64,000 nt of DNA, taken from NCBI GenBank assembly GCA_944390745.1, contig CALXQK010000015.1, forward strand, positions 93,158 to 157,157, in the 5' to 3' direction. Made by a program: the position numbers and the translations under genes. Positions within the stretch are counted from its first letter, which is position 1. The number at the start of each line of letters is the position of its first letter. The notes under the pieces were generated by a model. That model was not told where the DNA came from, searched no databases, and saw only the letters and a list, made by a program, of their open reading frames with translations. Positions 1 to 64,000 of the stretch are shown one piece after another. The stretch is from an uncultured Duodenibacillus sp. Its GTDB lineage: Bacteria; Pseudomonadota; Gammaproteobacteria; Burkholderiales; Burkholderiaceae_F.

Positions 1-723
1 GATCACCGTTCTTGAAATCGTAGCGGTAATGGCCGAGTTGATGATCTCCACCGAGGAGGCGCGGCGCATCTTTCTGAAATGCTCGCGCACGCGGTCGAAA
101 ATAATCACCGACTCATTGACCGAGTAGCCGAGCACGGCCAGGACCGCCGCAAGCACGGGCAGCGAGAACTCCCACTGCATCACGGCAAAGATCCCGATCA
201 CGATCACCACGTCGTGCAGGTTGGCGATGATGGCGGCCACGGCAAACTTCCATTCAAACCGAAACGCCAGATAGATCATGATGCCGAGCACCACGAGCAG
301 CAGCGCCGTGGCGCCGTCCGTGGCCAGCTCCTCGCCGACCTGCGGACCCACGAACTCGTTGTTGAGCAGCTTCACGCCGGGTTCGGTCTGCTGCAGCACT
401 CCCATGAGCTCCTGCGCCTGCTGGCCGGACGTCTCGCCCTCCTTCATCGGCAGGCGGATCATCACGTCGCGCGAGGTGCCGTAGTTCTGCACGGCGGCCT
501 CAATGCCCATCTTGTCCTTGATCTGCTCGCGGATCTGCTCGGTCGGCGCCGACTGCGGATACTGCACCACCACCTGGGTGCCGCCCGTGAACTCGATCGA
601 GAAGGCCAGTCCATGGAAGAAGATCCAGTAAACGGCCACGGCAAAGGACACAAACGAGATGAGATTCAGAATATGCGAGTAGCGCATAAACGGAATCGTC
701 TTGTGAATGCGGAAAAATTCCAT
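1..723 (-). CDS. secF: Protein translocase subunit SecF (partial, C-terminus outside window)
   Basis: SecF forms, with SecD and YajC, the membrane complex that uses the proton-motive force to help SecYEG export proteins. The visible 241 codons begin MEFFRIHK and hold the first membrane segment, a periplasmic domain with the SecF-type stretch FSIEFTGG, and later transmembrane helices with LGYSVNESVIIFDRVRE, a hallmark of the SecD/SecF family. The frame is still open at base 1, so the C-terminal helices lie outside the window. The ATG at 723 follows an AGGGGGG ribosome-binding sequence and sits 21 bases after the secD stop, so the two genes are co-transcribed. Identification is firm. Confidence 0.97.
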   Translation of the reverse strand, partial: MEFFRIHKTIPFMRYSHILNLISFVSFAVAVYWIFFHGLAFSIEFTGGTQVVVQYPQSAPTEQIREQIKDKMGIEAAVQNYGTSRDVMIRLPMKEGETSGQQAQELMGVLQQTEPGVKLLNNEFVGPQVGEELATDGATALLLVVLGIMIYLAFRFEWKFAVAAIIANLHDVVIVIGIFAVMQWEFSLPVLAAVLAVLGYSVNESVIIFDRVREHFRKMRRASSVEIINSAITATISRTVI

Positions 724-744
724 TTTGTTCTGCCCCCCTGCGTC

Positions 745-2631
745 CTACTTCGCCTTCTCGGGATCAGGCCGCCAGACCTGACCGATATGCACGCGCGTGA
801 GCTTCTTCCTGCGGCCGTAGATCAGATTGATCATGGCGCGGGAGACCACGACGGACGTAAAGATTGAGGTCGAGATGCCCAGACAGTGCACCACGGCAAA
901 GCCGCGCACCGGACCCGAGCCGAAGATGAGCAGCGCCAGACCTGCAATGAGACTCGTGACGTTCGAGTCGAGAATCGTCGCAAAGGCCATGCCGTAGCCC
1001 TCGCTGATGGCCAGCTGCGGCGTTCGTCCGACGCGCAGCTCCTCGCGCACGCGCTCGTTGATGAGCACGTTCGAGTCAACGGCCATGCCCAGCGTGAGCG
1101 CAATGGCCGCGATGCCCGGCAGCGTGAGTGTGGCCTGCAGCATCGACAGCAGCGCAATCAGGCACAGCACGTTGCAGATGAGGCTCAGCGCCGAGACGAT
1201 GCCGAAGACCTGGTAGTAGAGGACCATGAAGATCGCCACGATCGAGAAGCCGTAGAGCGTGGACTTGAAGCCCGCGCTGATGTTGTCGGCGCCGAGCGAC
1301 GGGCCGATCAGGCGTTCCTCGACGATTTCCATCGGGGCGGCGAGCGAACCGGCGCGCAGCAGCAGCGCCGTATCGGTGGCCTCGACGGTCGTCATGCGGC
1401 CGGAGATCTGCACGCGGCCGCCGGCGATTTCCTGACGAATCACCGGAGCCGTGACCACCTCGCCCTTGCCCTTTTCAAAGAGGATGATGGCCATGCGCTT
1501 GCCGACGTTGTCGCGGGTGACGTCGCGGAAGATGCGCGCGCCGCGGTTGTCGAGCGTCAGGTTCACCGTCGGCTCCTGGGTCTGGGAGTCAAACCCGGGC
1601 TGGGCGTCGTTGAGGTTTTCACCCGTGAGCACCACGCGGCGCTTGACGAGGATGGGACGGCCCTCGCGGTCGAGATAGCGTTCGTCGCCGAAGGGGACGT
1701 TGCCCTGCTGCAGCTGCGCGAGCGCCTCGGGCGAGTCGTCGACCATGCGCACCTCGAGCGTGGCGGTGCGGCCGAGAATGTCCTTGGCCTTGGCCGTGTC
1801 CTGCACGCCGGGAAGCTGCACGACGATGCGGTCGGCGCCCTGCTGCGCAATCACGGGCTCGGCCACGCCGAGCTCGTTGATGCGGTTGTGCAGGGTGGAG
1901 ATGTTCTGCTTGAGCGAGTACTCCTGAACGTTCTTGATGGCGTTCTGCGAGAGCTCGGCGCGGATGATGTAGCTGCCGCCGGACTCCTGCTCGGTGAGCA
2001 CCAGGTCGGGCTGCGTCGAGCGCAGAAGGTCGTTGGCGCGGTCGCGCTCCTGCGCATCGGAGAAGCGCACCTCCACGGCATTGCCCACGCGGCTGATGCC
2101 GGTGTGGCGAATGCGCTGGTCGCGCATCTGGGTGCGCAGGTCGGCGGCGGTCGCCTCGGCGCGCTTTTCAATGGCCGCGCGCATATCCACCTGCAGCAGG
2201 AAGTGCACGCCGCCGCGAAGGTCCAGACCAAGGTACATCGGCAGCGCATTGAGGCTCAGCAGCCACTGCGGCGTGTTGGGCACGAGGTTGGGCGCGACGA
2301 TGTAGCTCGGGTTGGAACGGTCGGGGTTGAGCGCGTTCTCAAGCACCGTCTGCGCCTGCAGCTGCTGCTCGGCGGCCGTCGGATCAAAGCGCACGCGCAC
2401 CGTGTTCTGCTGCGCGCCCTGCTCGAAGAAGACGCCGTTGGGCTTGAGGTTGGCCGCCTTGAGGGCCTCTTCAACCCGCGTCATCACCGCTTCATCGACC
2501 TTGACGGTAGCCTTGGCCGAGCTCACCTGCACGGCCGGGGATTCGCCGTAGAAGTTGGGAAGCGTGTAGACGACGGCGATGGCAAGCACCACCGCAATCA
2601 GCACGTACTTCCAAAGTGGATATCGGTTCAT
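745..2631 (-). CDS. secD: Protein translocase subunit SecD
   Basis: SecD (628 aa) is the large partner of SecF in the accessory Sec complex of the inner membrane. I chose the start MNRYPLWKYV, 20 codons inside the longest frame, because it gives the normal N-terminus with an immediate transmembrane helix followed by the periplasmic region. The motif YLGLDLRGGVHFLLQV near residue 130 is the classic SecD D-L-R-G-G signature. The C-terminal third carries five predicted membrane helices with LTLGMAVDSNVLINERVREE. Length is close to the E. coli protein (615 aa). It lies between yajC and secF in the usual order, but a terminator-like hairpin separates it from yajC. Confidence 0.97.
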   Translation of the reverse strand: MNRYPLWKYVLIAVVLAIAVVYTLPNFYGESPAVQVSSAKATVKVDEAVMTRVEEALKAANLKPNGVFFEQGAQQNTVRVRFDPTAAEQQLQAQTVLENALNPDRSNPSYIVAPNLVPNTPQWLLSLNALPMYLGLDLRGGVHFLLQVDMRAAIEKRAEATAADLRTQMRDQRIRHTGISRVGNAVEVRFSDAQERDRANDLLRSTQPDLVLTEQESGGSYIIRAELSQNAIKNVQEYSLKQNISTLHNRINELGVAEPVIAQQGADRIVVQLPGVQDTAKAKDILGRTATLEVRMVDDSPEALAQLQQGNVPFGDERYLDREGRPILVKRRVVLTGENLNDAQPGFDSQTQEPTVNLTLDNRGARIFRDVTRDNVGKRMAIILFEKGKGEVVTAPVIRQEIAGGRVQISGRMTTVEATDTALLLRAGSLAAPMEIVEERLIGPSLGADNISAGFKSTLYGFSIVAIFMVLYYQVFGIVSALSLICNVLCLIALLSMLQATLTLPGIAAIALTLGMAVDSNVLINERVREELRVGRTPQLAISEGYGMAFATILDSNVTSLIAGLALLIFGSGPVRGFAVVHCLGISTSIFTSVVVSRAMINLIYGRRKKLTRVHIGQVWRPDPEKAK

Positions 2632-2873
2632 AGAAAAAACTCCGAAGACGAGACGGACGCTTCCGCGGGCGGCGTCCCTGCCGCCGCGCACGAAGCGGCG
2701 AGCCTTTCAAAACGGCGCATCCGTCCGGATTCAGAAATTGCGTCCAGAGGCGCATCCGCCTGATGGACCGGCGGGGCCTCCAGAGCCTTCAAACCCCGGG
2801 AGCGCCCCCCTCCGCAGGCACGTTCCCGGCCGCCTTCAACCGCCGGCGGCGGCAGTGCAAAAACCGGGAATGC

Positions 2874-2925
2874 AAAAACACGAAAAGGGCGCCACCCGGC
2901 AACTCAGGGTGCGCCCGTTTCGTGC
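2874..2925 (-). terminator. Rho-independent terminator or attenuator between yajC and secD
   Basis: Read leftward, CACGAAA-C-GGGCGCACCC pairs across a nine-base loop with GGGTGGCGCCC-TTTTCGTG, and a TTTTT run follows. It begins about 10 bases after the yajC stop and lies about 240 bases before the secD start. It should end most yajC transcripts, or tune how much secDF is made from the yajC promoter. Confidence 0.75.
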
Positions 2926-2934
2926 GTCAAGTCA

Positions 2935-3279
2935 TTAGACGGACTTCAGCGTGCCGCGCGGCAGAACGGTCTGCACCGCACCGCGCTGCAGCGTCAGCGT
3001 CACGGGCTTGTCGTCGACGCGGCTGATCTCGATGACGATGTACTGCTCGCTCACATCGGCGATGCGGCCGGCCATGCCGCCCACCGTCACCACTTCATCA
3101 CCCTTGGTGAGGGCTTCGCACATCTTCTGATGTTCCTTCTGGCGCTTCTGCTGCGGCCGGATGAGGAAGAACCAGAACACGACAAAAATCAGCAGAATCG
3201 GAACGATCTGCACAAGGAAACCGGTCATGCCGCCGGCGGCGTCGGCCGTCTGGGCCCACGCGTCAGAGATAAAAAACAC
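2935..3279 (-). CDS. yajC: Sec translocase accessory subunit YajC
   Basis: YajC (114 aa) is a small single-pass inner-membrane protein bound to SecDF. The N-terminus MFFISDAWAQTADA leads into one hydrophobic helix (about residues 20-42, ending FFLIRPQQKRQKEH, the family signature), followed by a cytoplasmic domain with KGDEVVTVGGMAGRI. Length matches the family. In many proteobacteria the order is queA-tgt-yajC-secD-secF; here queA and tgt are about 29 kb away. A TATAAT -10 hexamer lies on the same strand at 3351-3356, about 75 bases before the start, with no good -35. A hairpin terminator follows the gene. Confidence 0.95.
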   Translation of the reverse strand: MFFISDAWAQTADAAGGMTGFLVQIVPILLIFVVFWFFLIRPQQKRQKEHQKMCEALTKGDEVVTVGGMAGRIADVSEQYIVIEISRVDDKPVTLTLQRGAVQTVLPRGTLKSV

Positions 3280-3456
3280 AACTAACCCCTTTGCTGATGA
3301 AAGTCTTTCTCCGGATCCGCCGACATTGAGGCAGTCTCCGAATTCGTGTGATTATACGGAAAAGTCTCGTCCGGCTCGGGCCGCAGGCCCGGTGCGCGGA
3401 CGGCGAAAATTGAAACAAAACGTCGGCCCTAGCGCCTGCCGCCGCAAACCTGACGT

Positions 3457-4527
3457 CTACGGAACGAGCGCAGGCCAGTCAAGCCCCGTGCGCTCATCTA
3501 GCCCGAAGACGATGTTCATGGCCTGCACGGCCTGGCCGGCGGCGCCCTTGACGAGGTTGTCCTCAACGGCAAGCACGACGATCAGATCGCCGCCGCCGGG
3601 CCGGTGCACCGCAAGCCGCAGGAAGTTGGAGCCGCGCACCGAGCGCGTCTCCGGGTGCGAGCCCGCGGGCATCACGTCCACGAAGTACTCCTTTTCAAAG
3701 CGCTTTTCGTAGAGCGCCTGCAGATCGAGCGGATTGGCGGCGTCCTTGAAGCGCACGTAGATCGTCGAGTGAATCCCGCGGATCGTGGGCAGCAGATGCG
3801 GCACGAACGTGAGATCCAGCTGCGGGCATCCGCTCAGAAGCCGCAGCTGCTGCACGATCTCGGGCTGGTGCCGGTGTCCCTTGAGCCCGTAGGCATGGAA
3901 GTTGTCGCTCATTTCAGCGGTGATGAGCGACACGTCGGCCTTCTTGCCCGAGCCGGAGATGCCCGACTTGCTGTCGGCAATGATCGTGCGCAGATCAAAG
4001 GTTCCGGGATGCGCCTTCTCGTACTCCATCAGCGGCAGCAGACCCAGCTCGATGGAGGTCGGGTAGCAGCCCGCCATGCCGAGAATGCGCGCGGACTTCA
4101 TGGCCTCGCGCATCGTCTCGGGCTGTCCGTAGACCGCCTCCCTCAGAAGATCCGGACAGGCGTGGTCCATCTTGTACCAGCGCTTGAACTGCTCCGTGTC
4201 CTTGAGCCGGAAGTCGGCCGCAAGGTCGATGATGCGCACGCCTGCGTCCGTGAGCTCGCGGGCCATGCTCATCGCCACGCCGTGGGGCGTGGCGAAGAAC
4301 ACCACGTCGCACTGCTTGAGCGCGTCGACCTCGGGAGCCGTAAAGACAAGCTCGTCGAGAAAGCCGCGCAGCGACGGAAACATCTGCGTCACCGCAGTTC
4401 CGGCGTCCTTGCGCGAGGTGATGACAGAAATTTCAGCCTGCGGATGCCGCAGCAGAATGCGCAGCAGCTCCACGCCCGTATAGCCCGTGGCGCCGACGAT
4501 GCCCACGGAGATCTTCCCTTGCTTCAT
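3457..4527 (-). CDS. argC: N-acetyl-gamma-glutamyl-phosphate reductase ArgC
   Basis: ArgC reduces N-acetylglutamyl-5-phosphate to the semialdehyde with NADPH, the third step of arginine synthesis, in the cytoplasm. The start [18 protein letters not shown] (356 aa) places the Rossmann glycine motif GATGYTG at the N-terminus. The catalytic cysteine is seen in [18 protein letters not shown], and the family histidine region in [10 protein letters not shown] longer in-frame start at 4686 would add 53 unlikely residues. A GGGAG ribosome-binding sequence precedes the chosen ATG. It lies 168 bases after rpsI, beyond a terminator, so it probably has its own promoter. Confidence 0.96.
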
Positions 4528-4580
4528 ATTCTTGTGCGGCTCCCTGTTGATCTTGTTGTCGAACGCCCCATGCGCTGGAC

Positions 4581-4626
4581 AAAACAAAATCGCCGCAACC
4601 CATCTGTTTCGTGAGCCGCGGCGATT
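4581..4626 (-). terminator. Terminator after rplM-rpsI
   Basis: On the minus strand AATCGCCGC (4626-4618) pairs with GCGGCGATT (4596-4588) across a 21-base loop and is followed by TTTTGTTTT. It starts about 70 bases after the rpsI stop and separates the ribosomal protein operon from argC. A second smaller hairpin, TCGACGGC-TTT-GCCGTCGA at 4653-4671, lies just before it without a T run. Confidence 0.7.
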
Positions 4627-4694
4627 GAATTTTCGTCCCTGACGCCGGACCCTCGACGGCAAAGCCGTCGACCGTCCAAGCGGCAAAGAGGCAA

Positions 4695-5087
4695 TTAGCG
4701 CTTGCTGAACTGCTTGGCGCGGCGAGCCTTGCGCAGACCCACCTTCTTGCGCTCCACCTCGCGGGCGTCGCGGGTCACGAGACCGGCAGCCGACAGAGCA
4801 GGCTTGAGACCGGCGTCGTAGTCGATCAGCGCGCGGGTGATGCCGTGGCGCACGGCGCCGGCCTGGCCGGACTCACCGCCGCCGCTCACGTTGACCATGA
4901 TGTCGAACGTCTCGGTGTTCTCCGTGAGCTGCAGAGGCTGCATGACGATCATGCGGCCGGTTTCACGCTTGAAGAAGTCGTTGAGTTCACGGCCGTTGAT
5001 CACGATCTTGCCCGTGCCGCGCTTGATGAAGACGCGAGCCACAGAGCTCTTGCGGCGGCCGGTGCCGTAGTTGTAGTTACCGATCAT
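4695..5087 (-). CDS. rpsI: 30S ribosomal protein S9
   Basis: S9 (130 aa) binds 16S rRNA in the head of the small subunit, and its C-terminal tail reaches the P-site tRNA. The protein has the expected N-terminal [13 protein letters not shown], central [15 protein letters not shown] and the basic end RRAKQFSKR, whose last SKR is the conserved tRNA-contacting tail. Length is identical to E. coli S9. It follows rplM by 11 bases in the universal L13-S9 operon. Confidence 0.98.
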
Positions 5088-5098
5088 CTTTGTCCACC

Positions 5099-5527
5099 TT
5101 AAATGTCAAGAACCTTGGGCTGCTGGGCAGTGTGCGGATGTTCGGCGCCGGCGTAGATCTTGAGCTTCTTGATCATGGCGTAGCCGAGACGACCCTTCGG
5201 AAGCATTCCCTTGACGGCGATTTCCAGAGCGCGGCCGGGATGCTTGGCCTGCATTTCCTTGAAGGTGGTGGAGTACACGCCGCCCGGATAGCCGGTGTGG
5301 CGGTAGTAGGTCTTCTTGCCCGCCTTTTCAGCAGACATCACGAGCTTGTCAGCGTTGATCACGACGATGTAGTCGCCCGTATCGACATGCGGCGTGTATT
5401 CGGGCTTGTGCTTGCCGCGCAAGCGCAGTGCGATTTCGGCTGCAAGGCGGCCGAGCACCTTATTGCTGCCATCGACCACGTACCAGTCGCGCTGAACTTC
5501 CAGCGGCTTGGCCGAGAAGGTCTTCAT
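5099..5527 (-). CDS. rplM: 50S ribosomal protein L13
   Basis: L13 (142 aa) is an early-assembly protein of the large subunit. The start MKTFSAKP was chosen over an ATG three codons upstream because it is the family's invariant N-terminus and has an AGGTGAGAAC ribosome-binding sequence directly in front. Typical motifs are [19 protein letters not shown] and the C-terminal MLPKGRLG. First gene of the rplM-rpsI operon. Confidence 0.98.
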
Positions 5528-5998
5528 TGTTCTCACCTAAATTGAATGCAACGCACCGGGATTCCGCCTCATCAGAGATGGCGCTCTGACTTCACGCAGG
5601 TTGGATCCGCATCTGACGGACCGGCAGCGTCAAGTAAAAAAACGAGGCAGACGCCCCCGTCCGAAGTCCTTCATGACCTTCGGAAAAGAGCCCGCCCAAT
5701 CATTTCTTGTTGATTTTCAAGCCGCTTCACGCTTGTCCGGTTCAGTGGAAAACGGGGAAACCGCAAGCACGGGAAAATCAGAGGCGCAATTTTATAGAAG
5801 ACAGGGGAAATTTTCCAGTCCCCGCTCTCGCCATCCCCGATTGCGGCTGACCGCTCCGTTGCGGGCCGCCGTCCGTGCCACAATACCCGCTCAGGCAAGC
5901 TTTCGAACGCCCCAGCAGTAGAAGCGTCCGGCCTTCTGCAGGCGGCCGGAGCAAATTTTTCAAACGCACGAACAACAACACCAAAGGGAGGCCCAGTG
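5528..5998 (-). promoter_or_regulatory. Divergent intergenic region between rplM and icd
   Basis: This 471-base stretch carries no convincing gene; the open frames crossing it lack family features. A possible leftward promoter for rplM is TGGAAA (5817-5812), 15 bases, TATAAA (5796-5791). Rightward, AGGGAGG at about 5985 is a clear ribosome-binding sequence for icd. I did not find an L13/S9 leader structure I would defend. Confidence 0.4.
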
Positions 5999-7252
5999 AT
6001 GTTTGAACACATTCAGACGCCCGATTTCGGCAAGCCCATCAGCGTTTCCGAAACCGGCGCGCTCGTCGTGCCCGACACCCCCGTGATCACCTATATCGAG
6101 GGCGACGGCATTGGAGCCGATGTTTCGCCCGTTGCGATCCGCGTCGCGGACCGCGCGGTGCAGAAGGCCTACGGGGGGCGGCGGCGCATCGCATGGACCG
6201 AGATCTATGCCGGGGAGAAGGCGCGCCGCATCTACGGTCCCGACACCTGGATCGCCGAGGAAACCTTCGAGGCGCTCAAGACCTTCAAGGTGGGGTTCAA
6301 GGGCCCGCTGACTACGCCCGTGGGCGGCGGCATCCGCAGTCTCAACGTGGCGCTTCGCCAGCGGCTCGACCTCTACGTGTGCCTGCGCCCCGTGCGCTGG
6401 TTTCCGGGCACCCCCTCGCCCGTGAAGCACCCCGAGAACGTCGACATGGTGATCTTTCGGGAAAACACCGAGGACATCTACGCCGGCATCGAGTGGCCGG
6501 CGCAAAGCGCCGAGGCGCAGCGCGTCATCGCGTTTCTTGAGCGCGAGATGGGCGTGAGCAAGATCCGCTTCCCCGCGACTTCGGGCATCGGCATCAAGCC
6601 TGTCAGTCGAGAGGGCAGCGAACGGCTCATCCGCAAGGCCATCCGCTACGCAATCGACCACGACCGCGCCAGCGTCACGATGGTGCACAAGGGCAACATC
6701 ATGAAGTTCACCGAGGGGGCCTTCCGCGACTGGGGCTACGCGCTCGCCCAGCGCGAGTTCGGCGCAAAGCCTCTGGGCGAGGGCCCCTGGTGCACGTTCA
6801 GGAACCCGCGCACGGGCCGCGACATTGTGGTGAAGGACTGCATCTGCGACGCCTTCCTGCAGCAGATTCTCCTGGCGCCGAAGGACTACGACGTCATCGC
6901 CGCCCCCAACCTCAACGGCGACTACATCAGCGACGCGCTGGCCGCCCAGGTGGGCGGCATCGGCATCGCGCCCGGGGCCAACCTTTCCGATGAGATCGCC
7001 ATCTTCGAGGCCACGCACGGAACGGCGCCCGCCATCGCCGGCAGAAACCTCGCCAACCCCTGCTCGGTCATTCTCTCAACGGAAATGATGCTCAGGCACA
7101 TCGGCTGGGATGAAGCGGCCGATCTGGTGATCGCCGCCGTCGAGCAGCAGATCGCCTCGGGGCGCGTGACAAGCGACCTGGCAGCCCTCACACCCGGGGC
7201 CAGCACCCTGGGCTGCCGGGAGTTCGGCGACGAGCTGCTCGCGCGCATCTGA
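5999..7252 (+). CDS. icd: Isocitrate dehydrogenase (NADP-dependent)
   Basis: Oxidatively decarboxylates isocitrate to 2-oxoglutarate in the TCA cycle, making NADPH. The 417-aa protein follows the E. coli enzyme closely along its length: [11 protein letters not shown] near the N-terminus, substrate-binding [13 protein letters not shown] (its Ser is the residue phosphorylated by AceK in E. coli), [39 protein letters not shown]-type [17 protein letters not shown] and [11 protein letters not shown] one codon upstream (5996) is possible, but the ATG is better spaced from the AGGGAGG ribosome-binding site. It is a single-gene unit ending in a strong terminator. Confidence 0.97.
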
Positions 7253-7282
7253 TCCGCGAACGCTGCGCCCCTTGAGGGCGCG

Positions 7283-7334
7283 AAAAAAGCCGCCGTCTGA
7301 CGGAAGGTTCTCTTCCCGACGGCGGCTCTTTTTT
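7283..7334. terminator. Bidirectional terminator between icd and the cold-shock gene
   Basis: GCCGCCGTC (7289-7297) pairs with GACGGCGGC (7317-7325), flanked by AAAAAA on the left and TCTTTTTT on the right. It can stop icd from the left and the convergent cold-shock gene from the right. Confidence 0.85.
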
Positions 7335-7385
7335 GCTGACGCCGGCAGCGCCTGGAACAGGTCCCGGGCGCTGCGGCGGCGAAAT

Positions 7386-7592
7386 CTACTTTTCAGGCTT
7401 GACGTGGGCGGCTTGCTTGCCTTTTGGGCCCGCAACCACTTCAAAACTCACCTTCTGACCTTCCTTGAGGGTCTTGAAGCCTTCGATTTCAATCGCGGTG
7501 AAATGCACAAACAGGTCTTCGCCGCCGTCATCGGGCGTGATGAAGCCGAATCCCTTGGCGTCGTTAAACCATTTGACAACACCCTGAGCCAT
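7386..7592 (-). CDS. Cold-shock-domain protein (CspA family)
   Basis: A 68-aa single OB-fold protein that binds single-stranded RNA/DNA and unwinds mRNA structure. The RNA-binding motifs RNP1 (KGFGFITP) and RNP2 (LFVHF) are intact, as is the N-terminal [11 protein letters not shown]. The start MAQGVVKWF was chosen; longer in-frame starts add a non-homologous arginine-rich stretch. Which Csp paralogue this is cannot be told from sequence alone. Monocistronic. Confidence 0.96.
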
Positions 7593-8082
7593 TTTTTTCT
7601 CCCTTCGAAAATCCTTGTCCCGGCCCCCGAACCGGCAACCTCGCCGATTCAAACATCAAGAAGCCGGAGACTTCCGTGCAGCGTTCTAATTGGATAAGCG
7701 TCGGCCGCACGCGCATCAAGCTCTGCCTTCATCCCCAAGGAGTGCATAGCTCTCAGGTGGGAATTGGCTGATGCCTGCGCTAGATTACCCCCGCAGCATG
7801 AATTTTTCTCAAGCCGCCGTTGCTTTTCACGCATCAAACAGGGAAAACACTACCTTTCGAGGCTCCCCCTCCGGCGATTCCCCGCCCTTCCCTGCGTCCG
7901 CGGCTGCGCCTGCAGGGCTGCGCCGGCCCCGCCCTGGGCGAATCCCCCAAAAGAATGAGTTTTCCAGTTCCCGGCGCCCGCATGTGTATACTCGAAAAGA
8001 CGTGCCGGGCCCCTTCCGGCGCCGCCCTGCACGCCGGCGGTCATCGCCCTGCGGCCGGCCTCGACTTCTTCATCACTTCATC
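7593..8082. other. Divergent intergenic region, no gene seen
   Basis: 490 bases between the cold-shock gene and the DUF192 gene. It becomes GC-rich toward the right. A TATACT -10-like hexamer at 7987-7992 could serve the rightward gene, with no matching -35. Open frames crossing the region have no recognisable features. Confidence 0.5.
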
Positions 8083-8532
8083 ATGCGCATCCGCCCGCTA
8101 CTGATTCTGCTGCTTTCCGCCGCCAGCGCATCTGCGCACGCCGAAGGCACGACCACGATTTTTCTCGGCACGAACCGCGTGACGCTTGAGGTTGCCGAGA
8201 CCGCCATCGAGCAGCGCACGGGTCTCATGCACCGCGCCAGCCTCGAGGAAAACCGCGGCATGCTTTTCGTGTTTTCCGAACCGCGCAGCGTGGCCATGTG
8301 GATGAAGAACACGCTCATTGACCTCGACGCCGCGTTTGTCGACGCCTGCGGCCGGATTCTCAACATCGAGACCATGAAGAAGGGCACGCTCGACCTGCAC
8401 CGCTCGCAGGGCCCGGCGCTCACCGTCATTGAAATGAACGCAGGATGGTTCAAGCGCCACGGCGTGCACTCGGACACATTCATTCCGCCGCTCAAGAGCC
8501 GCTCCTACTGCAGAGACCCACTGGCGCAGTAG
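8083..8532 (+). CDS. Exported DUF192 family protein
   Basis: A 149-aa protein with a signal peptide (MRIRPLLILLLSAASASAHA, cleavage likely after AHA) followed by a DUF192 domain: TGLMHRASLEENRGMLFVF, SVAMWMKNTLIDLDAAFVD and the C-terminal VIEMNAGW with later H and G positions. The family has a small beta-barrel fold and no firmly established biochemical role. The start was set at this ATG because it yields a normal signal peptide; the frame upstream is low-complexity. Monocistronic, with a terminator downstream. Predicted location is the periplasm. Confidence 0.85.
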   Translation: MRIRPLLILLLSAASASAHAEGTTTIFLGTNRVTLEVAETAIEQRTGLMHRASLEENRGMLFVFSEPRSVAMWMKNTLIDLDAAFVDACGRILNIETMKKGTLDLHRSQGPALTVIEMNAGWFKRHGVHSDTFIPPLKSRSYCRDPLAQ

Positions 8533-8548
8533 CGCCCCCGGAAACGGC

Positions 8549-8575
8549 AAAAAAAGGGCGGGCCCGAAGCCCGCC
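8549..8575 (-). terminator. Terminator for sodB
   Basis: On the minus strand GGCGGGC (8575-8569) pairs with GCCCGCC (8563-8557) over a five-base loop and is followed by seven Ts. It lies about 65 bases after the sodB stop. Confidence 0.75.
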
Positions 8576-8581
8576 GGCGCT

Positions 8582-8622
8582 CCCGCACGAAGAAAAGGCT
8601 TGCGTGCGGGGGCTTTTTTTTT
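8582..8622 (+). terminator. Terminator for the DUF192 gene
   Basis: CCCGCACG pairs with CGTGCGGG across about 13 bases, followed by GGCTTTTTTTT. It lies just inside the opposing sodB terminator. Confidence 0.8.
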
Positions 8623-8641
8623 CAGGACAAGTCAAAACCGA

Positions 8642-9283
8642 TCAGGCGCAGCAGCCGCAGCAGCCGCCCTCGGGCTTGCAGTTGCAGTCGCAGGGCTCTC
8701 CGGCAAAGCGGCGCTCGGCGAAGTCCCAGTTCACCAGCTTCTCGAAGAAGGCCTTCGCAAAGGCGGCGCGATCATTGCGGTAGTCGATGTAGTAGGCGTG
8801 CTCCCAGACGTCGATCGTGAGGATGGGCTTCATGTGCTCGGTCAGGGGCGTGCCGGCGTTGGAGGTCGAGTAGATCTCAAGCTCGCCGTCGAGACGCTTG
8901 ACAAGCCAGGTCCAGCCCGAACCGAAGTTGCCCACGGCCGCGGCGATGAACTGGTCGCGGAAGCCCTCAAAGGAGCCCCACTTCTTTTCAATGGCTGCAA
9001 GGAGGTCGCCCTTGGGAGCGCCGCCGCCGTTGGGGGTGAGGCACTGCCAGAAGAAGGCGTGGTTGTAGGCCTGGGCGGCGTTGTTGAAGATCGCGCCCTG
9101 GCTCGTCTTGATGATCTCTCTCAGGGACTCGGCCTCAAACTGCGTGCCCTTGATGAGGTTGTTGAGCGTGTTGATGTAATTCTGGTGATGCTTGCCATAG
9201 TGATACTGCATGGCTTCTTCACTAAGAACAGGAGCAAGCGCGTTTAACTCGTAGTTAAGCTTCGGTAAAACAAACTGGCTCAT
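8642..9283 (-). CDS. sodB: Superoxide dismutase (Fe type) with cysteine-rich tail
   Basis: Converts superoxide to peroxide and oxygen in the cytoplasm. The 213-aa protein has the four metal ligands of the Fe/Mn family: His in YHYGKHHQNYINTL, His in AYNHAFFWQCL, and Asp/His in IDVWEHAYYIDYRNDR. FFWQCL and GSGWTWLV favour the iron form. E. coli SodB is 193 aa; here about 20 extra residues end in CDCNCKPEGGCCGCCA, seven cysteines in 16 residues, unlike the rest of the protein and perhaps able to bind metal. The ribosome-binding sequence CAGGAGAAA lies just before the ATG. A candidate Fur-controlled sRNA at 35147-35334 is complementary to it. Confidence 0.96.
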   Translation of the reverse strand: MSQFVLPKLNYELNALAPVLSEEAMQYHYGKHHQNYINTLNNLIKGTQFEAESLREIIKTSQGAIFNNAAQAYNHAFFWQCLTPNGGGAPKGDLLAAIEKKWGSFEGFRDQFIAAAVGNFGSGWTWLVKRLDGELEIYSTSNAGTPLTEHMKPILTIDVWEHAYYIDYRNDRAAFAKAFFEKLVNWDFAERRFAGEPCDCNCKPEGGCCGCCA

Positions 9284-9489
9284 CGGTTTTCTCCTGAATC
9301 AAACGTGTTGACAGATATCCAAGGAAGCTCAAGCGCCCCTTGAAGGGGACGTCAGGACTCCTGCGTCTAATCATAAACTCTTCGCCTGATCTTCAGCTTT
9401 ATTTTTGCGTCGAGCAAAGGGGGCGTGCCGCAGCCTCCGCCGCCCGGCCGCAGCCGCGGGCGCAGCCCGGCAAAAAAAGAAAAGACGTG

Positions 9490-10953
9490 CTAGGACTTGT
9501 GCGCGGACAAGGCGTCGCCGACGCGCGAAACGACGGCCTGCGCCTCGCCGCTTGAGAAGTGAAGCGCAAGCGGCTCGCCAACCGTCAGATTCGAGGCATT
9601 GCGCACGACGCGCCCCTGCGTCGTGGTCGCAATGCAGTAGCCGCGCGCGAGCACTCTGGCCATGTCAAGGGCCTGAAGCCGGGCCTGCAGGGCGTCCAGA
9701 CGCGTGCGGTTCATCTCCAGCTGCCGCTGTGCGGCGCGCGCAAGCGCCGTCTGCGCCCGCTCAACATCGCCGCGGTGCGCGGCGATGTCCGGGCGGCGGG
9801 CTGCAAGCCGCGTCCGGTCAAGGACAAGCTGTCCGCGCAACAGCTCCAGCCGCCGGACGGCGGCAGCCTGCAGCTGATCCTGCAGGCCGTCGGCGCGCTG
9901 CGAGAGGCGGTCGAGATACTGCAGCAGAAACCGACGGAAGTCTCCCACCGCCGCCAGGCGCGCCCGCCTGTCCTGCAGAAACGTGCGGTATGCAAACCGC
10001 AGCCGGTCGGCTCTGGAAAGCCGCATGCGGGCAAGTCTCAGGGCGTTCTGCGTGTTTGAAGTCAGGCGCCTGCGCAGCATCAGCAGGCGCTCGGCCGCAT
10101 GCACCCAGCCTTCAACTGCAGCCGCCGCAGCCGCCGTGGGCGTGGCGGCGCGCAGATCGCTCACAAAGTCTGCGATGGTGAAGTCCACCTCGTGGCCCAC
10201 GCCGCAGACAACAGGCATCGGCATCGTGGGAATCATGCGCGCGATGCGCTCGGAGTTGAAGCTCCACAAGTCGGCAATGGAGCCGCCGCCGCGCACCAGC
10301 AGCAGGACGTCAGCCTCGCGCCGGGCGGCCGCTGCCGCAAGTGCGCGCAGGATCTCTCCCTCGGCGGCCTCCCCCTGCACGCTTGCAGGGTAGAGGATGA
10401 TGCGCACCCATGGGGCGCTGCGGCGAAGCGTACGAACCACGTCGCGCAGGGCCGCTGCCTCGGGGCTCGTGACCACGCCGATGGTCGCGGGATACGGCGG
10501 CAGCGCCCGCTTTCTGTCTGCGTCAAAAAGCCCCTCGGCCGCGAGCTTTTCCTTCAGGGCGAGAAACTGCGCAAACAGATCGCCCGCGCCCGCGGGCTTC
10601 ATCGAGCGCGCCACGAAATTGAGCTGTCCGCGGGGTTCGTAGATGTTGAGCGTTCCGCTCAGCTCCACCACGTCGCCCACCTTCGGACGAAATGTCAGGC
10701 GCTGCGCGTCCCTGCGAAAGATGACGCAGCTCAAGAGCGCATCCTCCCTGCGGTCGCGCAGGTCAAAGTAGATGTGTCCGGACGGATAGGGCTTGAACGA
10801 GCGCAGCTCGCCCTGCACCCGGATGTCGCCCCACAAACGCAAAAGCTCCGACTTGATGCCGCGCAGAATTTCTGCAACATCAAGCGGAGCCTGTCTGCTG
10901 ACGGAAAGGGCAGGGTCTTCGGACCAGAACTCGTCGTGCAGGTGCATGTACAC
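9490..10953 (-). CDS. xseA: Exodeoxyribonuclease VII large subunit
   Basis: The large catalytic subunit of ExoVII, which degrades single-stranded DNA and acts in mismatch and damage repair. The 487-aa protein has an N-terminal OB fold (IRVQGELRSFKPYPSGHIYFDL), the core with IGVVTSPEAAALRDV and VLLLVRGGGSIADLWSFN, the conserved GVGHEVDFTIADFVSDLRAATPTAAAA, a long coiled-coil stretch from about residue 280 to 420, and the C-terminal ARGYCIAT. The small subunit xseB is not in the window. The first codons (MYMHLHDEF) are variable, so the start is less certain than the gene. Confidence 0.96.
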   Translation of the reverse strand: MYMHLHDEFWSEDPALSVSRQAPLDVAEILRGIKSELLRLWGDIRVQGELRSFKPYPSGHIYFDLRDRREDALLSCVIFRRDAQRLTFRPKVGDVVELSGTLNIYEPRGQLNFVARSMKPAGAGDLFAQFLALKEKLAAEGLFDADRKRALPPYPATIGVVTSPEAAALRDVVRTLRRSAPWVRIILYPASVQGEAAEGEILRALAAAAARREADVLLLVRGGGSIADLWSFNSERIARMIPTMPMPVVCGVGHEVDFTIADFVSDLRAATPTAAAAAAVEGWVHAAERLLMLRRRLTSNTQNALRLARMRLSRADRLRFAYRTFLQDRRARLAAVGDFRRFLLQYLDRLSQRADGLQDQLQAAAVRRLELLRGQLVLDRTRLAARRPDIAAHRGDVERAQTALARAAQRQLEMNRTRLDALQARLQALDMARVLARGYCIATTTQGRVVRNASNLTVGEPLALHFSSGEAQAVVSRVGDALSAHKS

Positions 10954-11010
10954 GTTCCCCCTCTCCTTTTCGGGCCGATGAAAATCAATGCGCCCGGGGC
11001 CGCTGCCGCA

Positions 11011-11271
11011 TCAACGGCGGCGGGGCGCCGAAGCCGCCGGGGAGGGACGTCCCTCAATGTGGCGGAACGTGATGCGTCCCTTCGTCAGGTCATACGGGGA
11101 GAGCTCAAGCGACACCTTGTCGCCGGCGAGAATGCGGATGTGATGCTTGCGCATCTTGCCGTTGGTGTAGGCGATCAGCTCATGGCCATTGTCGAGCTTT
11201 ACGCGATAGCGGGCGTCAGGGAGCACTTCAAGCACCTGACCGGACATTTCAATAAGGTCTTCTTTTGCCAT
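11011..11271 (-). CDS. infA: Translation initiation factor IF-1
   Basis: IF-1 (86 aa) is an S1/OB-fold protein that occupies the ribosomal A site at initiation. [31 protein letters not shown] and [16 protein letters not shown] are family-typical. The tail after HIEGRPSP adds about 14 residues compared with the 72-aa E. coli protein, as in the longer IF-1 form of many betaproteobacteria. It lies 57 bases before xseA on the same strand. A large palindrome about 90 bases upstream may sit in its leader. Confidence 0.96.
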
Positions 11272-11606
11272 ACATCCTGTTTGCCTCCTGCCGCAGCCAT
11301 GACGCTCGTGCGGCCGGCAGACAAAGCTTTGATCAATAAAAAGTCAGTGGGATTTCAATGAAAACCGCGCGGTCCGCGCGGTTTCGAAAGCCGCAATTGT
11401 AAACGTTGAGTCCTTGTTTTTGCTAGATCTTTCATCGAACTCCAGGCAAAAGAGTTGGTTTTAGTTCCCAGGACACGCGCCGAACCGCCAGGCCAGTCTT
11501 ACCCACCAAACAGCTACAATCAATCTGCTGTCCGCAAAAACCCGCGCTGGGCAAGGCCTTGAGGCGCCCCTTTTCGGACGGCGACATACAGACTGGAGCA
11601 CGCTTA
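11272..11606. other. Divergent infA/hemG intergenic region with a long palindrome
   Basis: 335 bases, no gene. At 11362-11384 a near-perfect palindrome has arms AAACCGCGCG and CGCGCGGTTT around a short loop. Read leftward it is followed by TTTTC, resembling a terminator upstream of infA although no leftward gene lies behind it. A GGAG ribosome-binding sequence at 11595 serves hemG. Confidence 0.6.
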
Positions 11607-12161
11607 ATGAAACACGTTTTGATGGCTTACTACAGCCATGCCGGACACACCGCACGCATCGCCCGCACGATTCAGCAGGCGATTGTCGAGGAGGGCCACG
11701 TCTGCGACATGATGGAGATGATGGAGTGCGTGCGCGAGGGCGTCGACTGGTCGCGGTACAACATCGTCATCGTGGGCTCCCCCATCGTCTACGGCGTCTA
11801 CAACAAGGTTGTCTGGGAATTCGTGGAAAAGTTCCGGGCCGAGCTCGATGCGCTGCCCAACAGCTTCTTCAACGTGACGGTCGTGGCGCGCACGCCGCTC
11901 AAGGCCACGCCCGAGGGCAACCGCTACCTGCAGGCCTTCATCAAGCGCTCGCCCTGGAAGCCGCGCGACCTGAAGTGCTTTGCGGGCAAGGTCGACTATC
12001 CGCACTGGACGTGGTACCAGCGCCTGATGATTCAGCTCATCATGCGCATCACCGACGGACCGACCGACCCGAGCGTCATCGTCGACTACACTGACTATGA
12101 GGACGTCAAGGACTACGCAAGGCACTGCCTGCTGCTTGACAAGTTCCAGCGCCGCCGCTGA
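11607..12161 (+). CDS. hemG: Menaquinone-dependent protoporphyrinogen IX dehydrogenase (flavodoxin type)
   Basis: HemG oxidises protoporphyrinogen IX to protoporphyrin IX, the step before iron insertion by HemH, passing electrons to quinones so haem can be made without oxygen. The 184-aa protein aligns along its length with E. coli HemG: flavodoxin-like start MKHVLMAYYSHAGHT, GSPIVYGVYN, VARTPLKATPEGNRYL and especially YPHWTWYQRLMIQLIMRIT near the C-terminus. The start was chosen after GGAGCACGCTTA; 16 upstream codons are dismissed. Ferrochelatase is 14 kb away. Betaproteobacteria more often use HemJ or HemY. Confidence 0.93.
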   Translation: MKHVLMAYYSHAGHTARIARTIQQAIVEEGHVCDMMEMMECVREGVDWSRYNIVIVGSPIVYGVYNKVVWEFVEKFRAELDALPNSFFNVTVVARTPLKATPEGNRYLQAFIKRSPWKPRDLKCFAGKVDYPHWTWYQRLMIQLIMRITDGPTDPSVIVDYTDYEDVKDYARHCLLLDKFQRRR

Positions 12162-12271
12162 TTCCCCGGCCGCCGACCCGCGGGCGCGGGCGGCCCGTTC
12201 TGCTTTCGGAGCGCCGCCCGCCGGCGGCCCTCCTTCCCCGCCTCCTTCCGGCCGTTGTCTTGGTGAGAAAG

Positions 12272-13960
12272 ATGTTGAACAAGACCTTCCCCTGGATCGC
12301 ACACTACCCCGAGGGCGTTCCCGCCGAAATCAATCCTGACGCCTTTGCGTCGATCCCCGCGCTTTTTGACGAGGTCGCCAAAACGCACGGCGGCAAGACC
12401 GCCTTCGTATGCATGGACCGCGCACTCACCTACGACGAGGTCAACGCCCTCTCGAAGGACTTCGCCGGCTTTCTGCAGACGCTTCCCGACCTCAAGCCGG
12501 GCGACAGGGTCGCCCTGATGATGCCCAACATCCTGCAGTACATCATCGCGCTTCTGGGCATCCTTCGCGCCGGCATGATCGCCGTCAACGTCAATCCCCT
12601 CTACACCTCGCATGAACTTGGACACCAGCTCGCCGACAGCGGCTCCAAGGCCATCGTCATCATCGAGAACTTTGCCAAGACCCTCGAGCAGACGCTGGGC
12701 GAGACGCCCATCGAGCACATCATCACCACCAAGGTGGGCGACATGCTGCCGCTGCACAAGCGGCTTCTTGCTGACTTCTATGTTCGGTACGTCAAAAAGA
12801 TGGTGCCCGAGTTCAATCTTCCTGGACACATCAACTTCCGCAAGGCGCTGGCATTGGGGCGCTCGAGAGGCTTTACGCCGGTGGAGCTCAGGAACACCGA
12901 CGTGGCGCTTCTGCAGTACACGGGCGGCACGACGGGCATCGCCAAGGGCGCCATGCTTTCGCACCGCAACGTGCTTGCCAATGTTGAGCAGACCGGAACT
13001 TGGATCAGTCAAACTTTTGAAGTGGGCAAGGAGGTGGCCATGACAGCGCTGCCGCTTTACCACATCTTCAGCTTCACGGCGACGCTGTGCTTTTCCAAAA
13101 ATGCCGCCACGCAGGTCATGGTGCCCAACCCGCGCGACATCCCTGCCCTGGTTGAGCTCGTCAAGAAATGGGACTTCTCGGTCATCCCGGCCGTCAACAC
13201 GCTTTTCAATGCGCTTTTGAACAACAAGGAGTTTCGCGCGCACAAGTTCACGCGCCTGAAGATGACGGTCGGCGGCGGGGCCCAGGTTCAGAAGAGCGTG
13301 GCCGACCGCTGGTATGAGGTTACCGGCTGCCACATTCTCGAGGCCTACGGCCTGACGGAAACAAGTCCCGGCGTTTGCGGCAATCTTCCGGACGCGCCGT
13401 GGGACGGCTCGGTGGGCTATCCCCTGCCCTCAACGCAGGTTTCCATTCGCGGCGAACAATTCAAGGATCTGGGACTGTGCCCGGACGCCGAGCACATCGC
13501 CGAACACACCGGAGAGATCTGCGTCAAGGGCCCGCAGGTGATGCTGGGCTACTGGGAAAAGCCCGAGGAAACCGCCAACGTCTTTGTGGACGGCTGGCTC
13601 AGAACGGGCGACGTCGGCTTCATGGACAGCCGCGGCTGCGTGACCATCACCGACCGCATGAAGGACCTCATCATCGTCAACGGCCTCAACGTCTATCCCA
13701 ATGAAATTGAGAGCGTGATCGCCTCGATGCCCGGCGTGCTTGAGTGCGGCGTGGTCGGCGTCAAGAACCCGCGCGTGGGCGAATCAGTAAAGGCCGTCAT
13801 CGTGAAGAAGGATCCGGCGCTCACCAGAGACGACGTTGTGAAGTACTGCAGGGCGCGCCTGACCGGCTACAAGTGCCCGAGAACGATTGTCTTTGTGAAT
13901 GCCCTGCCCAAGACGGCCGTTGGAAAGATTCTGAGAAGAGAACTGGTTGATATAACCTAA
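12272..13960 (+). CDS. fadD: Long-chain fatty-acid--CoA ligase
   Basis: Activates fatty acids with ATP and CoA at the inner membrane, feeding beta-oxidation or lipid synthesis. The 562-aa protein has the AMP-binding signature YTGGTTGIAKGAMLSHRN (about residue 215), GGGAQVQKSVADRW, the ALTETSP-like AYGLTETSPGVC, WLRTGDVGFMD and the C-terminal lysine in GKILRRELVD. The length matches FadD. Starts at TTG 12260 or GTG 12263 are possible; the ATG at 12272 follows GGTGAG at short spacing. Last GC-rich gene before the AT-rich glycan island. Confidence 0.93.
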   Translation: MLNKTFPWIAHYPEGVPAEINPDAFASIPALFDEVAKTHGGKTAFVCMDRALTYDEVNALSKDFAGFLQTLPDLKPGDRVALMMPNILQYIIALLGILRAGMIAVNVNPLYTSHELGHQLADSGSKAIVIIENFAKTLEQTLGETPIEHIITTKVGDMLPLHKRLLADFYVRYVKKMVPEFNLPGHINFRKALALGRSRGFTPVELRNTDVALLQYTGGTTGIAKGAMLSHRNVLANVEQTGTWISQTFEVGKEVAMTALPLYHIFSFTATLCFSKNAATQVMVPNPRDIPALVELVKKWDFSVIPAVNTLFNALLNNKEFRAHKFTRLKMTVGGGAQVQKSVADRWYEVTGCHILEAYGLTETSPGVCGNLPDAPWDGSVGYPLPSTQVSIRGEQFKDLGLCPDAEHIAEHTGEICVKGPQVMLGYWEKPEETANVFVDGWLRTGDVGFMDSRGCVTITDRMKDLIIVNGLNVYPNEIESVIASMPGVLECGVVGVKNPRVGESVKAVIVKKDPALTRDDVVKYCRARLTGYKCPRTIVFVNALPKTAVGKILRRELVDIT

Positions 13961-14001
13961 TTGCACCAACCTATCTTGTCGGTTGCTTTTTGAGACAATT
14001 A

Positions 14002-15052
14002 ATGAAAAACAATTCAGAAAACGCCTTCAAAGTAGCAATCATCCTCCCCGTCTACAATGTCGAGGATTATCTCGAAGAATGTCTCGATTCTATTTTAGAC
14101 CAGAGCTACACATCATTTGAACTATTTGCCATAAACGACGAATCAACCGCCAAATCTTTGGCAATACTAGACGAATATGCCCAGAACGACAAGCGAATAC
14201 CCATCATCAGCACCGACAATGAAGGATTAGCCGTCGCCCGAAATCACGGACTCGACGCCGCTAAATCCCTAAGCACGATTAAATACATTTCGTTCATTGA
14301 CAGCGACGATAATGTTGCCCCTGATTATTTAACAACTCTCGTCTATTGAAAGCTACGAGGCAGACATCGCATCCTGCTGCTTCAACAAGTTCAATTGCAA
14401 CGGAACAATCGCACACAACAGAGAGCTCAAAGAAAAAAGACTCCTTAGCGTCCTCGGCTTCATCAAACTCACATTTTCCCTGGGCGAATGGAGCTCTTGT
14501 AAAGGTGCAGGCGGAATGGTTTGGAAAAACCTGTATCGCCTCGACACAATTAGAGGCTTGAGATTTGATCCTAGACGTGCATTGCTAGAGGATGAGCCTT
14601 TTGATGTTCTTGTCTCAGGAAGGGCAACAAAGATTATCTATATACCAAAAGAACTGTATTTTTACAGGAAAAGATCGGTCCCGACCTCTTTGTGCAAGCA
14701 AAAGGATTTTCTGGAGCGGCAGCTTCGAGGGCGCCTCCTTTGCTTGGACTACAGCAAGAACTTAAATCCAGACATTACCCTGATTGTCTCCGCACAGTAT
14801 ATTCAAACGTTGCTTACAATTCACAAAAATTCACCTGTCAAGAACATCAATTTCAGTCGGTACCATAATTTAGTCAGAGAGGCCCACTCAAAAGGACTCC
14901 TAAACACAAAATACTATATTCTTTTCAGAATATTCGAAAAACATCCAATAATAACAAGCATTTACAGGCAAATAAGGCTCCTGCTTAAAAAGCAGCGCAC
15001 AGGCAGCAAACGCATCACGAAACCATTAAACCAGACATCACAAGACAAATAG
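14002..15052 (+). pseudogene. Family 2 glycosyltransferase, frameshifted
   Basis: A GT2 (GT-A fold) sugar transferase for a surface polysaccharide. The first part has VAIILPVYNVEDYLEECLDSIL, ELFAINDESTAKSLAIL, GLAVARNHGLDAAKS and FIDSDDNVAPDYL, i.e. nucleotide-sugar binding and the DxD motif. This frame stops at 14347-14349. The +1 frame continues without a break (SIESYEADIASCCFNKF... then GGMVWKNLYRLD... LLEDEPFDVLV) to 15052. One surplus base near 14335-14345 explains the break; no homopolymer is there, so simple phase variation is unlikely. AT-rich, unlike flanking genes, which suggests transfer. It may be inactive or an assembly error. Confidence 0.8.
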
Positions 15053-15187
15053 AATGCCACCAAAACCAACCAGTCAACACAGTGCCGACCAATGCACAAA
15101 CCATTGCAAAAAAACTGATAGCACTCTTAAGCAGGAACCACGCAAATAAGCAAGTTTAATGTCTGCCTTATCTCAGAAATTAGGGGT

Positions 15188-16579
15188 TTAATGAATCTCT
15201 GCCCCCCTGCCAAGGCCGATTAACTTTGATTTCAATGCAGCAGCCATGCGTTTGGCGTTTTCTACTGCATCGAATCCGGGAACCCTATCTGCGAACCTAA
15301 CCCCAGCAACGAATGTATAGCCGGTGCTCCGGAGACTGTAAGCATCCTGGCAAATCTGCTGATGGTCAATGTTTTGACCCATTACCTCCTCGACGGTGAT
15401 GCCTTCTCGATAGCTTGTTACCCCTGGAAAATTCCTGTACCAAGCATACCCAAAGACTAGAGCGGGCTTTCCGCCAGTGATGGCCTCCCACCCAACCGTC
15501 CCTGTAATCGTAGCAACGAACTGGCTCCTCTCAATCAGAGCATAAGTATCAACATCACGCGAGACAAGAACTACATTCGGAATACTAGATAGTCTTCTGA
15601 AGAACCAGATAGACCGCATGTAATACGTCTGCTTAGGATTCTCCTTCACAACAATTTTCCAGCCAGCAGGGAGCATTCTACTCAGGTTTTCAATGGCCAG
15701 GCATTGATCGTAATATCTTCCCCCTAAAGTGTCCGTTGTCATTTCTGGTTGCAGATGAAGCGCAAAATAAACGTATTTCTGCAATCCTCTTTCATCGCTC
15801 GAAAAATACCTTCTTTCATTTTCACGATAAAGAGTCTTCTCTCGGTATCTTGTCAAGTACCGTACCAAAGCGAGAATCCAGTATTTTCCAAAATACTTAC
15901 GATAAATTTCGTAGCGTCTCTTTTTTTGTTCCTTTTTTTCTCTGTGATAATCAGAATTGCTCCATATTTTGATCTTAGACAACAATCTCTGTGCCGTACT
16001 TTTCTTTATCATATACGGCAAGAATTTTTTGTATTCTTTTTTGATTGAATAACTGCCACCTTCCGATCTATCAAACCCACCAATCTCATCCAGATTTTTA
16101 TATATAAAGGTAATATCCGGCCAGAATGACGGCATTAAGAATAATACCTCTATATTACAATATATCGCCGTTTTGTACAAAATATAGTCATAAGGACCGT
16201 GAGGAACATCAGAAAAAAGAACAACTTCCGTTTTCTTGCTCTCGAGAAAGTTTTTAAAATACGAGAAAAGCCTCACAATCACATGATCCAAATCCGCTGC
16301 CGGACTCAACTCTAAGATCTTCTCTCTAGCCAACTGCTGAGCAAAATCCCTCCAATTTGCTCTTAAAAAATCACTATCCTTTTCGTTAAGCTTCCGGCAG
16401 GCTGATTCATCTTCAGAAAACAATATCCTCCACCACCACTTTCCTGCAGGATGGTCAATTTTACTTTTAATATCCAATAACCACTCCTGGATGGAAAGCA
16501 CATGATCGGCTTCCAATTGCAATATTGCATCTCTCTGAGATTCGTCGTCAAATCTAGATACGTAGGCTCTTTTCGTCAT
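15188..16579 (-). CDS. Capsule-type polysaccharide biosynthesis protein (glycosyltransferase-like)
   Basis: 463-aa protein with no signal peptide and a very basic, Lys/Arg-rich middle (about residues 205-260). The C-terminal half has the pattern of the Caps_synth/KpsS-type family: YVYFALHLQPEMTTDTLGG, AIENLSRMLPAGWKIVVKENP, then VDTYALIERSQFVATITGTVGWEAITGGKPALVFG. In relatives this fold moves nonulosonic or Kdo-type sugars from CMP donors. Its place directly after the synthase (9-base gap) and the CMP-sugar-forming gene fits a transferase using that CMP sugar; this is inference. AT-rich. The substrate is unknown. Confidence 0.7.
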   Translation of the reverse strand: MTKRAYVSRFDDESQRDAILQLEADHVLSIQEWLLDIKSKIDHPAGKWWWRILFSEDESACRKLNEKDSDFLRANWRDFAQQLAREKILELSPAADLDHVIVRLFSYFKNFLESKKTEVVLFSDVPHGPYDYILYKTAIYCNIEVLFLMPSFWPDITFIYKNLDEIGGFDRSEGGSYSIKKEYKKFLPYMIKKSTAQRLLSKIKIWSNSDYHREKKEQKKRRYEIYRKYFGKYWILALVRYLTRYREKTLYRENERRYFSSDERGLQKYVYFALHLQPEMTTDTLGGRYYDQCLAIENLSRMLPAGWKIVVKENPKQTYYMRSIWFFRRLSSIPNVVLVSRDVDTYALIERSQFVATITGTVGWEAITGGKPALVFGYAWYRNFPGVTSYREGITVEEVMGQNIDHQQICQDAYSLRSTGYTFVAGVRFADRVPGFDAVENAKRMAAALKSKLIGLGRGAEIH

Positions 16580-16588
16580 GGTGACACA

Positions 16589-17632
16589 CTAGGAGAAAAA
16601 ATCATCCCACTGAAGAATCGAATCTTCTTGCAGATCCTTATTGACCCTCCTATTAATTATCAGCTCCCTGTACTTTGCTGGAATTCCGCTTCCAGGGCGT
16701 TTGGCAATCACATCAGACAAGCAAACCCGGTCACCTTTTTTCTTTGCCACTCTCAAAACAAGTGAACGTCTCGCCTGCACCCTGGACATTTCCTCACACG
16801 CAAACACCGTCTTTTCGTCACTTCCTGATATTTTTTGTATCAGCCTAAAATTCTCTACAGCCTTTTTAAAATCAGAAGGATCTCCTGCGTGATAGTGATC
16901 ATTTCCCGGCAAAGATTTATCTAATGTAAAATGTTTCTCAATCACCTCCGCTCCGTACAGATAGGCAGTGGACAATATCTGCATGTTTGAATCAGGCAGT
17001 GTGTGATCGCTATACCCAACCACAATTTCAGGATAAATCCTTTTCAAAGTCTTAATTACAGCTAGGTTTGCATCTTCCTGCTTTGTCGGATATGAAAGAA
17101 CGCAATGCATCAACACAATCTGACTACAGCCTTCGCCACGTAAGGCACGAACAGCCTCATCCACCTCTGACAAATATGACGCTCCCACAGATAGGAAGAC
17201 CGGCTTTCCCTTTTTTGCAATAAATCTTATAAAATCAAGATTGCTCAAATCTGACGAAGAAATCTTAAAATATTTGCACAAAGAATCTAGATAATCAGCA
17301 GAGTCATAATCAAATGGAGTACATAAAAAATCTACCCCTTGATTTTCGCAGAACTCTGCAAGCTCCTCAAATTCCTGTCTACCAAACTTATCGAACTTGC
17401 AAAACAGTTCATACTGACTTTTCGTCGACTCCTTAGTTGTGTCCCAGTATGCGGGCGAATTTTTCGAGGCCAGCGTCCCCGCCTTGTATGCCTGAAACTT
17501 AACAGCATCAACCCCTGCTTCCTTTGCGCTAACGATATATTTCTTAGCAGCATCCAACGGGCTTATACGTTCAACCCTGGCCGTATCAAAGAAGTTAACA
17601 CCAATTTCAGCAATCAGATAAGGACTTTTCAT
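16589..17632 (-). CDS. N-acetylneuraminate/nonulosonic acid synthase family protein (NeuB/SpsE/PseI-like)
   Basis: 347-aa member of the NeuB family, which condenses phosphoenolpyruvate with a six-carbon amino sugar to give a nine-carbon nonulosonic acid. Seen: PYLIAEIGVNF, AGVDAVKFQAYKAGTL, VDFLCTPFDYDSADYL, KISSSDLSNLDFI, VGYSDHTLPDSNM and VIEKHFTLDKSLPGNDHYHAGDP, then a C-terminal SAF (antifreeze-like) domain from about residue 280. Whether the product is sialic, pseudaminic or legionaminic acid cannot be read here; the PseG-like partner favours pseudaminic/legionaminic. The ATG has GGAG six bases upstream, preferred over TTG at 17644. It follows the fusion gene by 14 bases. Confidence 0.9.
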   Translation of the reverse strand: MKSPYLIAEIGVNFFDTARVERISPLDAAKKYIVSAKEAGVDAVKFQAYKAGTLASKNSPAYWDTTKESTKSQYELFCKFDKFGRQEFEELAEFCENQGVDFLCTPFDYDSADYLDSLCKYFKISSSDLSNLDFIRFIAKKGKPVFLSVGASYLSEVDEAVRALRGEGCSQIVLMHCVLSYPTKQEDANLAVIKTLKRIYPEIVVGYSDHTLPDSNMQILSTAYLYGAEVIEKHFTLDKSLPGNDHYHAGDPSDFKKAVENFRLIQKISGSDEKTVFACEEMSRVQARRSLVLRVAKKKGDRVCLSDVIAKRPGSGIPAKYRELIINRRVNKDLQEDSILQWDDFFS

Positions 17633-17646
17633 ATTAAGCTCCAATT

Positions 17647-19269
17647 TTATATTGACCTAATCAAGTGCATTACCCTGCCTCTTCCATTTCTAAGGTCATT
17701 TTCCAGCAAGCGTTTACTAATGGACTCGCGACCATCTCGACTTAGCCGAATATAGTCATCGAGGGCCTTTTTTACAACCTCTCGCGTTGGTCGATATCCC
17801 AAAAACTCAAAACCATTTTTGACGGAAACAAAACCGTGCATCATCTCCCTTTCGTTTTGCGCCATAGAAATCGTTGGAATCCCCAAAAGAGCCAACTCAA
17901 ACGCAGTCCTCCCTCTTGATGTGATTGCGATATCATTCATCAGCATCAGCGCTGGCATATTGGAAACATCGTAATAAACCTTGATATTACTCCTCTGTTT
18001 GAACCTTTCAATTATTTCTTGAGCATTTCTCTTTGCACGACCAAGAACAACAGTAAAGCTCAACGAGGAATACTCATCAGATGTCACTATGTCCAGCAAT
18101 TGCTCGGTATAGCTTTGCGGATCACTTCCACCAAAGCAAATGAAAACACTCGAAACATTTTCCCTTACGGCAAGAGAATCGTAAAACAGAAACTGTTTTG
18201 GGGCTATATAATACTGCTCTCCGCAAAACATATTTCCCCTCACCGACCCTGACCAGCCGCTTTCGTACAAAGCATTAACCACCAAATCGGCAAAGTCAGC
18301 CCCTTCTCCATCATCCTCAAAATTAACGATTGTTACGCCATCTCCCCCCAAGAGCTCCCTCAGTCGAGCCATATACACGCCACTAGTATCTAAAATATCG
18401 TTAATAAATATCGGGTACTTGTGTTTATATAAGTATTCAAAAAGGCCCCGCTCACCGTTCACTGGGACAAGATTGTGTTTCGTATCCCCGAAAGATGATA
18501 AACTGGTTTGATTTGAGTCAAACAATATGTCTGGTTTGCAATAAAACTCGTCAGCAAGTTCCAGCACACGATAAATATGCCCCAGCCCAAGATTGTTATT
18601 CCCATTCACATAAAAAGCAACAGTCTTGCTGGACAGTATCTCTTCCGCGAGCCTTAAGTCATTAAAACTATCGATATCTATCGATTCATTCTCCGATATT
18701 TCATATACGCCTATATTCCGGCCAAGACGCGATTTCGGAGAAACCACCTCTCGTCTGGAAACAACAAAAGCTCCCGTCTCTTCGTAATATGGCGGAAGAT
18801 ATTGCCGGTTCAATCTCTCTTTATAAGCAGGAACAATCTTTCCGTCATCACCCTCAACCCAAGCCAAATGAGGATGATTTTTTACCGATATTACGCTATC
18901 AAAGCCACCTGCCAAGGCATACTCAATTGCCTTATCCAGTGTTTCAACTCTCAGGGTTGGAGATGTTGGCTGCATTGTGACTACAAGATCCCAAACACCG
19001 TTGCGTTGGGCATCATAAACAACAGCATCCAAAGTTACATCATCTCCACATAACTCTGGAGATCGCTCATGTATGCGCGCACCACATTGAGAGGCAATAT
19101 GCTTGCACATCTCAGAGTCAGTGGTGACCACCACATCTGTAATATACTTTGACTTTTTAGCATTAACTATCGAATACTGTATCAAGGGAATGCCATTTAA
19201 AAGTCGTATATTTTTATTTGGTATCCCTCTAGATCCAGACCTTGCCGGAATAACTGCCAATATTTTCAT
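17647..19269 (-). CDS. Bifunctional CMP-nonulosonate cytidylyltransferase / PseG-like glycosyl hydrolase fusion
   Basis: 540-aa protein joining two enzymes of nonulosonic acid synthesis. Residues 1 to about 230 are a cytidylyltransferase (ILAVIPARSGSRGIPNKN, VVVTTDSE, TMQPTSPTLR, DIDSFNDLRLAEEIL), which activates the acid with CTP. Residues 235-540 resemble PseG/SpsG, a GT-B-like fold that removes UDP from the precursor sugar: the catalytic loop NNNLGLGHIYRVLELA with its histidine, FICFGGSDPQSYT and SRGRTAFELALLGIPTI. In Bacillus the equivalents are separate genes (spsF, spsG) beside spsE. First gene of a three-gene leftward operon; weak ribosome-binding site. The dehydratase, aminotransferase and acetyltransferase of the route are not in the window. 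Confidence 0.87.
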   Translation of the reverse strand: MKILAVIPARSGSRGIPNKNIRLLNGIPLIQYSIVNAKKSKYITDVVVTTDSEMCKHIASQCGARIHERSPELCGDDVTLDAVVYDAQRNGVWDLVVTMQPTSPTLRVETLDKAIEYALAGGFDSVISVKNHPHLAWVEGDDGKIVPAYKERLNRQYLPPYYEETGAFVVSRREVVSPKSRLGRNIGVYEISENESIDIDSFNDLRLAEEILSSKTVAFYVNGNNNLGLGHIYRVLELADEFYCKPDILFDSNQTSLSSFGDTKHNLVPVNGERGLFEYLYKHKYPIFINDILDTSGVYMARLRELLGGDGVTIVNFEDDGEGADFADLVVNALYESGWSGSVRGNMFCGEQYYIAPKQFLFYDSLAVRENVSSVFICFGGSDPQSYTEQLLDIVTSDEYSSLSFTVVLGRAKRNAQEIIERFKQRSNIKVYYDVSNMPALMLMNDIAITSRGRTAFELALLGIPTISMAQNEREMMHGFVSVKNGFEFLGYRPTREVVKKALDDYIRLSRDGRESISKRLLENDLRNGRGRVMHLIRSI

Positions 19270-20012
19270 GCCGCAATAATAATCAAAACAAAATTCTACA
19301 AAAGAAAAAATCAACTACTAGAAAAGAACTTCACAACCAATCATAATCCTCCCATCGCACAAACAACAATTACAGAACCCAGCATTTTGGCTGACAGGAA
19401 AATCTAATACTTGCCTTCGTTCCCTTGATTCATTTTTCCGCACATAACCATGAAAGCCTAATGCTAAACAACATGATGCCGCATCTAGAAATATCAATAG
19501 TCGGGATTGCCCTCACCTCAACCGCCTCTGGAGCAAATCATATCCATCCTGAAAACTCTAGAAACTCGATCGTTTTTACGACTTCTGTCGCAAACCCATC
19601 AAAAAAAAAATCGGAAGTCATTTCCCCTTTCCAGATTACAAAGCATCACATTGCTTTCACAATACGACAGACCTCAGGATTCATATTGGATTTTATTTCA
19701 AATTGATCTGCCGTAAAAGTCAACTTTCCCCAACTATCCTCACAACACTGCCCGAATCACCCGCTTCTACCCAAGCCACTTACCTTAATTTTCTTGATAA
19801 TTGATTCATCATGGTCTCTCAGCAGACAATTCAACGCCACCGCATCAATATTCACCGGGCTGTTGGCCCTTGTCAACAGTACTGCAATCTCAGCCAACTA
19901 GACTCGCCAACGCTGCGCCGTGGTGGCACAATACGTCCCCTTTGACGCGCAGCCCCGGCGGCACTTGAGGCTGCGGATTTCTCCAATCCTTCTTGAACAC
20001 ACAGGTTCAATC
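19270..20012. other. AT-rich 743-base region without a confident gene; contains an A10 tract
   Basis: No complete gene could be supported. A perfect A10 run lies at 19601-19610. On the minus strand one reading frame (19897 down to about 19420) is broken mainly by TGA codons, giving segments such as IDAVALNCLLRDHDESIIKK and GKLTFTADQFEIKS. It could be a decayed gene, but stop spacing is close to chance for this composition. A 93-codon plus-strand frame at 19425-19706 has no family features. The region also holds the promoters of the leftward glycan operon and rightward lrgA. Confidence 0.5.
19601..19610. repeat. Homopolymer A10
   Basis: Ten consecutive A residues (T10 on the other strand) in the intergenic region upstream of the glycan operon. 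Such tracts slip easily. No intact gene crosses it, so a switching role is only a possibility. Confidence 0.9.
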
Positions 20013-20360
20013 ATGATCCTGACGATTGCTCTGCTCCTGCTGTTTCAGCTTGCCGGCATCGTTATCGCAGCCGTCACCGGCGCCCCTGTTCCCGGGTCGG
20101 TGATCGGCATGCTTCTCTTTCTGTTCTCCCTCATGACCGTGCAGGGGCTTCTGCAAAAGACGCTTCCCGTGGTCAACGTGCTGCTGGCGCACTTCGCCCT
20201 TCTCTTTGTGCCTGCGGGCGTGGGCATCATTGAGTACAAGGACCTGATCCTTCGGGAATGGCTGCCGATCGGCGCCGCCATTCTGGGCTCCTCGATCCTT
20301 GCCATGGTCACGACGGTCCTCGTCACGAGGCTCGTGATGAAGCTGCGGCACATCGACTAG
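20013..20360 (+). CDS. CidA/LrgA family holin-like membrane protein
   Basis: 115-aa, four-helix inner-membrane protein of the CidA/LrgA family, linked in other bacteria to control of murein hydrolase export, overflow metabolism and cell lysis. Seen: FQLAGIVIAAVTGAPVPGSVIGMLLF and HFALLFVPAGVGIIEY, both family-conserved. The ATG at 20013 starts directly with the first hydrophobic helix; a longer frame from 19920 adds unlike residues. It is paired with its LrgB-type partner 12 bases downstream, as usual. Whether it acts as CidA or LrgA cannot be decided. Confidence 0.92.
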   Translation: MILTIALLLLFQLAGIVIAAVTGAPVPGSVIGMLLFLFSLMTVQGLLQKTLPVVNVLLAHFALLFVPAGVGIIEYKDLILREWLPIGAAILGSSILAMVTTVLVTRLVMKLRHID

Positions 20361-20372
20361 GAGGCCATCGCC

Positions 20373-21116
20373 ATGTGGAACACCCTCATCGACCACCTTT
20401 GCGAGGCCAGAAGCCAGATCCTTTCCGAGCCGGCGCTCTGGCTGTGCCTGACGCTTCTTGTGTATGCGTTCGGCATGTGGATCTACAAAAAAAGCGGCTA
20501 CAAGACGGTCTTTACGCCCCTTCTGGTCGCCATCGTCGTCCTTGCTGCAATTCTTCTCATCACGGGCACGCCGTACAAAACCTTCATGGAGGGCGGCCAG
20601 CACATCAACTTCCTGCTTGGACCGGCCACAGTGGCGCTTGCCGTGCCGCTTTATGAGCAGCGCCTGCGTCTTGCCAAACTGTGGCTGCCGCTTGCCTGCG
20701 GCCTGGCAGCGGGCGGAACGGTCGCCATCGCATCGGCCGTGCTCATTGCCGGCGCCCTCGGGGCCTCTCCTGAAACGATGATTTCGATTGCTCCCAAGAG
20801 CGTCACGGTGCCCATTGCCATGGGCGTGAGTCATACGCTGGGAGGCATTCCCGAGCTCACCGCCGCGCTCGTCGTGATCACCGGCGTGGTGGGGGCGCTC
20901 ATGAGTCCCGCGCTTCTGATGCTTCTGCGCGAGAAAAATGATGCAGTGCGTGGCTTTGCCATCGGCCTCACCGCCCACGGCGTCGGTACGGCCACCGCCT
21001 TTCAGATGAACCGCGACACGGGCGCTTTCTCCGGACTTTCCATGGGGCTTACGGGCCTTTTCACCGCCTTCATGGCCCCGGCGATCGTCCCCTGGCTCAT
21101 TGAGCTCTTTCACTGA
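20373..21116 (+). CDS. CidB/LrgB family membrane protein
   Basis: 247-aa multi-pass membrane protein, partner of the CidA/LrgA-like protein before it. Recent work on plant and bacterial relatives suggests glycolate/pyruvate-type transport, older work autolysis control. Signatures: NFLLGPATVALAVPLYEQ, SIAPKSVTVPIAMGVS and AHGVGTATAFQMN near the C-terminus. Starts 12 bases after the lrgA-like stop, behind AGGAGG. Followed by a strong terminator. Confidence 0.94.
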   Translation: MWNTLIDHLCEARSQILSEPALWLCLTLLVYAFGMWIYKKSGYKTVFTPLLVAIVVLAAILLITGTPYKTFMEGGQHINFLLGPATVALAVPLYEQRLRLAKLWLPLACGLAAGGTVAIASAVLIAGALGASPETMISIAPKSVTVPIAMGVSHTLGGIPELTAALVVITGVVGALMSPALLMLLREKNDAVRGFAIGLTAHGVGTATAFQMNRDTGAFSGLSMGLTGLFTAFMAPAIVPWLIELFH

Positions 21117-21151
21117 CGAGGCTCTTTAACGGGCGGCGCCCCGCAAACGAC

Positions 21152-21191
21152 AAACCCGCCGAGGGGAGAGCGCCTCCCCCGGCGGGTTTTG
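21152..21191. terminator. Bidirectional terminator between lrgB-like gene and rubrerythrin
   Basis: AAACCCGCCG pairs with CGGCGGGTTT, extended inward by GGGGA/TCCCC. It ends in TTTT on the plus strand with the matching A-rich flank for the convergent rubrerythrin gene. Confidence 0.82.
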
Positions 21192-21242
21192 ATTCAGAAA
21201 CGATGCCGCAGACGCCCTTTCAGAGCGCCTGCAGACGCGTTT

Positions 21243-21782
21243 TTAATAGTTCTCGGCACGCACCTGCTGGAAGGACTGGGGATGCGCGCAGACCGGGCAG
21301 ATCTCGGGCGCGGTCTTGCCGATGCACAGATGTCCGCATTCGCGGCACTGCCACATCACGACCTCGCTCTTGGCAAAGACCTGCTGCATCTGAACGTTCT
21401 TCAAGAGCTTCAGGAAGCGCTCCTCGTGAGCCTTTTCAATGGCGCCGACCGCGCGGAACTGCGCGGCGAGCTCGGCAAAGCCCTCCTCCTCGGCGGTCTT
21501 GGCAAAGCTCTCGTACATGTCGGTCCACTCGTAGTTCTCGCCCGAGGCGGCCGACTGAAGATTGTCAGCCGTATTGCCGATGCCGTTGAGGTGCTTGAAC
21601 CAGATCTTGGCGTGCTGGCGCTCGTTGGAGGCGGTCTCTTCGAAGATCTCGGCGATCTGCTCAAAGCCCTCCTTGCGCGCAACGCCGGCAAAGTAGGAGT
21701 ACTTGTTGCGGGCCTGGGATTCGCCGGCAAAGGCGGCCCAGAGATTCTTTTCGGTTTGCGTACCGGCAAATTTCGTCGTCAT
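21243..21782 (-). CDS. Rubrerythrin
   Basis: A di-iron, rubredoxin-containing peroxidase (179 aa) that removes hydrogen peroxide in anaerobes and microaerophiles. The N-terminal ferritin-like domain has the iron-binding Glu/His positions ([40 protein letters not shown]), and the C-terminal rubredoxin-like domain has CRECGH and CPVCAHP. Length and domain order are standard. The region ahead of the ATG contains CAGGAGAA, the same ribosome-binding sequence as sodB. It follows dnaJ by 118 bases on the same strand and probably has its own promoter (TATGAT about 60 bases upstream). Confidence 0.97.
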
Positions 21783-21900
21783 CGGAGTTCTCCTGAGAAA
21801 AAGGGATGCGGGTTGGGGAAGTTGTTTTTTGTGCTCCAGACAGAATCATACCCGACGTCCGCAGACAGACGCCGGGCATGCATCGAGTCGCTGCTGACGC

Positions 21901-23058
21901 TCAGGAGAAGAACTTCTTCATCTTGTCGATGAAGCTTGTGCTCCTGGGCGAGTGCTTGTCGCCGCCCTCCTTGAGCGAGTCGTCGAAGTCCTTGAGCAGC
22001 TTCTTCTGCCTGGAGGTAAGGTTCACGGGCGTTTCGACGTAGACGTGCACGTACAGATCGCCCCTTTGCTTGGTGTGCAGGTTGGGCACGCCCTTGGCGC
22101 GCAGGCGGAAGATCTTGCCCGTCTGGGTGCCCTCGGGAATCGTAATGCGCGCCTCGGTGTCCATCGTGGGCACCGCGACCTCGCCGCCCAGGGCCGCCGT
22201 TGCAAAGCTGATGGGGAGATCCGCATGCAGGTCGTCGCCGTCGCGCTGAAAGATGTCGTGCGGCTTGATGAGCACCTGCACGTACAGATCGCCGTTGGGC
22301 CCGCCGTTGAGTCCCGGCTCGCCGCGTCCGTGAATGCGGATGCGCTGGCCGTGGTTGATGCCCGCGGGAATGTTCACCTCGAGCGTCTTGGTCTGGCGCA
22401 CGCGGCCCACGCCGTTGCAGTCCGTGCAGGGATCGCTGATCACCTGCCCCGTGCCGTGGCAGTACGGGCAGGTTTGCTGCACCTGCAGAAATCCGCGGTT
22501 GATGTTGATCGTGCCCGCGCCGCCGCAGTGAGGGCAGGGCTTCTTCGACGTGCCGGGCTTGCACCCGGAGCCGTGGCAGGTCTCGCACGTCTCCCAGACC
22601 GGCACGCGGATGCTTGTCTGCGCGCCGTTGACGGCCTGCTCGAGCGTGATCTCAAGCGAGTAGCTCACGTCGTTGCCGCGGAAGGCCTGCGGGCCGCGAT
22701 GGGCGCGCCGGGCGCCTCCAGCGGCTCCGCCGAAGATCTCCGAGAAGATGTCGCCGAAGTCCGCAAAGCCTCCCTGTCCGAAGCCGCCCTGGCCGAAGCC
22801 CCTGAAGCCGCCTGCGCCGGCCGCCGCGCTCGGATCGACGCCGGCCTTGCCGTAGCGGTCGTAGGCCGCACGCTTCTGCGGATCAGAGAGCACGGCATAG
22901 GCCTCGCCGACCTGCTTGAACTTTTCTTCAGCAGCCTTGTCGCCGTTGTTGCGGTCGGGGTGGTACTTCATGGCAAGGCGGCGATAGGCCTTCTTGATTT
23001 CCTCGTCCGAAGCGCCGCGCGAGACGCCGAGTACCTCGTAATAGTCCTGGTCAGCCAT
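21901..23058 (-). CDS. dnaJ: Chaperone DnaJ
   Basis: Co-chaperone that delivers unfolded clients to DnaK and stimulates its ATPase. The 385-aa type I protein has the J domain with HPD ([13 protein letters not shown]), a Gly/Phe-rich stretch (residues 75-115), four zinc-finger repeats ([32 protein letters not shown]) and the C-terminal client-binding domain. Start [16 protein letters not shown] is standard. It follows dnaK by 205 bases; a CTCCCGGG/CCCGGGAG inverted repeat (23200-23251) in that gap may tune dnaJ expression. Confidence 0.98.
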
Positions 23059-23199
23059 AGGTTTGAATGCTCACTTGTTGCAAACAGTTTGAAGGTCGAA
23101 AACACGTCTCTTGCGAGGCGGTCCTCGACCTTCCTGCGCCGCAGCCCGCAATCCCTCCCTCATCGGGAGGACTCGCGGGAAGGGCCGCCGCCTTCGAGC

Positions 23200-23251
23200 C
23201 TCCCGGGTGCGGACAACTTCCGCGCATGCGCGTCAGCCGCCCGCCCGGGAG
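23200..23251 (-). repeat. Inverted repeat between dnaK and dnaJ
   Basis: CTCCCGGG at 23200-23207 pairs with CCCGGGAG at 23244-23251, and an inner GCGCATGCGC palindrome sits in the loop. No T run follows. It may be an mRNA processing or stability element that sets the dnaK:dnaJ ratio; function is inferred. Confidence 0.45.
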
Positions 23252-23263
23252 CAGCCCCGGCGC

Positions 23264-25198
23264 TTAGTGCTTGACTTCCTTGTAGTCGGCGTCAACCACG
23301 TCGTCCTCGGGCCTGCTGCCGGCGCTCTGCTGAGCCTGCGCGCCCTGCTCGGGCTGCGCCTGCTGCTGGGCGGCGGCCGCCTTATTGAGCTTCTCGCCGA
23401 TCTTCTGCGCGGCAGCCATCAGCGCCTCAACGCTGCGGTCAATGGCCTCCTTGTTCTCGCCCTTGACCTGCGCCTCGACATCCTTGATGGCCGATTCGCA
23501 GGCGGCACGGTCGGCACCGTCGACCTTGTCGCCGAGATCCTTGAGCGTCTTCTGGACCTGGGCCACGGCGGCATCGGCCTGGTTGCGCGACTGCGCAAGC
23601 TCAAAGCGGCGGTGATCCTCGGCCTTGTTGGCCTCGGCCGCGGCCACCATGCTCTTGATCTCCTCCTCGGTCAGACCAGAGCTCGCCTTGATGGTGATCG
23701 TGTTCTCCTTGCCCGTGGCCTTGTCCTTGGCGCTCACGTGCAGGATGCCGTTGGCGTCGATGTCGAAGGTCACCTCAATCTGGGGCAGTCCGCGCGGAGA
23801 CGGCGGAATTCCCTCGAGATTGAATTCGCCGAGCAGCTTGTTCGAGGCGGCCATCTCGTGTTCGCCCTGGTAGACCTTGATGGTCACCGCGGGCTGGTTG
23901 TCCTCGGCCGTCGAGAACACCTGCGAGTGCTTGGTCGGGATCGTCGTGTTGCGCTTGATCATGGCCGTCATCACGCCGCCCAGGGTTTCAATGCCCAGGG
24001 TGAGCGGGGTCACGTCGAGAAGCAGCACGTCGTGGCGTTCACCCGTGAGCACCTGACCCTGAATGGCCGCGCCAATGGCCACGGCCTCGTCGGGGTTGAC
24101 GTCCTTGCGGGGCTCCTTGCCGAAGAACTCGCGCACCACTTCCTGCACGCGCGGCATGCGGCTCTGGCCGCCCACCAGGATGACGTCGGAGATGTCCGAA
24201 ATCGACAGGTGCGCATCCTGAAGCGCCTTGCGGCAGGGCTCGATCGTGCGCTGCACCAGATCCTCGACCATGCTCTCGAACTTGGCGCGCGTGATCGTGA
24301 TGTTCATGTGCTTCGGACCGGTCTGGTCGGCCGAGATGTAGGGCAGGTTGATCTCGGTCTCCTGACGGCTCGAGAGCTCGATCTTGGCCTTTTCAGCGGC
24401 GTCCTTCAGGCGCTGCAGCGCAAGCACGTCCTTGCCGAGGTCAATGCCGTTGTCCTTCTTGAACTCGGTGATGAGGTAGTCGACGAGGCGCTGGTCGAAG
24501 TCTTCGCCGCCGAGGAACGTGTCGCCGTTGGTGGCGAGCACCTCGAACTGCTTGTCGCCGTCGACGTTGGCGATGTCGATCACGGAAATATCAAACGTGC
24601 CGCCGCCCAGGTCATAGACGCAGATCTTGCGGTCCTCGGCGCCCATCTTGTCCAGACCGAAGGCAAGAGCCGCGGCCGTGGGTTCGTTGATGATGCGCTT
24701 GACCTCGAGACCGGCGATGCGGCCGGCGTCCTTCGTGGCCTGACGCTGGCTGTCGTTGAAGTACGCGGGCACCGTAATGACGGCCTCGGTCACCGGCTCG
24801 CCCAGATAGTCCTCGGCGGTCTTCTTCATCTTGCGCAGCACCTCGGCCGAAACCTGCTGCGGAGCAAGCTTCTTGCCGTCGAGCACCTCGACCCAGGCGT
24901 CGCCGTTGTCGGCGCGCACGATCTTGTAGGGCGCGCGCGCAATGTCCTTCTGCACCTCGGCGTCTTCATAGCGGCGGCCGATGAGGCGCTTGACGGCAAA
25001 CAGCGTGTTCTTGGGATTGGTGACGGCCTGACGCTTGGCGGTTGCGCCGACCAGAATTTCACCGTTGTCCATGTAGGCAACGATGGAGGGCGTCGTGCGG
25101 GCGCCCTCGGAGTTTTCGATCACACGAACCTTGTCGCCTTCCATGATGGCCACGGCCGAATTGGTGGTGCCAAGGTCAATGCCAATGATCTTTGCCAT
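23264..25198 (-). CDS. dnaK: Chaperone DnaK (Hsp70)
   Basis: ATP-driven chaperone (644 aa) that works with DnaJ and GrpE. Seen: N-terminal phosphate loop [30 protein letters not shown], the second phosphate motif [23 protein letters not shown], the substrate domain from about residue 390 and the C-terminal tail ending DADYKEVKH, similar to the usual EEVKDKK end. Lies 265 bases after grpE behind its own sigma-32-type promoter, leaving a leader of about 150 bases. Confidence 0.99.
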
Positions 25199-25353
25199 GT
25201 TGTCTGATCCTTTTTACTTTCTCTTGCCTGGCGCGCAGCTGCAAACCGAGCCGGCGCGCCAGCAGCCAATGAATGTCAATCAAGAAATTCCGTGCGGGGG
25301 CCCCGTGCTCCGCAACCCCTTGCTCAGCCCGGGGCGCCGCCGCTCATAACCCC

Positions 25354-25382
25354 TATATGGGGACGCCCCTGAAAAATTCAAC
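25354..25382 (-). promoter_or_regulatory. Sigma-32 (RpoH) type promoter of dnaK
   Basis: On the minus strand GTTGAA (25382-25377), a 14-base spacer and CCCCATATA (25362-25354), the -10 matching the heat-shock consensus CCCCATNTA. Transcription would begin near 25347, about 150 bases before the dnaK ATG. Confidence 0.8.
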
Positions 25383-25463
25383 GGGGCCGCGCGCAAAAAA
25401 ATTGCCCGGCGGCGCTTCTCTCGCTTCACCGGGCGGCGCATTCACGGATTCATCGTCCTGCGG

Positions 25464-26087
25464 CTAGCCTTGCACGACGCTCACCATGGCCGGACGCAGC
25501 ACGCGCTCGTGGATCTTCCAGCCGTGCTGAAAGACCTGCGCGACGTCGCCTGCGCTTCTGCCCTCGGCAGCGGGCACCATCGCGATGGCCTGCTGGGTGT
25601 TGGGGTCGAACTTCTCGCCGTCAGGATTGATCGGCGTCATTCCGCTCACCTCGAGGGCGTGCAGGAACTGCCGGTGGGTGGCAAGAAGCCCGTCGCGCAT
25701 CGGTCCCTCGACGTCGGCGCAGGCCTCAAGGGCCTTTTCAATGCTGTCGACGACGGGCAGGAGGTTCTGCGCAAACTTCTCGATGCTGAACTTCTGCGCC
25801 TTCTGCACATCGTCGGCGCAGCGGCGCCGCACGTTCTCCATCTCTGCCACGGCGCGCACGTAAAGGTCGAAGTTTTCCGCCGCCTTGGCCTGCGCGGCCG
25901 CAAGCTGCGCGGCAAGGTCCTGGGCCGGATCCGAGTCGCCGAGCTCGGGCGCCGGCGCCCCTTCGGCGGACTGCTGCGAATCAGCCGCCGCGGCTGCATC
26001 AGCAGCCTGCGCGGCCTTCTTGAGTTCTTCAGCAGGCGTGGTCGACTCGACCCCGTCCTGCCTGCTGGAATTGTTTGTTTCTGCCAT
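25464..26087 (-). CDS. grpE: Nucleotide exchange factor GrpE
   Basis: GrpE releases ADP from DnaK and completes the chaperone cycle. The 207-aa protein has an acidic, Ala-rich disordered N-terminus, a long coiled coil (about residues 60-115, with AAENFDLYVRAVAEMENVRRR) and the C-terminal beta domain with KFDPNTQQAIAMVPA and HGWKIHERVLRPAMVSV. Length is typical. It is preceded by its own sigma-32 promoter overlapping the end of hemH. Confidence 0.97.
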   Translation of the reverse strand: MAETNNSSRQDGVESTTPAEELKKAAQAADAAAAADSQQSAEGAPAPELGDSDPAQDLAAQLAAAQAKAAENFDLYVRAVAEMENVRRRCADDVQKAQKFSIEKFAQNLLPVVDSIEKALEACADVEGPMRDGLLATHRQFLHALEVSGMTPINPDGEKFDPNTQQAIAMVPAAEGRSAGDVAQVFQHGWKIHERVLRPAMVSVVQG

Positions 26088-26129
26088 GACGCACTCCGGT
26101 CATTTCAAAAAAAGTCTGGTTGATCCCCC

Positions 26130-26158
26130 ATATGGGGGCAGGAGGGCGTCTTTTCAAG
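26130..26158 (-). promoter_or_regulatory. Sigma-32 (RpoH) type promoter of grpE
   Basis: Minus strand CTTGAA (26158-26153), 15 bases, CCCCATAT (26137-26130): a near-consensus heat-shock promoter. The -35 overlaps the last codons of hemH. The -10 lies inside the palindrome CCCCCATATGGGGG. It precedes the grpE ATG by about 40 bases. Confidence 0.85.
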
Positions 26159-27248
26159 CCTTGCACCGAACCGGCAGACGGCCGGACGCGGCCTCGCGCA
26201 CCAGTTCAGCGTAAAGCGCCACGGCGTCCTCGGACACGTTGAGCGCCTCAATGTAGTGAAACCGCGCCTCGCCGTCCCCCTGGCTGCGAGCCTCATCCAG
26301 ATAGATCCCCCGCAGTTCGACGGCGATCTCCTCGAGCGTCTCCAGACAGTCCGATGAAAATCCCGGGCAGATGACGTCGAGCCGCCGCACGCCCTCGCGC
26401 GCCAGCGCCCGGGCCGCGTCAACGGCCGAGGGCTCGAGCCACTTTGCGCGCCCAAACTTGCTTTGAAACGCCACGCGGTACTGCGCGTCCGCAAGTCCAA
26501 GCGCCTGCGCAAGCAGCCGCGCCGTTTCATAGCACTGCTTTTCATAGGGATCGCCGCGGTCGCTGCTTGCCTGCGGAATGCCGTGAAAGCTCATCAGCAG
26601 AACGTCGCCGTCCCCCAGCGGTCCGGTCCTTGACCAATGGCGCCGCACGCTGCGCGCGAGCGCCTCGATATAGCGCGGATGGTTGTAAAAGCTCTCGATG
26701 AGCAGGATTCCCTCCGGGGCCAGGGGCTTTTCAAGCGCCTGCAGCCCGCGCTCGAGCGCGTCAAAGACCGCCTCGGTCGTCTGCGTGGCGTACTGCGCAA
26801 ACATCGGCAGCACCACAAGCCGGTCAGGGCGGCTGCGCGCCATGCGCGCCAGAACCTCCGGCACGCGGTGCGTGCCGTAGCACATGGCCCAGTCGAGCTC
26901 ATAGCCCTCGCCCAGAGCCTGCTGCATGCGCCGGGCGGTCTGCTCGGAGATGGCCATCAGCGGAGAGCCCTGTTCGGTCCAGACGCTTTTGTAGCGCGCT
27001 GCCGACTGCGCCGCGCGGCGCGGGATGATGATGCCTCGCAGCAGCGGCTGCCAGAACCAGGACGGAAGCTCCACCACGCGCCGGTCCCCGAGAAACTCCA
27101 GCAGATACTGCGCCACCGCCTCGCGCGTGGGCGCCGAAGGCGAACCTGTGTTGACGATCAAAACGGCGGTTCTGCCGCCCGTGAAAGCGCTGTCCGGGGC
27201 TGCGGAAGAACTGCGGCCGGAGCCAGCGCGGGTGGCGAAATCTTGCAT
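26154..27248 (-). CDS. hemH: Ferrochelatase
   Basis: Inserts Fe2+ into protoporphyrin IX, the last step of haem b synthesis, at the inner membrane. The 364-aa protein has VLIVNTGSPSAPT near the N-terminus, the catalytic histidine in LLMSFHGIPQASSDRGDPYEKQC, QSKFGRAKWLEPS, and the acidic metal path CPGFSSDCLETLEEI. The start MQDFATRAG was chosen; the frame stays open for 324 more codons upstream but without haem-enzyme features and overlapping the next gene. Neighbour grpE is probably transcribed separately from the heat-shock promoter. Confidence 0.95.
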   Translation of the reverse strand: MQDFATRAGSGRSSSAAPDSAFTGGRTAVLIVNTGSPSAPTREAVAQYLLEFLGDRRVVELPSWFWQPLLRGIIIPRRAAQSAARYKSVWTEQGSPLMAISEQTARRMQQALGEGYELDWAMCYGTHRVPEVLARMARSRPDRLVVLPMFAQYATQTTEAVFDALERGLQALEKPLAPEGILLIESFYNHPRYIEALARSVRRHWSRTGPLGDGDVLLMSFHGIPQASSDRGDPYEKQCYETARLLAQALGLADAQYRVAFQSKFGRAKWLEPSAVDAARALAREGVRRLDVICPGFSSDCLETLEEIAVELRGIYLDEARSQGDGEARFHYIEALNVSEDAVALYAELVREAASGRLPVRCKA

Positions 27249-27418
27249 GAAGCGTGTCCTGGGGTTGTGGGGGCCCGGCCTGTCGAAAAAAGAATGCGGC
27301 CGTGTTTTTGTCAGGAAATGGCGGACGCCCGCCCTGAAGGGCCGGCGTCGAGCCTCATTTTGCCCTCCAAGCCTTAACCCGGTCTTGGGAGCGCCGGGCT
27401 GCCTGAGGGTCCGGACGC

Positions 27419-28012
27419 CTACCCGGCAGCCGGGATCCCCGTCTGCTGGCGCAGTCTGCGGCAGACAACCAGCAGCGCGCTCACAGCAAGGCTCACCCAG
27501 AACTTGCCGATGACCTGGCCGCCCACGTACTCGAGCGACCCGAAGGCAAGCGACAGAAAGATGCACGAGTCGACGACCGAGCCGGCAAGCCCCGACAGGA
27601 GCACGCCCATGATGCGGTGGCGGCGGCGAAGGGGCGTATAGACGCAGAAGTCGGCAAACTCGGAAAAAAGAAAGGCCGCCACCGAGGCCGCCACCAGGCT
27701 CGGCTCCGAGAACACGCCCGAGAGCCCCGCGCCGATGACGATGGCGTAAAGCGCCCAGCGCCCGCCCAGATACTCGTGCACGGCGTCGCGCAGCACGAGC
27801 GCCAGCCCCGCCACGAGAACGGCCGAGGGCGACATGATGCCCGGCCACACGGGAATCAGGCACGGGCCGTGCGGGTCGCAGACCACGCCGACGTTCATCA
27901 CCACCCAGTTGCTCAGGGGAATGGTGAGAATGAATCCAAGGACCGCGAGCCAGCCGATCCATCCGTGCGCCGCCGCACGGGCGGCGCCTCCTTGCTCGAC
28001 AATATGCGACAT
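27419..28012 (-). CDS. Queuosine precursor transporter (VUT family, YhhQ-like)
   Basis: 197-aa inner-membrane protein with about six hydrophobic helices. It matches the DUF165/VUT family, whose E. coli member YhhQ imports the tRNA-modification precursors preQ0/preQ1. Family features: an acidic/His loop DAVHEYLGGRWAL, FSEFADFCVYTPLRRR and SSVVDSCIFL-type VVDSCIFLSLAFGS. Start MSHIVEQGG chosen; 38 upstream codons look non-coding. No preQ1 riboswitch was recognised upstream. The queuosine genes tgt and queA lie 5 kb away, so a salvage role is plausible. Confidence 0.87.
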   Translation of the reverse strand: MSHIVEQGGAARAAAHGWIGWLAVLGFILTIPLSNWVVMNVGVVCDPHGPCLIPVWPGIMSPSAVLVAGLALVLRDAVHEYLGGRWALYAIVIGAGLSGVFSEPSLVAASVAAFLFSEFADFCVYTPLRRRHRIMGVLLSGLAGSVVDSCIFLSLAFGSLEYVGGQVIGKFWVSLAVSALLVVCRRLRQQTGIPAAG

Positions 28013-28641
28013 ATTGCTTTCCTTCCGGCCGCAGACGACGGAACAATTCGAAGCGGCCTTGCTTGTGGTTGATGACGCCCCTTCCCTCCCTGCTGCGCAA
28101 ACAGCTCCTGCAGTAAACGCCGCCAAGGGCCGCGCGCAGACACGGGCGCTGCGGCTCGTCCAGGGGACGACGGGGATCAGGCACGATTGACCTTCGCCGG
28201 CAGAAAGGAGACGCCCGCAAAAATCAGGATCGGATTTTAGAAGACTGCAGCAATCTTCGCGTGAACGGTCATTCTTCCAGAGGAGCCAGGGGCAAAGGCG
28301 CTGGCGGTCAATCCCGCCGAAGCAAGCCCCTTGGACACGCCTGAATAGCCGCCCGCGCTGCCAGACGGCTTTCCCCTTGTGACGCGGACGCGGCCTTCCT
28401 CAAGGGCCGCGGCTGCAGAGCACGGGACCGATGCTGCCGCAGCGGCCGCTGATCACGACGAAACCGCTGGTTTCGGCCATGGCCGGAATTCCCTCACAAG
28501 GCGCTTTCCCGCCAAGGGAACAGAAGGCAGGTCAAGCGGCGCCTGCTCCCGAAAAATTGTTCCTCAAGCCAGCCTTGACCCTGCAGCCGCTTCAGGGTCG
28601 AGAGTAGTGAAAGTGAAACAATGTTTTTTTACTGGAACAAT
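28013..28641. other. 629-base GC-rich region without a supported gene
   Basis: Lies between the VUT transporter and the decayed deacetylase gene, divergently. Several GC-rich frames are open, including a minus-strand frame ending at about 28236 with a Gly/Ser-rich stretch (GYSGVSKGLASAGLTAS), but none has a start with a ribosome-binding site or recognisable motifs. I annotate no gene. Confidence 0.5.
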
Positions 28642-29762
28642 ATGACCACCAAAAAAACCGGCCTTATGTACTCGAAGGCCTTTGCCCAATACCATGCGGG
28701 CGACGGCTATCTTGTTTATCCGGCGGACACAGTGCTGCTGATGGCTTCTGACGACTACTACGACAAGCCCGAACGGGTCACGCAAGCCTACGACATGCTT
28801 GAAAAAACCGGGCTTTTGAAACAGCTGCAGGCAATAGAGCCGCGCAGGGCAACAGACGCAGAGCTTCTGAGCGCACACAGCAAAGCCTACATCCGCAAGC
28901 TCGACGAATTAAGCCGCGGCAGCGGCGGCATCGTCGGCGATCTTGCCCAGGTGGGGCATGGCGCACTCGACGTCATCCGTGAAGCCGTCGGCGGCGACCT
29001 GAACGCCCTCGATGCCGTCATGCAGGGCAAGGTGCAGAACGCATTCTGCCTGCAGCGTCCGCCCGGAGGCCATGCCGAACGCGACTGCGGCTTTGGCTTT
29101 TGCATTGTCAACAACTTCAACATCATTGTGAATCGCGCCCGGGAGGTCTACGGCCTGAAGCGAATCCTGATCGCAGACTTCGACAACCACTGCAAAAAAG
29201 GGCATCGAAGACGCCTGGTACGACACCAATGAAGTGCTTTACGCCGAGGTCCACCAGACGGGATCCCTGCAGGAAAGCTGCGGCGCAGACCGCAACGCCG
29301 ATATGACGGGCGCCGGCCAGGGCCGGGGCTTCAGCATTCCAATCCCGATGCCGGCCGGTGCGGGCGAGCACGCCTATGTGAAGGCATTCAAGGAAATCAT
29401 CGAGCCCATCGCCGATCAGTACAAGCCCGAACTCGTGGTTCTTGTGGCGAGGCTTTGCCTCGCACACCTTTGATCCGCTGTGCCGCCAGCAAGTCACGGC
29501 CAACGGCTACGGTCAGCTGACCGATATTGTGCGCAGCATCGCCGAAAGGCATTGCGGCGGAAAGCTCCTTGCCGTTCTCGAAGGCGGCACGGGAAACTAC
29601 ATGGCCTACTGCATACTGCGCGTCCTTGAGTCGCTAAGCGGCGTCAAGGCCGACGTCAAGGACCCGGTCGATGGTCTGCTGGTGCGAAACTTCGTCACGT
29701 GCGGCCAGAAGGCAGCCATTGACAAGGTCAAGGCCATCCAGTCGGCTTCCTGGAAGCTGTGA
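28642..29762 (+). pseudogene. Histone deacetylase / acetoin utilisation (AcuC-type) family gene, decayed
   Basis: Three consecutive frames together spell a class II deacetylase-like protein of about 370 aa. Part one (to about 29200) has YYDKPERVTQAYDML, AHSKAYI, FCLQRPPGGHAERDCGFGFCIVNN and ILIADFDNH. A surplus base in the run tgcaaaaaaggg near 29190 shifts the frame to GIEDAWYDTNEVLYAEVHQ and IPIPMPAGAGEHAYV. A second surplus base near 29449 shifts to GFASHTFDPLC and LAVLEGGTGNYMAY. Besides the two shifts, residues that normally hold zinc or catalyse are changed: GHH is GGH, the Asp of GFDxH is Ala, and the Tyr of EGGY is Thr. This indicates genuine decay rather than sequencing error alone. 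Confidence 0.8.
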
Positions 29763-29803
29763 CCATTCGCTGCCGGCGTGAAGCTGCTGGCCTTGCGCAG
29801 CAA

Positions 29804-29837
29804 GCCCGGCCGAAGGATTGTCCTCCCGCGGCCGGGC
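29804..29837. repeat. GC-rich hairpin downstream of the decayed deacetylase
   Basis: GCCCGGCCG and CGGCCGGGC form a nine-pair stem over a 16-base loop. No T run follows, so it is at best a weak terminator. Confidence 0.45.
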
Positions 29838-29957
29838 CTCTCATGCAGTGAATCCAAGTGCGGGGGAATTCGCAGCCCGGCAATGCCTGGCAGCCGCAGG
29901 CGGGCCCGCAGCTTTCTGCGCTTGAAGGCAGGACTTCCGGCCGGAAAAAATCGCCGC

Positions 29958-30947
29958 TCAGGGCGCGATGCGCGGCTCAAAGCCTGCAAAAAACCGCAGG
30001 ATGCGCTCGGGCAGCCACCCAAGGTCGCCCGGCGGATTGCCGCGCGGAAATCCAATGTGTCCGCCCTCCTCGGGCTGCTCGAGGTACACGCAGCTGCTCA
30101 CATCCTTTTCCGTGGGCAGCGCCCAGACGGGCTGAAACGGATCGTTTCTGGCGTTGAGAAGCAGCAGCGGCACGCGCACGTTCTTGAGCACGGGCTTGGC
30201 CGAGCACTTCATCCAGTAGTCCATGGCGCTCTGAAAGCCGTGTATGGGCGCGGTGTAGATCGCATCAAAGTCGTAGAGCGTGTGGCAGCGCCGCACCTTC
30301 TCGATGTCGATGAGGTCCGGATAGCGCCGCGCCTTCTCCATGAGCTTTTCCTTCAGGGTCGAGAGAAACATCTCGGCATAAAGCTTGTTGGCGCCGCGGC
30401 TGACGATCTCCGAACCGGCGACCAGATCAAGCGGGGCGCCCACCGCAGCGGCTGCGGTGAGAAACCGAGCCTTCTCACCCCGGTCGCCCAGGTACTTCGC
30501 AAGAAAATTTCCCCCGAGACTGACGCCCGCGGCATAGATGGGGGCGTTGAGATAGCGCTGGTGCACAGTGGTGAGCATCCACTCGCAATCGTCGCTGTCG
30601 CCCGCAAAATAGGCGCGCGGCAATCGGTTGGGCAGTCCGCCGCAGCCGCGAAAGTGCGCCACGACGCCGCGCCAGCCGCGCTGCGCGCAGGCGTACATCA
30701 AGGCCTCGGCATAGTGGCTGTGCGAGTCGCCCTCCAGACCGTGAAAGTGCACGAGCACGGGCGCGGTGAGCGCCTCGGGCTCGGGCTCGGCCCAGTCAAA
30801 GAGCATGAAGTCGCCGTCGGGCGTATCGATCATCTCGCGGCGATACGACACGGGCGGCCGCGGCGAGAGCCGCGCGGGCACCACCGTCTGCAGATGCGCC
30901 CCCGGCAGCCAGCGGGGCGCGACATAGTCCGAGGCAATGACAGGCAT
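29958..30947 (-). CDS. YheT-family alpha/beta hydrolase
   Basis: 329-aa predicted hydrolase of the YheT/AB-hydrolase 2 group. Seen: N-terminal PRWLPGAHLQTVVPAR, oxyanion region VHFHGLEGDSHSHYAE, the nucleophile elbow AAGVSLGGNFL, the acid in LLNARNDPFQP and the histidine in EEGGHIGFP, so the triad is complete. Relatives act on esters, but the substrate of the bacterial proteins is not established. Start MPVIASDYVAPRW; the longer frame upstream is rejected. Cytoplasmic. Divergent from the aroG leader region. Confidence 0.9.
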   Translation of the reverse strand: MPVIASDYVAPRWLPGAHLQTVVPARLSPRPPVSYRREMIDTPDGDFMLFDWAEPEPEALTAPVLVHFHGLEGDSHSHYAEALMYACAQRGWRGVVAHFRGCGGLPNRLPRAYFAGDSDDCEWMLTTVHQRYLNAPIYAAGVSLGGNFLAKYLGDRGEKARFLTAAAAVGAPLDLVAGSEIVSRGANKLYAEMFLSTLKEKLMEKARRYPDLIDIEKVRRCHTLYDFDAIYTAPIHGFQSAMDYWMKCSAKPVLKNVRVPLLLLNARNDPFQPVWALPTEKDVSSCVYLEQPEEGGHIGFPRGNPPGDLGWLPERILRFFAGFEPRIAP

Positions 30948-31105
30948 GTGAGAAACTCTCGGCAAAAAAAAGGGCGGACTGGAACAAAACGCCGCGGGGA
31001 CGACGCCCGCGCCCCTGCGGCGGCCGACAGGGATTGTATCGCCCGGACGAGGGCCGGCCTGCAGTGCGCCGGGCCGCAGGAGCGGGAAAATTTTCGCCCG
31101 CAGAC

Positions 31106-31134
31106 TTGCACTTGCCGGCCCGACGCTGTAGAGT
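31106..31134 (+). promoter_or_regulatory. Sigma-70 type promoter of the aroG leader
   Basis: TTGCAC (31106-31111), a 17-base spacer and TAGAGT (31129-31134). Predicted start near 31141, giving about 65 bases before the leader peptide ATG. The rest of the 500-base gap between the YheT gene and aroG holds the leader elements listed below. Confidence 0.55.
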
Positions 31135-31206
31135 GTATCGGCGTACGGGCGGCCAGGGCATGGTGCTCCGGTCCCCCGATGCAAACGAAAACCGATCCAG
31201 AGAGCC

Positions 31207-31287
31207 ATGCTGCAGCCTGCCGCGCGATTTTATTTCTTCTCCTTTTATTTCTGCTCCAGGGCGGAAGGGATGAACGCGCACGCTTGA
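31207..31287 (+). CDS. Phe/Tyr-rich leader peptide of the aroG attenuator
   Basis: A 26-codon frame, MLQPAARFYFFSFYFCSRAE then GMNAHA and a stop. Codons 8-15 read Phe-Tyr-Phe-Phe-Ser-Phe-Tyr-Phe: seven of eight are aromatic. Such runs are the hallmark of transcription-attenuation leader peptides, as in E. coli pheL. A weak AGAGAG ribosome-binding sequence precedes the ATG. The stop lies 31 bases before a terminator hairpin, and the DAHP synthase gene follows 163 bases after the stop. When charged tRNA-Phe/Tyr is scarce the ribosome would stall and the terminator would not form. Too short for usual gene finding. Confidence 0.8.
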   Translation: MLQPAARFYFFSFYFCSRAEGMNAHA

Positions 31288-31317
31288 AACAGCACCATCA
31301 GGCTCAGCCAGAGAACC

Positions 31318-31352
31318 AACCGCCAGGACCAGACAAGCCCGGCGGTTTTTTT
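31318..31352 (+). terminator. Attenuator terminator upstream of aroG
   Basis: AACCGCC (31318-31324) pairs with GGCGGTT (31341-31347), a GG/CC pair can extend the stem inward, and T7 ends at 31352. GGCGG at 31260-31264, inside the last third of the leader peptide, is complementary to the terminator's CCGCC and is a candidate antiterminator arm. Confidence 0.78.
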
Positions 31353-31449
31353 ATCACCATGAAAAATGCCCCGAGGCTCCAGGCTCCGGCGCAGGCGACA
31401 GACAAATCAACTCAGAGCATTGACAGACACAAAGGGAGACAACGTCATC

Positions 31450-32511
31450 ATGCGTCACAATACCGACGACCTTCGCATCAAAGAAATCCGCGAGCTTACG
31501 CCCCCGGCGCATCTCATCCGCGAGTTCCCCTGCGAGGACGTGGCCTCGCAGACGGTGCACCGGGCCCGCGAGGCGGCCCACAACATCCTGCACGGTCTTG
31601 ACGACCGGCTTCTGGTGATCGTGGGGCCCTGCTCGATTCACGACCCCGAGGCCGCCCGCGAATATGCCTCGCGGCTTTCCGAAGTGCGCCGCAAGCTGCA
31701 GGGCGATCTGGAAATCATCATGCGCGTGTACTTCGAAAAGCCGCGCACGACCGTGGGCTGGAAGGGCCTCATCAACGATCCGGATATGGACGGCTCCTGC
31801 CGCATCAACCACGGACTGCGCGTGGCGCGCGAACTGATTCTGGACATCGTCAACATGGAGCTGCCCACGGGAGTGGAGTATCTCGACACGATCTCCCCGC
31901 AGTACATCGCCGATCTGGTGAGCTGGGGCGCCATCGGCGCGCGCACCACCGAAAGCCAGGTGCACCGCCAGCTTGCCAGCGGCCTGTCGTGCCCGGTGGG
32001 CTTCAAGAACGGCACCGACGGAAACGTCAAGATCGCCTGCGACGCCATCGCCGCGGCCGAGCACTCGCACTCGTTTCTGTCGGTCACCAAGGGCGGCATC
32101 TCGGCCATCGTCACCACCACGGGCAACGAGGACTGCCACATCATTCTGCGCGGCGGCAAGACGCCCAACTACGACGCCCAAAGCGTCAACGCCGCCTGTG
32201 AGATCCTCAAGGCCAACAACCACCGCGAGATCGTCATGATCGACGCCTCGCACTCGAACTCGCACAAGAAGTTCAAGGAGCAGATCCCGGTGGTTGAAAA
32301 CATCTGCAAGCAGGTCGCCGGGGGCGATCAGCGCATCATCGGCGTCATGATCGAATCCAACCTCGTCGAGGGCAGCCAGAAGATCGACCTCGAAAAGGGG
32401 CTCGTCTACGGACAGTCCGTCACCGACGGATGCATCGGCTGGGAGGACACGGTGAAGCTGCTCGGCGAACTCGCCCGCGCCGTGCGCGACCGCCGCTCGC
32501 GCAACTCCTAG
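31450..32511 (+). CDS. aroG: 3-deoxy-7-phosphoheptulonate (DAHP) synthase, class I
   Basis: Condenses phosphoenolpyruvate and erythrose-4-phosphate, the committed step to aromatic amino acids. The 353-aa protein matches E. coli AroG/F/H: LVIVGPCSIHDPEAAREYA, RVYFEKPRTTVGWKGLINDP, LDTISPQYIADLVSWGAIGARTTESQ, PVGFKNGTDG and IDASHSNSHKK, with PEP and metal ligands in place. Start MRHNTDDLRI follows AAGGGAGA; 28 upstream codons belong to the leader. Because the leader codes Phe and Tyr, this isozyme is probably controlled by those amino acids. The symbol aroG is used for the family; isozyme feedback specificity was not judged. Confidence 0.95.
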   Translation: MRHNTDDLRIKEIRELTPPAHLIREFPCEDVASQTVHRAREAAHNILHGLDDRLLVIVGPCSIHDPEAAREYASRLSEVRRKLQGDLEIIMRVYFEKPRTTVGWKGLINDPDMDGSCRINHGLRVARELILDIVNMELPTGVEYLDTISPQYIADLVSWGAIGARTTESQVHRQLASGLSCPVGFKNGTDGNVKIACDAIAAAEHSHSFLSVTKGGISAIVTTTGNEDCHIILRGGKTPNYDAQSVNAACEILKANNHREIVMIDASHSNSHKKFKEQIPVVENICKQVAGGDQRIIGVMIESNLVEGSQKIDLEKGLVYGQSVTDGCIGWEDTVKLLGELARAVRDRRSRNS

Positions 32512-32527
32512 AAGCCTTCAGTGCTGC

Positions 32528-32577
32528 AAAAAAAGGCGCCGGCCCTCCCTGCGCGGGGAGGCCGGCCCCTTTTTTTT
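32528..32577. terminator. Bidirectional terminator between aroG and tgt
   Basis: GCCGGCC-CTCCC pairs with GGGGAG-GCCGGC, with A7 on the left and T8 on the right. Serves aroG rightward and tgt leftward. Confidence 0.88.
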
Positions 32578-32595
32578 GCGTCCTTCGCGCCGGGA

Positions 32596-33816
<1,221 letters not shown>

Positions 33817-34914
33817 CTAGGCCTTCTGGCGGCCCGGCAACTCGAAGAAGCACGCATCCCCGTAGCTGAAGAAGCGGTAGCGCTCGGCCACTGCGTGGCG
33901 ATAGGCCTCAAGCACGCGCTCGCGCCCGACAATGGCCGACACGAGCATCACAAGCGTCGAGCGCGGCAGGTGAAAGTTCGTGATCATCACGTCGATGATG
34001 TTGAAGCGGTACCCCGGCGCGATGAAGAGCTGCGTGTCCATGGCCCCGGCGCGCAGCTCGCCCTCGCGAACCGAGGCGCTTTCAAGCGCGCGCAGGCTCG
34101 TCGAGCCCACGGCCACCACGCGGCGGCCCTCGCGCTTGGCGGCGTTGACCTTCTCGGCCGTCTCAGGACTGATCACAAACCACTCCGAGTGCATGACGTG
34201 CTGCGAGAGATCCTCCTCGCGCACGGGCTGGAAGGTTCCCGCCCCCACGTGCAGCGTCACGAAGGCTTCATCCACGCCCATGGCGCGCAGCTCATCGAGC
34301 AGCTCGCGCGAGAAGTGCAGCCCCGCCGTGGGCGCGGCCACCGCCCCGGGATGCGCGGCGTAGACGGTCTGGTAGCGCCCGGCGTCATCGGCGCTCGCCT
34401 CGCGCTCGATGTAGGGCGGCAGGGGGACCTTGCCGATCGCATCGAGCACCCCAAGAACCGGATCATCAAACGAGAGCTCAAAGAACTCCCCCCGGCGTCC
34501 GGTGACGGTCGCCGCGTGCGTCTCACCCCCGGCGCCCTCGAAGAAAAGCCGTCCGCCCGCCTTGGGCGTCTTGCTGGCGCGCAGCATTGAGACGGCGCTC
34601 GTCTCGCCCGTCACGCGCTCGATCATCGCCTCGACCGCGCCGCCCGTCTCCTTGCGGCCGCGCAGACGCGCCTTGATCACCTTGGTGTCGTTCATCACAA
34701 GGAGATCCCCGGGACGAAGCAGGCGCTTCACATCGGTAAAGACGAGATCCTCGATCACGCTGTCGGTGACGTGCAGCAGCCGCGAGGCGGTGCGGTCCTC
34801 AAGCGGAAACTGCGCAATCAGCTCCGGGGGAAGGTCAAAGTCGTAGTCGGACAGATGCTGCCCGGCCAGATATTCGGGATGCAGTTCAAAAGACATGTTG
34901 GCTGTACCGGCCAT
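33817..34914 (-). CDS. queA: S-adenosylmethionine:tRNA ribosyltransferase-isomerase
   Basis: Transfers and rearranges the ribosyl part of SAM onto preQ1-tRNA to give epoxyqueuosine. The 365-aa protein shows DYDFDLPPELIAQFPLEDR, GDLLVMNDTKVIKARL, VAAPTAGLHFS, VTLHVGAGTFQPV and SYGDACF. Start is ambiguous: ATG 34914 or the MSFELHPEY start at 34896; neither has a strong ribosome-binding sequence, and an A9 run lies just outside. First gene of a queA-tgt unit. Confidence 0.96.
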   Translation of the reverse strand: MAGTANMSFELHPEYLAGQHLSDYDFDLPPELIAQFPLEDRTASRLLHVTDSVIEDLVFTDVKRLLRPGDLLVMNDTKVIKARLRGRKETGGAVEAMIERVTGETSAVSMLRASKTPKAGGRLFFEGAGGETHAATVTGRRGEFFELSFDDPVLGVLDAIGKVPLPPYIEREASADDAGRYQTVYAAHPGAVAAPTAGLHFSRELLDELRAMGVDEAFVTLHVGAGTFQPVREEDLSQHVMHSEWFVISPETAEKVNAAKREGRRVVAVGSTSLRALESASVREGELRAGAMDTQLFIAPGYRFNIIDVMITNFHLPRSTLVMLVSAIVGRERVLEAYRHAVAERYRFFSYGDACFFELPGRQKA

Positions 34915-35111
34915 GAAAAAAAAAGAGGAATGAAGCGGCGCATTCTACCTTTTTTTGCGCGCTGCGCCCGTTTCCGGCGATGCGCAAGGCAGTTGAATTT
35001 TCGACAAAAAACGCTTCCCCGGGGCGCCTCTGGAGCGCGCCGCGCCGACCGCTTTCCGACGGGCCCGGGCTGCGGCATGACAAGAGGACGGAAATTGATT
35101 TCTTCAACTAT

Positions 35112-35140
35112 TTGCAAATGATTCTCATTTAGGTTATGAT
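35112..35140 (+). promoter_or_regulatory. Fur-box promoter
   Basis: TTGCAA (35112-35117), a 17-base spacer and TATGAT (35135-35140) form a near-ideal sigma-70 promoter. The spacer and -35 are covered by GCAAATGATTCTCATTTAG (35114-35132), containing AATGA-N-TCATT in the classic Fur arrangement; about 12 of 19 positions match the E. coli consensus. Fur with Fe2+ should block this promoter. It fires into a region without a convincing ORF but with a terminator 188 bases on. Confidence 0.8.
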
Positions 35141-35146
35141 GTCGAC

Positions 35147-35334
35147 AACTGGGAAGCAAGGCTCTCAGGCCGCTTCAAGGGCTTCACGAAGCGTCCGGGG
35201 TCGTTGGGGTCGACTCCGCCTGATCGAGCGCCGCGCCTGTTTCTCCTGCAGGTTTGTCCAAGCGGACTGGCGCTTCCCGGGGGTCTCTCTTGGGGTGATG
35301 CCGCACCATCGAACGTGCGCATCACCCTTTTTTT
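35147..35334 (+). ncRNA. Candidate Fur-regulated small RNA (RyhB/NrrF-like in logic)
   Basis: Defined by the predicted start seven bases after the -10 and by the terminator at 35293-35334, giving about 188 nt. No open frame with a ribosome-binding site and protein-like composition was found inside. It can fold CGCTTC/GAAGCG in its first half. An unpaired-looking TTTCTCCTG at 35240-35248 is complementary to CAGGAGAAA in front of sodB (9288-9296), and eight of these bases to CAGGAGAA in front of rubrerythrin. Iron-sparing sRNAs of other bacteria repress sodB this way. Existence and function are inferred from signals only. Confidence 0.6.
35293..35334 (+). terminator. Strong terminator of the candidate sRNA
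   Basis: GGGTGATGC (35293-35301) pairs with GCATCACCC (35319-35327), and an inner GCAC/GTGC continues the stem after one bulged base. The loop is eight bases and T7 follows. It separates the Fur promoter from the downstream TRIC-family gene. Confidence 0.88.
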
Positions 35335-35483
35335 CACCGCGAGCGGACGCCGCGCGCGCCCCTGTGCCGATACAATCGTCCCAAGCCTCCGGGGCGCGGC
35401 GCCGGATCTCCGCCCCGGACCCAGACCCCGCCGGCGCATCCTGTTTTTTCGCCGGCCCCTCCGGCGGATCTCGTCCAGCCGCG

Positions 35484-36188
35484 ATGCTCACGACCTTTGC
35501 CTCGCTTGCCGACTTCATCGGCATCTTCGCCTTCGCCCTCTCGGGCATCATGTCCGCGCAGCGCCGGCGCATCGACCCGGTGGGCGTCTTCGTGCTGGCC
35601 TTCACGACGGCCTTCGGCGGGGGCATCTTTCGCGACGTCATCATCGACAACCGCCCCTATTACTGGATCGAGAACGAGGCCTATGTCTGGATGACGATTG
35701 CGCTTGCGGCGCTCGCCCCGACGGTGATCGCGCGCTTTCATCGCTGGCTCTCTGAAAGCGCCTTCATCTGGATGGACGCCGTCGGGCTGGGATTTTTCAG
35801 CGTCTCGGGCACGGCCCTGTGCCTGGAGGCAGGGCTGCCGCCGCTGTCGTCGAGCATTCTGGGCGTGTGCACCGGAGCCATGGGCGGCATGCTGCGCGAC
35901 GTCTTTCTCAACCGCCTGCCGCTGGTTCTGTCCGACCGGCAGCCCTACGCGCTTGCCGCCTTCGGCGGCTGCTGGCTCTTCATCGGACTGGCCGAGCTCT
36001 TTCCGCAGCCCGCAGGTCTCGGGCGCGAGCTTGCGCTCTGGGGGTCAACCGCGGCGATCATTGCCATCCGCATGTTTTGCTGGTACAAAAGACTGCGCAT
36101 CGTCTCCTACGGCGCATTGAGGCGCCTGATCCGCAGCCGCCCGTCAAGGGGCGCGACGGATGACGCAGACGACTCTTCAAAGGATTGA
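35484..36188 (+). CDS. Trimeric intracellular cation channel (TRIC) family membrane protein
   Basis: 234-aa protein of the bacterial TRIC (YicG/UPF0126) group, which form potassium-permeable trimeric channels. Two repeats of three helices plus a seventh helix are visible: AFALSGIMSAQRRRIDPVGVFVLAFTTAFGGGIFRDVI in the first and FFSVSGTALCLEAG... TGAMGGMLRDVFLN in the second, each with the glycine-rich GGG/GGM-RD pore motif. Start MLTTFASLADFIG was chosen since the longer frame runs back into the sRNA region. The stop is nine bases before rmlC, so co-transcription with the rhamnose genes is likely. Confidence 0.9.
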   Translation: MLTTFASLADFIGIFAFALSGIMSAQRRRIDPVGVFVLAFTTAFGGGIFRDVIIDNRPYYWIENEAYVWMTIALAALAPTVIARFHRWLSESAFIWMDAVGLGFFSVSGTALCLEAGLPPLSSSILGVCTGAMGGMLRDVFLNRLPLVLSDRQPYALAAFGGCWLFIGLAELFPQPAGLGRELALWGSTAAIIAIRMFCWYKRLRIVSYGALRRLIRSRPSRGATDDADDSSKD

Positions 36189-36197
36189 TCTTTTTTT

Positions 36198-36752
36198 ATG
36201 AAGGCCATCGCCACCCGCATTCCCGATGTTCTCATCATCGAGCCGCAAATCTTTCCTGACGCGCGCGGCTATTTCTGCGAAACCTATCACCAGGGGAAGT
36301 TCGCCGCGCTCGGCATCCGCTGCCCGTTCGTGCAGGACAACGAGTCGCTCTCGCAAAGGGGCGTGCTTCGCGGTCTGCACTTTCAGCGCGCCCCGCATGC
36401 CCAGGCCAAGATCGTGCGCGTGCTCGAGGGCGAGATCCTCGACGTGGCGCTTGACCTCAGGCGCGGCTCCCCCACATTCGGCATGCACGCGGCGGTGCGC
36501 CTGTCGCAGGACAACCGCCGCATGCTCTATCTGCCCGAGGGTCTGGCCCACGGCTTTGCGGTGCTGAGCAGCACCGCGCGCATCGCCTACAAGTGCAGCG
36601 CGCTCTACGCTCCGGACTCGGAGGACGCCGTCGACGCCCTCGATCCCGCGCTCGGCATCGACTGGGGGGCACCCGCAGAAAGTTTTCTGCGCTCGCCCAA
36701 GGACCTGCGCGCCCGCTCCTGGGAAAGCTACGCCGCAAACCCGCTCTTTTAG
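36198..36752 (+). CDS. rfbC: dTDP-4-dehydrorhamnose 3,5-epimerase
   Basis: RmlC epimerises dTDP-4-keto-6-deoxyglucose in dTDP-L-rhamnose synthesis. The 184-aa cupin has FPDARGYFCETYH, QDNESLSQRGVLRGLHFQ with the catalytic His, VDVALDLRRGSPTFG-type DVALDLRRGSPTFG and LPEGLAHGFAVL. The ATG follows AAGGATTGATC from the end of the TRIC gene. Part of rfbC-rfbD-rfbB. Confidence 0.95.
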   Translation: MKAIATRIPDVLIIEPQIFPDARGYFCETYHQGKFAALGIRCPFVQDNESLSQRGVLRGLHFQRAPHAQAKIVRVLEGEILDVALDLRRGSPTFGMHAAVRLSQDNRRMLYLPEGLAHGFAVLSSTARIAYKCSALYAPDSEDAVDALDPALGIDWGAPAESFLRSPKDLRARSWESYAANPLF

Positions 36753-36837
36753 GCTCTTGAGGCAGGGCGCGGGACGCCCCGGGCGCTCCCTGCTCCTCCT
36801 CCTGTTTTTTCTCCCCGCTTTTTTGGACGACACCCCC

Positions 36838-37719
36838 ATGCTTTTGATCACCGGAGCCTCGGGACAGCTCGGCCGGGCTCTTTGCGAGGCCTGCCGCAGG
36901 CAAAACACGCCCTTTCGCGCCTTCTCGCACCGCGAGCTTGATGCGGCGGACGCATCAGCCGTCAACGCGCTGGCTCGCGGCCCCGAGCACTTCGACTGCA
37001 TCATCAACTGCGCGGCCTACACGCAGGTCGACGCGGCCGAGGACCACGCCGCCGAGGCCTATGCCGCCAATGCGCTTGCGCCCTGGAACCTGGCGCGCAC
37101 CGGCATTGCCCTCATCCACGTCTCCACCGACTACGTCTTTGACGGCCGCGGCAGCCGTCCCTATGAGACCGATGATCCCGCGCGGCCCCTGTCGGTCTAC
37201 GGACTCACCAAGCGCGCCGGAGAAACCGCGCTTCTTGAAGGGGGCTTTTCGGGCCTCATCGTGCGCACGGCCTGGGTCTATTCGGCCGACCCGGCGGCAA
37301 AAAACTTCGTCAACACCATGAAAAGGCTTTTTGCCTCGCGCCCGGAGGTGTCGGTCGTGAACGATCAGATCGGCGCGCCGACCCTGGCCGAGGATCTCGC
37401 GCAGATGCTGCTGGCGCTCTATAGGAAAGGCCTGCATCGCCGCCCGATGCAGGTCGTGCACGCCACCAACAGCGGCGCCGCGAGCTGGTACGAGTTTGCC
37501 TGCGCCATTGCGCAGGAAACGGGCGCGGCCTGCCGCGTGCGGCCCATCACCACGAGCCAGTACCCGACCCGGGCGCACCGCCCGGCCTACAGCGTGCTCT
37601 CGCTTGCCAGGCTGCAGAGCTGGGGCATTGCGCCGCGCGGCTGGCGCGAGGCGCTGCACGCCGCGCTCTGCGCAGGGGATCTCCAGGGCGACGGCGCCTT
37701 CAGGGAACTGCAGCGGTGA
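36838..37719 (+). CDS. rfbD: dTDP-4-dehydrorhamnose reductase
   Basis: RmlD reduces the epimerised keto-sugar to dTDP-L-rhamnose with NAD(P)H. The 293-aa short-chain dehydrogenase has LLITGASGQLGRALC, INCAAYTQVDAAEDH, HVSTDYVFDGRGSRPYETDD and the catalytic YGLTKRAGE. Start at ATG 36838; a hydrophobic 27-residue extension in the same frame lacks support. Its stop overlaps the rfbB GTG start (GTGA), indicating translational coupling. Confidence 0.95.
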   Translation: MLLITGASGQLGRALCEACRRQNTPFRAFSHRELDAADASAVNALARGPEHFDCIINCAAYTQVDAAEDHAAEAYAANALAPWNLARTGIALIHVSTDYVFDGRGSRPYETDDPARPLSVYGLTKRAGETALLEGGFSGLIVRTAWVYSADPAAKNFVNTMKRLFASRPEVSVVNDQIGAPTLAEDLAQMLLALYRKGLHRRPMQVVHATNSGAASWYEFACAIAQETGAACRVRPITTSQYPTRAHRPAYSVLSLARLQSWGIAPRGWREALHAALCAGDLQGDGAFRELQR

Positions 37720-38783
37720 GAAGAGACTTCGAGCGCACGATCCTCGTCACGGGCGGCGCGGGATTCATCGGCACCAACTTCATCGAGGGCCTTGCCAGGC
37801 GCCGCCCGCGGCTGCGCATCATCGACCTTGACGCGCTCACCTACGCCGCGCACCCGGAATCCTTCGAGCGGCAGCGCGCCATGGACAACGTCATCCCCGT
37901 GCAGGGCGACATCTGCGACGCGGCGCTTGCCGCGGATCTGCTTGCGCGCTACGAGGTGACGGGCGTCATCCACTTTGCCGCCGAAAGCCACGTCGACAAC
38001 TCGATTGCCGACCCGGTGAAGTTCGTGCGCACCAACGTCTCGGGCACGGCGGCGCTGCTTGAGGCGGCCTATCGCTGCTGGTCGAAGGCGGACTGCCTGC
38101 AGACAGCCCGGTTTCACCATATATCAACCGACGAGGTCTTCGGTTCGCTCGGCGCCGAAGGGCTTTTTACCGAAGACTCGCCCTACGCGCCCACAAGCCC
38201 CTACTCGGCAAGCAAGGCCGCGGCCGACCTGCTCGTGGCCGCCTACATCAAGACCTTCGGGCTGAACGCCACCATCTCGCACGCCTCCAACAACTTCGGT
38301 CCCTGGCAGCATGATGAGAAGTTCATCCCGACCGTGATCCGCAGGTGTCTCGCACGCGAGGCGATTCCGCTTTACGGCACGGGTGAAAACGTGCGCGACT
38401 GGATCTGGGTTGAAGACCACTGCCGTGCGGTGGAGACGATCTTTTTTGAGGCCGCGCCCGCAAGTCGATACATCGTCAGCGCCGAAAACGAGCGCACCAA
38501 CCTCCAGATCGCCCGCAGCATCTGCCGGATTTTCGACGAGCTGCGCCCCTGGCCCGGCCATCGACACGAAGAGCTCATCGCGCACGTCGCCGACCGCCCC
38601 GGACACGACTTTCGCTACGCAAGCTGCTCCGGGCGCCTGCGCAGGACGCTCGGCTGGCGCCCGACAGGGAGCTTTGAAGAGCGGCTGCGCGAGACCGTCG
38701 CCTGGTACGTCAGCCGCCGCGGCGCGGCCCTCCCTGCGTCCGGTCCGCAAACGGACCCGGCCCATTCAAAAAACGGGCGGTAA
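37716..38783 (+). CDS. rfbB: dTDP-glucose 4,6-dehydratase
   Basis: RmlB oxidises and dehydrates dTDP-glucose to dTDP-4-keto-6-deoxyglucose, the step before RfbC. The 355-aa protein has ILVTGGAGFIGTNFIEG, HFAAESHVDNSI, HISTDEVFGSLG, the YxxxK pair in SPYSASKAAADLL and RDWIWVEDHCRAV. It starts with GTG inside the rfbD stop. The C-terminal 20 residues look non-conserved. The thymidylyltransferase rfbA (rmlA), normally in the same cluster, is not in the window. Confidence 0.95.
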   Translation: MRRDFERTILVTGGAGFIGTNFIEGLARRRPRLRIIDLDALTYAAHPESFERQRAMDNVIPVQGDICDAALAADLLARYEVTGVIHFAAESHVDNSIADPVKFVRTNVSGTAALLEAAYRCWSKADCLQTARFHHISTDEVFGSLGAEGLFTEDSPYAPTSPYSASKAAADLLVAAYIKTFGLNATISHASNNFGPWQHDEKFIPTVIRRCLAREAIPLYGTGENVRDWIWVEDHCRAVETIFFEAAPASRYIVSAENERTNLQIARSICRIFDELRPWPGHRHEELIAHVADRPGHDFRYASCSGRLRRTLGWRPTGSFEERLRETVAWYVSRRGAALPASGPQTDPAHSKNGR

Positions 38784-38814
38784 AAAAAAGAGCGGAGAGC
38801 CCCAAGCCCTCCGC
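38782..38814 (-). terminator. Terminator for the Arg/Asp-repeat protein gene
   Basis: On the minus strand GCGGAGGGC pairs with GCTCTCCGC (one mismatch) and TCTTTTTTTT follows. A wider AACGGGCGG/CCGCCCGTT arm (38772-38780 with 38811-38819) may also act on rightward transcripts of rfbB. Confidence 0.72.
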
Positions 38815-38910
38815 CCGTTCGGCCGTCCTGCGGCTGAAGACGCCAGAGGACGGCCTGCTGTGCGCGCGAATTTTCAGGGCGGCAGAGGCCGCCCGCGCGC
38901 CGAAAAGCGA

Positions 38911-39306
38911 TCAATCGCGCCGGCCATCCCGACGGTCGCGCCGGTCATCCCGGCGGTCGCGCCGGTCGTGCCGATCGTCCCGGCGGTCGCGCCGATCGTC
39001 ATGCCGATCGCGGCGATCCCGGCGATCGCGCTCCTTTCTCCAGTCGCGGCCTGCACGCTCCTCCTTGTAGCGGCGGCGCATCTCCCGGCGCCACTCGTCG
39101 CGCGTGTAGCGGCGTCCATCATGGCGGTCGTAGAAGTAGTGGCCGTCCCAGCGGCCCTCGTTGCGGTTGCGTTCAAACCACTCGCGCTCGCGCCGGTCCT
39201 GGATGCCGTCCATCAGGTTCTTGAGAAAGTCCCCGTCCTCGGCTGCAGCCGGAAGCGCCGCGACGCCCGCTGCCAGGGCAATGAGAAAATTCCTGCGATT
39301 GAGCAT
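38911..39306 (-). CDS. Exported Arg/Asp-repeat protein of unknown function
   Basis: 131-aa protein with a clear signal peptide, MLNRRNFLIALAAGVAALPAAA; the RRNFL could be read as Tat-like. Mature residues 25-80 are rich in charged and aromatic residues (WFERNRNEGRWDGHYFYDRHDGR) and the last 45 residues are almost only Arg, Asp and His in repeats of DRRD/DDRHD. The DNA is correspondingly repetitive (about 38915-39020). Predicted periplasmic. No enzyme motif. Functions such as metal or polyanion binding are conjecture. Monocistronic, with its own terminator. Confidence 0.75.
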   Translation of the reverse strand: MLNRRNFLIALAAGVAALPAAAEDGDFLKNLMDGIQDRREREWFERNRNEGRWDGHYFYDRHDGRRYTRDEWRREMRRRYKEERAGRDWRKERDRRDRRDRHDDRRDRRDDRHDRRDRRDDRRDRRDGRRD

Positions 39307-39541
39307 ATGCGTACTCCTTGATGCAAAACGAATTCCCTGCCTCTACTGTAGCCCGAAGCCGCCTGCGACAGCTCCCCTGAACATGGCGTCTTTTGTGCAT
39401 GGAAGGGCCGCCAATTCCACAGCGTGAAAATTGGCATCGCCTCCCCGGGAATTCATTCCCCCCTCCCCTGGAAATGAGAATGCCGCAGACATGCTGCAGC
39501 ATTCTCTTCATTGAGCGCAAGGGCGCAGGCAGCCGGGAGTC

Positions 39542-39808
39542 CTAGCCGCGGCGGCGAACGCGGCTGATCACGGCGCCCTCGGGCGTCGTCTCCTGCGAGA
39601 GCACCTGGTGGCCGCTTTGCGCGGAAAAGGTGCGGATGTCGGAGGGCGCGTGCGGATCGTCGGTCAGAACCGCCGCCACGGCGCCCGGCTCGAGCCCCTG
39701 GAGCGCCTTTTTCAGGCGCAGCACGGGCATCGGGCAGACGAGCCCACGCAGATCGAGCACGCCGCCCGCCTCAGACGGGCGGCCCTGGTCCTGCATCATC
39801 GTCTGCAC
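39542..39808 (-). CDS. TusA-like sulfur carrier family protein
   Basis: 88-aa protein of the TusA/SirA/YeeD family. DLRGLVCPMPVLRLKKAL contains the CPMP motif whose cysteine carries the persulfide; TDDPHAPSDIRTFSAQSGH is the second family motif. Members pass sulfur to tRNA thiolation or molybdenum cofactor, or act in sulfur metabolism; which one here is unknown. It starts six bases after the alaS stop, so it is the tail gene of the alaS transcript. Confidence 0.92.
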   Translation of the reverse strand: MQTMMQDQGRPSEAGGVLDLRGLVCPMPVLRLKKALQGLEPGAVAAVLTDDPHAPSDIRTFSAQSGHQVLSQETTPEGAVISRVRRRG

Positions 39809-39814
39809 GGGGCT

Positions 39815-42454
39815 CTAGAGCCTCTCGGCAATCCAGGCGCGGGCGCTTTCAAGCGCCGCAGGGATGGCCGCGGCGTCGGTCGCGCCGGCCATGGCCATGT
39901 CGGGCTTTCCGCCGCCCTTGCCGCCGCACTGGTTGGCCACGAAGTTCACAAGTTCGCCCGCCTTGATGCGGCCCACGAGGTCCTTGGTGACGCCGGCGCA
40001 CAGCTGCACCTTGGCCGCGCCCGTGACAGCCAGAACAATCACGGCCGAGCCGAAGCGGTTCTTGAGCTCGTCCATCGTCTCGCGCAGCGTCTTGGCGTCC
40101 ATGCCCTCGAGCGTGGCGGCAAGAACCTTGACGCCCTTGACGTCCTGCGCCTTGCTCACGACGTCGGCGCTTTGCTGTGCGGCAAGCTTTGCCTTGAGCA
40201 CAGCAAGGCTCTTCTCGAGCTCGTGCACATTGGCAACGAGGTGGTCGATCTTGCCGGCAAGCTCCTCGGCCGGAGCCTTGAAGCGCATGGCCGCCCCCTC
40301 AAGCAGCTCGGCGCTGCGCTGCGCGGTCCTGACGGCATTCATGCCGGTCACCGCCTCAAGACGCCGCACGCCGGCTGAAATGCCGGCCTCGCCGAGAATC
40401 TTGAACGAGCCGATCTCGCCCGTGCGGCGCACATGGGTGCCGCCGCAGAACTCGCAGGAGCTGCCGATGTTCAGCACGCGCACGGTCTCGCCGTACTTTT
40501 CGCCGAAGAGCATCACGGCGCCGGTCTTGCGGGCCTCCTCAATGGGAAGCACGCGGCACTGCACGGCGGTGTCGGCCAGAATCTCGGCGTTGACCTGATC
40601 CTCGACGGCGCGGATCTGCTCGGCCGTCAGGGGCTTGTCGTGCGCAAAGTCAAAGCGCGTGACATGCTCGTTCACAAGGCTGCCCTTCTGGGCGACATGC
40701 GCGCCGAGAACGTCGCGCAGCGCCTTGTGCATGATGTGCGTGGCCGAGTGGTTGCGCTCGATGGCGCGGCGCCGCTCGACGTCGACCTCGGCGGTAAAGA
40801 CGTCGCCCGTCGAGACCGAGCCCTCGGCGATGTGTCCCACATGGCTGAAGACGCTTGCCTTGAGCTTGAAGCAGTCGGAAATCTTCACGATGCTCGAGCC
40901 GTTGACGAGCGTGCCGGCATCGCCCGTCTGGCCGCCCATTTCGGCGTAAAACGGCGTCTTGTCCAGAACAATGAGCACGTCGTCGCCCGCCTCGGCTGAG
41001 TCGACCTGCGTGCCGTCCTTGTAGACGGCGAGCACCTTGCAGCCCTCGGCCCTGAGCGTGTCGTAGCCGAGAAAGACGTTGTTGTCCCCGGTAAAGAGCA
41101 CGTCGGCGGCAATCTTGAACTTGCCCGCGGCGCGCGCCTTGTCCTTCTGAGCCTTCATGGCGCGGTCAAAGCCCTCGAGATCGACGTGAATGCCGCGCTC
41201 GCGGCACACGTCGCCCGTCAGGTCGACGGGAAAGCCGTAGGTGTCGTGCAGCTTGAAGGCGACCTCGCCGGGCAGAACGCCGTCGACGGCCTTGCCGATG
41301 GCGTCCTCAAGAATCTGCATGCCGTTGGAGAGCGTCTGCAGGAAGCGCTCCTCCTCGGCGCGCAGCGTCTGCGCGATCTCCGGCTTCTTGAGCTCGGGGT
41401 AGATGTCGCCCATCTCGGCGGCAAGCGGCTCGACGAGCTTGTAGAAGAACAGGCCGCGGGCGCCGAGCTTGTAGCCGTGGCGGATGGCGCGGCGGCAGAT
41501 GCGGCGCAGCACGTAGGCGCGGCCCTCGTTGCCCGGCTTGACGCCGTCGGCGATGGCAAAGGAGCACGAGCGGATGTGGTCGGCAATGACCTTCAGCGAG
41601 GGGCTCTGCGGATCAACGTTCACCGCTCCGACCTCCTCGACCGCCTTGCGGGCGGCGGCCATGAGGTTCTGGAAGAGGTCGATGTCGTAGTTGCTCGGAA
41701 CGTCCTGCAGGACGCTCGCGAGGCGCTCAAGCCCCATGCCCGTGTCGATGTTCGGGCGCGGCAGGCGGTTGAGCTTCCCGGAGGCGTCGCGGTTGAACTG
41801 CGTGAACACCAGGTTCCAGATCTCCATGTAGCGGTCGCCGTCCTCGTCGGGGCTGCCCGGAGGGCCGCCCTGGACCTTGGGCCCGCGGTCATAGAAGATC
41901 TCCGAGCAGGGACCGCACGGGCCGGTGTCGCCCATCATCCAGAAGTTGTCCGACATGTAGCGGCCGCCCTTGTTGTCGCCGATGCGCACGATGCGCTCGG
42001 CGGGCACGCCGATTTCCTTGTTCCAGATGTCGTAGGCCTCGTCGTCCTCAAAGTAGACCGTGACCCAGAGCCGCTCGGGCGGCAGCTTGTAGACGGTCGT
42101 CAGCAGCTCCCAGGCCCAGTGAATCGCCTCACGCTTGAAATAGTCGCCGAAGCTGAAGTTGCCGAGCATTTCAAAGAACGTGTGGTGGCGCGCCGTGTAC
42201 CCGACATTGTCGAGGTCGTTGTGCTTGCCGCCGGCTCGGATGCACTTCTGCGCCGTCACGGCGCGCTTGAGGCTCTTGTCCAGGCCGAGGAAGTTGTCCT
42301 TGAACTGGTTCATGCCCGCATTGGTGAAAAGCAGGGTCGGATCGTTGTGGGGGACAACGGGGCTCGACGCAATGATCGGATGCCCCTTGCTTTCAAAGAA
42401 CTTCAGGTAGGCCGTGCGGATCTGCGCGGCCGTCATGTACGTAGCGGGTTTCAT
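39815..42454 (-). CDS. alaS: Alanine--tRNA ligase
   Basis: Class II synthetase (879 aa; E. coli 876). Catalytic core at the N-terminus with [23 protein letters not shown] and GMGLERLA; editing domain with the zinc ligands in [13 protein letters not shown] and [17 protein letters not shown]-terminal C-Ala domain with [14 protein letters not shown]. All family landmarks are present and the start ([20 protein letters not shown]) is normal. Confidence 0.99.
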
Positions 42455-42596
42455 GACGTAAGAAAAAAGGTGATGACATGCCGCCCGGGACGTTTTGCAT
42501 CCCGGGCCGCTGAAGGGAAAATTCGCTCGATTTTAGCGCGCCGCCTGCGGGAAGCGCTTCACGGGAGGGCTGCACGGGGCCGGACGCGGCCTGCGG

Positions 42597-43934
42597 CTAG
42601 TCGTGCAGCGCCGCGGCAATGCGCTCGGCGCAGCTGCGTGCAAGCGCCTCATCATCGGCCTCGACCATGATGCGCAGCAGCGGCTCGGTGCCCGAGGGGC
42701 GGATGAGCACGCGGCCCCGGTCGCCGAGCTCGGCGCGCACCCGCGCGACCTCCTCGACGAAGCCTGCATCGTTCTTGTAGTCAAAGCCCTTTTCAATGTG
42801 CCTGTTGATGAGCACCTGCGGCATGAGGTGCAGGTCGGCCGTGAGCTCCTCGAGGGTCTTTTTCTGCGAGCGCATGGCCGTGAGCACCTGCAGCGCGCTC
42901 ACAATCCCGTCGCCCGTGGTCTGCCGGTCGAGCGCAATGATGTGCCCGGAGCTTTCTCCGCCGTAGAGCCAGCCCTTCTCGCGCAGCAGCTCCATCACGT
43001 ACCGGTCGCCCACCTTTGCGCGGGCAAACTCCACCCCCATGCGCGCAAAGCTGCGCTCAAGCGCGAAGTTCGTCATCAGCGTGCCGACCACGCCCGACTT
43101 CTTGCCCCGCTGAAAGATGCGGTCGCAGGCAATGACGTACAAAAGCGCGTCGCCGTTGTAGACGTGCCCCCGGGCATCGGCCATGATGAGCCGGTCGGCG
43201 TCGCCGTCAAAGGCGAGTCCGTAGTCGGCGCCGGCCTGCGCCGTGCGCTGCGCCAGATCATCGGCGTGCGTGGCGCCCACGCCCGCATTGATGTTGAAGC
43301 CGTCGGGATGCACGCCCTCGAGCGCGATCTCGGCTCCGAGTTCGTGAAACACGGCCGGCGCCGCGTGATAGGCCGCGCCGTTGGCGCAGTCAAGGTACAG
43401 CTTCATGCCCTTGAGGTCCAGGTCGCCCGGAAAGACGCTCTTGCAGAACTCGACGTAGCGGCCCGCGGCGTCGTCAAGCCGCCGCGCCTTGCCGAGGTCG
43501 GAGCTTTCCACGCAGGAAAAGCCCTTGAGCATCTCGGCCTCGATGTCCTCCTCGACGGCGTCGGGCAGCTTCGTGCCGTCTGCGGCGAAAAACTTGATGC
43601 CGTTGTCGTGGTAGGGGTTGTGGCTTGCGCTGATCACCACGCCCGCATCAAGCCTCAGGGCGCGGGTGAGGTACGCCACGGCCGGCGTGGGAATGGGGCC
43701 GCAGAGCACCACGTCCACTCCTGCGGAGGAAAACCCCGCCTGCAGCGCCGCCTCAAGCATGTAGCCCGAGACGCGCGTGTCCTTGCCGATGAGCACGCAG
43801 GCGCGGCCCGAGGATGCCTTTTTCTTGAATACGCGCCCCGCGGCCTGCCCGAGCAGGAGCACGAAGTCGGGCGAAATGGGCGGCTCGCCCACGCGGCCCC
43901 GCACGCCGTCCGTCCCGAAATAATGCCTTGCCAT
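42597..43934 (-). CDS. glmM: Phosphoglucosamine mutase
   Basis: Converts glucosamine-6-phosphate to glucosamine-1-phosphate for UDP-GlcNAc, peptidoglycan and LPS. The 445-aa protein has FGTDGVRG at the N-terminus, the phosphoserine loop [17 protein letters not shown], the metal site [10 protein letters not shown] and the sugar loop GGESSGHII, ending with [14 protein letters not shown]. Start [10 protein letters not shown] follows AGGAGACGAAGGTT. It follows folP closely in the same orientation, the usual ftsH-folP-glmM order. Confidence 0.98.
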
Positions 43935-43969
43935 AACCTTCGTCTCCTTATGTTTGTGATGCGTGCCGC

Positions 43970-44887
43970 TCAAAGGGCACCGATTGCTTCGCCCCGGTCC
44001 CGCGCCGCGCGCTGCACCGCCATCCAGACGTCGCGCGCCTCGCGCGTCTGGCGCACGTCATGCACGCGCACGATGCGCGCGCCGCGCTCTAGGGCGATCA
44101 CCGCGCCAGCAACGCTTGCCGTCGCGCGCTGCGCGGGCTCGGCAATGCCGGTGACGGCGCCGAGCGAGGACTTGCGCGAGATGGCCGCCATCAGCGGCTG
44201 TCCCGAGCGCGCCAGACGCGCCGAAGCCGCCAGAAGTGCGAAGTTTTCCTCCACGCTCTTGCCAAATCCAAAGCCCGGATCCCAGCAGATGCGCTCGCGC
44301 GCAGCGCCCTTGTCCATCAAGGCCTGCTGCCGGCTTAGAAGATAGCGCTCGACTCTGTCGACAACGGGAGTCTCGTCATGATCGACGGCCGCCTGCGGCA
44401 TCAGTCCGGCCTTGCGGGCGCCGTGCATGATCACCAGACCTGCCTCAGAGCCTGCAGCCGTCTCTAGCGCGCCCGGCGCCTCAAAGGCGCGCACGTCGTT
44501 GAGAATCGCCGCGCCCGCCTGCAGCGCCTCGCGCATCACCTCGGGGCTGCTCGTATCCACGGACACAAGCGCGCCCCGGCCGGCAAAATACTCCACCAGA
44601 GCGAGCACGCGGCGCAGTTCCTCGACCGTCGGCACGCGCTGCGAGCCCGGCCGCGTCGACTCGCCCCCGATGTCGAGGATGTCGGCGCCGTCCTCAAGCA
44701 GCTTCTCACCCCAGTCCCTCGCCCTGGAAAACTCAAAGTGCTCGCCTCCGTCGGAAAAGGAGTCCGGCGTGGCGTTGAGAATCCCCATGATGAGCGGGCG
44801 CGTGAGATCCAGCCTGCGCCCGGCGCACTGCCAGAACGAAGCCGCAGCGCCGTCGGTCTTGAAATTGCCTTGTCCGGTCATCGTCAT
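43970..44887 (-). CDS. folP: Dihydropteroate synthase
   Basis: Joins p-aminobenzoate to dihydropterin pyrophosphate in folate synthesis; target of sulfonamides. Landmarks: [71 protein letters not shown] and RVHDVRQT. The start is uncertain among ATG 44887, ATG 44881 and TTG 44932; 44887 gives 305 aa. Lies between a strong terminator after ftsH and glmM (36 bases downstream). Confidence 0.95.
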
Positions 44888-44930
44888 CGTCGTCGCCTGC
44901 GCCCGCGGCGCGGCCCCAGGCGGCCTGCTC

Positions 44931-45001
44931 AAAAAAAATCAATCGGCGGACAGACCGGGCGCGCCCCTTGCGTCTGCGGGCGCGCCGCCTCTTGTCCGCC
45001 G
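44931..45001 (-). terminator. Terminator after ftsH
   Basis: Minus strand: CGGCGGACA (45001-44993) pairs with TGTCCGCCG (44952-44944). Inside, GGCGCGCCC pairs with GGGCGCGCC. ATTGATTTTTTTT follows. It lies between ftsH and folP, so folP-glmM would need read-through or a separate promoter. Confidence 0.85.
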
Positions 45002-45054
45002 AGTCCTCAATACTGCACCGTGCGTCTGCCGAAGAGCCCCCGCGGGGAGATCCT

Positions 45055-47220
45055 TCAGGCGCCGCCGCCCTGGGACTTGTCCGGGCCGTCCGCGGAAGGC
45101 TCCTGCTTCTGCCGGCCGTCATCTTCGTGCGTTGATCCTGCAGCGCCGTCGCCGGCGCCGTCTTCGGAGCCGGGAGCCTGCGCGGGCTCCCCGGCCCCGG
45201 CGGCCGCCTTGCGGCGGGTGCGGCGAGCTCTGGCCGGCTGGGACTCGGCCGGCTGCCCGGAGGCGGGCTGCGCCGGGGCTTCGCCGGCATCCGCACCGGA
45301 GTCGTCGGGTCCGTCAGCGGCAGGAGCGCGCTCTGAGGCGGCGGCCTTTTCGGGCGCGGGTTCAGCCGTGCGGCCCGGGCGCGCGGCGGGGGCGCCCTCG
45401 GGCATCTTGGGCGCCCGGGGCTCGCGGCCGGCGAGAATGTCGTCGATCTGCTCGCCGTCGATCGTCTCCCACTCGAGCAGGGCGCGGGCCATGGCGTGCA
45501 TCTTGTCGGCGTTGTCCTCAATGATCTTGCGGGCGCGCTTGTACTGCGTCTCAAGGATGCTGCGGATCTCGGCGTCCACGGCCTGCATGGTCTTTTCCGA
45601 GATGTGCGTCGTGCGCGTCACCGAGCGGCCGAGGAACACCTCGCCCTCGTTTTCGGCGTAGACCATGACGCCGAGCTTGTCGCTCATGCCGTAGCGCGTG
45701 ACCATGTCGCGGGCCATCTGCGTGGCGCGCTCAAAGTCATTGCTCGCCCCGGTCGTCATCTGGTGCATGAACACCTCCTCGGCAATGCGGCCGCCGAAGA
45801 GAATTGCAATGCGCGTGAGCAGATACTCGCGGTCGTACGAGTAGCGGTCGACCTCGGGCAGCTGCATCGTCACGCCGAGCGCCCGGCCGCGCGGGATGAT
45901 GGTCACCTTGTGCACGGGATCGGACTTCGGAAGCATCTTCGCCACAAGCGCATGGCCGGACTCGTGATAGGCCGTGTTGCGGCGCTCGTCCTCGGTCATG
46001 ACCATCGACTTGCGCTCGGCGCCCATCATGATCTTGTCCTTGGCAAGCTCAAAGTCGTTCATCTCGACCACGCGCCCGTTGCGGCGCGCGGCAAAAAGCG
46101 CCGCCTCGTTGACGAGGTTGGCGAGATCGGCGCCCGAAAAGCCCGGCGTGCCGCGCGCGATCACGTCGGCGCGCACATCGGCCCCGAGCGGAACCTTCTT
46201 CATGTGCACGTTGAGAATCTGCTCGCGGCCGCGGATGTCGGGCAGCGGCACAACCACCTGGCGGTCAAAGCGCCCCGGGCGCATCAGCGCCGGATCGAGC
46301 ACGTCGGGGCGGTTTGTCGCGGCAATCACGATCACGTTGGTGCCGGTTTCAAAGCCGTCCATCTCGACGAGCATCTGGTTGAGGGTCTGCTCGCGCTCGT
46401 CGTTGCCGCCGCCGAGTCCGGCGCCGCGCTGGCGGCCCACGGCATCAATTTCATCGATGAAGATGATGCAGGGGGCGTTCTTCTTGGCGTTTTCAAACAT
46501 GTCGCGCACGCGTGCGGCGCCCACACCCACGAACATCTCCACGAAGTCCGAGCCCGAGATTGAGAAGAAGGGCACGCCCGCCTCGCCGGCGATGGCCTTG
46601 GCAAGAAGCGTCTTGCCCGTGCCCGGCGCGCCCACCAGAAGGATGCCGCGCGGAATGTGTCCGCCGAGGCGCTGGAACCTTGTCGGGTCGCGCAGAAAGT
46701 CCACCACCTCCTGCACGTCCTCCTTGGCCTCGTCGCAGCCCGCGACGTCGGCAAAGCGCACCTTGTTGCTCGTGTCGTCGAGCATGCGCGCCTTGCTCTT
46801 GCCGAAGGTAAAGGCCCCGCTCTTGCCGCCCTGCATCTGACGCATGAAGAAGATCCAGACGCCGATCAGGAGCAGCATCGGGAACCAGCTGATCAGGATG
46901 CTCTGCAGCAGCGACGGCTCCTCCTCGGCCTTGCCGTAGACCTGGACGCCGTTCTTGCGCAGGTCGTCGACCATCCACAGGTCGCCCGGGCTCGTGATGG
47001 TGTAGGAGGCTCCCTCGACGGGCGTGACCATGATCCTGCGGCCCTGCACGTCGACGCGGCGGATCTTGCCCGCCTTGGCGTCCTCCATGAACTGCGTGTA
47101 GCTTGTCTGGTCAACGGCGCCGACCGGGTCGCGCTGCCCGTCAAACTGCTGAAACACCGTGAAAAGCACAAAGGCGATCAAGACCCAGACCGCAATGCGG
47201 CCAATCATCCTGTTGTCCAA
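45055..47220 (-). CDS. ftsH: ATP-dependent zinc metalloprotease FtsH
   Basis: Membrane AAA+ protease that removes misassembled membrane proteins and regulators such as sigma-32 and LpxC. Two N-terminal helices flank a periplasmic domain; the AAA domain has [21 protein letters not shown] and the [21 protein letters not shown]; the protease has HESGH. A TTG start at 47220 is favoured because GAGGAAAACAATC precedes it; ATG 47208 is the alternative. At 721 aa it is about 75 residues longer than E. coli FtsH, owing to a Pro/Ala/Glu-rich tail after residue 610. Downstream of rlmE, the common order. Confidence 0.97.
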
Positions 47221-47523
47221 GATTGTTTTCCTCTAATTATTTTGTTTGCGCCGGCTGCGGCGCCCCCACGCCGAAAGTCTCCGGGGAGGCCTCGCGCAGC
47301 CCGGTGCCGCAAATCCAGAAGTTTTTTAGTTGAGCTGCCTGATCCGCGCGCGGCGCTCCCTCCAGCTGGGGAGACTTGGAAAGCCCGGGGATGCGGCGCG
47401 TGCGCCCCGCACCCTTCAGACATTTCGCCCGCACCGCGCCATGGTTGCAATCATATTCGACTTCTTCAAGAAATCAGCGTCCGGAGACGATCGAGTCTGT
47501 ATGCGAATATGACAAAGGCCCGC
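47221..47523. other. Gap between rlmE and ftsH
   Basis: 303 bases without a supported gene. An inverted repeat CATATTCG (47452-47459) / CGAATATG (47504-47511) is visible. A CTTGAAG element lies nearby on the minus strand, but no CCCCAT -10 follows, so I do not call a heat-shock promoter for ftsH. Confidence 0.5.
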
Positions 47524-48186
47524 TTACGCCGGCTGCCTGGCTGCCTTCAGCCCGCGGGCGACGACGTACATTTCGGCGCTTGAGCCGCGGCTTGCCTCGG
47601 GCTTGCGCTGCGCCACGCTGCGAAAGCTCCGCTTGCAGGCCTCGATGAACTGCGAGTAGCCCGAGCCCTGGAAGGCCTTGGTGACGAAGACGCCCTCGGG
47701 CTTGAGGTGCTCGAGCGCAAACTCAAGGGCAAGCTCATTGAGCAGCAGGCTTGCGCCCGCATCGACCATCGCCACGCCCGAGAGGTTGGGCGCCATGTCG
47801 CTGATCACCACGTCGACCCTGCCGCCCTCGAGAATTTCGCTCAGCCTGTCGGCCACCTCCTGTTCGCGGAAGTCGCCCTGCAGAAAGATCGCCCCCTCGA
47901 CGGGCTCCATCGGCAGGATGTCCATGGCGATGATGCGCCCCCTGAGACCGCCCCCGGAGTCCGAGAGCCGCTCGCGCACGACCTGCGTCCAGCTGCCCGG
48001 GGCGCTGCCCAGGTCGACCACGGTCATGCCCGGGGAAAAGAGATGCTCGCGCTCGTCGAGCTCGATGAGCTTGTAGGCCGACCGGGCGCGATAGCCCTCG
48101 GCGCGGGAGCGCTTGACAAAGGGATCGTTGATGTGCCGCTCGATCCAGGCACGGTTGGAGCGCAGTTTTTTTAGTGACTTCGGCAT
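47524..48186 (-). CDS. rlmE: 23S rRNA 2'-O-ribose U2552 methyltransferase
   Basis: Methylates U2552 in the A-loop of 23S rRNA using SAM; also called RrmJ/FtsJ and heat-induced in E. coli. The 220-aa protein begins MPKSLKKLRSNRAW and shows RSAYKLIELDE, the SAM motif VVDLGSAPGSWTQV, VISDMAPNLSGV with the catalytic Asp, and VTKAFQGSG with the catalytic Lys. Start chosen at 48186. Divergent from yhbY, the conserved rlmE/yhbY arrangement. Confidence 0.97.
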   Translation of the reverse strand: MPKSLKKLRSNRAWIERHINDPFVKRSRAEGYRARSAYKLIELDEREHLFSPGMTVVDLGSAPGSWTQVVRERLSDSGGGLRGRIIAMDILPMEPVEGAIFLQGDFREQEVADRLSEILEGGRVDVVISDMAPNLSGVAMVDAGASLLLNELALEFALEHLKPEGVFVTKAFQGSGYSQFIEACKRSFRSVAQRKPEASRGSSAEMYVVARGLKAARQPA

Positions 48187-48347
48187 GGTGCAGGCTAAAA
48201 TGACAGGCTTGACTTTTTTTGTCTGAATGGACGCAACAGTGCGGCGGATCGTCCCGCCGGCCGCAGGCGCGCCGCAGCCGCAGAACAACGCGGACGCGGA
48301 GCCTGCCGGAGGGGACGCCGGCGGCATCAGCAGGAAGCGACAGTTTT

Positions 48348-48893
48348 ATGGCGGAACTCATTTTAGAGCGCAGCGTGCGGCTCGAAATGCGCGCGCAAGC
48401 GCACCACCTCCAGCCCGGCGTGCTCATTGGAGAAAAGGGCCTCACCGAGGCGGTGATGAAGGAAATCGACCGGGCGCTCGACGACCACGGGCTCGTCAAG
48501 GTGCATGTCGCCGGCGACGACCGCGACGAGCGCGAGGAAATCTATCGCGAGGTGGCCGAGACCCTGTCGGCCGCCCGCATCCAGGCCATCGGCAAGATGC
48601 TCGTCTTCTACCGCCCGACCGAAAGTGAGGGCGAGCGCAGTCCCGCCCGCGGCAATCCCGGAACCGGCGCGCTGCCGCCGCCTGCCGCAGGAGGCTCCAT
48701 TCTAATGGCCAAGGCCGATCCCGGCGCGCGCGGCATGAAAAAGCCCGCCGACCCCGCGGCCAAGAAGAAGAACGCCCAGAAAAAGGACGCCCAGAAGAAG
48801 TCCGGGCGCCGCTCGGGAAAAACCAAGGCGCCGACCGTCACCCGCGCACGCAGAAAGCCCGCGCGCACGACCAAGAAGGCCGCGCTTTCCTAG
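48348..48893 (+). CDS. yhbY: YhbY-family ribosome-associated RNA-binding protein with basic tail
   Basis: A CRM-domain protein that binds pre-50S particles. Residues 1-95 are the domain: ILERSVRLEMRAQAHHLQPGVLIGEKGLTEAV, KVHVAGDDRDEREEI and RIQAIGKMLVFYRP. E. coli YhbY ends at about 97 aa; this one is 181 aa with a long Lys/Arg/Ala-rich tail (about residues 125-181, AAKKKNAQKKDAQKKSGRR), a likely extra RNA-binding arm. The ATG at 48348 follows AGGAAG; 43 upstream codons are rejected. Confidence 0.9.
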   Translation: MAELILERSVRLEMRAQAHHLQPGVLIGEKGLTEAVMKEIDRALDDHGLVKVHVAGDDRDEREEIYREVAETLSAARIQAIGKMLVFYRPTESEGERSPARGNPGTGALPPPAAGGSILMAKADPGARGMKKPADPAAKKKNAQKKDAQKKSGRRSGKTKAPTVTRARRKPARTTKKAALS

Positions 48894-48931
48894 AGCTAGA
48901 GGGGCGCCTTCGTTCCTTGCGCGCCTACAGA

Positions 48932-48968
48932 GTCCGAGGCCGGCAGCCGCCGGCCCCGGACTTTTTTT
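48932..48968 (+). terminator. Terminator for yhbY
   Basis: GTCCGAGGCCGGC (48932-48944) pairs with GCCGGCCCCGGAC (48949-48961) over a four-base loop, with one mismatch, then T7. The following 260 bases up to the phosphate permease hold the Pho box and no gene. Confidence 0.88.
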
Positions 48969-49145
48969 ATCTCCTGGCTCACCGTCCGCTCAGGGCCGTG
49001 CGGATTTCGGCGGGCCGCCCCAGGGCGAAGCGCCCCGACAAAAGTTTGAGAGATAAAAGTTTTGCAGACCGCACAATTATGACAAACCCGTCATTTTTTC
49101 GAAAGCCTTGATTTTTCTCGCATGACGGACGTTTTTTCCCTGCGC

Positions 49146-49163
49146 TTGTCATCAAGCTGTCAT
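49146..49163 (+). promoter_or_regulatory. Pho box upstream of the phosphate permease
   Basis: Two direct half-sites TTGTCAT (49146-49152) and CTGTCAT (49157-49163) are separated by CAAG. This matches the PhoB target CTGTCAT-N4-CTGTCAT at 13 of 14 half-site bases. A CATAAA -10-like hexamer lies at 49185-49190, about 22 bases downstream, the usual distance when PhoB replaces a -35. Gene start is at 49228. Confidence 0.75.
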
Positions 49164-49227
49164 AAATGGCGGCCACACTCCTGCGCATAAAAACACATCA
49201 CTCCACCCTCCCCTTCCGCGTGCTCAA

Positions 49228-51549
49228 ATGCAAGACTTCTATCTGGTCGTGCTCGGCTTTCTGGCCGTGCTCGCCTGCTTTGACCTGTTTGTTGGCGTCA
49301 GCAACGATGCCGTGAACTTTCTCAACTCAGCCCTCGGCTGCCGCATTTCATCATTTCGCACCACCATGTGGGTCGCAAGCCTCGGGGTGCTGCTCGGCGC
49401 CACGTTCTCCTCGGGCATGATGGAGGTCGCCCGATCCGGGGTCTTTCACCCGCAGATGTTCTCCTTTTCGGAGATCATGGTGATCTTCTTTGCCGTGATG
49501 GTGGCCGACGTGCTGCTGCTCGACGTCTTCAACTCCCTGGGGCTGCCCACGTCGACCACGGTCTCGATCATCTTCGAGCTGCTCGGCAGCGCCCTCGCAG
49601 CGGCGCTCTACAAGATCTACCTCGACTCGGGGAGCTTTGCCGAGGTCGCCGAGTTCATCAACACGGCCCAGGCCTTCACGATGATCTCGGCCATTCTCGT
49701 CTCGGTGGTGGTGGCCTTCGTCACGGGCACGGTCGTGCAGTACGTCGCGCGCCTGATCTTCACCTTTCACTTTGAGAAGATGTACCGGCGCATCGGCGGC
49801 ATCTACGGCGGCTTTGCCATTACCGCCATCTTCTACTTTCTCGTCATGAAGGGCGCCAAAGGCGCAAGCTTCATGCGTCCCGAGTGGATCGAGTGGATCG
49901 GCGCCAACACCGAGGTCATCCTCGCGGTGCTCTTCATCACGCTGAGCCTCGCCTTTCAGGCGCTCATCGTCTTTTTCAACGTCAACGTCTTTCGCATCAT
50001 CATTCTGTCGGGCACCTTCTCGCTTGCCTTTGCCTTTGCGGGCAACGATCTGGTGAACTTCGTGGGCGTGCCGCTGGCGGCCCTCTCCTCGGTGCAGCAC
50101 TTCATGGCCGAGGGCGTCGACGCCGGCACCTACATGATGTCGCGGCTGCTCGAAAACGAGCCCGCGCCCACGATCTTTCTGCTGCTGTCGGGCTGCGTGA
50201 TGGTGGCCACGCTCTGGTTTTCCAAGAAGGCCCGCGTGGTGGTGCAGACCTCGCTCAACCTGTCCTCGAGCCAGTCGGGCGAGCACGAGCAGTTCGGCAG
50301 CTCCGTGCCGGGCCGCATGATCGTGCGCAGCTCCATGGCCCTGGGCCGGATCCTGCGCCAGATCCTCCCCATCAATCTTCAGGCGGCGCTGCGCAGCCGC
50401 TTCAAGCCGCGCCGCCTGCGTCGCGACGAGCCCGTGCTTGCCTTCGACTACGTGCGCGCCTCGATCAACCTCGTGGTGAGCTCCATTCTGATCGCCTCGG
50501 CCACGAGCCTGCAGCTGCCGCTGTCGACGACCTACGTCACCTTCATGGTTGCCATGGGCTCGAGCTTTGCCGACGGCGCATGGGACCGGGAGAGCGCCGT
50601 CTACCGCATCTCGGGCGTGCTCACCGTGATCAGCGGCTGGTTCCTGACGGCCTTCACGGCGCTCACCATCGCCGCCGTGATGTGTCTGCTCGTCATGGCC
50701 GGCGGCCAGTACATGGCCTGCGCCCTCATGCTTCTGGTGCTCACGCTGCTCGTGCGCTCGAACTTCATGAGCTCGGGCAAGAAGAAGGACGTGCCGCTCA
50801 TCTTCCAGGGAGACGATCATGAGTCGGTGCGCAACGCCATCAACACCACGGTGGGCCAGCACCTCAACCGCACGGTTGATCTCTTTGAGTCCGCGGTCAA
50901 GGCCTTTCTGAGCGACAACGAGGGCGCGCTGCGCCGCGTGAAGGCCGACGCCAACGCATTTTTCGACACGCTCAGCGAAGAGCGCCGCATCTACTACAAC
51001 ATGGCCCAGCAGCGCACCTCGGACACCAAGCTCGACCGCGATGCGCGCTACTGCTTCTTCCGCGCCTACACCAACATGCGCGAGGTGGGCCGCGGCCTGC
51101 AGCGGATTTCAACCGCCGCCAAGGATCACGTCGCCAACCGCCACCGCATCTTCCACGGCCGGCTCAAGTCCAATCTGCTCAACCTCACCGCGGAGCTGCA
51201 AAAGCTTGTGCGGGCAGGCGAAGGCCGCCATGCGCTTGAAACCATCAAGCTCAACGGCGGCGACATCGTGCAGGAGATCGACCGCATGCAGGAGCAGCTG
51301 CTCTCGACGATCTCCTCCGAGCAGATCTCCATGCGCGGCTGCGAGCTGTACCTCTCGTTCCTGCAGTTCGCCCGCGAGCTCATCAACCGCTACAGCATCG
51401 TCGCCGTCCTGCAAAAGGAGCTCAACGACCTGTGCGATGCGCAGCCCCCGAAACCCTTTGAGGGCGACATTCCCGCCGGCGGCCAAAAGAGCGTCTCGCA
51501 CGCCTCGCGCATTCTGCAGGCGCTGCACGTCACGAGAACGACGAAGTAG
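49228..51549 (+). CDS. PiT-family inorganic phosphate transporter with PhoU-like C-terminal domain
   Basis: 773-aa membrane protein. The N-terminal 530 residues form the PiT permease: two inverted halves with the signature asparagines in GVSNDAVNFLNSALG and FAGNDLVNFVGVPLA, plus GLPTSTTVSIIFELLG and LPLSTTYVTFMVAMG. Residues about 540-740 are helical and charged (VGQHLNRTVDLFESAVKAFL, ALETIKLNGGDIVQEIDRM), resembling PhoU-like domains. E. coli PitA is 499 aa and lacks this. A Pho box upstream suggests induction by phosphate starvation, unusual for PitA-type carriers. Monocistronic. Confidence 0.9.
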   Translation: MQDFYLVVLGFLAVLACFDLFVGVSNDAVNFLNSALGCRISSFRTTMWVASLGVLLGATFSSGMMEVARSGVFHPQMFSFSEIMVIFFAVMVADVLLLDVFNSLGLPTSTTVSIIFELLGSALAAALYKIYLDSGSFAEVAEFINTAQAFTMISAILVSVVVAFVTGTVVQYVARLIFTFHFEKMYRRIGGIYGGFAITAIFYFLVMKGAKGASFMRPEWIEWIGANTEVILAVLFITLSLAFQALIVFFNVNVFRIIILSGTFSLAFAFAGNDLVNFVGVPLAALSSVQHFMAEGVDAGTYMMSRLLENEPAPTIFLLLSGCVMVATLWFSKKARVVVQTSLNLSSSQSGEHEQFGSSVPGRMIVRSSMALGRILRQILPINLQAALRSRFKPRRLRRDEPVLAFDYVRASINLVVSSILIASATSLQLPLSTTYVTFMVAMGSSFADGAWDRESAVYRISGVLTVISGWFLTAFTALTIAAVMCLLVMAGGQYMACALMLLVLTLLVRSNFMSSGKKKDVPLIFQGDDHESVRNAINTTVGQHLNRTVDLFESAVKAFLSDNEGALRRVKADANAFFDTLSEERRIYYNMAQQRTSDTKLDRDARYCFFRAYTNMREVGRGLQRISTAAKDHVANRHRIFHGRLKSNLLNLTAELQKLVRAGEGRHALETIKLNGGDIVQEIDRMQEQLLSTISSEQISMRGCELYLSFLQFARELINRYSIVAVLQKELNDLCDAQPPKPFEGDIPAGGQKSVSHASRILQALHVTRTTK

Positions 51550-51640
51550 AAAAGGTCGGAAAAAGGCAGGAAAGGGCGCCGCGCGCTGCGGCGCACCGGG
51601 CGCGCACTGCCTCCCGCCGCGAGGGGAGCGCTGCGCGCCT

Positions 51641-51651
51641 CCCCCCCCCCC
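51641..51651. repeat. Homopolymer C11
   Basis: Eleven consecutive C residues in the 222-base gap between the phosphate permease and gph, about 120 bases before the gph ATG. A GCGCCGC/GCGGCGC hairpin (51576-51594) lies just upstream. Long C/G runs are typical slippage sites and can alter promoter spacing. Confidence 0.9.
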
Positions 51652-51771
51652 TGGTGCGGTCCTGCAGGCCCTGCGCGCGCCGGCTCGGTACGGTTGCCGC
51701 ACCCGCAGGCTCTGTCCTACACTGAAGGCCCCGATCCTTTCCGCTACTCAACGAAAAAAGGTTTCTCTGCA

Positions 51772-52455
51772 ATGACCCAAGCCTCCGGATGCATTCTTTT
51801 TGACCTCGATGGGACGCTCGTCGACAGCGCCCCTGATCTCGCCGCAAGCGCCAACTACATGCGCGGGCAGTTCGGCCTGGCGCCGCTTCCCTACCCCGCC
51901 ATGCGCGAGAGCGCCGGACAGGGGGCGCGCGGCATGCTCTGGGCCTCGCTGCGCACGGGCCCGGCCTGCACGCGCTTTGAGTCGCTCAAGGAGCAGTACC
52001 TCGCGCACTACGAGGCGCACATCAGCGAGCGCAGCGCTCCCTTTGAGGGCGTGCTTGAGATGCTCGGCGCCATTGCCGCCGCAGGCCTGTCCTGGGGCAT
52101 CGTCACCAACAAGGCCGGACACCTCGCGCGCAAGCTGTGCGCCTCCCAGAGTCTGCTGCCCGAGAGCGGCTGCGTGGTCTCGGGAACCGACATGGGGCTC
52201 TTGAAGCCCCGTCCCGAGCCCGTGCTTGAGGGCATGCGCCTGATGGGGGCCGATCCCGCAAACACCATCTACGTGGGCGACGACGCCCGCGACGCGGGCG
52301 CGGCCGCCGCCGCGGGCGTGCCCTTCATCGCCGCACGCTGGGGGTATGTGGCCGGAGGCGCCGACATCAGCCGCTGGGGCGCCGCCCTCATTGCGCACCG
52401 GCCCTCGGAAATCGTTCCGGCGGCCCTTGAAATCCTGAAGTCCCGCCGCGGCTAG
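51772..52455 (+). CDS. gph: Phosphoglycolate phosphatase-like HAD hydrolase
   Basis: 227-aa HAD-superfamily phosphatase. Motif I FDLDGTLVDSAPDL with the nucleophile Asp, a helical cap, motif II GIVTNKAGH, and motifs III/IV KPRPEP and YVGDDARDAGAAAAAG are present. PDLAASANYMR and the length fit Gph, which clears 2-phosphoglycolate from DNA repair or metabolism; other HAD substrates cannot be excluded. Start MTQASGC; 26 upstream codons rejected. Its end overlaps the convergent phosphatase gene by four bases. Confidence 0.85.
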   Translation: MTQASGCILFDLDGTLVDSAPDLAASANYMRGQFGLAPLPYPAMRESAGQGARGMLWASLRTGPACTRFESLKEQYLAHYEAHISERSAPFEGVLEMLGAIAAAGLSWGIVTNKAGHLARKLCASQSLLPESGCVVSGTDMGLLKPRPEPVLEGMRLMGADPANTIYVGDDARDAGAAAAAGVPFIAARWGYVAGGADISRWGAALIAHRPSEIVPAALEILKSRRG

Positions 52456-52931
52456 ACGCCGCGGGCCTTCTGCAGCGCCGCAAGAAGGCCTCGGCAGGCG
52501 TGCTGCGCGCGGTGCACCGTGCTTTCAAAGTCCGCCGCACCGCCGTAGTAGGGATCGGGCACGACGCGGTCGGCGGGGTTGCCGGCAAAGGGCATCAGCA
52601 GCGCCGTGCGGGCGCGGCTTGCGGCGGGCTTCATGCGGTTGAGGTCGGCCAGATTCTCCTCGTCGCAGGCAAGAATCCAGTCGAAGTTCTCAAAGTCCTC
52701 GGCGCGCACCTGCCGGGCGCGGTGCGCGGAGATGTCGATGCCGTGCCGGCTGCAGGCGGCCGCGGCGCGCGCATCGGGACTCTGGCCGATGTGCCAGGAG
52801 CCGGTGCCGGCCGAGTCGACGACGTACTCGTCCTCGAGCCCGGCCTCGCGGATGAGCGCGCGAAACACGCCCTCGGCCGTGGGTGAGCGGCAAATGTTGC
52901 CGAGACAAACAAAAAGAACGCGAACGGCCAT
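52452..52931 (-). CDS. Low-molecular-weight protein-tyrosine phosphatase
   Basis: 159-aa cytoplasmic phosphatase. The P-loop VCLGNICRSPTAEG gives the C-x4-CR-S signature, and DPYYGG supplies the general acid Asp. In bacteria such enzymes often dephosphorylate polysaccharide-export tyrosine kinases (Wzb type) or arginine/tyrosine proteins. No kinase is nearby, so the partner is unknown. Lies 57 bases after uvrB on the same strand. Confidence 0.95.
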   Translation of the reverse strand: MAVRVLFVCLGNICRSPTAEGVFRALIREAGLEDEYVVDSAGTGSWHIGQSPDARAAAACSRHGIDISAHRARQVRAEDFENFDWILACDEENLADLNRMKPAASRARTALLMPFAGNPADRVVPDPYYGGAADFESTVHRAQHACRGLLAALQKARGV

Positions 52932-52988
52932 GACTGGTCCTCAAGAGAAAACAAAGGGATTGAAATGAAATGCCCGCAGGACGGGTCA

Positions 52989-55040
52989 TCAGACGACGAT
53001 GTCGCCCTCGCTGCCGTCGGCGCCGAAGACCGCGCGCTTGAGGGCCTCGAGCCGGTCGCGGTAGAGCGCCGCACGCTCAAAGTCTAGATCGCGGGCGCAC
53101 TCGAGCATCTTGCGCTCGGTCTCCCGAATTTCACGCGAGACGCTCTTTTCATCGCGCAGATCGACGTCTGAGAGATCGTGCGCGAGCTCGGCGCGGGCCT
53201 CGCCCGCCGCAGGACTCTTGTAGACGCCGTCGATGATCTCGCGCACCTGCTTGACCACCGTGCGGGGCACGATGCCGTGGACCCGGTTGAACTCGGTCTG
53301 CCTGGCGCGGCGCCGCTCGGTCTCGGTGAGGGCCTCCCGCATCGAGTCGGTGATCTGGTCGGCGTAGAGAATCGCCTTGCCGCGCACATTGCGCGCCGCG
53401 CGCCCGATCGTCTGAATGAGCGAGCGGGTTGAGCGCAGGAACCCCTCCTTGTCGGCGTCGAGAATCGCCACAAGCGACACCTCCGGGATGTCGAGCCCCT
53501 CGCGCAGCAGGTTGATGCCCACGAGCACGTCGAAGACTCCCGCGCGCAGATCGCGGATGATCTCCACGCGCTCGACGGTGTCGATGTCCGAGTGCAGATA
53601 CCGCACCCGCACGTTGTGCTCGCTCAAGAATTCCGTGAGCTCCTCGGCCATGCGCTTGGTGAGCGTCGTCACAAGCACCCGGTCGCCGGCCTTCGTGCGC
53701 GCATAGATTTCGCCCAGCACGTCGTCGACCTGGGTTTTTGCCGGCCGCACCTCAACCTCGGGGTCCACAAGCCCGGTGGGACGCACCACCTGCTCGACCA
53801 CCTGGGCGCTGTGCGCGAGCTCATACTCGGCGGGCGTGGCCGACACGAAGATCGAGCGGCGCATCTTGCGCTCGAACTCATCAAAGCGCAGCGGCCGGTT
53901 GTCCAGGGCCGAGGGCAGCCGAAACCCGTAGGTCACCAGCGTCTCCTTGCGCGAGCGGTCGCCGCGGTACATGCCGCCGAGCTGCCCCATCATCACATGG
54001 CTCTCGTCAAAGAACATGACGGTGTCGGCCGGCAGGTAGTCAATCAGGCACGGCGGCGCCTCGCCCGGGGCCAGTCCCGTGAGATGGCGCGAGTAGTTTT
54101 CAATGCCCTTGCAAAAGCCCACCTGATCGAGCATCTCCAGGTCAAAGAGCGTGCGGGTCTGAAGCCGCTGCGCCTCCACCTCCCTGCCCGCGTCGTGGAA
54201 GTACTTGAGCCGCTCCTTGAGCTCCGCGCGGATCGAGTCCATGGCGCGCACGATCTCCGAGCGCGGCGTCACGTAGTGGCTTGCCGGATAGACCACAAAG
54301 CGCGGCACCTTCTGGCGCACCTTTCCCGTCAGGGGGTCAAAGAGCACGATCGCCTCGAGCTCGTCGTCAAAGAGCTCGACGCGCACCGCCACCTCGGCGT
54401 GCTCGGCCGGGAAGATGTCGACCGTATCGCCGCGCACGCGAAACGTCCCGCGCATGAAGTCCATGTCGCTGCGCTTGTACTGCATCTTCACGAGCTGCGC
54501 GATCAGATCCTCGCGGCTCTTGGTCTCGCCCTGCCGCAGAATCAGGCGCATCTGCGTGTAGCTCTCGGGCTTGCCCGTGCCGTTGATGGCCGAGACCGTC
54601 GCCACGATCACCGTGTCGCGCCGCTCAAGGATCGACTTCGTGGCCGCAAGGCGCATCTGCTCGATGTGCTCGTTGATGGCCGAGTCCTTTTCAATGAAGA
54701 GGTCGCGCGCGGGCACGTAGGCCTCGGGCTGGTAGTAGTCGTAGTAGGAGACGAAGTACTCGACGGCGTTGTTGGGAAAGAAGTCGCGCATCTCGCTGTA
54801 GAGCTGCGCGGCAAGCGTCTTGTTGGGCGCCATGATGATCGCCGGCGACCCGATGCGGGCGATGACGTTGGCCATCGTGAAGGTCTTGCCCGAGCCCGTG
54901 ACGCCGAGCAGCGTCTGCCCCGCATAGCCCGCCTCGAGCCCCTCGACAAGCGCCTCGATCGCCGCAGGCTGGTCGCCCGCGGGCGCATAGTCCGAGTGCA
55001 GCGCAAAGGGGGAGTGGGGGAAGGTGAGAATCTCTGTCAC
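52989..55040 (-). CDS. uvrB: Excinuclease ABC subunit UvrB
   Basis: DNA damage-verifying helicase-like subunit of nucleotide excision repair. The 683-aa protein has Walker [14 protein letters not shown], the beta-hairpin region [75 protein letters not shown] and a C-terminal UVR domain ([21 protein letters not shown]-like) that binds UvrC. Length standard. No LexA site was recognised. Confidence 0.98.
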
Positions 55041-55364
55041 GGGTGAGCGCCTCGGGGGAGCATGGGCAATGATCGTCTGTCAAACCCGCGCAGCGCCGTC
55101 ATTGTCCCTTCAATTCGTCAAGTCTATGACCTGCGGCAAAGAGCGGTCAATTTTTCCGTCCGCAAACTATACAGAACTACTTAGTTTTTGAAATTGCCCG
55201 GGATGCCCTTCGTCTATAGTTCGAAAAGCGCCTCGACTCAGCGTGCCGGAAGGGGCTTTTTTTTGACGCCGCGGCAGGCCGCGGCGGCCGTCCCGTCCTC
55301 CACACCGTCAGCGAGCGTCTGATTTTTTCAAACATCCTCATTTCCACCTACGGGGACACTTGTT
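55041..55364. other. Divergent uvrB / aminotransferase region with a terminator-like hairpin
   Basis: 324 bases, no gene. At 55225-55264 AAAGC-CC and GG-GCTTT (one mismatch inside) form a stem followed by T8, a rightward terminator about 100 bases ahead of the aminotransferase. Just before it lie TTGAAA (55188), TTGCCC (55194) and TATAGT (55215-55220), a promoter with non-standard spacing. This could be an attenuated leader or a very short RNA. Confidence 0.45.
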
Positions 55365-56567
55365 ATGTCTGATCTTACGTTTGCCGGCCTGACCCCTGCA
55401 CCCGCCGATCCCATTCTCGGCGTCACGGAGAAGTTCCGCGCCGATCCGCGTCCGCAGAAGGTCAACCTCGGCGTCGGCGTCTATCTCACCGAAGAAGGCA
55501 AGACGCCGCTTCTTGATGTCGTGCGCGACGCCGAGATGGCCCTTGCGCAGTCCAACCAGCCCCACGGCTACATCCCCATCAACGGTCTGCCCGAGTACTG
55601 CTCGGCGGTGCAGAAGATGGTCTTCGGCGCCGACAGCGAGGTCGTGCAGTCCGGCCGCGCGGTCACGATCCAGACTCTGGGCGGCACGGGCGGCCTTAAG
55701 GTCGGCATGGACTTCATGCACAACGTCTGCGGCGCATCGCGCGCGGCCACCTCGGTGCCCACGTGGGGCAACCACAACGCGCTGCTGAAGTACGCGGGCT
55801 TTGAGGTCGCAGGCTACCGCTACTACGACAAGGCCAACGACTGCGTGGACTTCGAGGGCATGGTCGCCGACCTCAAGGCGCTGCCCGCCAAGACCCTCGT
55901 CGTGATGCACTCGTGCTGCCACAACCCGACCGGATACGACCTCACGCCCGAGCAGTGGAAGACGGTGATCGAGATCTGCCGCCAGGGACAGCTCACCCCG
56001 TTCCTCGACATGGCCTACCAGGGCTTCGGCGTCGGCCTCAAGGAGGACGCCGCCTCCATCGCCCTTTTTGCCGAGTCCGGCCTTGACTTCCTGCTGTCGA
56101 CCTCGTTCTCGAAGTCCTTCAACCTTTACGGCGAGCGCATCGGCGCGCTCACGGTCGTCACGCAGAACGCCTCCGAGGCCGCCGTGGTGCTCACGCAGCT
56201 CAAGTCCATGGTGCGCGCCAACTACTCCAACCCGCCCTCGCACGGCGCGCGCATCGTCTCGCGCGTTCTGAACAACCCGCAGACGTTCGAGCAGTGGCTC
56301 GGCGAACTCGCCGCCATGCGCACCCGCATCCAGAAGATGCGCCACGCCCTGGCCGACGAAATGGCCCGCATCGGCGCCAAGCGCGACTTCAGCTTCGTCA
56401 CCCGCCAGAAGGGCATGTTCTCCTTCACGGGCCTGTCGCCCGAGCAGATCGACCGCCTTGCCGATGAGTTCGGCATCTACGCCGTGCGCAACGGCCGCAT
56501 CTGCATCTGCGGTCTGAACACCCGCAATGTCGAGTACGTCGCCCGCTCGATTGCCGCCGTGCTCTAG
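55365..56567 (+). CDS. Aromatic amino acid / aspartate aminotransferase (class I, TyrB/AspC type)
   Basis: PLP enzyme (400 aa) that transaminates aspartate and/or aromatic amino acids with 2-oxoglutarate. Seen: VNLGVGVYLTEEGKTPLLD, LGGTGGLKVGMDF, PTWGNHN, HSCCHNPTGYDL, the PLP lysine in STSFSKSFNLYGERIG and FSFTGLSPEQIDRL. The class Ia length and motifs fit AspC/TyrB; sequence alone does not settle the substrate preference. Monocistronic, followed by two hairpins. Confidence 0.93.
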   Translation: MSDLTFAGLTPAPADPILGVTEKFRADPRPQKVNLGVGVYLTEEGKTPLLDVVRDAEMALAQSNQPHGYIPINGLPEYCSAVQKMVFGADSEVVQSGRAVTIQTLGGTGGLKVGMDFMHNVCGASRAATSVPTWGNHNALLKYAGFEVAGYRYYDKANDCVDFEGMVADLKALPAKTLVVMHSCCHNPTGYDLTPEQWKTVIEICRQGQLTPFLDMAYQGFGVGLKEDAASIALFAESGLDFLLSTSFSKSFNLYGERIGALTVVTQNASEAAVVLTQLKSMVRANYSNPPSHGARIVSRVLNNPQTFEQWLGELAAMRTRIQKMRHALADEMARIGAKRDFSFVTRQKGMFSFTGLSPEQIDRLADEFGIYAVRNGRICICGLNTRNVEYVARSIAAVL

Positions 56568-56584
56568 GCAGGCGCCTGAGGAGC

Positions 56585-56621
56585 GTTCCCGCCCGTTTCG
56601 GAATCTCCGAAGGGCGGGAAC
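56585..56621 (+). repeat. Stem-loop downstream of the aminotransferase
   Basis: GTTCCCGCCC (56585-56594) pairs with GGGCGGGAAC (56612-56621), with an inner TTCGGA/TCCGAA pairing. No T run. Possible mRNA 3' stabiliser ahead of the real terminator. Confidence 0.7.
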
Positions 56622-56648
56622 AAATCTTTCCTTAGAAATCAAGATGTT

Positions 56649-56679
56649 GCCCGAAACCCCGCGGTTTCGGGCATTTTTT
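56649..56679 (+). terminator. Terminator after the aminotransferase gene
   Basis: GCCCGAAACC (56649-56658) pairs with GGTTTCGGGC (56663-56672) over a four-base loop, followed by ATTTTTT. Confidence 0.9.
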
Positions 56680-56692
56680 CATCTGAAAAGCC

Positions 56693-56721
56693 TTGCAAAC
56701 AGAGCGAAATCTCTATATAGT
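56693..56721 (+). promoter_or_regulatory. Promoter of tRNA-Asn
   Basis: TTGCAA (56693-56698), 17 bases, TATAGT (56716-56721), ending 14 bases before the mature tRNA. Confidence 0.7.
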
Positions 56722-56735
56722 TTCGGTTCTGCAAT

Positions 56736-56811
56736 TCCCCGATAGCTCAGTCGGTAGAGCAACGGACTGTTAATCCGTGGGTCGTTGGTTCGAGCCCAAC
56801 TCGGGGAGCCA
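56736..56811 (+). tRNA. tRNA-Asn (GTT)
   Basis: A 76-base cloverleaf: acceptor TCCCCGA pairs with TCGGGGA, D arm GCTCAGTCGGTAGAGC, anticodon loop CTGTTAA with anticodon GTT, T arm with GGTTCGAGCC, discriminator G and an encoded CCA. Queuosine would be expected at G34, linking it to tgt and queA in this window. Confidence 0.97.
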
Positions 56812-56819
56812 GAATTCCG

Positions 56820-56858
56820 GCGTCCTGAAGCCTCGCGCTTCAGGACGCTTTTGCATTT
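56820..56858 (+). terminator. Terminator after tRNA-Asn
   Basis: GCGTCCTGAAGC (56820-56831) pairs with GCTTCAGGACGC (56837-56848); TTTTGCATTTTT follows. Confidence 0.85.
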
Positions 56859-57018
56859 TTCGGCCCCTTTTCCGGCCCCGTCCGTCGACGCGCAGCCTCT
56901 GGCGCAGAAGGCGGCGCCCTTTTTTGATCGGCGCGCGCCGCGCTCTGTACACTATCGGAACTGCCGGCCGCAGGACTCGGGCCGCGGTCCCCTGGTCAAG
57001 AACTTGAGAGTTGAACCC

Positions 57019-57504
57019 ATGTCTGAAAATCCTCGCCCCCGCGTCATGGTCGACATGTCGGCCACGCTTCTTCACCACGGCCACATCCGGCTTCTTAAGA
57101 AGGCGGCGGAAATCGGCGACGTGGTCGTCGCGCTCACCGTCGACGAGGAGGTGCGCCGCACCAAGGGCTACGAGCCGGAGCTCTCCTTTGACGAGCGAAA
57201 GGAAATCCTCGAGTCGATCAAGTACGTCAAGGAGGTGGTGCCGAGCCCCTGGCTGCTGACCGAGGCGTTCATGGACGAGCATCACTGCGATCTGCTGGTG
57301 CACGGCGCCGACAACTCCAACAAGATTCCCAAGGAGCGCCTCGTGATCTTTCCTCGCACCGAGGGCATCAGCAGCTCGGTGCTGCGCGAGCGCGTGCTTG
57401 ACTGCCTCATGCAGATGAACCTCGCGGACAAGCCGGGCAGCGCCAGCGAAAAGGTGGCGCGCTTTCTCATCGAGTCGATTAAAAAGGAGTTCCGGCTCGA
57501 GTAG
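57019..57504 (+). CDS. Glycerol-3-phosphate cytidylyltransferase-like protein (TagD family)
   Basis: 161-aa nucleotidyltransferase-fold protein. It has the CTP-binding HxGH (LLHHGHIRLLKKAAEIGD), VALTVDEEVRRTKGYEPELSF, an RKEI-type helix, and FPRTEGISSSVLRER matching the ISSS/ISTT motif of TagD and related enzymes, which make CDP-glycerol or a CDP/ADP-activated polyol. Start MSENPRPRV. 42 bases ahead of a TagB/F-like glycerophosphotransferase gene, which supports a CDP-glycerol-type product. Choline- or ethanolamine-phosphate as substrate is not excluded. First gene of the cassette. Confidence 0.82.
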   Translation: MSENPRPRVMVDMSATLLHHGHIRLLKKAAEIGDVVVALTVDEEVRRTKGYEPELSFDERKEILESIKYVKEVVPSPWLLTEAFMDEHHCDLLVHGADNSNKIPKERLVIFPRTEGISSSVLRERVLDCLMQMNLADKPGSASEKVARFLIESIKKEFRLE

Positions 57505-57546
57505 GCCGCCGACAGGCCGCCTCCACCGCCGGCTCCCCGCCCCCTC

Positions 57547-58905
57547 ATGCAGCTGCGCCGTCTTCTTCCCCGCCGCCCGCTGGCCGCGCTTGCCGCTGCC
57601 GCCGTGCTCCTTGAACCGCCTGCCGCCCACGCCTATCTCGATCCCGGCACGGGCAGCATGCTGCTGTCGGTGTTTGTCGGGCTCATCTCAGGAGCCTACT
57701 TTCTGATCCGCAAGCTGCCCGCGGCGGTCAGAAGCCTCTTTTTCCGGCTCACCGGCCGCACCGATGAGATGAAGGGCAGCGATCTTGTCTTCTACGCCGA
57801 GAGCGCCTCCTACTGGCTCACCTTCAAGCCCGTGCTCGAGGCGCTCGAGGCCATGGGCGTTCAGAGCACGTATCTCACAAGCGACGAGCACGATCCCGTC
57901 TTCTCGAGCGGCCTCAAGTGCGTCCGCGCGCGCTTCATCGGCAAGTCCAACGCCGCCTACACGGCCCTGGGCTTTCTTCAGGCGCGCGTCTTCGTGCTCA
58001 CCACGCCGGGCGTGGACGTGCTGCAGATCCGCCGCTCGCGCGGCGTCAGGCGCTACGTGCATCTGGTTCACGCCGTGGGCGACATCCACACCTACAAGCT
58101 CTTCAGCTTTGACTATTACGACGCCGTCTTCTGCTCAGGCCCGGCGCAGGCAAAAAGCCTGCGCGCCCTCGAGGAGCGCCGCGGAACGCGCCCCAAGGAG
58201 CTGCGGCTTGCGGGCTGCGCCTACCTCGACGGGCTTGCCGCACGCGCCCGGACCGCACCCGGCCCCGAGGAGAAAACCGTCATCGTTGCGCCCACCTGGG
58301 GACGCAACGGACTACTGACGCGCACAGGCGCGCTGGTGCCCCGGCTTCTGGCCGAGGCGGGCTGGCACGTCATCCTGCGCCCGCACCCGCAGAGCTTTGT
58401 TTCCGAGGCGCCGGCCATGCAGGCGCTGGCCCGCGAGCTTGAGCCCCTGCAGAAGGCCGGCCGTCTGGAGTGGGACCGCAATCCGGACGGATTTGCGAGC
58501 CTCTCGCGCGCCCGCCTCATGGTGAGCGACATCTCGGGCGTGATCTTTGATTTCGCCTTCGTCTTCCTGCGGCCGGTGATCAGCGTGGGCGCAGGCCCCG
58601 TGCGCGAGGGGTTCGAGGCCTGGGATCTGCCCGAGCCAGCCTGGGAGATGCAGGCGCTCGAGTCGCTCGGGCGACGCATCCCTCCGGGCGAGGAGCACCG
58701 CATCGCCGCAGCCGCTGCCGAACTCATCAGCAGGCCCGCCGCCGCCCGCGAGCAGATTCTTGCCATCCGCAGCGCCAACGTCGTCAACTTCGGCTGCGCG
58801 GCGCCCGTCATTGCGCAGGAGCTCGTCAGGGAGCTTGCGCTTGCCGGCGCGCCGGCGCCTGCGCAAGCCGCAAAGCCCGCCGCCGAGGTCGCCGACCATG
58901 CTTGA
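57547..58905 (+). CDS. CDP-glycerol glycerophosphotransferase family protein (TagB/TagF-like)
   Basis: 452-aa protein. Membrane N-terminus: a signal-anchor-like stretch to residue 30, then YLDPGTGSMLLSVFVG and a second hydrophobic segment. The C-terminal GT-B domain has VHLVHAVGDIHTYKL, VIVAPTWGRNGLL, HVILRPHPQS and LMVSDISGVIFDFAFVFLRPVI, the typical glycerophosphotransferase (PF04464) pattern including the HPxx and SDxSSv-like motifs. In Gram-positives such enzymes prime or extend teichoic acids with CDP-glycerol. In Gram-negatives they occur in capsule loci. Its stop overlaps the next gene by eight bases. Confidence 0.85.
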   Translation: MQLRRLLPRRPLAALAAAAVLLEPPAAHAYLDPGTGSMLLSVFVGLISGAYFLIRKLPAAVRSLFFRLTGRTDEMKGSDLVFYAESASYWLTFKPVLEALEAMGVQSTYLTSDEHDPVFSSGLKCVRARFIGKSNAAYTALGFLQARVFVLTTPGVDVLQIRRSRGVRRYVHLVHAVGDIHTYKLFSFDYYDAVFCSGPAQAKSLRALEERRGTRPKELRLAGCAYLDGLAARARTAPGPEEKTVIVAPTWGRNGLLTRTGALVPRLLAEAGWHVILRPHPQSFVSEAPAMQALARELEPLQKAGRLEWDRNPDGFASLSRARLMVSDISGVIFDFAFVFLRPVISVGAGPVREGFEAWDLPEPAWEMQALESLGRRIPPGEEHRIAAAAAELISRPAAAREQILAIRSANVVNFGCAAPVIAQELVRELALAGAPAPAQAAKPAAEVADHA

Positions 58906-61762
58906 TTTTGTCTACACGCTTCTCATCGCGCCGCTTGAGTACTGGATGCACGCGGCGCTTGTCTGGGGACACGGGCTGACCCTCAACTGGGGCTGGGCGA
59001 TCGTGGTGATGAGCCTCATCGTCAACACCGTCATTCTTCCCATCTACATCAAGGCCGAGCGCTGGCAGGAGTCCGAGCGCGCCCTGCGAAAGAGCTTTGA
59101 GCCGACCGAGCGCATGATCCGGCGCACCTTCAAGGGGCAGGAGCGCTTTGCCATGCTCACGACCCTGCACCGGCAGGCCGGCTACTCGCCGCTGCTCGCG
59201 CTGCGCTCCTCGATCGGGTTCTTTCTGCAGATTCCGTTCTTCTTTGCGGCCTACCACTTCCTGTCGCACTTCGAGCCCCTGGCCGGAGTCTCGTTTCTGG
59301 GGCTTTCGGACCTCTCGAAGCCCGACGCCGCCATCAGTCTTGCCGGCTTTTCAATCAACGTGATGCCGCTCTTGATGACGGCCATCAACCTCGCGAGCGC
59401 GCTCATCTACACGCACAACCTCACGCGCCGCGACAAGCTGCAGCTCTACGGGATGGCCGCCGTCTTCCTGGTGCTTCTGTACGATGCCGCAAGCGGCCTC
59501 GTGCTCTACTGGACCTGCAACAACATCTATTCGCTTGCCAAGAACATCGTCTGGCAGGAGCTCGGCCGCGCAAGGCCCCTGCTGCAGCGCGTCCTTGAGC
59601 GCATCCGCGCCCTGCGGGCGCGCCGCGCGCCCGAGCCGTTCCCCTGCCGCGCGGGCGACGCCGCCGCCTTCGTGCTCTGGGCTGCGGGCGCCGTGCTGGC
59701 GCTCATCTCGAGCAATCAGACGACGTTTCTCTCCGAGTCGCTCAAAACCTACGTTTCGCTTGCCTCGGACGCGGCCTTCGTTGCGAGCATCGCCGCCGCG
59801 CTCGTCTCAAGCCTGCGCCTGAGGCTGTGGCGCCGTCACCCGATTCTTCTGCTGCTTTCGATCGTCATCGCCTGGTACGGCCTCAGGGTCTGGGGCAAGT
59901 GGTTCTTCTTCGGCGAACACCGCCGCGCCTTTGCCGTCACCGGAGGCTTTCTCTTTCTCATCCCGGCGCTGGGCGTGCTCAACGCCGGCTGGGGACTCGG
60001 AAGATTTCTTTTCCCGAAGGTGCACAGCCTGCGCTCGAGCAAGCCCGCGGGCACGCTGCTCGTCCCGGCGGGCCTGTGGCTCACGGTTCTTCTGGCGGCC
60101 TACCTGCCGGTGCAGGCCTACTGCACGGCCGCGGAGATCTTTTCGCCCACCGCCGTCGTTCTTGCCAAGTCGCTCATGTGGACGGCGCTTCTGGGAGCCG
60201 GGATCTGGATCTTCGGCTTTCTTGCCGAGGCCTCGGGCGCGAAGAACTTCGCGGGGTGGCTTCTGGGCGCCGTTGCGGCCGTGCTCACCGTCTACGCCTT
60301 CGTGCTGCCGCTTGACGTGGGCACGATCGACGCCTTTCAGATCGCGCGCCCCGAGGCGCTCTTCGGCGACGTGAATCTTCTCGTGGACCTCGTCGTCGTT
60401 GCGGGCACGCTCGCGCTTTTTGCCGTGGTCATCCGCAAGGGCGGCGCGCGCTGGATCAAGACGGTCTTCGTGATCTGCCTTCTGGGCGCCCTCGTCAACG
60501 GCACGCTGCTTCTCTGGGACTCGCGCGGACAGTGGAAGAGCATGGAGCAGGCCCGCAGCGGCGCCGCCGCGCAGGATGTGCAGCTGCCCGCCTATACCGA
60601 GCGGCTCTTTTCGCTGAGCCCCTCGGGACAAAACATCGTCGTCGTGATGCTCGACTCCTTTACCGGCACGCACGTCGAGGAGATTCTCAAGGCCGCGCCC
60701 GAGCTCAGAGAGCAGCTCGAGGGCTTTGTCTGGTACCCGGACAACGTCTCGGCCGGCGGATCAACCAACACGGGCGTCGCGTCGATTCTTTGCGGCGCGG
60801 CCTGCTCGCCGCAGGCGCTCAATGCCGCAGGCGACGCGCCTCTGGCCGAAAAGATCAACATCCGCTACGCAGACCTTGTCGATCGGCTCGGCGACGACTG
60901 GGACGTCGCGCTCTATGAGCGCAACTGGCTTGAGCAGATGCGCCTGGAGCGCCACACCTCGCGCGACGTGCTCGCGATCCGCAACCTGAGCGAGGCCTAC
61001 ACCGACCGCTACATTGCACGGCACGGCATTGAAATCGGACGCGGGGACTCGGACAACTTTCTGCTGGCCGTGAGCGTCTTTTCCAGCGTCCCCTGGAGCG
61101 GCAAGAACCTCATCTACAAGGGCGGCCGCTGGTTTGAGCGGCTGCTCGGAGACAAGGAGTCGGCGCTCATGCTGCGCGCGCTGCGCGACTGGGCGCTCAT
61201 GGAGCAGCTGCCGGAACTTTCCAACACCCGCGCCCGCAAGCCCAACACCTTCAAGTTCATCGACACCGAGCTCACCCACTCGCCCTGGTTCATGGACCCC
61301 GAGGCCTGCCGCGTGGTGAAAAATCCCGAGCGCCGCATCTCGCCCGAGGGCATTCCGCTCTCGCACCTGGCCACCGAAGTCTGCTCGCTTCGATCGCTTG
61401 CCCGGTGGTTTGCCTGGATGCGCAGCCAGGGCGTCTGGGACAACACCACCGTCGTGCTCGCGGGCGACCACTCGGGCGCCGACGATCCTGACTTCAACAG
61501 CCGCTTCAAGGGCGTCGAGGCGCCCTCGCGCGCCAACGCCCTGATGCTCGTCAAGCGCGCCGGCGCCTCGGGACCGCTGCGCATTTCCAGGGCGCTCATG
61601 AACCCGGCGGCCGCGGCCTCAATCTGGACGGGCGAGACCGTCGACGGCGCCGTGCGCGAGCACTTTACCGGCAACCCGCAGGGCGCCCGCTACCTTCCCC
61701 ACCGCGTCTGGCAGGTGAAGGGCCCCCTGATGAATCCCAACTCCTGGAAGGTGCTCGAGTAG
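58898..61762 (+). CDS. Fusion of a YidC/Oxa1-like membrane domain and a sulfatase-like (alkaline phosphatase superfamily) domain
   Basis: 954-aa polytopic protein. Residues 1-230 resemble the insertase core of YidC: TLNWGWAIVVMSLIVNTVILPIYIKA, a charged loop, FLQIPFFFAAYHFL and LVLYWTCNNIYSLAKNI. Residues 270-560 add about eight hydrophobic helices. From residue 580 a periplasmic sulfatase-like domain follows: VVVMLDSFTG (metal Asp), AGGSTNTGVASILCG (Thr/Ser nucleophile region), FIDTELTHSPWF and VLAGDHSGADD (metal His). Relatives such as LtaS and OpgB transfer phosphoglycerol. Translationally coupled to the glycerophosphotransferase (eight-base overlap). The fusion suggests membrane-embedded polymer assembly or modification; that role is inferred. 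Confidence 0.82.
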   Translation: MLDFVYTLLIAPLEYWMHAALVWGHGLTLNWGWAIVVMSLIVNTVILPIYIKAERWQESERALRKSFEPTERMIRRTFKGQERFAMLTTLHRQAGYSPLLALRSSIGFFLQIPFFFAAYHFLSHFEPLAGVSFLGLSDLSKPDAAISLAGFSINVMPLLMTAINLASALIYTHNLTRRDKLQLYGMAAVFLVLLYDAASGLVLYWTCNNIYSLAKNIVWQELGRARPLLQRVLERIRALRARRAPEPFPCRAGDAAAFVLWAAGAVLALISSNQTTFLSESLKTYVSLASDAAFVASIAAALVSSLRLRLWRRHPILLLLSIVIAWYGLRVWGKWFFFGEHRRAFAVTGGFLFLIPALGVLNAGWGLGRFLFPKVHSLRSSKPAGTLLVPAGLWLTVLLAAYLPVQAYCTAAEIFSPTAVVLAKSLMWTALLGAGIWIFGFLAEASGAKNFAGWLLGAVAAVLTVYAFVLPLDVGTIDAFQIARPEALFGDVNLLVDLVVVAGTLALFAVVIRKGGARWIKTVFVICLLGALVNGTLLLWDSRGQWKSMEQARSGAAAQDVQLPAYTERLFSLSPSGQNIVVVMLDSFTGTHVEEILKAAPELREQLEGFVWYPDNVSAGGSTNTGVASILCGAACSPQALNAAGDAPLAEKINIRYADLVDRLGDDWDVALYERNWLEQMRLERHTSRDVLAIRNLSEAYTDRYIARHGIEIGRGDSDNFLLAVSVFSSVPWSGKNLIYKGGRWFERLLGDKESALMLRALRDWALMEQLPELSNTRARKPNTFKFIDTELTHSPWFMDPEACRVVKNPERRISPEGIPLSHLATEVCSLRSLARWFAWMRSQGVWDNTTVVLAGDHSGADDPDFNSRFKGVEAPSRANALMLVKRAGASGPLRISRALMNPAAAASIWTGETVDGAVREHFTGNPQGARYLPHRVWQVKGPLMNPNSWKVLE

Positions 61763-61804
61763 CCTTCAGAGGGCGTCCCCGGGCTGGCCGCGCGCACCAA
61801 TGCG

Positions 61805-61857
61805 GCGCCCGCCGGCGGGCTCTGCAGCTTCTGCGCGCCCTCCCGGCGGGCGCATTT
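61805..61857 (+). terminator. Terminator of the polyol-phosphate cassette
   Basis: GCGCCCGCCGG (61805-61815) pairs with CCGGCGGGCGC (61843-61853) and ATTTTCTT follows. The remaining 345 bases to the symporter gene are GC-rich and I see no gene there; GAGG at about 62190 is the ribosome-binding sequence of the next gene. Confidence 0.75.
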
Positions 61858-62204
61858 TCTTGATGCCGCGCAGACAATGCCCGGTTTTCGTGCAAAAAGG
61901 CCCTCCTGATACTGTGTTTTGCGTAGGAGTCGACAAACACCGGCGACTACAATGAATCGGATCAATGCGCCGCCCTGCCGCAAGCAGGAGGCGGCACACG
62001 GCCGGCGAACAAACCGTTTGCCGGACCGGCGCCGGACGCTTCGAGCGCCTGTCCCCCGACCAGGGACGGCCTGCCCACCGGCCGAAGCGATGTCCGAGCG
62101 CGGCAAATACGCCGCCCGCGGCTGACACTCCAAGCGCGTCTGCCGAGACAGACGGACCCCGGGCTGAGCGTTGCGTCGAACAACAACAAACCGAGGTTTG
62201 AAAA

Positions 62205-63155
62205 ATGAAAACTCTGGCCGCAGTCAGCCAATTCTTCAACAGGACGTTTGCGCTCTGGGTGCTCGTCTTCGCCGTCTTCGCCTACATCACCCCCGAAACC
62301 TTCAAGCCCCTTGCCGGCTGGATCTCCCCGCTGCTGGGCATCGTCATGTTCGGCATGGGCCTGACGCTTTCGGTCAACGACTTCAAGCTTGTCCTCTCCC
62401 ACCCGGTCGACGTGCTCATCGGCATCGTCGCGCAGTTCGTCATCATGCCCACCGTGGCGTTCATTCTGTGCAAGGTGATGGGGCTGCCGCCCGACATTGC
62501 CATCGGCGTCATTCTTGTCGGCTGCTGCCCGGGCGGCACGGCCTCCAACGTGATGACCTTCCTTGCGCGCGGCGACACGGCCCTGTCGGTCACCATCACG
62601 AGCTGCACGACCATTCTCGCGCCGCTCGTCACCCCCGGCCTCATTTGGCTCTTTGCGCATCAGTGGGTGGAGATTGACCCGGTGGGCATGTTCTGGTCGA
62701 TCTGCCAGATCGTGCTCATCCCGATTGCCCTCGGCGTGGCCGTGCATACCGTGGTGGGCTCCGAGCGCATCAAGGTCGCCTCGACGGCGCTGCCGCTTGT
62801 CTCGGTCATCGCCATCGTGCTCATCGTGGCCGCCGTGGTGTCCGTGAGCCAGCCCAACATCGCCTCAGCCGGTCCGCTCGTGTTCCTCGTCGTGGTGCTG
62901 CACAACGGCTTCGGACTTCTGTTCGGCTACCTTGTGGCCAAGATCTGCGGCATGAACCTTGCCAAGAGAAAGTGCCTCTCGATTGAGGTCGGCATGCAGA
63001 ACTCGGGGCTCGGCGTGGCGCTTGCGGCCGTGCACTTCGCCGCGATGCCGCTTGCCGCACTGCCCTCGGCCATCTTCAGCTTCTGGCACAACATCTCCGG
63101 CCCCATCATCGCCACGATCTACCATCGCTGGACCGAGCCCGGAGAAAAAATCTAG
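62205..63155 (+). CDS. Bile acid:sodium symporter (BASS) family transporter
   Basis: 316-aa inner-membrane carrier with ten predicted helices. Family landmarks: MFGMGLTLSVNDFKLVL, GCCPGGTASNVMTFLARGDTALSV (the crossing helix of the sodium site) and EVGMQNSGLGVALA. Bacterial members import organic anions such as pantoate, pyruvate or bile acids; the substrate here is not evident. Monocistronic, terminator downstream. Confidence 0.93.
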   Translation: MKTLAAVSQFFNRTFALWVLVFAVFAYITPETFKPLAGWISPLLGIVMFGMGLTLSVNDFKLVLSHPVDVLIGIVAQFVIMPTVAFILCKVMGLPPDIAIGVILVGCCPGGTASNVMTFLARGDTALSVTITSCTTILAPLVTPGLIWLFAHQWVEIDPVGMFWSICQIVLIPIALGVAVHTVVGSERIKVASTALPLVSVIAIVLIVAAVVSVSQPNIASAGPLVFLVVVLHNGFGLLFGYLVAKICGMNLAKRKCLSIEVGMQNSGLGVALAAVHFAAMPLAALPSAIFSFWHNISGPIIATIYHRWTEPGEKI

Positions 63156-63206
63156 CTCCGTGACTGGGCGCCATTGAAGCGCCCGCACGGAACCGGGTCC
63201 TCATCC

Positions 63207-63243
63207 GTCCCCGCAGGGTTTGACGCCCTGGCGGGGACTTTTT
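63207..63243 (+). terminator. Terminator after the BASS transporter
   Basis: GTCCCCGC-AGGG pairs with CCCT-GGCGGGGAC over a seven-base loop and is followed by TTTTT. Confidence 0.9.
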
Positions 63244-63305
63244 CTGGAAATGGCCCGCTGCCGCCCGGCGCAAGCAATCGGACCCGCCCCTGACCCCCAG
63301 GGCAA

Positions 63306-63515
63306 TCAAGATTTCCCGGGTTCCTGCGAACCAGAGACAACCGTCGGGGAGCGAATCTCATCGACCGCATGAAGAAGCTCGAGCGCCCGCTCAAGCGAAG
63401 CCATCGCAGTAAGGCTCTGGGCGCTCACGCCGCAAAGGCTTGCTGCCTGCTCGACCAATGCATAGGCGCTCTCTGGCAGCTCGAGGTCAAGCTTGTTCGC
63501 TTGATGGCCGCTCAT
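63306..63515 (-). CDS. Small antitoxin-like protein (DUF1778/TacA-like)
   Basis: 69-aa protein starting MSGHQANKLDLELPESAYALV, with AGGAAGATC directly before the ATG. The stretch LPESAYALVEQAASLCGVS followed by Ala/Leu-rich helix residues resembles the ribbon-helix-helix antitoxins of the DUF1778 (TacA) group that pair with GNAT toxins. No GNAT or other toxin gene follows it; downstream is the convergent symporter. It may be an orphan antitoxin or another small DNA-binding protein. The frame upstream to 63710 looks non-coding. Confidence 0.6.
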   Translation of the reverse strand: MSGHQANKLDLELPESAYALVEQAASLCGVSAQSLTAMASLERALELLHAVDEIRSPTVVSGSQEPGKS

Positions 63516-63634
63516 GATCTTCCTATCAAAAAACAGGGCCCAGGAAAGGCTGTCACATCCGGCCCCCCGGGGCGACGGCGTCCGGGCGCAGGCGCCCGTC
63601 CTGGAAAGAAGCGAAGGCGGCCAAAAGCCCTTTC

Positions 63635-64000
63635 CTACTGCGCACTCCCGCCGCCCGCGGCAAGCCGCTCGCGCAGCACGCGCCTCACCTTGTCCAGATC
63701 CGGGTCGCACAGAAGCGGCAGCACCTCCACGAGCGCTTCGCCCTCAAGATTCCACCAGCGAAAGCGCTCAAGGAGCAGAACAAGCTCATCGTCAAAACGC
63801 TTCTTGATGAAGCGCGCCGGATTGCCGCCGAAGACCGTGTAGGCGGGAATGTCCCTGGCAACGACGGAGCAGGCGGCGACAATGGCGCCGTCGCCGATTT
63901 TGACCCCGGGCATGATCACGCTCTCGCGGCCGATCCAGACGTCGTTGCCGATGACGGTGTCGCCCTTTCGAGGCAGCTGATCAAGATGCGCGGGCGTGCA
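63635..64000 (-). CDS. Vat/CatB-type hexapeptide-repeat acetyltransferase (partial, N-terminus outside window)
   Basis: Left-handed beta-helix acetyltransferase. The visible 121 codons show the family sequence [55 protein letters not shown] and a C-terminal WWN segment, typical of xenobiotic acetyltransferases such as Vat (streptogramin A) and CatB. The frame is open to the window end, so the active-site His region upstream cannot be seen. Resistance function is possible but many chromosomal members act on sugars or unknown acceptors. Confidence 0.9.

What the first reader, a model, noticed from the sequence alone, without database searches (positions are those of the whole stretch)
35112..35334. 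Fur-box promoter driving a 188-nt terminator-bounded transcript: new iron-responsive sRNA candidate
Seen directly: TTGCAA-17-TATGAT with a Fur-like GCAAATGATTCTCATTTAG in the spacer, then 188 bases later a 13-pair hairpin with T7. No convincing ORF lies between. Known: Fur-repressed sRNAs (RyhB, PrrF, NrrF) are built exactly this way and spare iron when it is scarce. Their sequences do not match between families, so homology search would miss this one. Inference: an iron-sparing sRNA of this lineage.
Basis: partly seen in the sequence, partly recalled or inferred. Interest (0 to 1): 0.85.

Follow-up and report, generated by a model that had tools for sequence, protein, structure and literature searches.

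The report
Iron-starvation small RNA of gut Duodenibacillus
A short, strongly folded RNA gene, apparently controlled by the iron sensor Fur and conserved in a group of gut bacteria, carries a stretch that matches the ribosome-binding sites of many iron-containing proteins, so it probably turns those proteins down when iron is scarce.

Summary
Window 35112-35334 (genus taken as Duodenibacillus) holds a promoter with an exact Fur-box core, a predicted transcript of about 189 nt and an intrinsic terminator. All 10 held genomes of the genus and 4 of 12 of a second, unnamed genus of the family carry homologues: 24 copies. 23 of 24 have a Fur-like box within 50 nt upstream, including 10 of the 11 first found by covariance models that contain no promoter. 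The RNA has a covarying closing helix (P1), an arm whose loop keeps GGGGUC (23 of 24), and usually a hairpin (P3) showing UCUCC. No relevant Rfam family matches. P3's UUUCUCCUG is complementary to the Shine-Dalgarno sequence CAGGAGAAA. About half of the sampled genes with that SD encode iron proteins (22 of 45, against 6 of 49 for a control SD), among them superoxide dismutase in this window. Best reading: a new family of Fur-repressed iron-sparing sRNA, convergent with RyhB and IsrR. Fur binding, expression and target repression are inferred, not measured. Against it: the enrichment is weak once orthologues are collapsed (p 0.03-0.07), and in one species with an altered seed the sampled target SDs did not follow.

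The parts
35112..35140 (+). sigma-70-type promoter, TTGCAA-17-TATGAT
   Evidence: similar -10 regions in relatives
35114..35132 (+). Fur box GCAAATGATTCTCATTTAG in the spacer (core 35117-35129)
   Evidence: canonical core with up to 3 mismatches in 23 of 24 copies, against 113 of 20,000 random 50-nt stretches; Fur gene present
35146..35334 (+). predicted sRNA, about 189 nt (5' end estimated from the -10 box)
35149..35157 (+). P1 closing helix, 5' strand
   Evidence: pairs with 35272-35280; covariation
35272..35280 (+). P1 closing helix, 3' strand
35161..35229 (+). P2 arm; distal hairpin 35197-35217 with the conserved GGGGTC motif (35206-35211)
   Evidence: GGGGUC in 23 of 24 copies
35235..35253 (+). 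P3 hairpin; putative seed UUUCUCCUG 35240-35248, complementary to the SD CAGGAGAAA
   Evidence: target analysis
35292..35334 (+). intrinsic terminator hairpin with T7
9288..9296 (-). predicted target site in this window: sodB Shine-Dalgarno CAGGAGAAA
8642..9283 (-). sodB, Fe/Mn superoxide dismutase, predicted target mRNA
   Evidence: Pfam Sod_Fe_N and Sod_Fe_C; ORF

Best explanation
A Fur-repressed, trans-acting, iron-sparing small RNA, the first described member of a sequence family found in Duodenibacillus and in a second genus of its GTDB family. Iron-loaded Fur sits on the box between -35 and -10 and blocks transcription. When iron falls, a compact RNA of about 189 nt is made. Its P3 hairpin presents UUUCUCC(UG), which pairs with the Shine-Dalgarno sequence (A)GGAGAAA of mRNAs for iron proteins (SodB, rubrerythrin, multihaem cytochrome c, aconitase-like protein, Mo/Fe-S enzymes) and blocks ribosome binding, probably with Hfq. 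Shown by computation: conserved promoter, Fur box, fold and terminator, and enrichment of iron proteins among genes with the complementary SD. Inferred: Fur binding, iron-regulated expression, Hfq use and repression of targets.
For: Homologues in 10 of 10 genus genomes and 4 of 12 genomes of genus g16. A canonical Fur core with up to 3 mismatches lies within 50 nt upstream of 23 of 24 copies, against 113 of 20,000 random stretches. The first blastn query contained the box, so the fair test is the 11 copies first found by promoter-free models: 10 have it. Covariation: on the sequence-only alignment of 9 copies 89.9% of cells pair and the score is 0.497, against 0.306±0.029 in shuffles and 0.09-0.18 in slid structures. 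On the 17-copy alignment, which was fitted to the structure, 95.1% pair and 17 of 21 pairs have double changes. Close tandem copies with separate boxes and T-tracts and varied neighbours argue for an independent gene. Iron families: 22 of 45 ORFs with SD CAGGAGAAA against 6 of 49 with control SD AGGAGTAA, one-sided Fisher p 1.0e-4. In the window sodB is the only one of 47 ATG ORFs of 120 aa or more with the 9-nt complement. Hfq and Fur are encoded.
Against: No expression or binding data. The target sets contain orthologues and I classed them from Pfam names without blinding. Collapsed by Pfam architecture they give 10 of 32 against 5 of 37, p 0.068; with a finer split 12 of 34 against 5 of 37, p 0.030. 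Two of five covariation measures on the sequence-only alignment were unremarkable: pairs with double changes 10 against 7.3 (34 of 500 shuffles as high) and further pair types 25 against 24.7; its structure was also derived from the same alignment. In G003 the P3 sequence is CAUCUCCUGC, and the SDs of 9 iron genes found in 768,675 sampled bases did not change to match; the two CAGGAGAAA genes there are not iron proteins. sodB complementarity varies and is weak in G007 and G003. In G051 and G054 UCUCC lies in the linker after P1, not in P3. The conserved P2 loop has no role in this model.
Confidence: 0.77

Rival explanations
1. A Fur-controlled 5' leader or attenuator of the downstream TRIC-channel gene rather than an independent sRNA.
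For: TRIC is downstream on the same strand in G000, G001, G006 and G008.
Against: No TRIC within the fetched flanks of the copies in L002, L003 and L011 (those flanks are only about 1-1.5 kb). Close tandem copies each have their own terminator. The T-tract ends about 150 nt before the TRIC start.
Confidence: 0.05
2. A Fur-regulated sRNA whose main function is not iron sparing through P3, for example one acting through the GGGGUC loop (protein binding or another regulon), with the SD complementarity secondary.
For: GGGGUC is kept in 23 of 24 copies, including the two whose P3 loop lacks UCUCC. Target SDs did not follow the seed change in G003. Target enrichment is weak after collapsing orthologues.
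Against: Iron-protein enrichment among P3-complementary SDs. No consistent complement of the P2 loop near predicted targets.
Confidence: 0.15
3. A short Fur-regulated coding gene (a small protein, as with hemP).
For: Short ORFs exist in single copies.
Against: By eye no ORF is conserved in position, length or sequence among the 11 full-length and one cut-off Duodenibacillus copies listed. Covariation shows selection on RNA pairing.
Confidence: 0.02

Closest known systems
RyhB / PrrF / NrrF / HrrF (Fur-repressed sRNAs of gamma- and betaproteobacteria)
   Same: Fur box at the promoter, own terminator, predicted iron-protein targets including sodB; duplicated copies as in PrrF1/PrrF2 (recalled).
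   Different: No match to any such Rfam family. Multibranched fold closed by a 5'-3' helix; the seed is a loop aimed at the SD. HrrF's authors also found no sequence similarity of HrrF to RyhB, PrrF or NrrF (PMC4144887, passages seen).
BrrF (Burkholderia cenocepacia)
   Same: Same order; low-iron sRNA acting on iron enzymes (acnA, sdhC, sodB, katB).
   Different: [quoted passage not shown] This RNA has its own Fur promoter and terminator beside queA.
IsrR (Staphylococcus) and FsrA (Bacillus)
   Same: Mechanistic analogue: C-rich single-stranded regions pair with Shine-Dalgarno sequences of mRNAs for iron-sulfur enzymes (PMC9410917, abstract and passages seen); IsrR is shown there to be Fur-repressed.
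   Different: Different phylum, C-rich runs rather than UUUCUCC, and a different fold.

Membership tests
Fur-repressed iron-sparing sRNAs (functional class) | Fur box overlapping its own promoter | tested here: met
   Exact core in the spacer here; canonical core with up to 3 mismatches upstream of 23 of 24 copies, 10 of 11 first found by promoter-free models. Fur binding itself not tested.
Fur-repressed iron-sparing sRNAs (functional class) | non-coding, terminator-bounded transcript | tested here: met
   By sequence only:
Fur-repressed iron-sparing sRNAs (functional class) | base-pairs with mRNAs of iron proteins | tested here: inconclusive
   In silico: 22 of 45 against 6 of 49, p 1e-4, but p 0.03-0.07 after collapsing orthologues, and the check in G003 gave no support
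Fur-repressed iron-sparing sRNAs (functional class) | induced by iron starvation through Fur | not testable with these tools
   No expression data; Fur is encoded
Fur-repressed iron-sparing sRNAs (functional class) | Hfq dependence (RyhB, PrrF; not universal) | not testable with these tools
   Hfq gene present
Rfam families of RyhB, PrrF, NrrF | match to the covariance model | tested here: not met
   No relevant match in the window at gathering scores, nor at E up to 10 or 5 in 14 loci: the own locus and 13 from relatives. That these families are in Rfam is recalled.
BrrF | processed from the 3' end of hemP mRNA | tested here: not met
   Locus lies between queA and TRIC with its own promoter (BrrF context)
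BrrF | sequence similarity to BrrF | not tested
   BrrF sequence not available in the text held

The most novel reading that the evidence does not exclude
The RNA is a two-headed regulator. A seed loop (P3, in two genomes apparently replaced by UCUCC in the linker after P1) aims at ribosome-binding sites, while the GGGGUC loop of P2, kept even where P3 lacks the seed, is the recognition element for an unknown RNA-binding protein or a second regulon. This would be a new type of iron sRNA, amplified to four copies in some genomes of the second genus.
Probability: 0.3. Interest if true: 0.75.

Novelty: new member of a known kind. Interest (0 to 1): 0.6.

Why it matters
It gives a little-studied group of gut bacteria a concrete, testable iron-starvation regulator. 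It would add another unrelated RNA that arrived at the same solution as RyhB and IsrR. The predicted target list is rich in rubrerythrins and multihaem cytochromes, which suggests what iron sparing may look like in these bacteria. The conserved P2 loop poses a clear new question.

Tried and rejected
The terminator scan found nothing here; the hairpin was read and folded directly. Rfam gave no relevant hit (CcsR1 at L011 scored 24.3 bits against a gathering score of 65.3, over the terminator). Weak model hits L243, L244 and L251 were rejected as chance: no Fur box and no architecture. L247 was not examined; L242 is the same place as L040. An R2 search of 399 order genomes found only genus members (4 genomes), but with stricter filters, and only one g16 genome (G062, not a known carrier) was in it, so absence elsewhere is weakly tested. 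The idea that the P2 loop pairs near the same targets was tested without support: mean longest match 4.6 for iron genes, 4.3 for the other SD-set genes, 4.2 for controls; three rubrerythrin leaders had 7-8. Change of SDs together with the altered G003 seed was not seen. One Pfam query read the wrong strand and was repeated.

Selection told in full: I fetched 60 sites (58 with ATG, 2 with GTG). The other GTG rows, all TTG rows, the sRNA's own complement in G005 and one ATG site at G007:C87 were left out. 59 were found at the expected place; 45 had ORFs of 60 aa or more (one with GTG). From 71 control sites I fetched 60; 49 had such ORFs. Pfam was run at E 1e-3 for the test set and 5 controls, and at 1e-5 for the other 44 controls. 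BadF in the control was counted as iron from recall. A broader definition (POR, CcmF, HypC, CcmD added) gives 25 of 45 against 9 of 49, p 1.8e-4. Leaving out G003 and G009 gives 22 of 43 against 5 of 38, p 2.6e-4. The collapsed count (12 of 32) was a miscount; one search replaces it.

Copies: of the 24, 11 were first found by models alone (G002b, G003a, G003b, G009, G053a, G053c, G057a, G057b, G057d, G051, G054). G053b, G053d and G057c were first seen by eye next to another copy, and G057c was matched by no model. The rest came from, or beside, the blastn hits, whose query held the Fur box.

Literature searches for a prior report: (listings). No paper on an sRNA of this lineage was seen in the open library held.

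Full report
What is there. At window 35112-35140 a sigma-70-type promoter (TTGCAA-17-TATGAT) carries a Fur box whose 13-base core AATGATTCTCATT is exact. The predicted transcript runs from about 35146 to the T-tract ending at 35334. The stretch 35146-35336 folds with z -3.30, none of 200 shuffles doing as well. I take the genus to be Duodenibacillus (Sutterellaceae in NCBI) because five named contigs found by a pattern scan, among them the D. massiliensis type strain, have the same lengths as contigs of five held same-genus genomes.

Conservation. A relaxed blastn in the 10 held genomes of the genus showed matches around the Fur box and in the transcript body. The aligned copies share the Fur box, an ACUG-GAAAC-like 5' end, GGGGUCG, UUUCUCCUGC, a GGGG run and a terminator, while the rest differs. 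Single-sequence folds gave mostly the same plan: a closing helix P1, an arm P2 with GGGGUC at its end, a hairpin P3 showing UUUCUCC, then the terminator. Exceptions: the G004b MFE fold lacks P3, and G053b and part of G057b differ. Three covariance models without promoter were built in turn. The first found copies in 9 of 10 genus genomes and in one of another genus; the third found two copies in the remaining one, G003, at E 0.09 and 0.15 with Fur boxes. In genus g16 (same GTDB family, 12 genomes held, unnamed) 4 genomes have copies: G053 four, G057 four, G051 and G054 one each. That makes 24 copies, one cut off by a contig end. Ten lie in close tandem pairs (G001, G004, G053 twice, G057).

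Fur box. The canonical core with up to 3 mismatches lies within 50 nt upstream of 23 of 24 copies, against 113 of 20,000 random 50-nt stretches. The first blastn query contained the box. Of the 11 copies first found by promoter-free models, 10 have it; the exception, L254, has a Fur-like word only about 108 nt upstream.

Structure evidence. On the plain MAFFT alignment of 9 copies, 10 of 21 pairs have changes on both sides. The covariation score is 0.497, against 0.306±0.029 in shuffles and 0.09-0.18 when slid. The number of pairs with double changes (34 of 500 shuffles as high) and of further pair types (267 of 500) were not remarkable. On the 17-copy alignment, which was fitted to the structure and so leans towards it, all five measures exceed all 500 shuffles: 17 of 21 pairs with double changes, score 0.583 against 0.259±0.021.

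Independent gene. TRIC follows in G000, G001, G006 and G008; it was not within the short flanks fetched for three other loci. Tandem copies have their own boxes and T-tracts. No conserved ORF was seen in 12 copies.

Function. UUUCUCCUG of P3 is the reverse complement of CAGGAGAAA, a Shine-Dalgarno sequence. Of 45 sampled ORFs with CAGGAGAAA before the start codon, 22 are of iron-binding families by Pfam: 7 cytochrome c3, 6 rubrerythrin, 2 aconitase, 2 molybdopterin/Fe4S4, and one each of Fe/Mn superoxide dismutase, cytochrome b561, Fe-alcohol dehydrogenase, 4Fe-4S protein and cytochrome bd subunit II. With a control SD of the same core (AGGAGTAA) it is 6 of 49; ribosomal protein L5, ParB and IF-2 genes are among these controls. 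One-sided Fisher p is 1.0e-4. Collapsed by Pfam architecture it is 10 of 32 against 5 of 37, p 0.068; with two rubrerythrin and two Mo-enzyme types split, 12 of 34 against 5 of 37, p 0.030. In this window sodB, the classical RyhB target (recalled), is the only one of 47 ORFs with the 9-base complement. Fur and Hfq are encoded.

What does not fit. In G003 the seed is CAUCUCCUGC, and the SDs of 9 iron genes found in a 768,675-base sample did not follow it; two of the nine (a rubrerythrin and a Mo-enzyme) keep 8 bases of the common complement. sodB SDs in G007 and G003 match poorly. G051 and G054 lack the P3 motif but have UCUCC after P1. The P2 loop has no assigned partner.

Comparison. It should work like RyhB, PrrF and HrrF and, in its loop-to-SD mode, like IsrR and FsrA (PMC9410917, abstract and passages; PMC4144887, passages). 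It matches no Rfam family tested. [quoted passage not shown]). I rate it a new family of a known functional kind. No earlier report was seen in the searches named under Tried and rejected.

Changes made on checking: the collapsed target count was wrong and is now weaker, so confidence went from 0.80 to 0.77 and the membership row on targets to inconclusive. The Fur-box count is now split by how copies were found.

Noticed in passing
L118 (G001), L142 (G007): Proteins with a weak Tat-signal match followed by an aconitase domain, each preceded by the predicted target SD; an exported aconitase-like protein would be unusual.
   Followed up: no
L111 (G000:C13:117994-118909): DUF169 protein with the predicted target SD CAGGAGAAA; its N-terminus looks like a Tat signal by eye.
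   Followed up: partly
L039:1-1243: In genus g16 a tandem pair of the sRNA lies just downstream of 23S and 5S rRNA genes.
   Followed up: no
window 35136-36188 (+): A 350-aa open frame runs through the sRNA into the TRIC gene in frame; probably a high-GC artefact, but it could mislead gene callers.
   Followed up: partly
L162 (G005), L168 (G002): A sodium-dependent (SNF) transporter with the same CAGGAGAAA SD in two genomes; a possible non-iron target.
   Followed up: no
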